From: Terriglobia bacterium
GTDB taxonomy: Bacteria > Acidobacteriota > Terriglobia > UBA7540
DNA length: 35,962 bases
Direction: 5' to 3'
Assembly: GCA_030041095.1 (NCBI GenBank)
Contig: JASHON010000117.1
Span: 1-35,962, forward strand
Below, piece after piece: positions 1 through 35,962 of the stretch (positions within the stretch are counted from its first letter, which is position 1; each line of letters starts with the position of its first letter). A program made the translations under genes and the position numbers. The notes beneath the pieces are model-generated. The model was not told the origin of the DNA. It did no database searches and was given only the letters and a program-made list of their open reading frames with translations.

Positions 1-1
1 G

Positions 2-550
2 TCATGTTCGCTTTTCCACGGCAGAAACCAGCAGGTCCGCTTTCTCCGCCAAATTCAGCGACTCCGTCAGATCGCCCGCTTCCATCGCCTCCCGTGATTG
101 CGACAGGAATACACGGGCATCGCTGACGGCTTTCCGATCCACGTCAGAGAGCCGCCGTTGAATGAGGGAATCAATCCGGCGCTCGATGCCTCGCTGAAGC
201 CCTTGGATACGATAGCGCATCCTGTTCTGCTGCTGCTCGCTGCCCAGCGGCTCGAGTTGCGGCGCCGGTTCAGTATCCGCAGGCGCTGCCTCCGGCTCAG
301 TCTTGTGAACGACGTGAGGGTGCGTGACGGGCGGTTTCACTTCCACCTTCCGGACCGGCTTGGGCGCCGGATGAGACACCGCCGGCTGAGGCGGAGCTGG
401 CTGCTGAATCACCCACACGCGGCCCTGGCCGGCGGGCGAAGGGGCGGGCGGAGCCGGAACGTACGCCAGCCGCACCGTACTTTGCCGCTTCGGGCAGCCA
501 GCGCAACCGATGACCGCCAAGGCCATCACGATGATTTTGGCAAATTTCAA
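2..550 (-). CDS. Proline-rich putative lipoprotein of unknown function
   Basis: A 182-residue protein whose function I do not recognise. The N-terminus has two lysines, a hydrophobic stretch and cysteines at about residues 16 and 19 (VIGCAGC), which fits a lipoprotein signal or a Sec signal peptide. Residues 30-100 are rich in proline and alanine, as expected for an extended periplasmic linker. The C-terminal 75 residues are charged and probably helical, with many arginines and a segment reading DARVFLSQSREAM. The start codon is TTG with no clear ribosome site; a GTG and an ATG follow at codons 8 and 9 but would shorten the signal peptide. The stop lies at the very edge of the window, so the gene appears complete. 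It is divergent from the prenyltransferase gene on its right. Envelope localisation is inferred from the signal only. Confidence 0.7.
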   Translation of the reverse strand: MKFAKIIVMALAVIGCAGCPKRQSTVRLAYVPAPPAPSPAGQGRVWVIQQPAPPQPAVSHPAPKPVRKVEVKPPVTHPHVVHKTEPEAAPADTEPAPQLEPLGSEQQQNRMRYRIQGLQRGIERRIDSLIQRRLSDVDRKAVSDARVFLSQSREAMEAGDLTESLNLAEKADLLVSAVEKRT

Positions 551-623
551 GGCTTTTTGATTCTACCATCATCGGGCGCGTCGTCATATTTCGACTCCGC
601 TGCCAAAACGTTGACACCGGATC

Positions 624-1595
624 ATGCCTCCGGCAAGATGGAAACTTCTCATGGCGGAACGGCTTGACGGATCGGCAGCAAGCAGCGCGGGCATCAGGCA
701 ACCCGGCGCCCATCGGCGTCCGGACCATCCGCCGGGGCCGTTCGGCAAGGTTTGGACCACGCTCGAAATGATCAAGTTCGAGCATTCGGTCTTCGCCCTG
801 CCGTTCGCTCTGACGGGAGCCCTGCTGGCGGCCCACGGATGGCCCGGCTGGCGCGCCATGGGTTGGATTGTGGTGGCGATGGTTTCGGCGCGCACCGCCG
901 CCATGACGTTCAATCGCATTGCCGATTACAACTTTGACGCCGCGAATCCGCGCACGCAGCTCCGCGCTCTGCCCGCAGGCCGGCTCACCGTGCGTTTTGC
1001 AGGCGGCTTTACGGCAGTTTCGTGCGCAGTTTTTCTCGCGGCCGCTTTCGAGCTGAATCGGCTGGCGTTCGAGCTGGCGCCGCTGGCCCTCCTCATCCTC
1101 ATCGGTTATTCGTACACCAAGCGATTCACATGGCTCTCACACCTGGGCCTGGGGCTCTCGCTGGGCATTTCACCGGTCGGAGCCTGGATTGCCGTGCGCG
1201 GAGATGTAAAAACCAGCGTTGTTCTGCTGGGCGCAGCCGTGACGCTTTGGGTCGCCGGATTCGACCTCATCTACGCATGCCAGGATGTGGACTTTGACCG
1301 GCGCGTCAAGCTCCAGTCTGTTCCCGCCCGCTTCGGAATTCCCGCCGCATTGCGCATCTCTCTTCTGCTCCACGTCCTGACGATCGCCCTCCTGATTGCC
1401 GCCGCGCTTGCCGCCCATCTGGGATGGACGGCTGGAGCCGGCCTTGTCGCCATCAGCCTCTTATTCGTCTACGAGCACTCGCTTGTGAAACCCAGGGACC
1501 TCTCTCGCGTCAATGCGGCGTTTTTCACCATCAATGGCGCAATCAGCTTCCTGGTTCTGGCAACCTGGGCCGTGGATATCTTTGCCCGGAAATGA
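624..1595 (+). CDS. ubiA: UbiA-family polyprenyltransferase (4-hydroxybenzoate/MqnP type)
   Basis: Membrane prenyltransferase that joins an isoprenoid diphosphate to an aromatic acid in quinone biosynthesis. Both aspartate-rich Mg-diphosphate motifs are visible: NRIADYNFDAANPRT after the second membrane segment, and QDVDFDRR followed by SVPARFG. About eight hydrophobic segments fit the UbiA fold. The sequence style (LPAG after the first motif, IYACQDVDFD at the second) resembles the UbiA-like enzymes of the futalosine menaquinone route (MqnP) as well as UbiA itself; the substrate cannot be decided here. The first 45 residues before the conserved MIKFEHS segment look non-homologous, so the true start may be the ATG at 651 or a later one. 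The 3' end overlaps the convergent glycosyltransferase gene by 53 bp. Confidence 0.9.
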   Translation: MPPARWKLLMAERLDGSAASSAGIRQPGAHRRPDHPPGPFGKVWTTLEMIKFEHSVFALPFALTGALLAAHGWPGWRAMGWIVVAMVSARTAAMTFNRIADYNFDAANPRTQLRALPAGRLTVRFAGGFTAVSCAVFLAAAFELNRLAFELAPLALLILIGYSYTKRFTWLSHLGLGLSLGISPVGAWIAVRGDVKTSVVLLGAAVTLWVAGFDLIYACQDVDFDRRVKLQSVPARFGIPAALRISLLLHVLTIALLIAAALAAHLGWTAGAGLVAISLLFVYEHSLVKPRDLSRVNAAFFTINGAISFLVLATWAVDIFARK

Positions 1596-3246
1596 AGATC
1601 TCCACCCACTGGCCGCGCCGGGCAAAGCTCTTCAGCAGCTTCAAGCGATATCGGCGCTGAAGATCCTGAGCGCTCACCTGTGGATGGAAGTTGTAAAACC
1701 GCTCGACAAACACCCGCCATTGATGCGCCATCTTCGAATCAAACCCGAAAGGCTCCCAGGCGCGCGAATAGAGATAAAGCACATCAAAGCGCGGAACTTT
1801 GCGGAAGCCCGCGGCGGTGAAGTCATTCACGGCGGCGACGCGCAACGGCCGGGTGATATAGCCCAGGGCCGGGCGGCGCAGCTCGTCCGTCGCGGGCCAT
1901 GCCGTGAGGACCACCGGATTGCCGGGAAGGTTTTCCAGATAGCGCGCCGCTTGCTGGTGCAGGCGTACGAAGTCCGCGTAAGACAAGTTATCCTCATAGG
2001 GAAACGGATACGGAGGGTTGATGAACCAGGCGCCGATCAAGCAACAAGCCGCCACAACGCACAGCAAGCGCGCCGGGCGGAGCGGCAGCTTCCCGATAGA
2101 GGTGACAGCGATGATGATGAAAAAGGGCATTGAGGGAAGCATGTAGCGCGGCAACACGGCCCCGCCCACGAAGCTCAGAAATAAGATGTACGCGCCAATC
2201 AAGGAAAGCGCGAGGGTGAAGAAATCCTTGTGCAGAGCGGCACCGCATCTCAGCGTTTCCCGGTCCGTGGCGTCACCTTTCGCAGGGCTCGGGTGCGGAA
2301 AGGACATGGTCATCGCCTTTCTGTCTCCGCCAAAGGCGCGAGGGGAGGCAAGAGCCGGGACGCGGGGGTCAGGCGATGGCTGACTGGCTCCAACGGAGCA
2401 GGCCACGTTGACGCCGGGTGAATTTTGGCCGGCGAGTCCTAGGCTCGCACCCGTGCGGCGGGTCCACCAGATTGCCGCGATGGCTCCGGCCGTTAACAGG
2501 AAGTTGAAACCCTGAAAGAAGATTTCGGCCAACCGCGCCAGCAGATTTCGGCAAACGCGCAACGGCGTAAGAACTGAATAGAGATTGTATTCAAGATATT
2601 GCGGATTGCCGTTCCAAAACCCTGTCGCGTGGTGATAATAAGCAGCCCATGCGCCAAGCGCACAAACCGGCAGCGCCAGCGCGAGCCAAAGCTTCACTCC
2701 TCGCGCGCGGCGGCGAATGAGGCTGTGCACACCCAGCACCGGAATCATCACGACCGCCGTCTCCTTGCTCATCACGGCGAGCGTGGCGGCCACTGCGACC
2801 GCAACCCACCGCTCTTCGAGCAGCCAGAGGACCGTCAGTACCGTGAAGAGCGTTGCCGTGAGATCCGGAAAGACCAGCGTGCTCTGTGCAAAGAACACCG
2901 GGGAAAGCCCCAGCAGCGCAGCGCTCCAAATGCCTGCCTCATTTCCGGCCACGCGTTCAGCGAGGGCGTAGGTTGCAGCGTCCGCGGCCGCCGCTACTGC
3001 GACCATCGCCACCCGCGTCACGCTTGCTGAGAAGCCGAACAGATGCCATAACGCTCCCAAGTAAACGCTCACAAGCGGAGTGTGCCCCGAAGGCTGCGTG
3101 CTGCACGGAATCAGCAGGCCGTGACGAAAAAAATCCAGCGCTGCCGGAATGTAATAGCCGGCTTCGTCCCAATAGTAAGGCAGTCGAAGCAAGGGCAGGT
3201 GAAGCAACAACAATACAGCGAAGGCGGCGAAGGCAACCGCCAACAT
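1543..3246 (-). CDS. GT39/ArnT-like membrane glycosyltransferase
   Basis: Polytopic membrane protein of about 567 residues that resembles the dolichyl-phosphate-mannose mannosyltransferase and ArnT superfamily, which transfers sugars from polyprenyl-phosphate donors on the outer face of the inner membrane. After the first membrane segment comes PYYWDEAGYY (Asp27-Glu28), the usual position of the catalytic acidic pair. Later come a FPDLTA loop and a SKETAVV helix typical of the family, then roughly ten hydrophobic segments and a soluble C-terminal part. The frame is open upstream to an ATG at 3420, but those 58 extra residues are polar and repetitive. I prefer the ATG at 3246, which puts the acidic pair just after membrane segment one. 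Neither start has a good ribosome site. About 70 residues near 267-337 look like an in-frame insertion (see the repeat at 2235-2445). Confidence 0.82.
   Translation of the reverse strand: MLAVAFAAFAVLLLLHLPLLRLPYYWDEAGYYIPAALDFFRHGLLIPCSTQPSGHTPLVSVYLGALWHLFGFSASVTRVAMVAVAAAADAATYALAERVAGNEAGIWSAALLGLSPVFFAQSTLVFPDLTATLFTVLTVLWLLEERWVAVAVAATLAVMSKETAVVMIPVLGVHSLIRRRARGVKLWLALALPVCALGAWAAYYHHATGFWNGNPQYLEYNLYSVLTPLRVCRNLLARLAEIFFQGFNFLLTAGAIAAIWWTRRTGASLGLAGQNSPGVNVACSVGASQPSPDPRVPALASPRAFGGDRKAMTMSFPHPSPAKGDATDRETLRCGAALHKDFFTLALSLIGAYILFLSFVGGAVLPRYMLPSMPFFIIIAVTSIGKLPLRPARLLCVVAACCLIGAWFINPPYPFPYEDNLSYADFVRLHQQAARYLENLPGNPVVLTAWPATDELRRPALGYITRPLRVAAVNDFTAAGFRKVPRFDVLYLYSRAWEPFGFDSKMAHQWRVFVERFYNFHPQVSAQDLQRRYRLKLLKSFARRGQWVEIFISGQRYPRPRLPEPGS
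2235..2445. repeat. Palindromic repeat-like insertion inside the glycosyltransferase gene
   Basis: This stretch encodes a proline/alanine-rich, non-membrane segment between two membrane helices of the GT39-like protein, unlike anything else in it. It contains a perfect 7-bp inverted repeat (CGCCTTT at 2314-2320 and AAAGGCG at 2332-2338). Its translation (for example FPHPSPAKG) is reminiscent of the in-frame translations given by dispersed intergenic palindromes common in bacterial draft genomes. No stop codon is introduced. Boundaries are approximate, and no second copy was seen in the window. Confidence 0.35.
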
Positions 3247-3468
3247 TGTCGCTTGATTCGGTGTCTGGCGAAGTTTATTCAAGGAGCGGCGGCCAAGGCT
3301 GCCGCCTGCGTGGGAATGGAGCCGACGCGGCGCTCCGGCCTCTTCCGCAGAGCGTGATTTCGAATATAGATGGAAGCACGTGTTGTCTCGAAAAAGCGTG
3401 TGGGGATTCCGCTCCGTCATCCCGTGGATCAGAATGACGCGTTTCCGGAAGGCTTCTTCAGCGCATCG

Positions 3469-3654
3469 CTAGCGGGCGACGAAGATGATGTAACTATGCT
3501 TGGCCTGCTTCTCAGCGTGATAAGACGCCGCATGCCGCCCGGTCTGGTTCGTCATACCATTATTCCATTCCTGGAAACTCGTCCGGCAGCCCGCCGTGAG
3601 CAGGGCGAGGGCCAGGATCAACAAGGCCGCCCGCCAATACGCTCGCAAAGTCAT
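3469..3654 (-). CDS. Small putative lipoprotein
   Basis: A 61-residue protein with a clear lipoprotein signal: positively charged start, a leucine/alanine-rich core, and the lipobox LTAGC with the lipidated cysteine at about residue 23. The mature part is only about 40 residues, polar and histidine-rich, with no domain I recognise. The frame extends upstream to 3690, but the ATG at 3654 is preceded at six bases by GGGAGGT, so I set the start there. It lies alone between the glycosyltransferase and the receptor gene, on the opposite strand to the latter. An outer-membrane-anchored location is inferred from the signal only. Confidence 0.6.
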   Translation of the reverse strand: MTLRAYWRAALLILALALLTAGCRTSFQEWNNGMTNQTGRHAASYHAEKQAKHSYIIFVAR

Positions 3655-3989
3655 TCTCCGACCTCCCAACTGGTCCAAGCCATAGATCATACAACGGAAT
3701 TGCGACGCGCCGCCACGGTTTCGGCACGGTCATCTCAAAATCACATAAGCCAATTCTCCAACCCTGACCAGAGGGGACGGTTGACGATGCCGGGAAGTTA
3801 ATGATATGAATATCCGCGTCGATTCCGGTACTTTTCTTGGTCCGGAGTGTGGCCGGGGGCTATTTCTGAACGGGCTTTTCTAGGATGACATTGGCACTTT
3901 TCGCTCTTTGCTGTGGCGGGGCGACGCGTCGGGACCACCGGTTTTGCCGCCAAAGTAATGAAGTGGGGATGGAAAGGAGCATGGCTATC
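3655..3989. other. Intergenic region upstream of the TonB-dependent receptor
   Basis: 335 bases between a leftward lipoprotein gene and the rightward receptor gene. It holds the receptor promoter candidate (3781-3810) and, at its right end, the ribosome site AGGAG at 3975-3979. The frame of the receptor is open back to 3885, but those codons do not look coding. I see no other feature. Confidence 0.5.
3781..3810 (+). promoter_or_regulatory. Candidate promoter of the TonB-dependent receptor
   Basis: TTGACG (3781-3786), an 18-base spacer and TATGAA (3805-3810) give a reasonable sigma-70-like match. It would leave a leader of about 170 bases before the ATG at 3990. Visual match only. Confidence 0.3.
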
Positions 3990-6900
3990 ATGAAATTGAA
4001 CTCAAAGAGCATCGGATTAGCGTTCTTAGTGCTGCTGACACTATCGGCCACCGCGTTATGCCAGTCCACTACGTCTCTGCGAGGGACGGTGACGGATCCC
4101 TCCGGGGCTGTAGTTCCGAACGCTCATGTCCGCCTCGTTCGAGCTGCAACCGGCTCCGTCCGCGCCACTACGACGGGCTCCAACGGCGTTTACGAGTTCA
4201 ACCAAATTCCACCGGGAGATTACAGCCTGGCGATTACCGCGACAGGTTTCCGGCAATACACGATCCGGCAGGTCAACGTGTTCGTAAACAGCCCGGCTAC
4301 GGTAAACGCCGTCTTGCGCGTTGGCACTGAAACCCAGGTGGTCTCCGTCACCGCCGCTCCAGTGGCCCTCAACACCACCGATGCCCGGCTTGGTACGCCG
4401 TTCACGACGGAGCAGATTATCCAGTTGCCGATTGAGTCGCGCAACGTCGGCGAGTTGCTCAGCCTGCAAACCGGCGTCACTTACCTGGGCGACCGGTCGG
4501 ATATTGATCTTGATGAGGACAGCCGCGCCGGAGCCGTGAACGGGGTGCGCAGCGACCAATCCAATTTCACGCTGGACGGCATCGACGTCAACGACCAGAA
4601 CAACGGTTACGCCTTCACGTCCGTCTTACGGCAGACGCCGGATTCGCTCCAGGAGTTCAACATCGTCACCACGAACTTCCTCGCCAATCAGGGGCGCTCG
4701 GCAGGCGCCCAAGTGACGCTGGTCACCAAAAGCGGCACGAATAAGTTTCACGGGAGCCTCTACGAATACCTACGCAATACCGCGACCAGCGCCAACGACT
4801 ACTTCATCAAGCTTGACGAACTGGAAAGCGGGCAGCCCAACGTGCCCGCGCAGCTCAATTACAACATCTTCGGGGGCTCCGTTGGCGGACCCATCCTTAA
4901 AAACCGCGTGTTCTTCTTCACGAATCTGGACTTTGACAAGCAAGTTGCGCAAGCCAGCGTCATCCAAGCCGTACCGTCCAATTTGCTCCGCCAGGGAATC
5001 GTGCAATATCCCACTGCCAGCGGAGGAGTTTTCCAGATGAGCCCGACCGATCTTCAACAGCTCGACCCTCTTCATATTGGCGCCGATCCCGCCGTGATGA
5101 AGTACTTCAACACATATCCCGAACCAAATAATGATGCGGTGGGCGACGGCTACAACTGGCTGGGCTACGGATTCCCAGGCCGCGAAATCACCAACTACTA
5201 TACTTACATCGCGCGATTCGACGCTTTGCTCAATCGATCGGGCACCGAGGACATGTTCTGGCGCGGCGACCTCGATAACGACTATCAAAGCGGTCCACCA
5301 TTTCTTCCCGGCACGCCTCCCTACAACCCGGAAGCCGACTACAACAAAGGATACGCTGTCGGCCTCACTTCCAGCGTGGGCCCGAATAAGGTGAACACGT
5401 TCACTTGGGGTGAGACGCGGCAGAGCGTCGATTTCCAGGGAGATACGGACGAGCCGTGGATCGTGATTCGTGGCTTGGACCAGAATATCTATTACGGGAA
5501 CGGCGACATTGTGCCGCTCTATGAAGCGCGAGATCAATTCTCCTGGATCAAAGGCTCTCACACCATCGGCATTGGCGGAAGCTTCCGCCTGATCTATAAC
5601 AACCAGAACAGCCTGCAAAATTCTTTCAGTTACGGCGAGGTGAATAGCGAATGGCTCAACCCAACTGGATTTGCCAATACCACGGCCCCGCTGAATCCCG
5701 TGACCGCCGGCTTTCCCGCCGTCAACTCCGAGGATAACAACGTCTACGATTTTGCCACCGCGGCGGCGCTGGGCATGGTGAGCGAAGGCTTCGGCATTTA
5801 TAACTACACCACCACGGGCGGAGTGCTGGCGCAGGGCGCTCCGATCCTGCGATATTTCGAGCAGCACGAATATGAGCCCTACGCTCAAGATTCCTGGAAG
5901 ATCCGGCCCAACTTTACGGTCACCTATGGCCTACGATGGGATTTGCAATCCCCGGTGTGGGAAACGCACGGCTACGAAGTGGCTCCCAACGTGAATATGA
6001 GCCAGTACTTCAGCGAAGAAGCAAGCAATGCAGCCAAGGGCATTCCGGAAGATGCCATGCCGCTCATCTCTTTCAACCTCGCCGGCCCGCATTACGGGAA
6101 GTCGGGATTCTATCCGTGGGATTATCACAATTTCGCTCCGCGCCTGGCCTTCGCCTATTCGCCGCGGGCGAGCGGAGGCTGGCGCAGCAAGCTCCTCGGC
6201 AGTGGCGAGAAGACTGCCATCCGCTCGGGCTTCGGCATGGCTTATGACCACTTCGGAGAAGGGCTGGTGGACCAGTTTTCCCAGCTTGGCTCGTTTGGTC
6301 TTTCAACAGATATAAGCAATGCTGCCGGAGTTCTGACCGACGCCTGCACGCCGCGTCTCACCAGCATGAATGAGGTTCCGGCTGAGTCCCTCTGCAACTC
6401 CCCGCTCTTGATTCCTGCGCCCCCTGGCGGGTTCCCGTCTACGCCGCCTTCCGGAGCATTCGACGGCGGCCTGGCGATCGCTCAAGGGGTGGATAACGGC
6501 TTGACCACTCCTTACACCTACATGCTCAATTTCACCATCGACCGCGAAATCTCTCGGAGTACGACTCTCTCCTTGTCGTACGTCGGCAGTCTCAGCCGCC
6601 ATTTGCTGGCGCAGGAAGATATGACCGAGCCCACCAATCTGGTCGACAAGGCCAGCGGAATAAGTTATTTCGAGGCTGCTTCCCGTCTTGCGCAACTGGC
6701 GAACGCCGGCGTTTCACCGGCGCAGATCACTCCGGCCATGGTGGGCAAGACAGCCGCGTACTGGACGGACCTCTTCCCCTCGATTGCCGGTATGTCCATC
6801 GGAACCTGCACAAGTGCCTGCACGGCGCTTCAGGAAGCTTACGCGGAGTACGCAGCGAACGCACCCAACTGGACGAGCGCGCTCTACGATCTGGATATTC

Positions 6901-7769
6901 CGGGCGTCACTTGCGCCAACGGCTGCAGCGCCCTCGGCCCCTATTCCTATTTCCAGCCGCAATACTCTTCGCTTTACGCCTGGCGCAGCGTCACCAACGC
7001 CAGCTACAACGCTCTGGAAGTAACGCTCAACCGGCGAATCTCGCAGGGCATCCAGTACCAGTTCAACTACACATACTCGCGCTGTATCGATATCGAATCG
7101 GACGCAGAGCGCGTGCCGATCTTTGGAGGCTACGACGGCGAAATTGTCAACTCCTGGGATCCAGATCAGTTGCGCGGCGTCTGCGATTACGACATCACTC
7201 ACCAGATCAATTCAAATTTCGTCGCGCAACTTCCCTTCGGACGAGGGAAACGCTTCGGCAACAATTGGGGCGGCTTATTGAATGCAATCGGAGGCGGCTG
7301 GCAACTGGGAGGCATCATTCGCTGGACCACAGGCTTGCCGTTTAATATTGATAACGGGGCGGAATATCCGACCGATTGGCAATTGGAAGGAACGGCAACA
7401 CTTGTCGGGCCGCTGCCAAAGACCGGCACAACCTACTTCGGTAACGGCAATGTCAACGTCTTCCCAAACCCCACGTCGGCGCTGGGCGATTTTGCTTATA
7501 CAAACCCAGGCAGCTCCGGCATTCGCAACGTGCTTCGTGGAGACGGCTATTACAGCCTGGACGCCAATCTTGCTCGAAGCTGGGTGATGCCTTGGGGTGA
7601 GGGTCAGACGCTTCAATTCCGGTGGGAAGTGTTTAATGTTCCGAACGCCGTGCGCTTTAACGTGGACAGCCAGCTTTCTGAAATCGATATCGGCAGCACG
7701 TTTGGAGATTATACGGGCTTGCTCACTAACCCGCGAGTGATGCAGTTCGTGCTGCGCTACGACTTTTGA
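3990..7769 (+). CDS. TonB-dependent receptor with carboxypeptidase-regulatory-like domain (Oar-like)
   Basis: Outer-membrane protein of about 1259 residues, of the very large receptor class typical of Acidobacteriota. A signal peptide (MKLNSKSIGL start, cut near ALCQ) is followed by a carboxypeptidase regulatory-like beta-sandwich at about residues 26-122 (RGTVTDPSGAVVP, then GVYEFNQIPPGDY). A plug domain follows with VNGVRSDQSNFTLDG and then VTKSGTNKFHG, then a long beta-barrel ending in the aromatic C-terminal residue of FVLRYDF, which suits insertion by the BAM machinery. The substrate is unknown; relatives are linked to uptake of plant or polymer-derived compounds. ATGs at 3969 and 3981 are also possible. 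I chose 3990 because AGGAG lies ten bases upstream of it and only one base from 3981. No TonB partner genes are next to it. Confidence 0.93.
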   Translation: MKLNSKSIGLAFLVLLTLSATALCQSTTSLRGTVTDPSGAVVPNAHVRLVRAATGSVRATTTGSNGVYEFNQIPPGDYSLAITATGFRQYTIRQVNVFVNSPATVNAVLRVGTETQVVSVTAAPVALNTTDARLGTPFTTEQIIQLPIESRNVGELLSLQTGVTYLGDRSDIDLDEDSRAGAVNGVRSDQSNFTLDGIDVNDQNNGYAFTSVLRQTPDSLQEFNIVTTNFLANQGRSAGAQVTLVTKSGTNKFHGSLYEYLRNTATSANDYFIKLDELESGQPNVPAQLNYNIFGGSVGGPILKNRVFFFTNLDFDKQVAQASVIQAVPSNLLRQGIVQYPTASGGVFQMSPTDLQQLDPLHIGADPAVMKYFNTYPEPNNDAVGDGYNWLGYGFPGREITNYYTYIARFDALLNRSGTEDMFWRGDLDNDYQSGPPFLPGTPPYNPEADYNKGYAVGLTSSVGPNKVNTFTWGETRQSVDFQGDTDEPWIVIRGLDQNIYYGNGDIVPLYEARDQFSWIKGSHTIGIGGSFRLIYNNQNSLQNSFSYGEVNSEWLNPTGFANTTAPLNPVTAGFPAVNSEDNNVYDFATAAALGMVSEGFGIYNYTTTGGVLAQGAPILRYFEQHEYEPYAQDSWKIRPNFTVTYGLRWDLQSPVWETHGYEVAPNVNMSQYFSEEASNAAKGIPEDAMPLISFNLAGPHYGKSGFYPWDYHNFAPRLAFAYSPRASGGWRSKLLGSGEKTAIRSGFGMAYDHFGEGLVDQFSQLGSFGLSTDISNAAGVLTDACTPRLTSMNEVPAESLCNSPLLIPAPPGGFPSTPPSGAFDGGLAIAQGVDNGLTTPYTYMLNFTIDREISRSTTLSLSYVGSLSRHLLAQEDMTEPTNLVDKASGISYFEAASRLAQLANAGVSPAQITPAMVGKTAAYWTDLFPSIAGMSIGTCTSACTALQEAYAEYAANAPNWTSALYDLDIPGVTCANGCSALGPYSYFQPQYSSLYAWRSVTNASYNALEVTLNRRISQGIQYQFNYTYSRCIDIESDAERVPIFGGYDGEIVNSWDPDQLRGVCDYDITHQINSNFVAQLPFGRGKRFGNNWGGLLNAIGGGWQLGGIIRWTTGLPFNIDNGAEYPTDWQLEGTATLVGPLPKTGTTYFGNGNVNVFPNPTSALGDFAYTNPGSSGIRNVLRGDGYYSLDANLARSWVMPWGEGQTLQFRWEVFNVPNAVRFNVDSQLSEIDIGSTFGDYTGLLTNPRVMQFVLRYDF

Positions 7770-7941
7770 GCGGGCCGAAGCAGCGGCGGCTGATTCCGGG
7801 CCGTGGGAGGCGGCGATGGCGTCGGTAATAGCGCAAGGCCGGGAGCGAGTTCATTTGGCTGCTTGCCCTCCAGACAAAGAACAGCCAACCGAGGTGATAC
7901 TGGAAAGGACGACTGGGCCTCCGCTGAGGAATGAGTCTTGA

Positions 7942-8406
7942 TTAAGAGGAATGCGCTTTGTTCTTGTTGAGCGGAGCCTTGTTGTGGCCCAACACTACGA
8001 TCTGCTGCACGGTGCGGCGGCCACGCAGAACCTGGTAATAAACAATCACGTTTGTTCCCGGAGTGAGGGCCGCCCACTTGAGTTTTGTTCCGGAAACGGA
8101 CGAAATCTTCACTTTTTTCCCGAGCGGGAAGATCGCGGCGGACTGTCCTGCGGCCCCATTAACCCCTAAAACCTTCATCTTCCGGTTCAGCATCTGAATG
8201 CTTCCGGTAAAAGCTGCACGCGTTGGAGAGTAGGAGTCGATCTTATTCACCATCGGAATCTTCGAACGAGGTCCAGCTCCCTGCTGGCCCGGAGCCGCAA
8301 CGGAAAACACGAGGAGCGCAACGGCGCAGCCAACAAGCAGGCCCGCTTCGCTGCATTTCGCAGCGCGCCCCTGTCTGACGCCTGGCGAAAGTTCGCTCAC
8401 TTTCAT
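7942..8406 (-). CDS. Secreted protein of unknown function
   Basis: About 154 residues with an N-terminal hydrophobic signal or anchor (GLLVGCAVALLVFSVAAPGQ, about residues 23-42). The mature part is rich in beta-forming residues and basic amino acids, with repeated short K/V-rich segments such as GKKVKISSV and NVIVYYQVL. It may be a small beta-barrel or OB-like fold. I do not recognise the family. The start is placed at the ATG at 8406 because GAGGAACA lies just upstream; the ATG at 8427 has no ribosome site. It is on the same strand as the Hfq-like gene and lies 83 bp downstream of it, so they may be cotranscribed. It converges with the receptor gene across 172 bp. Confidence 0.6.
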   Translation of the reverse strand: MKVSELSPGVRQGRAAKCSEAGLLVGCAVALLVFSVAAPGQQGAGPRSKIPMVNKIDSYSPTRAAFTGSIQMLNRKMKVLGVNGAAGQSAAIFPLGKKVKISSVSGTKLKWAALTPGTNVIVYYQVLRGRRTVQQIVVLGHNKAPLNKNKAHSS

Positions 8407-8489
8407 TGTTCCTCGGTCAAAACTCATCGAAAGGCAATGCTCGCTTCTTCATCACCGCCCGGCCATGATCCACATTCGCAAACGAAGGC

Positions 8490-8834
8490 TTACTCTCGCT
8501 CGTCAATACCCGTGTGATTGCCATCCATGTTGTGGTCGTTCCTGGCATCCGCCTGCTTGTACATATAACGAATGGCAGTCTTCATAATCAGCAGATTGGG
8601 CTCGCCGGCGCGATGCACCTTGATACACGCTTTATCATACCACTCGATAACGCCCCGCACCGTCTCGCCCGCATCCAGCACCACCACCATAGGCGTGCGT
8701 GCCTGCATCTGCTTGAGGTAATAAAAGCTCTCCGCATTCGTCTGGTCGGGCGGTGTCGGCTTCCGCCGTTGCGGACGCTGTGCCAGTTGATCCTGGATTT
8801 CGGAAAGTGATGGACGGATTAGTTTGCGATTCAC
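8490..8834 (-). CDS. hfq: Divergent Hfq-like RNA chaperone
   Basis: About 114 residues. Residues 33-93 align with the Sm fold of Hfq: an N-terminal helix (SFYYLKQMQ), then RTPMVVVLDAGETVRGVIEWYD for the Sm1 strands, then NLLIMKTAIRYMYK for Sm2. Hfq hexamers bind uridine-rich ends of small RNAs on the proximal face, using the Lys-His pair of the YKHAIS motif. Here the pair is Lys85-Thr86, and the usual N-terminal glutamine appears to be alanine. The 30-residue N-terminal extension is basic and proline-rich; the C-terminal tail is short and acidic. The longest frame starts with TTG at 8876. I chose the GTG at 8834 because AAGGAG (8845-8850) precedes it by ten bases. Family assignment rests on alignment by eye. 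Confidence 0.72.
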   Translation of the reverse strand: MNRKLIRPSLSEIQDQLAQRPQRRKPTPPDQTNAESFYYLKQMQARTPMVVVLDAGETVRGVIEWYDKACIKVHRAGEPNLLIMKTAIRYMYKQADARNDHNMDGNHTGIDERE

Positions 8835-9037
8835 AGGAATATGACTCCTTAAGTTCCTCTTCAGGAAGCGGAGCAAACCCTAGACGCCCTCGACGTGCCG
8901 TTGGAGATGCACCGGCATTCGGGCAACACCTAGCTTAGATGAGACCTGAGCGCTTCGGGTTTGTTGCGCGGTTGAATACCCAGAGCGTTGCTCTGGAGAC
9001 TGAGTGTAGCACGGAGGGCTGGTGACCGCAACGCACG

Positions 9038-9724
9038 TCAACGGCGGTAAAGACCCACCAACTCCGCTTTTCCCAGGATGTGCCCCTTCATGGCGCGCTC
9101 CACTTGTTCGCGCGTCGCTCCAGCATCAAGCTTCAGAAAAGAATCGACCGCATAAAGCGCAATGTGATAATGGTGCGCATCGCCCGGTGGAGGACACGGC
9201 CCGCCGTAGCCTACCTTTCCAAAGCCCGAAGTGCCCTGTAGCCCTCCGCCTTCAATCCTATTCCCCTGCGGCACGCCCTGCGCGAGGTTGCGAGTTGTCG
9301 CAGGTAAATTGTAAGCCAGCCAGTGAATGAACGTTCCTCCTGGCGCGTCCGGATCGTACATGATCAAAACGAAGCTCGCCGTTCCAGCGGGCGGATCGAG
9401 CCATCGCAATTCCGGCGAAACGTCTATCCCGCTGCAAGTATATTTGCTGGGAACGAACTGGCCGTCGCCAAAAGCTGAGGTCACCAGCCGGAATCGCGAA
9501 TGCGCGGCTGGCGCACTCGCCGCGCCAAGACGGCCGGCCGGCCACGCAACGGCCAGTACAATCGCCGTGGCCACCAGCATGCCGCTGGCCCGGTGTGAGA
9601 TTCGAAATCTTTTACCAGCAGACGCAAACGCGGGATGCACTATGACACCCATCACTTCGCCTCCCGGGCGCGCATCTCGTAATGCGGCTTCCTCGAGCAC
9701 GCGATAGACTTGATTGGGCTTCAT
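9038..9724 (-). CDS. YbhB/YbcL-type phosphatidylethanolamine-binding protein (PEBP)
   Basis: 228-residue member of the PEBP / Raf-kinase-inhibitor-like family. The family's ligand-binding motifs are plain: YTCSGIDVSPELRW, then MYDPDAPGGTFIHWLAYNLP, and near the end GPCPPPGDAHHYHIALYAVD. PEBPs bind small anionic ligands in a conserved pocket; the bacterial role is poorly known. A hydrophobic segment (about residues 49-68) precedes the domain, so the protein is secreted or membrane-anchored. It is itself preceded by about 45 polar residues, unusually long for a signal peptide n-region. The ATG at 9724 has GGAGG six bases upstream, which favours it over the open frame reaching 9787. The gene ends the core block just before tRNA-Glu. 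Confidence 0.88.
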   Translation of the reverse strand: MKPNQVYRVLEEAALRDARPGGEVMGVIVHPAFASAGKRFRISHRASGMLVATAIVLAVAWPAGRLGAASAPAAHSRFRLVTSAFGDGQFVPSKYTCSGIDVSPELRWLDPPAGTASFVLIMYDPDAPGGTFIHWLAYNLPATTRNLAQGVPQGNRIEGGGLQGTSGFGKVGYGGPCPPPGDAHHYHIALYAVDSFLKLDAGATREQVERAMKGHILGKAELVGLYRR

Positions 9725-9832
9725 GGGGCGCCTCCAACGGCGGACTTTCTTTGCGGCATCATAGCACGGATCGGAAACTCGAGGCATTCGCGCGAACTGG
9801 CTGGAAACTTGTGGCGCAGAGTTCCCCTGAAA

Positions 9833-9862
9833 TTGACAGCGAAAAAGGCGGACTGGTACGAT
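9833..9862 (+). promoter_or_regulatory. Promoter of tRNA-Glu
   Basis: Perfect TTGACA (9833-9838), an 18-base spacer and TACGAT (9857-9862), ending 20 bases before the tRNA 5' end. The arrangement is the same as in front of tRNA-Thr in this window. Confidence 0.65.
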
Positions 9863-9882
9863 ATCGAGAACTCAAAATTTCC

Positions 9883-9960
9883 GTCCCCGTCGTCTAGCCC
9901 GGCCTAGGACATCGCCCTTTCACGGCGGTAACACGGGTTCAAATCCCGTCGGGGACGCCA
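9883..9960 (+). tRNA. tRNA-Glu (anticodon TTC)
   Basis: Full cloverleaf: acceptor stem GTCCCCG / CGGGGAC, anticodon loop CTTTCAC giving TTC, T-arm with loop TTCAAAT closed by ACGGG/CCCGT, discriminator G and an encoded CCA at 9958-9960. Its 3' end abuts the stop codon of a recombinase remnant, which marks it as a likely integration site. Confidence 0.95.
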
Positions 9961-9961
9961 A

Positions 9962-10302
9962 TCACTTCCACAACTTACGCCGCTGAAGGATTTTTTCATA
10001 CGTCCGTTTCGTTCCAATGGCAGGGGTGCTTTGTTTTCCATCGTTCTTGTCGAGCAACATGTCCACAATCCGGCTCTGTGCCTTCCGCTTCAGGTCGGTT
10101 ACGGCCTGCGCGCAAAGGTTCATCGCCGGCAGACCTTTGGGTGCCGCAACGGCTCCTGCACTGTCTTGACATGTTCCCCATTGGCCTTGAGAAGCGTTGC
10201 AAAGGCGCTCCGGAATGTATGCCAGCTTGTCTGGCCAAGGGTGTCTCCAACGGCTCTGGCGATGGGGCTTGGGCACGAACTGCGGCATGCCAGGGGTACC
10301 AA
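9962..10302 (-). pseudogene. Tyrosine recombinase (integrase) C-terminal remnant at tRNA-Glu
   Basis: The last 110 or so codons of a phage-type integrase in two frames. The upstream frame (10302-10120) carries the box II region, SWHTFRSAFATLLKANG, followed by VKTVQEPLRHPK. It stops at 10120. The downstream frame, ending at 9962, continues with MNLCAQAVTDLKRKAQSRIV, the usual end of this integrase type. There the active-site tyrosine before AQAVT is replaced by cysteine. The N-terminal DNA-binding part and the first catalytic arginine are missing. The gene ran toward the tRNA, and its stop lies one base from the tRNA CCA, the normal position for an element integrated in a tRNA 3' end. The frameshift, truncation and lost nucleophile show it is inactive. 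Confidence 0.82.
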
Positions 10303-10305
10303 CAG

Positions 10306-10482
10306 TTATGACCTGTTTTCCCAAGCCTTTTGGACCTTGCCCCGCAATGGACCCCGAAGTGCTGCGTTGACGCGGGCTACATCAAGCTCCAGAAGCAGGG
10401 CAATCGTGCTTGCCTTGTACCCCGGCTTCTCATTCACAAAATCCAGAACCCTGTTGTCAAAGTCTGTCATCGTCGCCGCCAT
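10306..10482 (-). CDS. Small winged-helix-like protein (58 residues)
   Basis: A short open frame starting at the ATG at 10482, preceded by a G-rich stretch (GGCGGGGTG). The protein begins MAATMTDFDNRVLDFVNEKP. It has the pattern helix, GYKASTIALLLELD, then RVNAALRGPLRGKV, which looks like a three-helix winged HTH of the kind found at the N-terminus of larger bacterial proteins. It ends soon after that domain, so it may be a complete small regulator or the truncated front of a longer protein. It lies 15 bp downstream of the ATPase gene on the same strand and four bases before the integrase remnant. Function is unknown; DNA binding is inferred from the fold-like pattern only. Confidence 0.5.
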   Translation of the reverse strand: MAATMTDFDNRVLDFVNEKPGYKASTIALLLELDVARVNAALRGPLRGKVQKAWENRS

Positions 10483-10497
10483 CACTTACACCCCGCC

Positions 10498-11994
10498 TTA
10501 ATTGGAATCGCTGAACATGTCGGTGTCCCTGACGAGGTATATCCGTTCAGCAGGTTGGGCGGCGAGTTGCAAAAGCTCGGGAGAGAAGCCACCCAAGGCA
10601 AAAAGAATGTAAGCAGGTTTGTTTCGCCAGCGCGCCTCGGGCAGGCTGGCGACCTTCGCTTGGAGCACGCTGAGGTCGCTCAGTCGCGTCACGCTATCCG
10701 CACGCCACTTGCATTCTCCATACAGGAAGGCTCCGTGATTTAATTCTGCAACGAGATCGATTTCTGTGCGACCGTCCCGGCTCCAATATCCGGCCATCTG
10801 GCGAACGGTCAGACCGAGGCGCTGCTTTGCGTGCCGTTGGAGCCATTGGCCACAGATTTCCTCGAACACCGACCAACCCATATAGTCAGCGAGGCGAGGC
10901 GCTACGTGGGCAGCGTAGACAGCAGCGGGATCGGAGAATTGCAAATCGCTTGCCAACGGAGCGACAAAGCGATACCAGAAGGTCAGAAACGGGTCAGCCA
11001 CGCGATAAATGGCCCGGCGTTCAGACGGTTCGCCAAAAGGGAGTTCACGCCGAATCCAGCCTAAATCCAGCAATGTTCGCAGCGAAAATGATAGCGTGCC
11101 GCGTTCTGCGCCAATTGACTGTTGAATACCGTTGAATTTTGTTTCGCCGCCAGCAATCGCCGCGAGAATCGCATTGTAGGGAGCTGGATCTCGAATCTGC
11201 TCGCTGCTAAGCAGGAAGCGCACTTCGTTTTCAAGAATTGCACGCGGTTGCATCAGCAGTGTGACGATCTCCTCCGCTGACGGGCGCGATGTGTCCACCA
11301 AGGCATGATAGCGTGGCGTTCCGCCGAAGACCCCATACATGAGCAGCTTCTCTTTGACACCGTAATGTCGGCTGCCCTCATAGAAGCACGCCACGTCTTC
11401 GTAGTGGAGCGGGCCAATGTGGAAGATCCCGGCATTGAAGCGCCCGAACAAAGGCGCGCTTTCTTGCCCGAGCGTAGCCATCGCCGAAAGCTGCGATCCG
11501 CAAAGGACTACGAAGAGCGGAGAGTGAACACCTTCGCGGTCCCACCACGCTTGTAAGATGGAGGGCAGCTCAGGAGTCTGGGCAATCAGATAGGGAAATT
11601 CATCGAGGATCAGGGCGAAACGGCCCGCGCCCTTTTTTCGAAGCCGCGCCTGCTGCGAGGCGTGACGTAGGAGTGCATTCCAGGAAACAGCGAGCTCTTC
11701 GGCGTCGACGCCCTCGGCTGGGAGGGCTGCCACCAATTGGCGCGCAAGCGTGAGGCGTTGTGTAGCAGCGGTCGACTGCTCAGCCAGAAAGTAGCAGTGA
11801 GGCTTTTCCGGCTCGTTCCCTCCGGCGCCAACTGTGAGGTACCTCTGCAAGAGGAATGTCTTGCCTAATCTCCGACGACCGTAAAGGAGGAGCATCTGCC
11901 CACCGGCGCCATGGCGCTTCCAGGCGCGATCTAAGGCTGCCAGTTCGAGCGTCCGGTTATAAAAGGGATCGGGTTTGATCGTAGTGTTGGACAT
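10498..11994 (-). CDS. AAA ATPase with C-terminal DUF234-type nuclease-like domain
   Basis: 498-residue protein of the archaeal-type ATPase / DUF234 family, common in mobile and poorly characterised loci. Walker A is GRRRLGKT (residues 39-46), Walker B is FALILDEFPYL (Asp131-Glu132), and a sensor-like VVLCGSQLS follows at 162-170. A winged-helix-like stretch occupies about 270-330 (SLRTLLDLGWIRRELPFG). The C-terminal part (about 370-490) carries PD-(D/E)xK spacing: FEEICGQWL, then EIDLVAEL (Asp413), then YGECKW (Glu427, Lys429). All motifs look intact, so the gene is probably functional, unlike many of its neighbours. The start is the ATG at 11994. A 38-bp dyad sits 25 bp upstream and may be its operator. 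Biological role unknown; a toxin, defence or element-maintenance role is speculation. Confidence 0.85.
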   Translation of the reverse strand: MSNTTIKPDPFYNRTLELAALDRAWKRHGAGGQMLLLYGRRRLGKTFLLQRYLTVGAGGNEPEKPHCYFLAEQSTAATQRLTLARQLVAALPAEGVDAEELAVSWNALLRHASQQARLRKKGAGRFALILDEFPYLIAQTPELPSILQAWWDREGVHSPLFVVLCGSQLSAMATLGQESAPLFGRFNAGIFHIGPLHYEDVACFYEGSRHYGVKEKLLMYGVFGGTPRYHALVDTSRPSAEEIVTLLMQPRAILENEVRFLLSSEQIRDPAPYNAILAAIAGGETKFNGIQQSIGAERGTLSFSLRTLLDLGWIRRELPFGEPSERRAIYRVADPFLTFWYRFVAPLASDLQFSDPAAVYAAHVAPRLADYMGWSVFEEICGQWLQRHAKQRLGLTVRQMAGYWSRDGRTEIDLVAELNHGAFLYGECKWRADSVTRLSDLSVLQAKVASLPEARWRNKPAYILFALGGFSPELLQLAAQPAERIYLVRDTDMFSDSN

Positions 11995-12019
11995 GATGCC
12001 GGAGCTTAGATATTTTCGC

Positions 12020-12057
12020 AGTATGATTTGTCACGTTATACCGTGTCAAGTCATACT
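12020..12057. promoter_or_regulatory. 38-bp imperfect palindrome, putative operator of the ATPase gene
   Basis: Outer arms AGTATGA (12020-12026) and TCATACT (12051-12057) match perfectly. Inside them TTG/CAA and CACG/CGTG also pair, around a TATA-rich centre; about 16 of 19 positions per half-site are symmetric. It lies between the ATPase start (11994) and the ParA-like remnant, in front of the ATPase. The size and symmetry fit a repressor site, or a hairpin in the leader. Confidence 0.5.
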
Positions 12058-12093
12058 AAGACAAAATGTACCCGTGTGCAGATGACCCCTTTT

Positions 12094-12698
12094 CTATCGC
12101 TCATGGCCCGTCTCAACTCTCGCCTTCTCCCGACTACGCTGCGGTTTGGGATTGGCACCGGAAACGTCGCCGGCCTGAGACTCCTGGCTTGCCACGGGCG
12201 CAGCCATTGTTCGGGATGGCGCTGCCGTTGCCATAGGAGCCGCCTTCGGTAGCTCTGCGCACGCATGACAAGCAATGCCCTTTTGACTTCATCGACCGCT
12301 GTTTTACGGTCTGCGACTTGACCGAGTTGAGTTGCATGCTGCCGGAGAGGACTTTCGAGTTCGGCCAGGCGGAACTCCATTTGCAGAATCGCCGGAGTGA
12401 AGGCTTCACGGAATTTGCTGGCTTGCTTCGTCGAGCGCCAATACGTGAAATCCGCCAGTGTGCTCGTGGCGTTTTCGACGACAACTTACTCTACGCGATC
12501 TTGAAGTCGGTGTGCCCAGACCAGGAGGCTTTCGACACTGGCCGGGTCTGGCGTGACCACGCCCACCGCCGTGAATCGCACGTCGGTGGCCGCGACATCC
12601 TCATGCATCGAATCGTACCAGTCGGCGGAAACCTGGCCGGCGAAATGATTGGATACGGAACGAAGAGTTGTTCGGTAGCGCGTGCAAAGATAGATCAA
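12094..12698 (-). pseudogene. ParA/MinD-like ATPase C-terminal remnant with nonsense mutation
   Basis: One reading frame broken by a single in-frame TAA at 12486-12488. The upstream part (12698-12489, TTG start) reads on perfectly in frame into FTYWRSTKQASKFREAF and MEFRLAELESPL down to about 12250. There the frame shifts and a low-complexity tail runs to a TAG at 12094-12096. The pattern SLLVWAHRLQDRVE, VVVENATS, then an FREAF and FRLAELE segment resembles the C-terminal half of ParA-like P-loop proteins found on mobile elements. No Walker A motif is present, so the N-terminal half is missing. The family call is from memory of the pattern and is weak; the disruption itself is read directly from the sequence. 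Confidence 0.5.
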
Positions 12699-13771
12699 TC
12701 CTGGGGCAGCGCCATCCAGTGGTAGCGGATTTTGTAACGCTGTTTCAGGCCCCTAACATATGGATTTTGTTCCGGGTTCCACGATATTGGACAAACATGC
12801 TGAGCTTCCTGCTGTCGCATCCGCTTGCCGGTCACGATATTCAGCGCCTCATAATAGTGGCCCAAATGCTCCATGTTGCAGACAAATTCTCCCGTAAAAC
12901 GAACTACAAGGGGCTGAGTTGGCGTGTTCAGCCAGCCGACAAGGTTCCCTTTCCGGTACACTCCGATTCCACCGGCTGAATGGTTGTTTGCCACGTATTC
13001 CCCCATCGAAAATGGCTTCCCTTTTACAGTTCCTTGCCAACACCCTGTCATCAGGTAGACTGCCCGGCTTGCTGCTGGCGTGTGCAGAACCTTTCGAGGA
13101 AGTGTTTGAGGGCAGAGGGAAAGCCTTTCAAGTCGGGATGCACTTCCGGCAAAGTTGGGCGCTTCGGCGTCACGCATTGAAGTTGGCGGCGCCATCTCAG
13201 ACACAGTGCTGATCTTTCTTTTGAGGCCCAGAACATAGCCACCCCGTAGCTGTTCTGGTCCCCGATATGGGCAGAGCTCCTGGGCCGCTTGATCACTTTC
13301 GGGCCTTCCTGTCCTTATGTTAATTGCCTGATAGAAGGCGCCTGCCTGCTCCACCACACAGACCGATTCCCCAGTAAAACGAAAAACAGATAGGGTAGAT
13401 TGAGTTTCTAACCAACCGATAAGGGACTTGCCATGCTGAACCGCGAGCCCACCTCCCCCATGATCACTTGAATGATATAAGTCGAGGAAAAATTGCGATC
13501 CCTCCAAGACGCCCTCCCAGCAGCCCACCAAGACGAAATCCATGGGATATTTCTCGTCGGAAGGGAAAGGACTGCGTACGTCTGGAGGGATAGCCACCGG
13601 ACACGACGAGACTGGGCTGACAAGAGATGCCGTTCCCCAAAACGCCGGAACGGCACGCTTATCGCCTGGAAGGTTTTCCGAACGACCTGGAACCGTTCCG
13701 CCCGGAAGCAACAGCGCTGAAGTGGCAGTCAGTAGAGCAAGAACAAATAATTTCTGCATTGCGGCGCTCAT
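12695..13771 (-). CDS. Secreted protein with two diverged tandem repeats
   Basis: 358 residues with a Sec signal peptide (about 1-22, or starting at the second ATG, codon 5). The rest consists of two copies of a roughly 110-residue unit at about 77-186 and 237-346, offset by exactly 160 residues with no gap. Shared landmarks are VGCWEG / TGCWQG, the glycine-rich HGGGGLAV / SAGGIGVY, LIGWL / LVGWL, RFTGE in both, FYQAINIRTG / YYEALNIVTG and CP near the end of each. Cysteines at 84, 138 and 167 recur at 244, 298 and 327, suggesting conserved disulfides in the periplasm or outside the cell. I know no family for it. The last codons overlap the TTG start of the ParA-like remnant. It appears intact. 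Confidence 0.7.
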   Translation of the reverse strand: MSAAMQKLFVLALLTATSALLLPGGTVPGRSENLPGDKRAVPAFWGTASLVSPVSSCPVAIPPDVRSPFPSDEKYPMDFVLVGCWEGVLEGSQFFLDLYHSSDHGGGGLAVQHGKSLIGWLETQSTLSVFRFTGESVCVVEQAGAFYQAINIRTGRPESDQAAQELCPYRGPEQLRGGYVLGLKRKISTVSEMAPPTSMRDAEAPNFAGSASRLERLSLCPQTLPRKVLHTPAASRAVYLMTGCWQGTVKGKPFSMGEYVANNHSAGGIGVYRKGNLVGWLNTPTQPLVVRFTGEFVCNMEHLGHYYEALNIVTGKRMRQQEAQHVCPISWNPEQNPYVRGLKQRYKIRYHWMALPQD

Positions 13772-13933
13772 ACATCGCTAATACTGGAAAGTTCACCGCC
13801 CATCCGTCCTTACCCCATATTCTAGTTTGCACTGGGATCACCACACAAGCGTCAATCCTGCGTCGTTGGCCACATCTAAGTCGACTAATTTACCGTTGTA
13901 ACACTTCTCCGCATACTCTACTGTGGAACGGAT

Positions 13934-14719
13934 ATGCCTGCTCAGTCACACCGGTCCGATCCTCGCATCCTTGGGTGGCGAACGCTCGAACAAGATCACC
14001 GCTGTCTCGCTGAACTTTTGCGACCGGGATTTTCAGTGCTTGACGTTGGCTGCGGCACTGGCGCGATTACCGCAGGTATTGCACGAGCCGTGGAACCCGA
14101 GGGGCATGTGGTCGGCGTTGATCGGGACGAGGTGCTTCTTGATATGGCGCGGACAGAGCACGCCGAGATTGAGAACCTGCAATTTGAGCGTGGAGACGCG
14201 ACGGCTTTGAACTTTCGTGAGCGATTCGACATTGTGACTTCTGCGCGAGCACTGCAATGGATTGCTGAACCTGGTTTGGTGATCGAGAACATGAAGCATG
14301 CGGCCAAACGCGGCGGCATGGTCGTAGTTCTCGATTACAACCACACTCAAAACCAATGGGACCCCGAGCCTCCACCAGAATTCAAGGTGTGCTACGACGC
14401 ATTCCTCGCATGGCGGCAGGGAAACGGGTGGGATAACGAAATGGCGGACCATCTTCCTGGATTGTTTCGATCAGCAGGACTGGTCAGCGTGAGCAGCCGT
14501 GCACAAGATGAGGTTGTGAAGCGTGGCGAGCCGGAGTTTGCATGGCAAAGCTATTTGTGGAGCGGAACGCTTCAGCACGTGGCCAAGCAGCTTATAGCGG
14601 CTGGGTTCTGCACAGAGGCTCAGTTGGAAAAAGCGCTCGAAAAATACAATTCATGGGCCAAGACAAGCCTTGCCCGGCAGACTTTGGCAATGCGAGCAAC
14701 GATTGGAATCGTGCCATGA
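13934..14719 (+). CDS. Class I SAM-dependent methyltransferase
   Basis: 261 residues with a standard Rossmann-fold methyltransferase core. Motif I is VLDVGCGTGAITAGIA (about residues 36-51), followed by GHVVGVDRDEVLLDMA with the acidic residue that contacts the SAM ribose, then NLQFERGDATALNF and FDIVTSARALQWI. A strand VVVLDYN follows. The C-terminal 100 residues, rich in aromatic and charged residues, would form the substrate cap. The substrate cannot be told from sequence; the overall style matches the UbiE/Coq5-like group acting on small molecules. It stands alone on the + strand in the accessory region, with no operon partner and only a weak ribosome site before the ATG. Confidence 0.85.
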   Translation: MPAQSHRSDPRILGWRTLEQDHRCLAELLRPGFSVLDVGCGTGAITAGIARAVEPEGHVVGVDRDEVLLDMARTEHAEIENLQFERGDATALNFRERFDIVTSARALQWIAEPGLVIENMKHAAKRGGMVVVLDYNHTQNQWDPEPPPEFKVCYDAFLAWRQGNGWDNEMADHLPGLFRSAGLVSVSSRAQDEVVKRGEPEFAWQSYLWSGTLQHVAKQLIAAGFCTEAQLEKALEKYNSWAKTSLARQTLAMRATIGIVP

Positions 14720-14924
14720 CCAGCACCGTTGTGGCTTTTGACCTTCAGCGGCAGCTCCAAATTCCCGAATTTGAGTTCCTGGAAACCGTGTAATCAATCT
14801 ACGAATTCATCGAGTCGAAACCATTTCGCTCAGCCCGGTTACCGGCTCGTCGGTTATGGCGATGACGCCGCGCGAGTCCATTACCGGCTCATTCAAGGTT
14901 TCTGGTGACTTGGGGCAGCCGTTT

Positions 14925-15326
14925 CTAGCACCAAACCCTGGCGCGCATCAGGTCAAAATGGTGGTCATAGGTCCAAACCTCAAAACCCAGTCGCGAGGCC
15001 AAAACCGCGATGATTGCGTCAACCAGGGTGATGGGCTGGTCCGTGAATTTCAGTACGACGTTCGCTGCCTCGCGGTAATCTTCGCTCGTGGGATTTATCA
15101 ATGAAGCCCCGGAGAGAATTTCTCTTAGCCAGCTCGAAGCAGTTTCGGTGCCTAGCCGGTAGAGCACGAGCGTATAGGCTTCGAGAAGCGCTGGATACGC
15201 AACGACTACGTCACGGCGCTCGCGCGCGAGCCGCTTCAGTTCTCGCTGAGACTGCTGATGGTGGGCATCGTCAAGATCAACTGATGCATAAAGCGGTCCA
15301 GTGTCGGCCAGAACGGAACCTGTCAT
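14925..15326 (-). CDS. vapC: PIN-domain ribonuclease toxin (VapC-like)
   Basis: 133-residue PIN domain. The acidic residues that bind the metal ion for RNA cleavage are in place: Asp8 (VLADTGPLYA), Glu49 (ALLEAY), Asp103 (LVDAIIAVLA) and Asp121 (VWTYDHHF). VapC toxins cut tRNA or rRNA and are held inactive by the antitoxin made from the gene just upstream. Start and stop overlap the antitoxin gene by the four bases ATGA, the usual coupling in such pairs. The length and motif spacing suggest an intact toxin. It lies in the decayed island and could help retain it. Confidence 0.87.
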   Translation of the reverse strand: MTGSVLADTGPLYASVDLDDAHHQQSQRELKRLARERRDVVVAYPALLEAYTLVLYRLGTETASSWLREILSGASLINPTSEDYREAANVVLKFTDQPITLVDAIIAVLASRLGFEVWTYDHHFDLMRARVWC

Positions 15327-15559
15327 CGGGCCGCCAAGTAGCGGTCATGCGCCCGGCTTATGTCATGACGCCCACTGCCGCGCCGCGCTGGAGTGATGCG
15401 AAGGTGTCCGGGCGCTCGCAAATAGCCGCGCTCGGTGAGATAGACCCGCAGAGCCGTCTGGACGACGGCTGTCAGCGCTGGCGGCGCCTCTTGCGCCTGG
15501 ACATAGCGATCCACGGCCGCGGCGAGGTCATCGGGGATAGTGATCGTGGCCCGCTTCAT
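15323..15559 (-). CDS. vapB: Ribbon-helix-helix antitoxin (VapB/CopG-like)
   Basis: 78 residues. The N-terminus MKRATITIPDDLAAAVDRYV is a typical ribbon-helix-helix DNA-binding strand and first helix, followed by a second helix (TAVVQTALRVYLTERGY). The C-terminal third is basic and disordered-looking, the part expected to thread along the PIN toxin. Such antitoxins both neutralise the toxin and repress their own operon by binding dyads in the promoter. It is the first gene of the pair and overlaps the toxin start by ATGA. Confidence 0.82.
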   Translation of the reverse strand: MKRATITIPDDLAAAVDRYVQAQEAPPALTAVVQTALRVYLTERGYLRAPGHLRITPARRGSGRHDISRAHDRYLAAR

Positions 15560-15664
15560 ACCGGTAGTATAGCACCAGTTGGTGAAATTGGTGCGATGGT
15601 GCTGATGAAAATCCCGATCAGCGGAACGCTTACGAAGCCCTTTTGCAGGCTCTCGATGTGATAC

Positions 15665-16163
15665 ATGAATGTCGAATGTCCAAAATGCGGATCAATGGAA
15701 TTCAGGAGGCTCTCGCTGGTCCACGCCGAGGGGTTCTCTCAATGCTCGTTCGCGCGGCTGGGACCTTATTGTCGGCAGCAGCGGGGCCGAGTTGGGCTTC
15801 GGGAAGTTCGGAACCACGGGAGAGGTTCAGCCCCGGTTGTCGCAGAAGGTTTCGCCTCCGCGCAAGTGGTCCTACTGCAAAATCGTGTTCGGCGGGCTGA
15901 TCGGGCTTCTGGTTCTCGAATTCATCCTCGGGTGTTTAGATTCGTTCCTTCGCATCGGAGCGAACTTCAACCAGCAGTTCGCCTGGTTCGGCAACGTCTG
16001 GCTTGGGCTTGTCGCCTTCATTCTCTGTGTCACGTTCCGGCATAACGTCTGGACAGTACCGAAACGCCGCTGCCTCTGGGAGCGGTCCTTCGTGTGCCGT
16101 CGCTGCGGTCACGTAGTGGAGGGACATCCGCCGGGTGGCCGTGAATCCCCATCCCGAATTTAA
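15665..16163 (+). pseudogene. Frameshifted zinc-ribbon membrane protein
   Basis: Two frames together look like one protein. The first starts at the ATG at 15665, MNVECPKCGSMEFRRLSL, a zinc-ribbon half with Cys5 and Cys8. Near 15745-15755 the sense continues in the next frame with SRGWDLIVGSSGAELGFGKF. Two membrane segments follow (IVFGGLIGLLVLEFILG and WLGLVAFILCVTF) and a second CxxC in FVCRRCGHVVEG. Neither frame alone is sensible: the first loses all hydrophobic segments and the second loses the first CxxC. A one-base change in the organism or in the assembly would explain it. The intact protein would be a small two-pass membrane protein with paired CxxC motifs. Function unknown. Confidence 0.6.
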
Positions 16164-16212
16164 TTTAGATCAGTTCGTCGGCAGGGGTTTGTCATTAGGG
16201 AGTCACCAGAAT

Positions 16213-17295
16213 ATGGAGATTTCACGAATTGCGTGGCTGCGTCTGCGCAACCAGCGGCTTCTTAGCAGGTCGTTCAAACGCCCCATAGATGTCGTACGAT
16301 GGTTCGGTGCGTTGCAGTCTCAAGATCTGGCAAGTTCCCTCTACGCCATCGGGCTGCGCATGCAGTGCGCCACCGACGCGCTTGTTGAACAAGCGCTTGT
16401 CGACAAAACGATTGTACGGACTTGGGCCATGCGCCGTACGATCCATTGCATTCCGGCGATGGACGCCCGATGGATGGTGCGCTTGTTGGCGCCCCGACAG
16501 AACGCGCGCATGGCTTCATATTATCGAAAGGCCGGGATCACCCATTACGATTTGGAACGCGCCGGCAAAGTTATCCACTCGGCGCTCGCAGGAGGTAAGC
16601 GGCTCATCCGCTCTGAGCTTTACGGCGAATTGAACGCAGCCGGAATAGCTACGAGCCCTTCAGCGGGCTCGATGCGAGGCTTGCATATTGTAGTCCATTG
16701 TGCCCAAGCGGGGCTGATCTGCTTGGCCTCCCGCATCGGAAAGCAACAAACCTTCGCTCTGCTCGAAGAGTGGGCTCCTGCCGGTAGAGACCTCTCGGGT
16801 AGAGAAGCGCTGGCGGAACTGGCAAAACGCTATTTTCATAGCCACGGTCCTGCCACTGTGAGGGACTTTGCATGGTGGGCAGGACTCACAGTGGCAGAAG
16901 CACGGCAGGGTTTGCGGTCCGCCTCTGATTTCCTTGAGCCTCTGACGGCTGAGGGGGTGGAATACTGGCTTGCACGTGGCGTGCGCACCGGGACGGAGTC
17001 ACCCGAAGGCTCAGTTTTCCTCCTGCCGCCCTTTGATGAATACACTGTCGCGTATGCAGACCGGAGCGCTGCAGCGGATGTGGCGATGCTGCCGCAACTT
17101 AACCACGGCATTTCGGCGAACATTATTGTCAATGGCCGGGTCGCGGGAACGTGGAAGCGCACGCTCTCAAGCAAGACCGTTGTCATCACTTGCAACCTGT
17201 TGCGCCGCCTGACCAGCGGCGAACAAGGTAACCTGAATGAGGCCGCCCAAGAATATGGCAGATTTATTCGCAGAAGAGCTTCAATTTCGACGTAG
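16213..17295 (+). CDS. Winged-helix DNA-binding protein (HTH_42, AlkZ-like)
   Basis: About 360 residues of the AlkZ/YcaQ-like family, some members of which are DNA glycosylases that unhook crosslinks or remove alkylated bases; others are clustered with genotoxin genes. Landmarks are the early FGALQSQDLASSLYAIGLR (residues 32-50), whose glutamine pair lies where the catalytic Q-x-Q/D motif is expected; then TWAMRRTIHCIPAMDARWM, a winged-helix stretch, HGPATVRDFAWWAGL and LLPPFDEYTVAYADR near the C-terminus. The frame is open to 16135, but the ATG at 16213 begins the conserved part and has AGGGAG ten bases upstream. All landmarks are intact. Glycosylase activity is inferred from the family. Confidence 0.82.
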   Translation: MEISRIAWLRLRNQRLLSRSFKRPIDVVRWFGALQSQDLASSLYAIGLRMQCATDALVEQALVDKTIVRTWAMRRTIHCIPAMDARWMVRLLAPRQNARMASYYRKAGITHYDLERAGKVIHSALAGGKRLIRSELYGELNAAGIATSPSAGSMRGLHIVVHCAQAGLICLASRIGKQQTFALLEEWAPAGRDLSGREALAELAKRYFHSHGPATVRDFAWWAGLTVAEARQGLRSASDFLEPLTAEGVEYWLARGVRTGTESPEGSVFLLPPFDEYTVAYADRSAAADVAMLPQLNHGISANIIVNGRVAGTWKRTLSSKTVVITCNLLRRLTSGEQGNLNEAAQEYGRFIRRRASIST

Positions 17296-17299
17296 GCAA

Positions 17300-17868
17300 G
17301 ATCACTTCTGCCTCACCCCGCAATCTCAAATACGTGCGAGCCTTTGGCGAGGCTTGGCCAGACGAGGCAATTATGCAACAGCTTGTTGCACAAATTCCGT
17401 GGGGTCACATCGTGCGCGTACTCGACTACGTCAAGGTCCCGACGGAGCGGGAATGGTACATCCGTCAGACCATCGAAAATGGCTGGAGCCGGAACGTTCT
17501 CGTTCATCAGATCGAGAGTGGGCTTTATAAGCGCCAAGGAAAGGCCCTGACCAATTTCACGCGAACGCTACCGGCTCCACAGTCTGAACTCGCTCAACAG
17601 GTGGTCAAAGACCCCTACAATTTCGATTTCCTTACCCTGAGCCAGGAGGCCCAAGACCGCGAACTTGAACGGGGATTGCTGGACCACATTCGAGACTTTC
17701 TATTGGAATTGGGCGTCGGCTTCGCCTTTGTCGGCAGCCAATATCCGCTGCAGGTAGGAGGCGAGGATTCCGCATCGATCTGCTCTTCTACCACCTCAAA
17801 CTCCGAGCCTTTGTAATCATTGATGTCAAGATGGAAGGCTTTAAGCTGGAATTCAGCGGCAAGATGAA
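17300..17868 (+). pseudogene. DUF1016/YhcG-family nuclease remnant
   Basis: An internal piece of a PD-(D/E)xK protein of the YhcG/DUF1016 family. The sense begins near SPRNLKYVRAFGEAWPDEA, continues through IPWGHIVRVLD, EWYIRQTIENGWSR and GVGFAFVGSQYPL, then breaks after GGED (about 17768), where one base appears lost. In the next frame it resumes with FRIDLLFYHLKLRAFVIIDV and SGKMN, which contain the nuclease core. The N-terminal domain and the last part of the nuclease domain are missing. The right edge (about 17868) is joined directly to integrase sequence. Clearly non-functional. Confidence 0.8.
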
Positions 17869-18180
17869 TTTGCAACATCTACCATCGCGACTTGCTCCCG
17901 TGCCTACGGACGGCGGGACTGCGTCACGTCACCTTCCGCGCGCTCCGTCACACGTTTGCTTCGCTACTCATCCAGAAAGGAGGCAGCCTGGCGTATGTCA
18001 AGGAGCAGATGGGGCACAGTTCGATCCAGGTGACGGTCGACACGTATGGCCACTTTGATTCAGGGTGGAAATATCGCTTGGGTGGATGCGCTGGACGAGC
18101 AAACAAGTCCACAACAAAACGTAACACCCGTGCAACAAGCCGACCGGCTGCTAATCGTGAAAGCGGGACAAGTTGTTGAA
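17869..18180 (+). pseudogene. Tyrosine recombinase C-terminal remnant at tRNA-Thr
   Basis: The last 100 codons of a second integrase, of a different type from the one at tRNA-Glu. Visible are HRDLLPCLRTAGLRHVTF, then ALRHTFASLLIQKGG (box II histidine and arginine), YVKEQMGHSSIQVT (conserved histidine) and DTYGH with the active-site tyrosine. After DTYGHF the frame breaks near 18055. The proper continuation, LIQGGNIAWVDALDEQ, is in the next frame and runs on into the tRNA. The N-terminal DNA-binding region is absent and replaced by the nuclease remnant. The gene pointed at the 3' end of tRNA-Thr, so an element probably once sat in that tRNA. Confidence 0.82.
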
Positions 18181-18185
18181 AAGAA

Positions 18186-18261
<76 letters not shown>

Positions 18262-18568
18262 ATGCTATCTACATGAAAATGCTCACCCTACAAATCCAAC
18301 CTTCCGGTCAAATCCGCAGGGTGAGCACGGTTAGGAGGAGAATAAGAAGGCGGACGCGCTCCGCCAACTCGACTCGGAGCGAGTCTATTGAATCGCGTGG
18401 GTGTATGTCAAGCTATTTTTAAAGAAAATTTCTTCGATCTAAGTTGTTTATTACCTTAAACTTATAAGCACAATATGAATTCAATTCACCGGTTTCGGTT
18501 TCCGTTTTCAGGCTCTTTCGACGGAGACCTTGGATTGACAGCAACCCTCACAAAACAATACGGTTATT
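18262..18568. other. AT-rich intergenic region with tRNA-Thr promoter and two small hairpins
   Basis: 307 bases between tRNA-Thr and the DUF6599-like gene, both on the minus strand. Besides the promoter (18382-18411) it holds two short perfect inverted repeats: GGCGGA/TCCGCC (18349-18354, 18360-18365) and GACTCG/CGAGTC (18371-18376, 18380-18385). These fall at or just after the predicted tRNA transcription start. From 18410 to 18480 it is markedly AT-rich. No gene seen. Confidence 0.5.
18382..18411 (-). promoter_or_regulatory. Promoter of tRNA-Thr
   Basis: On the minus strand: perfect TTGACA (18406-18411), an 18-base spacer and TAGACT (18382-18387), upstream of tRNA-Thr. The leader before the tRNA would be about 110 bases. 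Confidence 0.55.
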
Positions 18569-19669
18569 TCAATGGAGCCTGAGTCTGATCAATCGCTCGT
18601 CCTGCTCTCTGGAAAACCACGAGTCAGGAAATGCCTTTAATATCAAATGCTTGCAGGCAAATAGCGCAATTCCGCCCATCAATCCTAATACCGCAATCAA
18701 TAAGACCAACTCCAGGTTTCCCACGATCAGCACCATCATGTCTCGCACCATGGCGTTAGCAGGGTGGTAGGCAGGCATGCTGCTGACCCATTCTTTCACC
18801 TTAAACTGATTCAGCAACCCGTCTGCCGCGGCTTTCGATACAGCATCCAGCACCAATATGACGTAGGAACCTTGCTGGCGTCCGTAGGCTGATTCAGCGC
18901 CAAGCCGGTGCTCAACGCTCAAAGTAGACTGAATGGCTCTGTACCGCAGCTCCGCCAGTTGCGGCGTGGGATAACTAAGGACAAGCAACTTCATCAGTTC
19001 TGTGTTTCTACGATAGGTTTCAAGTTGTGCTTCGACTCCATCCGCATATCCGATGATTTGAACGGGAAATGACGGAAGGACGCTCTTCGTTGCTTCGGGA
19101 CCGAGCAAGTATTTTTCGCTGCCTGCGACCAGGCCGGGCGCGCGAAGCGGTGTGGGAAGCTTCTCCCGATCGACGGACGAAAGATGCGAGCCACCGATCG
19201 CAATAAGAAAGGAACGCAGTTCGTTCGCGGACAAGTCCGGGCGCCGGATGACGCGGATGAAGTACCGGCTCCTCACCATCAAAACCGCCTGCTGGCCCAT
19301 CCTCGCTAACTCGACGCCGGGAACAGGCTGCATGGCGGGGTCTTGATAGAACGTGAATAGGCCATAGGCGGACGACGCATCGTTCGCTTCTTCGACGAAC
19401 ACGTCTACCGTAACGCCCGCGCGCTCGTAAGTGCGCTCGAGAGCGGAGCGCGCACCGAATTCCTGATCCACGGCAACTTGGCATCCATAAGGCAGCAGGG
19501 CCTGGAGGCTTACCTTCCGCGAAGTTACCAGCATCCATTCCGGCGCCGCAACCAAGGGCATGACGTAAGGCTTCTGCGCTGAGCAGGCCGCGGCTGCACA
19601 TAATAGGATAAGGGCCGGCAATCGGAACCAACGAGCGCACCACAGCAAGGGAAAGCGTCCTCTTGGCAC
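18569..19669 (-). CDS. DUF6599-like secreted or membrane-anchored protein
   Basis: 366 residues, GTG start. An N-terminal hydrophobic segment (about 16-30, LPALILLCAAAACSAQ) is a signal peptide, possibly a lipoprotein one with cysteine near residue 29. The body contains RTYERAGVTVDVFVEEAND followed by SAYGLFTFYQDP, and a VLMVRSRYFIRVIRRPD strand. This is the pattern I associate with the DUF6599 family of Acidobacteria, in which the protein asks whether a substrate shows a change over time; its role is unknown. A second membrane helix (about 317-337, LELVLLIAVLGLMGGIALFAC) precedes a short basic tail, so the bulk lies in the periplasm. It is divergent from the TPR gene. The family name is moderately sure; the function is not known. 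Confidence 0.6.
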   Translation of the reverse strand: MPRGRFPLLWCARWFRLPALILLCAAAACSAQKPYVMPLVAAPEWMLVTSRKVSLQALLPYGCQVAVDQEFGARSALERTYERAGVTVDVFVEEANDASSAYGLFTFYQDPAMQPVPGVELARMGQQAVLMVRSRYFIRVIRRPDLSANELRSFLIAIGGSHLSSVDREKLPTPLRAPGLVAGSEKYLLGPEATKSVLPSFPVQIIGYADGVEAQLETYRRNTELMKLLVLSYPTPQLAELRYRAIQSTLSVEHRLGAESAYGRQQGSYVILVLDAVSKAAADGLLNQFKVKEWVSSMPAYHPANAMVRDMMVLIVGNLELVLLIAVLGLMGGIALFACKHLILKAFPDSWFSREQDERLIRLRLH

Positions 19670-20012
19670 AGAATATCAGAATGACCGTGAAAATTCGACA
19701 GCCACTGGCGGCGTGCCACCACACCTTTGCCGGCCCAACCCCTGCTCGTGACGCTTTGCAACACCTACGAAGAAAGAGACGCATGCCCCGGCGCTTGCGG
19801 CAGAAGAGCACAGCAAGCACCGGCCTACGCCTACCGCGCCGTGGTGTTGTTGCGGCGGAAGGGTCGCCGGACGAAGTTTTCAGAACACAGCCGGGCGCTT
19901 CTGGAAAGTTCTGATCGGTCTGGCGCTCGCATGCGCGAGTGGCCAGTCATCGACCGCCGCGCTACCGTTGCGCTGCCACAGCTCGCCACGACACACTAAG
20001 ACTCTGGATAGA
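19670..20012. other. Divergent intergenic region
   Basis: 343 bases between the leftward DUF6599-like gene and the rightward TPR gene, so both promoters should lie here, but I see no convincing -35/-10 pair. A short inverted repeat CTCGC/GCGAG (19926-19930, 19935-19939) is the only structure noticed. Open frames here look like chance. Confidence 0.4.
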
Positions 20013-21227
20013 ATGGCGAAGCGTCGCGTTAACGGTACCTGGGCAGTTTCTCTGATGATCGCGGCTGCGTGTTTGTTGGCGGCCCGATTATGTCTCCCCG
20101 CCCACGCTTCATCCCGAACCGGCGGCGAAAACCTGGTGGCGCGTGCGCTGGACGAATCCTACAATGCCGAGTACGTTCGGGCACAGCGCGACCTCGAGAC
20201 CTGGCTGCACGCTCATTCTGATGACATCCGCGCAATGAATTATCTTGCCGAAGATTTGTTGAACGAACAAATGCTTCAGGAGAACCTGTTCAACGGCGAG
20301 GCGTACATGAATAGCGGCAAGGTTTTCAACTCGCGGAAAGAACCGTTGTCCGCCGCGTTCACCGAGCGATTCAATGCTGTGCTTGATAAGGCTCAAGCAA
20401 GTGCTCAGGCCCGGCTGAAGCATAACCCTCGCGACGAAAACGCGCTCTACTGGTTAGGGGTAGCACACGGGACACGGGCGGAATTCGATTTTGTCCTGCT
20501 GCGCTCGTATTTCACAGCGCTTCACGAAGGCAAGGAAGCGTGGCAAGACCATCTGAAGCTCCTGGCGCTTGACCCGAATTATACCGACGCCTACTTCATC
20601 GTCGGCCTTGGCCGCTACACCCTCGGCATACTCCCGTGGTACGTTCGTATGGTGGCTTCGCTGCTGGGCGCTCACGGCAGCGTCAGCGAAGGCATTGCCG
20701 ATCTTCAGCGAGTGAGCAAGGAGGGCCACTATGCGCGGGTGGACGCACAAATTGTGCTTGTGCCCATCTACGAGCGGCAGAAGCAATATCCGCAGGCGTT
20801 GGAGCTTCTACGCAACCTGGAACGAGCGTATCCCGAAAACTACTTGGCGCCGCTCGAAATGGCCCGAATCGATAAGGCGGAAGGAAACTGGCGCGCCGCA
20901 GCGCAGATTTACGACGATACGGTAAGGAGGTTCGTGAACGTGAATGACAATCCGCGCGCTCTTCCGAAGGCGGAAATCCTCTACCGCGCCGGCGAAGCTC
21001 ACGAACATCTGGGCGAACTCAAGGCGGCGTTGGGAGATTTTCACTGGGCGGGGCGCGTTCGCCCCGAATCGGAGGAAGTCTACCGCGCTGATCTTGCTGC
21101 CGCCCAACTTGACCAGCGCTTGAACCACATCGCCGCCGCAAGGCAGGAATATCAGGCGGTCGCGGCGGGAATACCCAATTCGGAGATGGGCAAGGTCTCC
21201 CGCCAGGCGCTTCGTTCCCTGCATTAA
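20013..21227 (+). CDS. Secreted TPR-repeat protein
   Basis: 404 residues from the ATG at 20013. A signal peptide (VSLMIAAACLLAARLCLPAHA) is followed by helical repeats of the tetratricopeptide type. Recognisable units include NAEYVRAQRDLETWLHAHSDD, ALYWLGVAHG, AYFIVGLGRYTLG, QKQYPQALELLRNLERAYPEN, NWRAAAQIYDDTVRRF and AEILYRAGEAHEHLGELKAAL. TPR proteins serve as scaffolds for protein contacts; here in the periplasm, to judge from the signal. No catalytic motif is seen. The frame is open upstream to 19968, but the ATG at 20013 gives the proper signal peptide. It converges with lipA across 20 bp. Confidence 0.8.
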   Translation: MAKRRVNGTWAVSLMIAAACLLAARLCLPAHASSRTGGENLVARALDESYNAEYVRAQRDLETWLHAHSDDIRAMNYLAEDLLNEQMLQENLFNGEAYMNSGKVFNSRKEPLSAAFTERFNAVLDKAQASAQARLKHNPRDENALYWLGVAHGTRAEFDFVLLRSYFTALHEGKEAWQDHLKLLALDPNYTDAYFIVGLGRYTLGILPWYVRMVASLLGAHGSVSEGIADLQRVSKEGHYARVDAQIVLVPIYERQKQYPQALELLRNLERAYPENYLAPLEMARIDKAEGNWRAAAQIYDDTVRRFVNVNDNPRALPKAEILYRAGEAHEHLGELKAALGDFHWAGRVRPESEEVYRADLAAAQLDQRLNHIAAARQEYQAVAAGIPNSEMGKVSRQALRSLH

Positions 21228-21247
21228 CCACTCGCAAAGTCCGTGGC

Positions 21248-22192
21248 CTACGCGGCCCCGACCGAAGCAGCCGAAGCGCCTTTGTCTTCCGAATGCAGGG
21301 CCGCGGTCTGCTCGCGCGCATGGTACGAGCTGCGAACCAGCGGTCCGGACTCTACGTGCCGGATGCCTTCAGCTTCACCTGCGCGTTTGAGCGCGGCAAA
21401 CTCTTCAGGAGAATAGAAACGGGCCACCGGCAGTTGCTCGCCCGAGGGCCGCATATATTGGCCAATGGTGACTAACTCGACGCCTATGCCCGCAAGATCT
21501 TCCAGAACGCCACAAACTTCTTCAAACGTTTCTCCCAAACCCACCATCAACCCCGACTTCGTTGGAACGGAAGGATCAAGCGCGCGAGAACGGGTGAGCA
21601 ACTCGAGAGAGCGCTCGTATCGCGAGCCGCGGCGCGCCACCGGATACAGCCGGGGCACGGTTTCGATATTGTGATTCAAAACGTCCGGGCGGGCACGCAA
21701 AACGGCCTGAAGGGCCTCAGCGGAGCCGCGAAAGTCCGGGATCAAAACCTCAACCTGCGCCTGCGGCAAGGCGCGACGCAAGGCTTCAATGACGCGGGCG
21801 AAGATTCCTGAGCCGCCGTCTGGCAAATCGTCGCGGTCCACGGAAGTGACCACGACGTGGCTCAGGCCCATCAACTGGGCGGCGCGCGCCACGCGTTCGG
21901 GCTCTCCCGCATCAACATAGCCCCGAGGCCTGCCCTTGGGCACAGCGCAGAACCCGCAGCGGCGCGTGCATTGGTCTCCCAGAATCATGAACGTTGCCGT
22001 GCCATGTCCCCAGCATTCGCCAATGTTCGGGCAGCGCGCGCTTTCACATACCGTGTGCAGCGCCAGGCCGCGCATCAGCCCTTTCAGCTCAAAATAATTC
22101 TCTCCCGCCGGCATGCGCACCTTGAGCCACGGCGGGCGCGGCACGCGGCGCGTTGCGGGAGCGATCTGGACAAGGTCAGATTCCATCTTCAC
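21248..22192 (-). CDS. lipA: Lipoyl synthase
   Basis: Radical-SAM enzyme that inserts two sulfurs into octanoyl groups on lipoyl domains of dehydrogenase complexes. Both iron-sulfur sites are complete: the auxiliary cluster motif CESARCPNIGEC (Cys49, 54, 60) and the radical-SAM motif CTRRCGFC (Cys75, 79, 82). Also present are VVVTSVDRDDLPDGG, LNHNIETVPRLYP, KSGLMVGLGE and the C-terminal RSSYHA with the serine that ligates the auxiliary cluster. The length (314) is normal. The start is GTG at 22192 or the ATG two codons later; neither has a strong ribosome site. No lipB lies next to it. The next gene upstream on the same strand is coaE, 112 bp away. Confidence 0.97.
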   Translation of the reverse strand: MKMESDLVQIAPATRRVPRPPWLKVRMPAGENYFELKGLMRGLALHTVCESARCPNIGECWGHGTATFMILGDQCTRRCGFCAVPKGRPRGYVDAGEPERVARAAQLMGLSHVVVTSVDRDDLPDGGSGIFARVIEALRRALPQAQVEVLIPDFRGSAEALQAVLRARPDVLNHNIETVPRLYPVARRGSRYERSLELLTRSRALDPSVPTKSGLMVGLGETFEEVCGVLEDLAGIGVELVTIGQYMRPSGEQLPVARFYSPEEFAALKRAGEAEGIRHVESGPLVRSSYHAREQTAALHSEDKGASAASVGAA

Positions 22193-22304
22193 TCATTCTA
22201 TCTGCGGTCATTCAGCAGCACAATCTTCCGCATCGATTCTTTTGACCTCTCGCGAACGTCATCCGGGTCGTCTTCGCAATCCGTGGATCGTTTCCGTGAC
22301 GGCT

Positions 22305-22943
22305 CTATGCTGACCGCAAGAGCTGCCTGAGTCGGTCGTAAACGCTGGCCACCTCGCGGCGAGTCTCCTCCAGGCTCCCCGAGCAGTCGATGACGAAATC
22401 GGCGCGTCGCCGTTTCTCATCGGCAGGCATTTGCGTGGCAAAGCGCGCTTCCGCGTCTGCGCGTGAAAGGCGCGCCTTTGCCATCAGCCGCTCGATCTGC
22501 TGTTCCGGCCGGCACCACGCGACGACCATCTTCAGGAACCGTCCACTGATTCCCGCTTCGTAGATCAGCGCCGCCTCTACCAGCACGACCGCATTGGGCT
22601 CCTCACGAAGATACCGGCTGGCCATCTCTTCCTGGCGGGCGATGATCCGCGGATGAAGAATGGCCTCGAGTTTTCGCCGCTCCTCCGGATTCCTGAACAC
22701 AACGTCACCCAGTTTTCTGCGGTCAATGTTCCCCGACGGATCGAGCATTTCCGTTCCAAAGTGTTCAAGAACTTCTCCGTAAGCAGGATTGGGCGGCAGC
22801 AGAATTTCATGCGCGATAGCATCCGCATCGACAGTTCGGGCGCCCTGCTCCGCAAAGTAGGAAGCCACCGTAGTCTTTCCAGATGCAATACCACCTGTAA
22901 GTCCGAAGCACCGGATTGGGTTGCGGGATGAGCGTGAGGGCAT
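22305..22943 (-). CDS. coaE: Dephospho-CoA kinase
   Basis: Cytoplasmic kinase for the last step of coenzyme A synthesis, phosphorylating the ribose 3'-OH of dephospho-CoA. The P-loop GLTGGIASGKTTV spans residues 14-26; DADAIAHEIL follows with the catalytic aspartate, then the HPRI motif of the CoA-binding region, ALIYEAG, and the adenine-region RADFVIDCSGS near the end. At 212 residues it has the family's normal length. The start is placed at 22943; the first eight residues are polar and dispensable. It lies between lipA and the MFS gene on the same strand; both cofactor genes may share transcription. Confidence 0.95.
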   Translation of the reverse strand: MPSRSSRNPIRCFGLTGGIASGKTTVASYFAEQGARTVDADAIAHEILLPPNPAYGEVLEHFGTEMLDPSGNIDRRKLGDVVFRNPEERRKLEAILHPRIIARQEEMASRYLREEPNAVVLVEAALIYEAGISGRFLKMVVAWCRPEQQIERLMAKARLSRADAEARFATQMPADEKRRRADFVIDCSGSLEETRREVASVYDRLRQLLRSA

Positions 22944-23013
22944 GCCGTATATCAGTAGTTCGAAATGTGTTGTCAGTAGACCGTCGTCCTTGATCTTTGG
23001 CCCGCAGTCCGCT

Positions 23014-23084
23014 GTCAGTGGTCAGTGGTCCCTCGCCCGACCATTTTCCGCTGTCGATTGCGTCCTTTTGCCTTTTGCCCTTTG
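23014..23084. repeat. Two short tandem 7-mer repeats in the coaE/MFS gap
   Basis: GTCAGTG occurs twice in tandem (23014-23027), then CCTTTTG twice plus a near copy CCCTTTG (23064-23084). Both lie in the 143-bp gap between the MFS gene's 3' end and coaE. Confidence 0.55.
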
Positions 23085-23086
23085 AC

Positions 23087-24454
23087 TTACGGCCAGGCTT
23101 TGCTCCCTATTCCTTTTTCCTTCTCCGTCGCGTTACCCCAACTTCGTTCCAATTTACCGACGAGGAGCCAGTATGAAGCAAGGCCGGCGAGTAGCACGAA
23201 CGCCGCCAGCTCGAACCCTGGCGAATACGATCCCGTCAATTGAATCAAGATACCGGTGACGAGAGGGGCGAGGATGCCGGCAATATTGCCGAACAGGTTT
23301 TCGAACCCAGTCCAAAGCCCAACCTGATCGCGCGGCGCGCAGCACTGCAGGATGACGATGAGGTTACCCGTCGATAACCCGACGAGCGAACCGCCCAGAA
23401 TCAGCGTCACGGCGGCGGAGACGCTGCTCGCGTGCGCCGCGGGAATGAGCAGGAGTCCCGTGATAAACGCAAACGTGATCATGCCCTTGCGGGTGAGCGT
23501 TTCGTTCCATCCCCGGCGGACTAACCGATCGGCGAGCCAGCCACCGAGCGGCTCCGAAATGCCAAAGATAAGGAAAGGCGCGACCGAGTAAAGTCCAGCC
23601 TTCAAAACCGTCAAGTGGCGCTCGGTGACGAGATAATCCGGCAGCCAGGTTACGAGCAAATACCAATAGTAATCGAAGCAGAAAAAGCCAAGGCAGATGC
23701 CCAGCAGATCGCGGTTGAGCAAGCGTGGATGACCGGGCTGCAATTGTGGCTGGAGCTCAACCGCACTGATGCTGCCGGCGTTCGCATGGCGGGCCGCAGA
23801 CACGGCTGCGCGGTTGCGGCGCCTTTCCGCGCGAACGCTCGAAGGAAACGCCAGAAGCCACGGGCCCAGCCACACGAACGCCACAAAACCAACTACGATG
23901 AAAGTCAGCCGCCAGCCGAAGTGAATGATCAAGAGCGGGATCACCACGCCGCCGAGCGCCATGCCGCAACGCGTGCCGAAATCGAACAGGCCGCTGGGCA
24001 AGCCGCTCTTATCGGGAGGGAAGAGAAGGGTGACGATCTTGGTTCCTCCCGGGAGATAGATGGATTCCCCGACACCCAAGAAGATGCGGGTGGTAAGAAG
24101 GATCGCAAAGGTTTTGGCTACGCCCGCTGCGCCTTGTGCGAAAGACCATAGCGCGAAAGCCCCGGCGTAAAGCCAACGCAAATTCAGGTTATCGACCGCC
24201 CAGCCGATCGGCACCTGCATCAATGCATAGGACCAGAAAAACGCCGAAAGCAGAACCCCTTTGGCTTCGGGCCCAAGATGAAGGTCACGTGAGATCAGAG
24301 GAAGAGAAATGGAGAGCGTGAAGCGATCCAGATAGTTGATCAGCGACGCGGCGAACAGCAGTCCAATGATGCCCCAACGGCGGGCCTCCGTCACGCTGAA
24401 ATGGGGCCCGTCGACGCGCTCTCGCATCGCAAAGTTTCCGCCGGATTCAGTCAT
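23087..24454 (-). CDS. MFS transporter, ACS (anion:cation symporter)-like
   Basis: 455-residue major facilitator with 12 predicted membrane segments in two halves. The first half has the family feature DRFTLSISLPLISRDLHL after helix 1, then GVLLSAFFWSYALMQVPIGW and GWAVDNLNLRW in the helix 2-3 loop, and TRIFLGVGESIYLPGG in helix 4. This resembles the ACS group that takes up organic anions such as hexuronates or phthalate, driven by protons. A polar loop of about 40 residues (rich in Arg/Ala) joins the halves, and the second half ends with a basic tail. The substrate is unknown. A second start at codon 10 is possible. It is divergent from the metallo-hydrolase gene. Confidence 0.88.
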   Translation of the reverse strand: MTESGGNFAMRERVDGPHFSVTEARRWGIIGLLFAASLINYLDRFTLSISLPLISRDLHLGPEAKGVLLSAFFWSYALMQVPIGWAVDNLNLRWLYAGAFALWSFAQGAAGVAKTFAILLTTRIFLGVGESIYLPGGTKIVTLLFPPDKSGLPSGLFDFGTRCGMALGGVVIPLLIIHFGWRLTFIVVGFVAFVWLGPWLLAFPSSVRAERRRNRAAVSAARHANAGSISAVELQPQLQPGHPRLLNRDLLGICLGFFCFDYYWYLLVTWLPDYLVTERHLTVLKAGLYSVAPFLIFGISEPLGGWLADRLVRRGWNETLTRKGMITFAFITGLLLIPAAHASSVSAAVTLILGGSLVGLSTGNLIVILQCCAPRDQVGLWTGFENLFGNIAGILAPLVTGILIQLTGSYSPGFELAAFVLLAGLASYWLLVGKLERSWGNATEKEKGIGSKAWP

Positions 24455-24507
24455 TCAAGGGTCCGCATGGTCACCAGCTTTTTCTTCCGGATGCTGAGCC
24501 ACTCGCC

Positions 24508-24513
24508 TATAAT
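24508..24513 (+). promoter_or_regulatory. Candidate -10 box of the metallo-hydrolase gene
   Basis: A perfect TATAAT, 34 bases before the TTG start at 24548. The -35 position (TTCCGG, 24485-24490) is poor. Confidence 0.4.
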
Positions 24514-24547
24514 CGGCATAGCGGCTTGATCACGACGAGGGAGATTC

Positions 24548-25327
24548 TTGAGCGTCCGTGTTTGCGTACTCGGTAGCGGGAGCAAGGGCAACTCAACCTG
24601 GGTGGCCACGGAAAGCGCCCGCGTACTCGTCGATGCCGGCTTTAGCCGCCGCGAAACCTTGGCTCGGCTGGCTGCGGCGGGCGAGCCCGCGGATTGGTGC
24701 ACGGCGGTTCTGGTTTCCCACGAACACGCCGATCATGTTTGCGGTCTCAGCCGGCTGGCGGCAAGTTGGAAGTGTCCCGTCCACATTACAGCGGCCACGC
24801 GCGCCGCGCTCCCATCAGATCCAAGAATCAACGCCTGGGAAACCATGACGCCTGGCGCCCGATTTCAACTTCGGGATATTGAGATCTCGCCATTTTCCAT
24901 TCCTCACGACGCCGCAGACCCGGTGGCCTTCACGCTGGTGGCGCAAGGCATCAAGATCGCCATCGTGACGGACCTTGGCTACATCCCGGAGCTTGTGAAG
25001 CAGCGGGTCGAGGGGTGCCACTGCCTCATCTTCGAATCGAATCACGACCTGGAAATGCTCAAGATCGGCCCGTATCCCTGGCATGTGAAACAGCGCGTGA
25101 TGAGCCGGCAAGGACACCTCTCGAATCTGGCCACCGCGGAATTTCTGCAATCTGACTTCGACGGAAATGCCCAAGTGATCGTGCTGGCGCACCTGAGCGA
25201 GACCAACAATCATCCTGAGATTGCTCGCTTGAGCGCGGAAGAAGCGCTCTCCCGCAGAGTGCGAAACGCGCGGCCCGAGCTTCTCCTGGCCGAGCAATCA
25301 GCTCCCACGCGAACCTTCAAGTGGTAA
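24548..25327 (+). CDS. MBL-fold metallo-hydrolase (YycJ/WalJ-like)
   Basis: 259 residues of the metallo-beta-lactamase fold. The N-terminus VCVLGSGSKGNSTWVA and the metal site SHEHADH (His58, His60, Asp62, His63) are characteristic of the YycJ/WalJ group; further ligands are expected in IVTDLGYI, FESNHD and VLAHLSETNNHP. WalJ-type proteins are 5' exonuclease-like enzymes linked to DNA repair and envelope regulation in Firmicutes; the role here is inferred. The start is TTG, well supported by GGGAG five bases upstream. It ends four bases before the convergent stop of mtnA. Confidence 0.9.
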   Translation: MSVRVCVLGSGSKGNSTWVATESARVLVDAGFSRRETLARLAAAGEPADWCTAVLVSHEHADHVCGLSRLAASWKCPVHITAATRAALPSDPRINAWETMTPGARFQLRDIEISPFSIPHDAADPVAFTLVAQGIKIAIVTDLGYIPELVKQRVEGCHCLIFESNHDLEMLKIGPYPWHVKQRVMSRQGHLSNLATAEFLQSDFDGNAQVIVLAHLSETNNHPEIARLSAEEALSRRVRNARPELLLAEQSAPTRTFKW

Positions 25328-25331
25328 CCCA

Positions 25332-26384
25332 TCACTGAGTCAAAGCCCGCAGACTTTCCGTGTATGGGGCGCGCGCCACACCCCGCTCCGTAATGATGGC
25401 CGTGACGTAGCGGTGCGGAGTGACGTCAAAGGCCGGGTGGCGAGCTTCCACGTTGCCCGGAGCGATGGAAACACCCGCCAGGTGAGTGACTTCCTCGGGA
25501 CTTCGTTCCTCAATCGGAATCTGGTCGCCGGAAGCCAGGCTTAAGTCAACCGTGGAAAGCGGAGCCGCAACGTAGAATGGCACTCGATTCTCGCGCGCCA
25601 GCACGGCGACGGAATACGTCCCGATCTTATTGGCTACGTCACCGTTTGCCGCAATGCGGTCAGCGCCCACAATGGCGGCATCGAGCGCTCCCTGCTTCAT
25701 GAAGTGGCCCGCCATGCTGTCCGTGATGAGGGTCACCGGCACGCCGTCGCTCGCAAGCTCCCACGCAGTCAGCCGCGCGCCTTGCAAGAAAGGCCGCGTT
25801 TCATCCGCAAACACACGAAGCTTTTTCCCTGCACCCACGGCGGCGCGGATGACTCCCAGCGCCGTACCGTACCCTCCAGTCGCCAGCGCGCCTGCGTTGC
25901 AATGGGTCAGCACGGTGGCCGAAGATCCCAGGAGTGCGGCGCCATGTCTTCCGATGGCCCGATTGGCAGCAATATCTTCTTCCAGCACTTGCCGGGCTTC
26001 AGCCACAAGCCGCTCCTTAGCCCGCCGGATTCGATCCTCGTCGGAGCCATCCGCCGCCATCGACCGGTCAAATTCCGCTCGCATGCGCTGAATGGCCCAA
26101 AAGAGGTTCACCGCGGTTGGGCGGGTCTGCGAGATGCACTGCGCTCCGGCTTCAAAATCCTGACGCAAACGCTCCATATCGGGCGCCGACGAGCGGCTTA
26201 CGGCCAAGGCCGCTCCCATGGCTGCTGCCACGCCAATCGCCGGCGCGCCACGAATCACCATCCGCTTGATGGCGTTCGCCACTTCGGCTGCGTCCTTGCA
26301 CGTGACGTAGACTTCTTCGGCAGGGAGTCGCGTCTGGTCAATCATCCGCACGCCCTCGTTGGTCCACTCAATCGTTTTGAACAT
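25332..26384 (-). CDS. mtnA: S-methyl-5-thioribose-1-phosphate isomerase
   Basis: 350-residue enzyme of methionine salvage that isomerises methylthioribose-1-phosphate to methylthioribulose-1-phosphate. Conserved sites are [13 protein letters not shown] (phosphate binding, about 43-55), [19 protein letters not shown] with catalytic Cys162, and [20 protein letters not shown] with catalytic Asp242. The C-terminal part [13 protein letters not shown]-like segment is also family-typical. The frame is open to 26453, but ATG at 26384 starts the conserved FKTIEW and has AGGGG four bases upstream. It follows the PCD gene by 28 bp on the same strand, so the two are probably cotranscribed. Confidence 0.96.
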
Positions 26385-26412
26385 CAGCCCCTGTCTCCGA
26401 TACTCCCCGCTG

Positions 26413-26739
26413 TTACAGCGCGCGGTCGATCTTGGCGGCCAGGATGAAGTCACTTTCCGTCAAGCCATCAATTTTGTGAGTCCAGGTTTTGATGTCAACC
26501 CGGCCCCATGCCAAGTAAATATCCGGATGGTGCCCTTGTTCTTCGGCAATCTCGCCCACGCGATTAACAAAGGCAAGCGCTTTCGCGAAATCGGGGAATG
26601 CATAGGTCTTCAGCAGGTGGTGCTCGTCGACCACCTTCCAATCCGAAACCTGCTTTTCCAGGGCAAGGAGCGGCTCACCTTTAAGTGGAGGAACTCCTCC
26701 CCGGCACGGAACGCACTGTTTAGCTGCCAAATCGGACAT
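26413..26739 (-). CDS. Pterin-4a-carbinolamine dehydratase
   Basis: 108-residue enzyme that dehydrates 4a-hydroxytetrahydrobiopterin, recycling the cofactor of aromatic amino acid hydroxylases; bacterial members also serve other pterin roles. The signature [18 protein letters not shown] and KTWTH carries the catalytic His70, His71 and His88. The N-terminus has two extra cysteines (QCVPCRGG). The ATG at 26739 is chosen because AAAGGA lies seven bases upstream; the frame is open to 26784. First gene of a likely pair with mtnA. No hydroxylase gene is in the window. Confidence 0.92.
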
Positions 26740-26775
26740 CGTTTTTCCTTTCACGCGAAGATCGGTAGCACCTTG

Positions 26776-26781
26776 ATTATA
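26776..26781 (-). promoter_or_regulatory. Candidate -10 box of the dehydratase-mtnA pair
   Basis: A perfect TATAAT on the minus strand, 36 bases before the ATG at 26739. No good -35 match. Its upstream region overlaps that of the divergent heme-operon promoter. Confidence 0.45.
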
Positions 26782-26802
26782 CAAGAGCGGGCCAAGCGGT
26801 AA

Positions 26803-26811
26803 TGTTATACT
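26803..26811 (+). promoter_or_regulatory. Candidate extended -10 promoter of the heme operon
   Basis: TGTTATACT matches the extended -10 pattern (TG-n-TATAAT) on the plus strand. The ATG of the hemX-like gene follows 21 bases later. No clear -35 box, as expected for extended -10 promoters. Confidence 0.45.
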
Positions 26812-26832
26812 TTTTGTTGGATTTTCGGGGCT

Positions 26833-27657
26833 ATGTATTCCGATCTGCTATGGTTCGCGGTGGCTTTTTATGGATTGGCGATCATTTTGGCGGCGCCCTC
26901 GGCCGCCCGTGGGCGCCCAACCTTCAGCTCCGCATCGGTCGCGGCGGTGGTGCTTGGACTGGTACTGAATGGCGCTGCCTTGATCGCGGATGCGCAAACT
27001 CTTCACCGCATCCCGCTGACGGGAATTGAAGCCGCGCTTTCCTTTCTCGCGTTGTGCATTGCCGCTGCCTTTTTGCTCATCTCCCGCGCCTATCGATCTT
27101 ATGGAGTTGGCTGGCTGGGAGCCCTCGTCCTCCCGATCGTTTTCCTCCTAACGCTGGCTGCCGCGCTCGGCACGCGCTCCGCTCGAGACGTGCAAGTTCT
27201 GGCCGACCGGTGGCTGATTGTCCACAGCATCACCATGATTCTGGGATACACGTGCGTCTTTCTTACTTTTGCGGCTGCGGTGATGTACTTAATGCAGGCC
27301 GGCGAGCTGAAATCGAAGCGTCCCCGGAGCTTCTACCGTTTCCTTCCGCCACTTGAAGTGTGCGACCGGCTCTACGACCAGACGCTGGTTTTCGGTGTGC
27401 TGCTGCTGACGATTGGAATCGTGACAGGGTTTTTCTGGGCCGCGCGCATGTGGAAAGGCTCGTGGGAGCTGGACCCGAAGATTTTGGCGTCGATTGTGAC
27501 GTGGGCGATTTACGCAGTGCTGGGCTCGACGCGGCTTTACGGAAGGTGGAAGGGTCGAAAATCCGCCTATGTGGCGATCATCGGGTTTGCTGCAGTCATG
27601 ATCACCTTTCTTGGCGCAACCTTTTTGAGCTCTCAGCACGGATTCTTCCCTCGGTAA
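26833..27657 (+). CDS. HemX/CcsA-like cytochrome c assembly membrane protein
   Basis: 274 residues with about eight membrane helices. The region GSWELDPKILASIVTWAIY is a variant of the tryptophan-rich heme-handling motif of CcsA/CcmC proteins, and an invariant-type histidine sits in WLIVHSITMILGY and another near the end (SSQHG). Its place directly before hemA matches the HemX arrangement, where the protein influences glutamyl-tRNA reductase levels or heme delivery. Whether it acts in cytochrome c maturation or in hemA control is not decided. The ATG at 26833 is the first plausible start; a candidate promoter lies just upstream. The gene ends 16 bp before hemA. Confidence 0.85.
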   Translation: MYSDLLWFAVAFYGLAIILAAPSAARGRPTFSSASVAAVVLGLVLNGAALIADAQTLHRIPLTGIEAALSFLALCIAAAFLLISRAYRSYGVGWLGALVLPIVFLLTLAAALGTRSARDVQVLADRWLIVHSITMILGYTCVFLTFAAAVMYLMQAGELKSKRPRSFYRFLPPLEVCDRLYDQTLVFGVLLLTIGIVTGFFWAARMWKGSWELDPKILASIVTWAIYAVLGSTRLYGRWKGRKSAYVAIIGFAAVMITFLGATFLSSQHGFFPR

Positions 27658-27673
27658 ACTCGATGCACTGACC

Positions 27674-28939
27674 ATGAATCTCGTTCTCGTAGGAATCAAT
27701 CATCGTACGGCTCCCGTCGAAGTGCGCGAGAAGATGGTGATCCAGGAGGCGCGGCAGGCGGCGGTCCTTACGGACCTGGTCCGCCGCGAAGGCATTCGGG
27801 AAGGATTGATCCTTTCCACATGCAATCGCACGGAGATTGCCGTCCGCGCGGACAGCTCGAGCGAGCCGGAGCACACGCTTCGGCGGTTCCTGGCGGATAC
27901 ACACCACTGCAACCTGGAGCTTTATGAGACGCATCTGTACTGGCTCCGCCAGCGGGAAGTGGTGGAGCACCTGTTTCGCGTGGCGTCAAGTTTGGACTCG
28001 ATGATTGTGGGCGAAGCCCAGATCCTGGGGCAGGTGAAGCAGGCAGCCCTGATTGCGCGGGAAGCGGGCGCGCTGCAAGGCGAGCTTCATGACGTCGTCG
28101 AGCATGCGCTGGCTGTTGGCCGGCGGGTAAGGCGCGAGACGGCCATCGGGGTTGCCTCTGTTTCCGTTTCGACTGCGGCCGTAGAGCTCGCCAGGAGTAT
28201 TTTTGGAAGCCTGGAGGGGAAAAAGGTCTTTATTCTCGGATCAGGGAAAATGAGCGAGCTGGCGGCGCGGAGCCTCGCGTCCAGCGGCGCGCGAGACATC
28301 CTGGTGAGCAGCCGCAATTACGATCGAGCCGTCGATCTCGCAACCCGATTCCACGGCGAGGCTGTGCCGTTCGACCGGATTTTTCATCATCTCGCACATG
28401 CCGATATCGCAATCTGCTCCACCGGCTCGCCACACATGCTGATTCGTAAGTCGTACGTGGAAGAACTATTGAGCGCGCGAAAAAATCGTCCGATCTTTTT
28501 TATCGATCTGGCCGTCCCGCGCGACGTCGATCCCGCCGTCGACGAGCTCGACAACGCTTTCCTTTACGACATCGACGACCTCGGCCGCGTGGTTCAGAAC
28601 AATCGGGAGCAGCGAAAACGTGAGGCAACGTGGGCGGAGGAGATCGTTCAGCAGGAAGCCGACCGCATGATGCGGCGACTGGAATCGAAAGAGCTGGCGC
28701 CGACTATTGTCGCACTCGAGAAGCGGCTGCAAAGCATTCGCGAAGGAGAATTGGCGCGCTTCAACGGCCGCCTGGCAGAGCTCACGTCTGACCAGCGGGA
28801 ATCCGTGAACGCCCTCACCCAGGCAATCCTGAGCAAGATTCTGCACGGCCCGGTCAGTGAGCTTAAGGACGCTGCCGGCAGGCCGGATCACAGCACACTG
28901 GTTCAGTTGGTTCGCCGCATCTTCGGCGTACCCGATTAG
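27674..28939 (+). CDS. hemA: Glutamyl-tRNA reductase
   Basis: First committed enzyme of the C5 tetrapyrrole pathway; it reduces glutamyl-tRNA(Glu) to glutamate-1-semialdehyde with NADPH. At 421 residues it is full length. Visible are GINHRTAPVEVREK, LSTCNRTEI with the catalytic Cys50, SLDSMIVGEAQILGQVK, the NADPH-binding KKVFILGSGKMSELAARSL, and a C-terminal dimerisation helix. The substrate, charged tRNA-Glu, is also encoded in this window (9883). It is the second gene of the heme operon, with hemC following after only five bases. Confidence 0.97.
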   Translation: MNLVLVGINHRTAPVEVREKMVIQEARQAAVLTDLVRREGIREGLILSTCNRTEIAVRADSSSEPEHTLRRFLADTHHCNLELYETHLYWLRQREVVEHLFRVASSLDSMIVGEAQILGQVKQAALIAREAGALQGELHDVVEHALAVGRRVRRETAIGVASVSVSTAAVELARSIFGSLEGKKVFILGSGKMSELAARSLASSGARDILVSSRNYDRAVDLATRFHGEAVPFDRIFHHLAHADIAICSTGSPHMLIRKSYVEELLSARKNRPIFFIDLAVPRDVDPAVDELDNAFLYDIDDLGRVVQNNREQRKREATWAEEIVQQEADRMMRRLESKELAPTIVALEKRLQSIREGELARFNGRLAELTSDQRESVNALTQAILSKILHGPVSELKDAAGRPDHSTLVQLVRRIFGVPD

Positions 28940-28944
28940 TTTCC

Positions 28945-29853
28945 ATGACTTTGATTGCCGGCTCCCGAGGCAGCAAGCTCGCAGTTTGTCAGGCGCGTTG
29001 GGTGAAAGAACGCCTGGAAGCGCTTGGTTATTCCGTCGAGCTTCGAACCATCGTCACCAGCGGCGACCGGCTCGCGCATGCTTCCCTTCCTGACACCGGA
29101 ACCAAGGGATTGTTCGTCAAAGAAATCGAAGAGGCGCTCGCAGATGGCGCTATCGACGTGGCCGTGCATAGCTTAAAGGATTTGCCCGTGGATCAGCCGG
29201 AGGGCCTGTTCATCGCTGCAATTCCAGCACGCGAGGATGCGCGCGACGTCCTGGTTACGCAAGGCGGCGAGAAACTCAACGAATTGCCTGCCGGAGCGCG
29301 CCTCGGTACGAGCAGCCCTCGGCGGCGGGCGCAGCTTCGTGCCTTAAGGGACGACCTCGAAGCCGTTCCCATTCGGGGCAACCTGGATACGCGCCTGGCG
29401 AAATTGGCGCAGGGTGAATGTGATGGCTTATTGCTCGCGGCGGCGGGGCTTCGCCGGCTGGGGCTGCAACACCGACTTAGCCAGACTTTCTCCATCGAGG
29501 AAATGTGCCCAGCTCCCGGGCAAGGCGCTTTGGCCGTAGAAATCCGTCGCAACGATAACCGGGGCGCGGAAGCCGTGAGCAAGTTGGATGACCGCTTGAC
29601 GCGCCTCGCGGTTCGTGCTGAACGCGCAGCGCTCCGCGCATTGGGCGGTGGGTGCCAGACGCCGGTGGGCATCCATGCGCGCGCTGAGAACGGCCGCCTG
29701 GTGGTTTTCGGTATGGTTTCTGATCCAGGAGGAACGCAAATGGCCCGCGCTTGCGTTTATGGGGCCTTGGAAGAACCCGAAGACACTGGCGGGCGGCTTG
29801 CCGCCGAGCTGATCGAAGCCGGCGCCGATTCGCTTCTTAAAGGTGGGGGATAA
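28945..29853 (+). CDS. hemC: Porphobilinogen deaminase (hydroxymethylbilane synthase)
   Basis: 302 residues; links four porphobilinogen units into hydroxymethylbilane. The covalent dipyrromethane cofactor cysteine is Cys237 in LGGGCQTPVG; the catalytic aspartate is Asp79 in HSLKDLP. Also typical are GSRGSKLAVCQA, TKGLFVKEIE, LGTSSPRRRAQLRA and RGNLDTRLAKL. The start ATG is five bases after the hemA stop, pointing to translational coupling. Ends about 108 bp before the preferred start of cobA-hemD. Confidence 0.97.
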   Translation: MTLIAGSRGSKLAVCQARWVKERLEALGYSVELRTIVTSGDRLAHASLPDTGTKGLFVKEIEEALADGAIDVAVHSLKDLPVDQPEGLFIAAIPAREDARDVLVTQGGEKLNELPAGARLGTSSPRRRAQLRALRDDLEAVPIRGNLDTRLAKLAQGECDGLLLAAAGLRRLGLQHRLSQTFSIEEMCPAPGQGALAVEIRRNDNRGAEAVSKLDDRLTRLAVRAERAALRALGGGCQTPVGIHARAENGRLVVFGMVSDPGGTQMARACVYGALEEPEDTGGRLAAELIEAGADSLLKGGG

Positions 29854-29961
29854 GAGAGTTTTGTGTTGCCCCTCCAGGAATCAGCGCTTCGGCGAATGCG
29901 CCAGGGCGCTCCGGGAGCTTTCGAGAACTTCGATCGAACAGCCCTGGGAACTTTTCAACTT

Positions 29962-31458
29962 ATGGCGGGAAAAGTTTATCTCGTGGGCGCAGGACCAGGC
30001 GACCCCGGCCTTCTCACGCTAAAGGGCAAATGGGCCCTCGAGCGGGCCGATTGCGTCATTTACGATTTCCTCGCCAATGAAGAGCTGCTCAATTATGCCA
30101 GGCCGGATTGTGAAAAGGTCTGCGCGGGCAAGAGACCTGGCCGACATTCGCTTTCACAGGAACGGTTGAATCGAATACTGGTGGAAAAAGCACAACAAGG
30201 AAGCGTGGTGGTCCGGCTCAAGGGCGGCGATCCGTTCATCTTCGGACGTGGCGGAGAAGAAGCCGCCGCACTCGCCGAGGCGGGAATCCGATACGAGATC
30301 GTGCCGGGCGTCTCTTCAGCGCACGCTGTTCCGGCCTATGCCGGCATTCCACTCACCCAGCGCGGATATTCCTCCAGCGTGTCGCTGCTCTCGTGGCGTT
30401 CGGGTCTCGAGAAGGATGAGCAGGAAACTCATCAAGCCTGCGGGGAAACGCTGGTTTTTCTGATGGGAACGAGAAGCCTCTCACAAATCGCCAAAAGGTT
30501 AGTGGACGGCGGGCACGACCCTTCCACGCCTGCGGCCGTGATTCGCCGGGGAACACTTCCGTACCAGGAAGTGGTGACCGGCACGCTGAAAGACATTTCG
30601 CTCAAGGCTCGCTCTCTGGCGCCGCCGGCGGTAGTGGTGGTCGGAAACGTCGTGAGCCTGCGCCGACAACTCATGTGGTATGAACATCTGCCTCTTTTTG
30701 GCAAGAGAGTGGTCATGACCAGGGCGGAAGCGCAGGCCGCGTCTTTCAAAGAAGCGCTCGCAGAGCGGGGGGCGCTGCCGGTAAGTTTGCCGCTCGTGGA
30801 AGTACGCGCGCCAGAGTCCTGGGAGCCACTCGATAACGCGCTCCGTCGCGTGGAGGAATTCGATTATCTTCTTGTTACCTCAGTGAACGGTGTGCGCAAC
30901 TTCCTGGCTCGCCTCCGAAGACTCGGGAAAGATGTGCGAGCTCTGAAAGGCATCGAAATTGGCGCGATCGGCCCCGCCACCGCGGCGGAGTTCGAGACGG
31001 CAGGAATTCGCGTGGACTTTATTCCGGCCGTCTACCAGGCTGAAGGGTTACTCGAAGTACTGGGAGGGCGCGCGCTGAAGGGAAAGTCCTTTCTCATTCC
31101 GCGGGCCCGCGTAGCGCGAGACGTGGTGCCGAAAGCTCTGAAGGAACAGGGCGCACACGTCGAAGTGGTGGAGGCATACAACACCGGCTTACCCCGCTAC
31201 CAACCCAGGAAAGTCGCCGCAAAGTTTGAGCCTCTTCCTGACGCGCTCACTTTCACCAGCTCATCGACGGTTTGGAACTTCCTCAAGCTTCCTCTAACGC
31301 CAGAGCTACGAAAAAAGCTGGCATCGTGCAAGATCGCCTCGATTGGCCCCATTACCTCCGCATCTTTGCGCCAAGCCGGATTCCCCGTTGACATCGAGGC
31401 GCGCGAATCGACCGTGCCAGGTTTGGTTGCGGCTCTCGAGGCATATTTCCGGCGGTGA
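29962..31458 (+). CDS. Uroporphyrinogen-III methyltransferase / synthase fusion (CobA-HemD)
   Basis: Two enzymes in one 498-residue chain. Residues 1-245 are the SAM-dependent uroporphyrinogen-III C-methyltransferase (siroheme/cobalamin branch): VYLVGAGPGDPGLLTLKG at the start, VVRLKGGDPFIFGRGGEE, and AYAGIPLTQRG. Residues 255-498 are uroporphyrinogen-III synthase: FGKRVVMTRAEAQA, FDYLLVTSVNGVRNFL, AIGPATAAEFE, LIPRARVARDVVP and the final FTSSSTVWNF. Together they make uroporphyrinogen III from hydroxymethylbilane and divert part of it. The frame is open to a GTG at 29863, but ATG at 29962 begins the conserved part; its ribosome site is weak. Last gene of the operon. Confidence 0.94.
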   Translation: MAGKVYLVGAGPGDPGLLTLKGKWALERADCVIYDFLANEELLNYARPDCEKVCAGKRPGRHSLSQERLNRILVEKAQQGSVVVRLKGGDPFIFGRGGEEAAALAEAGIRYEIVPGVSSAHAVPAYAGIPLTQRGYSSSVSLLSWRSGLEKDEQETHQACGETLVFLMGTRSLSQIAKRLVDGGHDPSTPAAVIRRGTLPYQEVVTGTLKDISLKARSLAPPAVVVVGNVVSLRRQLMWYEHLPLFGKRVVMTRAEAQAASFKEALAERGALPVSLPLVEVRAPESWEPLDNALRRVEEFDYLLVTSVNGVRNFLARLRRLGKDVRALKGIEIGAIGPATAAEFETAGIRVDFIPAVYQAEGLLEVLGGRALKGKSFLIPRARVARDVVPKALKEQGAHVEVVEAYNTGLPRYQPRKVAAKFEPLPDALTFTSSSTVWNFLKLPLTPELRKKLASCKIASIGPITSASLRQAGFPVDIEARESTVPGLVAALEAYFRR

Positions 31459-31462
31459 TTTC

Positions 31463-32248
31463 TTACAGGTTCAAAATCTCACGCAGCCTGCGGCTTTGAG
31501 TGCGGCTGACGGGAATCTCCGTTTGCCTGCGGTCGTCCATTTTCAATTGGAACGAGCTCTTGAACCATGGAACCACTTCCTTGATGCGGTTGATGTTGAT
31601 GAGGTAGGAACGATGGACGCGCCAAAACGTCTTTGGATCGAGATTGGCCTGCAGGTCCTCAACCGTCCGGAAATTCGATTGGCCCTCAAGCTCGCGAGTG
31701 ACAATGCTGATGACGCCATCCTCGATACTCGCGTAAATAAGGTCGTCTGAATCCACCAGGTGAAGGCGTCCGCCGCTCTTAACGATCAGCTTGGTCTTTT
31801 GCCTGGCCGGATCATTTTTTTCGAGCATGTGAACGAGCCGGTCGAGCTTCCCGCCGGTGGTCTCATCGGTCACCACCATCTTGCGCACTTTGGCGATCGC
31901 CTTGTCGAGCCGATTCCGGGAAATGGGCTTCAGAAGGTAATCGACCGCATTCACTTCAAACGCATGGACGGCGTACTGGTCGTAGGCGGTGACAAAGACA
32001 AAGGCAGGCAGCATAACTTTCTTCTCAAGCAGCTTCCGGATCACCGCAAACCCGTCCGGTCCGGGTATCTGCACATCCAGGAAGACGAGTTGAGGACCCA
32101 ATTCTCGGATCAGGTTCACGGCGTCAACGCCATTCGCCGCCTGCCCCACCAACTCGATCTCGTCCTCACCCTTCAAGAGGAATGCCAACTCGTCGCGCGC
32201 GGGCTGTTCGTCGTCAACGATCAAGGCGGTGATTCTCGTCGGCGTCAT
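31463..32248 (-). CDS. LytTR-family response regulator
   Basis: 261 residues: an N-terminal receiver domain and a C-terminal LytTR DNA-binding domain. In the receiver, Asp12-Asp13 (LIVDDEQPARDEL), the phosphorylated Asp58 (LVFLDVQIPGPDG), FVTAYDQYAVHAF and the lysine of DYLLKP are all present. The LytTR part (about 155-258) has IYASIEDGVISIVT, RVHRSYLININRI and the end of the fold in SRRLREIL. Such regulators bind promoters of their targets after phosphorylation by a 5TM-Lyt or HisKA_7TM-type kinase. No kinase gene is next to it. The ATG at 32248 has GGGGGA eight bases upstream; the frame is open to 32314. It ends four bases from the cobA-hemD stop. Confidence 0.93.
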   Translation of the reverse strand: MTPTRITALIVDDEQPARDELAFLLKGEDEIELVGQAANGVDAVNLIRELGPQLVFLDVQIPGPDGFAVIRKLLEKKVMLPAFVFVTAYDQYAVHAFEVNAVDYLLKPISRNRLDKAIAKVRKMVVTDETTGGKLDRLVHMLEKNDPARQKTKLIVKSGGRLHLVDSDDLIYASIEDGVISIVTRELEGQSNFRTVEDLQANLDPKTFWRVHRSYLININRIKEVVPWFKSSFQLKMDDRRQTEIPVSRTQSRRLREILNL

Positions 32249-32315
32249 GTTCGTATCCCCCGAACCCAGAAGATCAGTCACCGTGCTATTTCCTTCAATT
32301 CTTTCTCCCGTCACG

Positions 32316-32321
32316 ATTATA
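32316..32321 (-). promoter_or_regulatory. Candidate -10 box of the LytTR regulator
   Basis: A perfect TATAAT on the minus strand, 67 bases before the ATG at 32248. Its position just upstream of the alternative start at 32314 argues for the shorter protein. The -35 region shows no clear match. Confidence 0.4.
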
Positions 32322-32384
32322 AAGGTCTATCACCCGCGGCGCAGTGGGGGACTTTCCGGCCCGAGGCGCGGCAACCGGGAATTA

Positions 32385-33308
32385 TCACTGCATGCCCCGG
32401 CGGAGCCGGGCGGCGCGAACCGTGTTCGACATCAGCATCGCGATGGTGAGCGGGCCCACACCACCGGGAACGGGAGTAAAAGCACCCGCCACCTCCCTCA
32501 CGTCCTCCGGCTGGACGTCGCCGATCAGGACGGAACCTTTGGAAGCCAGCTTTTCGAGCGCCGCCGTGGGATCGTGGAAAGCCAACTTCACCTCTTCCGG
32601 CCTGCTCAGCCGGTTGGTTCCCACATCGATCACCGTGGCGCCCGGCTTGATGAACGGTCGAGTGAGCATGGCCGCGCGCCCCATTGCCGCAACAAGGATA
32701 TCGGCTTCGCGCGTGACCGCGGGCAAGTCGCGCGTTTGTGAATGGCATACGGTTACGGTGGCATGACGGTGCAGTAAAAGAATTGCCACCGGCTTTCCGA
32801 CCATGTCGCTTCGGCCGACGACTACAGCCCGCGCTCCCCGAATGGCAATTGCGCTGCGGTCAAGAATTTCGAGAATTCCTGCGGGCGTGCATGGCACCAG
32901 CCCCGGACGCCCGCTCAGCAGCTTGCCGGCATTCATGGGGTGGAGGCCATCGACGTCTTTGGAAGGGTCGATCGACAAAAGAATGGTTTTGGCGTCAATC
33001 TGAGGAGGCAGGGGAAGCTGGACGAGGATACCATCGATTGTATCCCGAGCGTTCAATTCATCCACCAGGCGCTTCAACTCAGATGTTGAGGTCGTGGCCG
33101 GCAACTCGATTCGCTCGCTATAGATGCCGAGCGCCTCGCAGGTCTTCACTTTGCTTCGCACGTAAATCTGCGAAGCGGGATTATCACCCACCAGGACTGC
33201 AGCGAGGCCGGGAACGACGCCTTGCGACTTTAGCGAGACGAGCCCCGCTTCCAACTCATTCTTGATCGCCGTAGCAATGGCGGCACCGTCGAGCAGCCGG
33301 GCTGGCAC
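32385..33308 (-). CDS. folD: Methylenetetrahydrofolate dehydrogenase / methenyltetrahydrofolate cyclohydrolase
   Basis: Bifunctional cytoplasmic enzyme of one-carbon metabolism, 307 residues. The active-site motif is YVRSKVKTCEALGI with the catalytic lysine at 53 (Y-x-x-x-K). Further landmarks are GILVQLPLP, KDVDGLHPMNAG, PCTPAGI, the NADP-binding VVVGRSDMVGKPVA and the C-terminal PVPGGVGPLTIAML. The frame is open to 33401 through the tRNA-Lys, which is clearly not protein. GTG at 33308, preceded by GAGGTGA, is the preferred start. It lies 35 bp downstream of tRNA-Lys on the same strand and may be cotranscribed with it. Confidence 0.96.
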   Translation of the reverse strand: MPARLLDGAAIATAIKNELEAGLVSLKSQGVVPGLAAVLVGDNPASQIYVRSKVKTCEALGIYSERIELPATTSTSELKRLVDELNARDTIDGILVQLPLPPQIDAKTILLSIDPSKDVDGLHPMNAGKLLSGRPGLVPCTPAGILEILDRSAIAIRGARAVVVGRSDMVGKPVAILLLHRHATVTVCHSQTRDLPAVTREADILVAAMGRAAMLTRPFIKPGATVIDVGTNRLSRPEEVKLAFHDPTAALEKLASKGSVLIGDVQPEDVREVAGAFTPVPGGVGPLTIAMLMSNTVRAARLRRGMQ

Positions 33309-33343
33309 GTCACCTCTCTTTCCGGGAAAACGGGCAGGTGGAT

Positions 33344-33415
33344 TGAGCCGGCTGGGACTCGAACCCAGAACCCCTGCCTTAAAAGGGCAGTGCTCTACCA
33401 TTGAGCTACCGGCCC
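33344..33415 (-). tRNA. tRNA-Lys (anticodon TTT)
   Basis: Minus-strand cloverleaf of 72 bases: acceptor GGGCCGG / CCGGCTC with one G-T pair, D-arm GCTC / GAGC, anticodon stem CTGCC/GGCAG around CTTTTAA giving TTT, T-arm CTGGG/CCCAG with TTCGAGT, discriminator A. The 3' CCA is not encoded (ATC follows the discriminator), unlike the other two tRNAs here. Confidence 0.94.
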
Positions 33416-33432
33416 GTAACCCGTCCTAAAAG

Positions 33433-33461
33433 AGGCTACAACACCGCGAGCGGGTTCGCAA
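33433..33461 (-). promoter_or_regulatory. Candidate promoter of tRNA-Lys (and possibly folD)
   Basis: On the minus strand TTGCGA (33456-33461), a 17-base spacer and TAGCCT (33433-33438), ending 18 bases before the tRNA. A weak match, supported mainly by its position. Confidence 0.3.
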
Positions 33462-33586
33462 AGAGGAAAATCGAGGGAAATCGACGGGAATCATGCAGGC
33501 AATCTGCGCGGCATCTTCTCCGTGTGTTGTACATTATGACGTGCGTCGATGGGGGACAAGTCCGTTGCAGGCATTTGCGTCTGAAA

Positions 33587-33916
33587 GTGGCGCTGAGCGC
33601 TGAAGGGCTATTCGGCATGGGCATTGCGGTCGGAGACTACGACAACGACCTCGACTTCCTGGTAAACAATAACGGCGAGCGCACGCAACTCTTGCGCAAT
33701 GACGGCGGGAACGCCAACCACTGGCTGCAATTGGTGCTTATTGGAACGCGGTCGAACCGCGATGGCGTGGGATCACGAGTGAAGTTGAAGGTAGGAGACC
33801 TGGTGTTGACGAGGCAAAAAAGGTGGGATGAGCTATCCATCAGCCCAAGAGTGGAAGAAGGGGAAGGCCTGGTCAAGCGTCCGTTTCCGCGCGTGCGCCC
33901 AGTGAAAGCCGGGTAG
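33587..33916 (+). pseudogene. FG-GAP/UnbV (ASPIC)-type protein remnant
   Basis: About 60-80 codons of a much larger secreted beta-propeller protein. Recognisable are GLFGMGIAVGDYDND (calcium-binding FG-GAP loop, with two residues of the usual DNDGDLD apparently missing), FLVNNNGERTQLLRND, then NHWLQLVLIGTRSNRDGVGS and RVKLKVGDLV from the UnbV domain. After that the frame continues without resemblance to the family. No signal peptide or start belongs to it; the upstream part of the open frame (from 33401) overlaps the tRNA. It is a leftover of a deletion or rearrangement beside tRNA-Lys. Confidence 0.65.
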
Positions 33917-33928
33917 GCGGCTGGTTCT

Positions 33929-35128
33929 TCATGCGCGCCTTGCGGTTTCCACGACAATCTCCGACTCCGCGGGCGGGTTAGTCACGAACAGGTCAACCAC
34001 TCGCCAGAGGACCCGTTCGTCGTCCGGCCTCAGTCTCTTCCAAACGATGCACGTGAGGCGATAGAGCGCGACGCCGGCTGCCGCTCCGAGAGTGTTGGTC
34101 ATAATGTCTGTCACGCCTGAGAACCGGGTCGGAATGCAGGACTGCAGAACCTCGACCGTCAAACTGAGCCCGCAGCCAATAACGATGGTCATCACAGCCG
34201 GACGCTTGATGCGTGAGAGCAGCAGAACGTAAGCGTAAGCAAGAAAGCCCAGAGGCACAAATCCTGCAATATTGATTGCTACGTTATTCCAATAGCTTTG
34301 GGCTGAATGATACTCATCCCATGGCCGTTCGAGAAAAACCTCGTGGAGTTCCCTGAACCGCGATGGTATGTAGAGGTCCGGGCCGGATCCCGCTCGATTG
34401 TGTACCACGCGGCCCGAGTGGCTCTCAAACAGATAGAGCACGATAGCACCGTCGCTTGAATTCTGAGGTGGCCGCCGGAGCCGTTTCCAGCTCTCGTACT
34501 GCCGAGCCACTTCTTCAGCCGTAAATTTCCTGTTGTACAGCGCCAAGCCTCGCAGGTCACCCATCCAACTCTCATCATCCACTGGTGAGTTAGCCACTAC
34601 CAGCCGCCCTGTGAGATATGCCGGATCCACACAAAACTGTTTCGACGCCTGAGTCAAGACACCGTTCACGTAGATTCGCGTGCCGTTCGCATCGCCGACA
34701 AGAGTGAGAAAGACAAGTGGTCGCCCACGGAAAACGTTGTTGGCAATCAGTATTGGAACCCCCGGGCCATGCTCGTTAGTCCAGGGTCCCTTCTCCAAAA
34801 CCAGCGCCGGATTGACTTGACGCAAGTAAAAGCCACCGGCATGACGTGGCCGGTAGAAAGCAATAATCGTGCCCAAATGCCAGGTAGTCTGGGGCCTCAG
34901 CCAGACCTCCAAGGTCCAGCCAGCCTGATTGCGCCAGTACGAGGGGGCGATAACCCCTTTGCTGATGAGGGTTCCGGGATCGTCAACGCGGACGCCGTTG
35001 GCCCGACTTAGCCACGAGACGTTGTTTGCGGGCGCATGAAACGGCCAGAGGCACGCCAACGCGATACCCGCGACGATGGAAAAGAACGCGACGCCGCGTA
35101 CTCTTGCCTTTAACCACATATTGTTCAT
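33929..35128 (-). CDS. VanZ-family membrane protein with an inserted LamG domain
   Basis: 399 residues. Membrane segment one (about 13-29) ends in CLWPF, as in VanZ proteins. Then comes a concanavalin A-like LamG domain (about 65-220): WTLEVWLRPQTTWHLG, PLVFLTLVGDANGTRIYVNG, WMGDLRGLALYNRKFTAEEV. The VanZ part resumes after residue 270 with NVAINIAGFVPLGFLAYAY, GCGLSLTVEVLQSCIPTR and DIMTNTLGAAAGVALY, then a soluble tail. So LamG appears inserted between the first and second membrane helices and would lie outside the cytoplasm, where it may bind glycan. Such proteins occur near exopolysaccharide/exosortase loci, which agrees with the ATPase at the right edge. The start is ATG 35128 or the one at 35119. 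Confidence 0.85.
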   Translation of the reverse strand: MNNMWLKARVRGVAFFSIVAGIALACLWPFHAPANNVSWLSRANGVRVDDPGTLISKGVIAPSYWRNQAGWTLEVWLRPQTTWHLGTIIAFYRPRHAGGFYLRQVNPALVLEKGPWTNEHGPGVPILIANNVFRGRPLVFLTLVGDANGTRIYVNGVLTQASKQFCVDPAYLTGRLVVANSPVDDESWMGDLRGLALYNRKFTAEEVARQYESWKRLRRPPQNSSDGAIVLYLFESHSGRVVHNRAGSGPDLYIPSRFRELHEVFLERPWDEYHSAQSYWNNVAINIAGFVPLGFLAYAYVLLLSRIKRPAVMTIVIGCGLSLTVEVLQSCIPTRFSGVTDIMTNTLGAAAGVALYRLTCIVWKRLRPDDERVLWRVVDLFVTNPPAESEIVVETARRA

Positions 35129-35164
35129 GCACCCTGCCGGCTGAGGGAACAGGACTTGTAGATC

Positions 35165-35199
35165 CGCCCGGAGGACCGGGCGCTCACACTGGAATTATA
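35165..35199 (-). promoter_or_regulatory. Candidate -10 box and GC-rich leader hairpin of the VanZ-LamG gene
   Basis: A perfect TATAAT on the minus strand (35194-35199) is followed downstream by a perfect 7-bp inverted repeat, CGCCCGG / CCGGGCG (35165-35171 and 35176-35182) with a 4-base loop. The hairpin lies in the predicted 5' leader, 36 bp before the start codon. No clear -35 box. Confidence 0.4.
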
Positions 35200-35610
35200 A
35201 AACCGTTCATTGGCTCGAAGCGAACTTTATGGAGTGGGGGACGATCGCCATCGCTTGCTTGGAGCCGGAATTCGCGGTTCCTTGCGAATTCACCGCGCTT
35301 GTCACGTCGTAATGCGTATCTCCGGCCAGGACCGTTGCATGTGCGTACGTCGTGCTACTTACGAGAGATGCGTTGACAGGAAGGGGCCAGGGGCAGCGGC
35401 TGCCGCAGCGGTTCGAGCCGGGGTTTCTAAGAGAGGGGATGAAAGAACCAGGAAGGTGTCGTGAAGAACGTTATGGCAGGGAGGGAGGTCACCCAAGCAT
35501 GAAGGACCGCACGCCACGAAGCGCGTCGCGTGCGACAATCGATGGGCGGCAAGGCAGAGGAAATGCGCTCGCTTAAGTCAAAAATCTCACTTTGGTCTCT
35601 CTCCGGTGGT

Positions 35611-35629
35611 CCATGGCCACCGGCCATGG
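35611..35629 (-). terminator. Hairpin after the ExeA-like ATPase gene
   Basis: Perfect 8-bp inverted repeat CCATGGCC / GGCCATGG with a 3-base loop, beginning five bases after the stop codon (35635) in the direction of transcription. It lacks a following T-run, so it is at best a weak or Rho-dependent terminator or an mRNA-stabilising hairpin. Confidence 0.35.
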
Positions 35630-35634
35630 CTCCT

Positions 35635-35962
35635 TCATTCCGCTCTTCTGAGCCGATCCATGATGGCGGCGAGGCCTTCGAACGTCTCAGCCAGCAAGGA
35701 GTCTGTGGATAAGGCGGCGCTCGGCGCCGCGCCAACCGGCGCGCTGTCCGTCAACTCGAAGTCCGCCGCAATCCCGTCGATGATCACTCCGTCCACCGGC
35801 TTCCGCTGGTCCGCAAACGCCGTGATCAGCGCCTGCTCGCACAGCAGATTGATCAGCCGCGGTATCCCCCGCGAATGCCCGTAAATCTTCGCCACCGCTT
35901 CCGGCGTAAAGACCCCTTCCCCCTCGCCCCCCGCTACCCGCAGCCGACTCGCAATATACCCT
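35635..35962 (-). CDS. ExeA/XrtA-locus-type AAA ATPase, C-terminal part (runs off window)
   Basis: The last 108 codons of an ATPase whose start lies beyond the right edge. The visible part begins GYIASRLRVAGGEGEG and continues FTPEAVAKIYGHSRGIPRLINLLCEQALITAF. This is the sensor-2/lid helix region of the GspA/ExeA-like AAA family found beside type II secretion, MSHA and exosortase/exopolysaccharide loci. The Walker motifs would be upstream and cannot be checked. The tail (about 45 residues after the lid) is acidic and alanine-rich. Together with the VanZ gene downstream it suggests that an exopolysaccharide or exosortase cluster continues to the right of the window. Confidence 0.82.
   Translation of the reverse strand, partial: GYIASRLRVAGGEGEGVFTPEAVAKIYGHSRGIPRLINLLCEQALITAFADQRKPVDGVIIDGIAADFELTDSAPVGAAPSAALSTDSLLAETFEGLAAIMDRLRRAE

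Follow-up and report, generated by a model that had tools for sequence, protein, structure and literature searches.

Domain architecture of the LamG-VanZ protein

The window, the whole 35,962-nucleotide stretch of Terriglobia bacterium DNA analysed here (contig JASHON010000117.1), carries near its end a 399-residue open reading frame that starts with ATG and occupies exactly 33929-35128 on the reverse strand. This frame and the features discussed below are as follows:

33929..35128 (-): LamG-inserted VanZ protein, 399 aa (open reading frame; Pfam VanZ and Laminin_G_3; 41 homologous loci)
35048..35125 (-): helix H1, residues 2-27, the first membrane helix, followed by the WPF motif at 28-30 (AlphaFold2 helix; conserved W28, P29 and F30; positively charged N-tail)
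34355..35020 (-): LamG or pentraxin-like beta sandwich, residues 37-258 (PF13385; fold match to PAPP-A LamG)
34220..34300 (-): VanZ helix H2, residues 277-303, with invariant N286 and GFxPxGF (alignment, AlphaFold2)
34139..34201 (-): VanZ helix H3, residues 310-330, with invariant E326xxQ329 (alignment, AlphaFold2)
34031..34114 (-): VanZ helix H4, residues 339-366, with invariant D341xxxN345 and G348, and invariant R335 and S337 just before it (alignment, AlphaFold2)
35635..35961 (-): XrtA/PEP-CTERM-type ATPase, a C-terminal piece cut by the contig end (TIGR03015 positions 200-266, E 1e-12; the fragment scores far below the curated cut-off)

Pfam places Laminin_G_3 (PF13385) at residues 68-208 (E 1.4e-13, 51.7 bits against a gathering score of 27.6) and VanZ (PF04892) at residues 254-358 (E 2.2e-17, 64.3 bits against 30.1). 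The first 36 of the 126 positions in the VanZ profile are left out of the match, which starts at position 37, so the preceding part of VanZ is not contiguous with the remainder. AlphaFold2, run on an alignment of 36 rows, predicted the full chain with a mean pLDDT of 89.2 and a pTM of 0.82. The model contains four long helices (residues 2-27, 277-303, 310-330 and 339-366) and a pentraxin-like sandwich with strands within residues 37-232. A preliminary description had proposed a LamG fold of some 200 residues between the membrane helices of VanZ. The order of the Pfam domains, the model and 41 homologous loci bear out that arrangement, although the insert is nearer to 220 residues in the model. 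The architecture is real and conserved, and the 41 loci rule out chance or misassembly as the source of the fusion. Within the genome (4.88 Mb, 207 contigs), the LamG-inserted gene is the only match to VanZ.

In a fold search, residues 42-258 matched the LamG domain of PAPP-A (Z 18.9, rmsd 2.7, 188 aligned residues) and residues 40-258 matched PTX3 (Z 17.4). The VanZ part was hardly probed by this search, since LamG filled the match list, and no solved VanZ structure was matched by sequence. In the LamG insert we identified no site for carbohydrate or calcium. Besides glycans, LamG folds, those of PAPP-A and the pentraxins among them, also bind proteins. The order of the motifs had raised the suspicion of a circular permutation in LamG, an idea abandoned once residues 42-258 proved colinear with pentraxins. 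Neurotoxin receptor-binding domains also came up as fold and sequence matches, which we attribute solely to the shared lectin fold.

Conservation of the VanZ core

The 36-row alignment comprises the window and 35 of the 41 loci; L068, L077, L080, L082, L084 and L088 were omitted as partial, frameshifted, masked or of unclear start. VanZ is found in all 36 rows at E 0.01 or better and Laminin_G_3 in 35. Mean pairwise identity is highest in H2-H4 (48.6%), followed by LamG (31.5%) and the C-tail (11.7%). Seven polar residues, N286, E326, Q329, R335, S337, D341 and N345, are invariant in 36 of 36 rows, as is G348.

According to Burroughs, Nicastro and Aravind 2025 (PMC12419801), VanZ-1 is a family of the lipocone superfamily, the core of which has four helices. 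Its motifs are an Asn in H2 and DxDDxxxN in H4, and an ExxQ motif in H3 allies related Skillet families with it. Several of the invariant residues described here match the H2 Asn, the H3 ExxQ and the DxxxN of H4. Taken with the match to the VanZ profile and an association with genes for Wzz, tyrosine kinase and exopolysaccharide, these are the features that the protein shares with VanZ-1 as that paper presents it. It differs from VanZ-1 in the LamG of about 220 residues within the H1-H2 linker and in the H4 motif: of DxDDxxxN it retains the final Asp and Asn, while the positions of the upstream Asp residues vary. Because the full H4 motif is absent, we claim membership only of VanZ (PF04892), with VanZ-1 as the nearest subfamily.

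Enterococcal VanZ is associated with glycopeptide-type antibiotic resistance, and the NCBIfam models VanZ-A and VanZ-F do match the protein weakly (E 8.9e-5 and 2.3e-5). The scores of 22.6 and 24.8 bits are, however, far from the respective cut-offs of 250 and 375, and no van gene was found among the scanned genes of the window. A role in such resistance is therefore extremely improbable.

Topology and the identity of helix 1

Of the 36 rows, 30 have a net positive charge in the N-tail, 35 in the H2-H3 loop and 31 in the stretch that follows H4. The mean charge over the rows is near zero in the other three segments, behind H1, ahead of H2 and between H3 and H4. This positive-inside pattern puts the N-tail inside and LamG outside. 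LamG is thus predicted from sequence to be extracytoplasmic: it would occupy the linker between H1 and H2 and lie on the side of the periplasm, which is also the predicted side of the active site. The earlier suggestion of an extracytoplasmic LamG agrees with the charge pattern, and a cytoplasmic placement was not obtained.

Helix 1 is most likely H1 of VanZ, because only three helices follow LamG and the lipocone core has four. Taken by themselves, the first 42 residues do not match the VanZ profile, which is why we infer this identity rather than read it from the profile. The preliminary description had helix 1 end in CLWPF. The WPF part of that motif proved nearly invariant (P29 in 36 of 36 rows, W28 in 33 and F30 in 32), whereas the Cys did not, the position being Gly in 23 rows, Cys in 7 and Ala in 6. 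By eye, a similar xP(F/L) closes H1 in several canonical VanZ proteins of the phylum (L011, L027, L028, L031, L042, L044, L119 and L132).

These observations bear on a different reading, in which helix 1 acts as a signal peptide that is cleaved off, or as a lipoprotein signal, and LamG is a secreted N-terminal domain ahead of a separate membrane domain. The positive N-tail and hydrophobic stretch do look like a signal peptide, the missing profile match of the first 42 residues would fit one, and so would a lipobox-like pattern seen in 4 of 36 rows. Moreover, the formula SP+X+TM+Lipocone is given for lectin fusions in PMC12419801, and the class that its authors describe by SP+X+TM may include LamG-inserted proteins. 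Such a peptide would nevertheless leave three membrane helices, one short of the four-helix core, and the nearly invariant WPF, which by eye resembles the H1 end of several canonical VanZ proteins, argues against it. The lipoprotein variant was rejected, as Cys26 is not conserved. Overall, we regard the signal-peptide reading as very unlikely and treat helix 1 as most likely a helix of the membrane domain, in keeping with the initial proposal.

Family and distribution

A search of genome contigs with the single protein returned no homologue, whereas an alignment of 13 rows fetched the 41 homologous loci. Most lie in Acidobacteriota; others come from bins labelled Ignavibacteria, 'Deltaproteobacteria', Opitutae, Neomarinimicrobiota and Spirochaetales, and the tree tool placed the 'Deltaproteobacteria' bins in Myxococcota. 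In the tree, the window belongs to one well supported group of 27 rows and the phyla are not resolved into clean clades, a pattern to be read with the caveat that bins may contain foreign contigs. At E<=0.001, matches were present in 10 of 61 genomes including the window's own, nine of them LamG-VanZ and one (G055) VanZ only. A phylum sample gave matches in 23 of 297 genomes, mostly over the VanZ part only, and a class sample gave matches in 28 of 299 genomes at E 1e-25.

A second mode of joining the two domains was also observed. In L056:4081-5679 (-) and L031:436-2715 (-), VanZ comes first and LamG lies on its C-terminal side; the gene in L056 is about 4 kb from a LamG-inserted VanZ.

Fusions of VanZ to lectins are not new in themselves. 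PMC12419801 describes VanZ proteins that carry concanavalin-like lectins at an end, as SP+X+TM+Lipocone or Lipocone+TM+X. Compared with those fusions, the present protein has both domain types on the same predicted membrane side, but its LamG lies within the VanZ domain and not at an end. As far as the text of that paper goes, LamG-inserted VanZ is a variant of the published VanZ-lectin fusions, and the insertion inside the VanZ domain is the new point. Literature searches on VanZ with LamG or laminin G found no relevant paper, judged by title. Nothing was found on VanZ with exosortase, nor on Acidobacteria with exosortase and exopolysaccharide, and among the matches listed for VanZ with concanavalin only PMC12419801 was relevant.

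Genomic neighbourhood

In the window, the truncated ATPase gene lies upstream of VanZ/LamG on the same strand, and about 500 bases separate the stop codon of the ATPase from the start of VanZ. The window end is 100% identical over 197 bases to the end of contig C120 and 97.8% identical over 323 bases to that of C188, and C185 bears another ATPase start, 99% identical to that of C120. C120 contains an exosortase, Wzz and the ATPase. C185 contains FemAB, a further gene, an exosortase and a 486-aa open reading frame before its ATPase start, an order that resembles the genes before VanZ/LamG in locus L050. Two joins past the window end are possible on this basis, both to exosortase-carrying contigs, and either would give a polysaccharide-type locus. 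As a separate observation on the assembly, near-identical repeated XrtA-type ATPase ends (window 35635-35961, C120, C185 and C188) break it at these points, and at least two copies seem to be present. Downstream of VanZ/LamG are tRNA-Lys and folD, which are unrelated. The window also holds an open reading frame at 33401-33916 (+) that has no Pfam match and is possibly a decayed gene; it looks like a fragment of an FG-GAP/UnbV-type repeat protein.

The operon context is clearest in L048, where FemAB, VanZ/LamG, Wzz, ATPase, tyrosine kinase, LuxR and exosortase follow one another on one strand; FemAB and VanZ/LamG overlap by 4 bases and the gap to Wzz is 7 bases. Neighbours matched models for FemAB (TIGR03019), a chain-length protein (TIGR03007), the ATPase (TIGR03015), a tyrosine kinase (TIGR03018) and exosortase. 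Exosortase/XrtA (PEP-CTERM) exopolysaccharide loci share all five, but in the neighbours described here the scores of the XrtA-specific models do not reach the curated cut-offs. To our knowledge, no VanZ/LamG model is among the XrtA-associated models.

At least one of five markers (exosortase, FemAB, Wzz, tyrosine kinase and ATPase) was detected near 13 of the 41 loci (exosortase near 8) against 1 of 20 VanZ-only controls (Fisher p 0.024), a rough comparison in that the profiles were built from the positive loci themselves, which span 555 kb against 327 kb of controls, and many contigs are short. Every hit printed for the 13 loci is on the VanZ/LamG strand. On shared contigs, the distance from VanZ/LamG to a marker is about 1.5 kb in G024, 2 kb in G457, 3.7 kb in G001 and 5.1 kb in G030, the kind of spacing to exosortase or exopolysaccharide genes that the preliminary description had suggested surveying. 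None of the five families was found near the other 28 loci, many of them on short contigs; some other loci carry a UDP-GlcNAc 2-epimerase, a UDP-glucose dehydrogenase-type, an acyltransferase or an ATP-grasp gene. No polysaccharide-type context was seen for distant members such as L075, L079 and L087, judged by the starts of open reading frames only. The supposed link to exopolysaccharide and exosortase genes therefore stands for Terriglobia relatives in such operons and is not universal.

Across genomes, exosortase occurs in 9 of 9 carriers against 20 of 52 others among the 61 genomes (p 0.0006) and against 13 of 28 others in the window's family (p 0.005); one of the nine, G003, has a partial match only, and G055, whose match is to VanZ only, is not among the carriers. 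A second exosortase class of lower score, drawn post hoc by bit score after the scores had been seen and with partial matches excluded, occurs in 6 of 9 carriers against 1 of 28 (p 0.0002). Class-wide, with exosortase in 21 of 28 carriers and in 162 of 271 other genomes, the co-occurrence does not reach significance (p 0.15), and 7 of the 28 carrier genomes in that sample lack exosortase. Since the association is significant among close relatives and not across the class, exosortase is a frequent companion of LamG-VanZ and not a requirement.

Three further gene sets were noted around the family. A family of about 450-500 aa (L050:6109-7473 (+) and relatives) lies near exosortase genes in several loci, and the member that was scanned has no Pfam match. 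Secreted-looking repeat proteins (cluster 1) are encoded near the LamG-VanZ gene in 15 of 43 neighbourhoods and are possible candidate exosortase substrates. In L065, L069 and L080 (gp2 Acidobacteria), a different conserved gene set (clusters 21, 22 and 6) is common just upstream of LamG-VanZ.

Proposed function

PMC12419801 predicts that membrane lipocones act on head groups in the outer leaflet, VanZ lipocone activity being itself a prediction, and links VanZ-1 to exopolysaccharide genes such as Wzz, Wzc and tyrosine kinase. The reading that we tentatively place first is that the protein is an inner-membrane, VanZ-1-type lipocone enzyme acting on a carrier-linked glycan, with LamG recognising the substrate; its activity, substrate, glycan binding and gating we infer. 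The VanZ part would act in the outer leaflet on a surface polysaccharide carried by undecaprenyl, its target being the phosphate-linked glycan head group, and LamG would bind the polymer and so choose the cognate chain. The chain might thereby be released or transferred, or the carrier recycled.

The preliminary description had instead suggested a sensor or an anchor for surface polysaccharide. As a sensor, LamG would detect surface or foreign polysaccharide and alter VanZ activity as a signal, without choosing a substrate. VanZ fused to extracellular lectins is read as ligand-regulated signalling in PMC12419801, and a LuxR-type regulator in some VanZ/LamG operons would fit such a role. Yet Pfam finds no cytoplasmic signalling domain in the protein, its C-tail is short and poorly conserved (11.7% identity), and the nearest neighbours in loci linked to exopolysaccharide are genes for synthesis and export, so that we consider a sensor rather unlikely. 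A non-enzymatic anchor or adaptor, in which LamG holds the growing polysaccharide at the inner membrane, or else a partner (Wzz or an exosortase substrate, for example), seems to us doubtful to a somewhat greater degree. The tight operon placement, with FemAB and Wzz genes on either side, and the protein-binding capacity of the folds that LamG matches best speak for it; the polar VanZ motif residues, invariant across 36 rows, would not be needed by an anchor. It is because the predicted active site is invariant that we prefer an enzyme with a substrate-recognising lectin to a sensor or an anchor.

A more specific form of that enzyme would be gated by its lectin. LamG, seated over the mouth of the VanZ active site, would recognise finished exopolysaccharide and trigger the detachment of this polymer from undecaprenyl phosphate or its transfer to an acceptor. 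We offer this version as speculation with a small chance of being right. If true, it would make the family a candidate for the last step, transfer or release, in the exosortase-linked polysaccharide loci of Acidobacteria.

What VanZ does has yet to be proven, and the LamG-VanZ family gives a concrete guess at a substrate, namely carrier-linked surface polysaccharide. This guess rests on a domain of lectin fold in an outer loop on the side of the predicted active site, and on adjacency to Wzz and FemAB in exosortase operons. The family may thereby also be relevant to the completion and attachment of exopolysaccharide in soil Acidobacteria.
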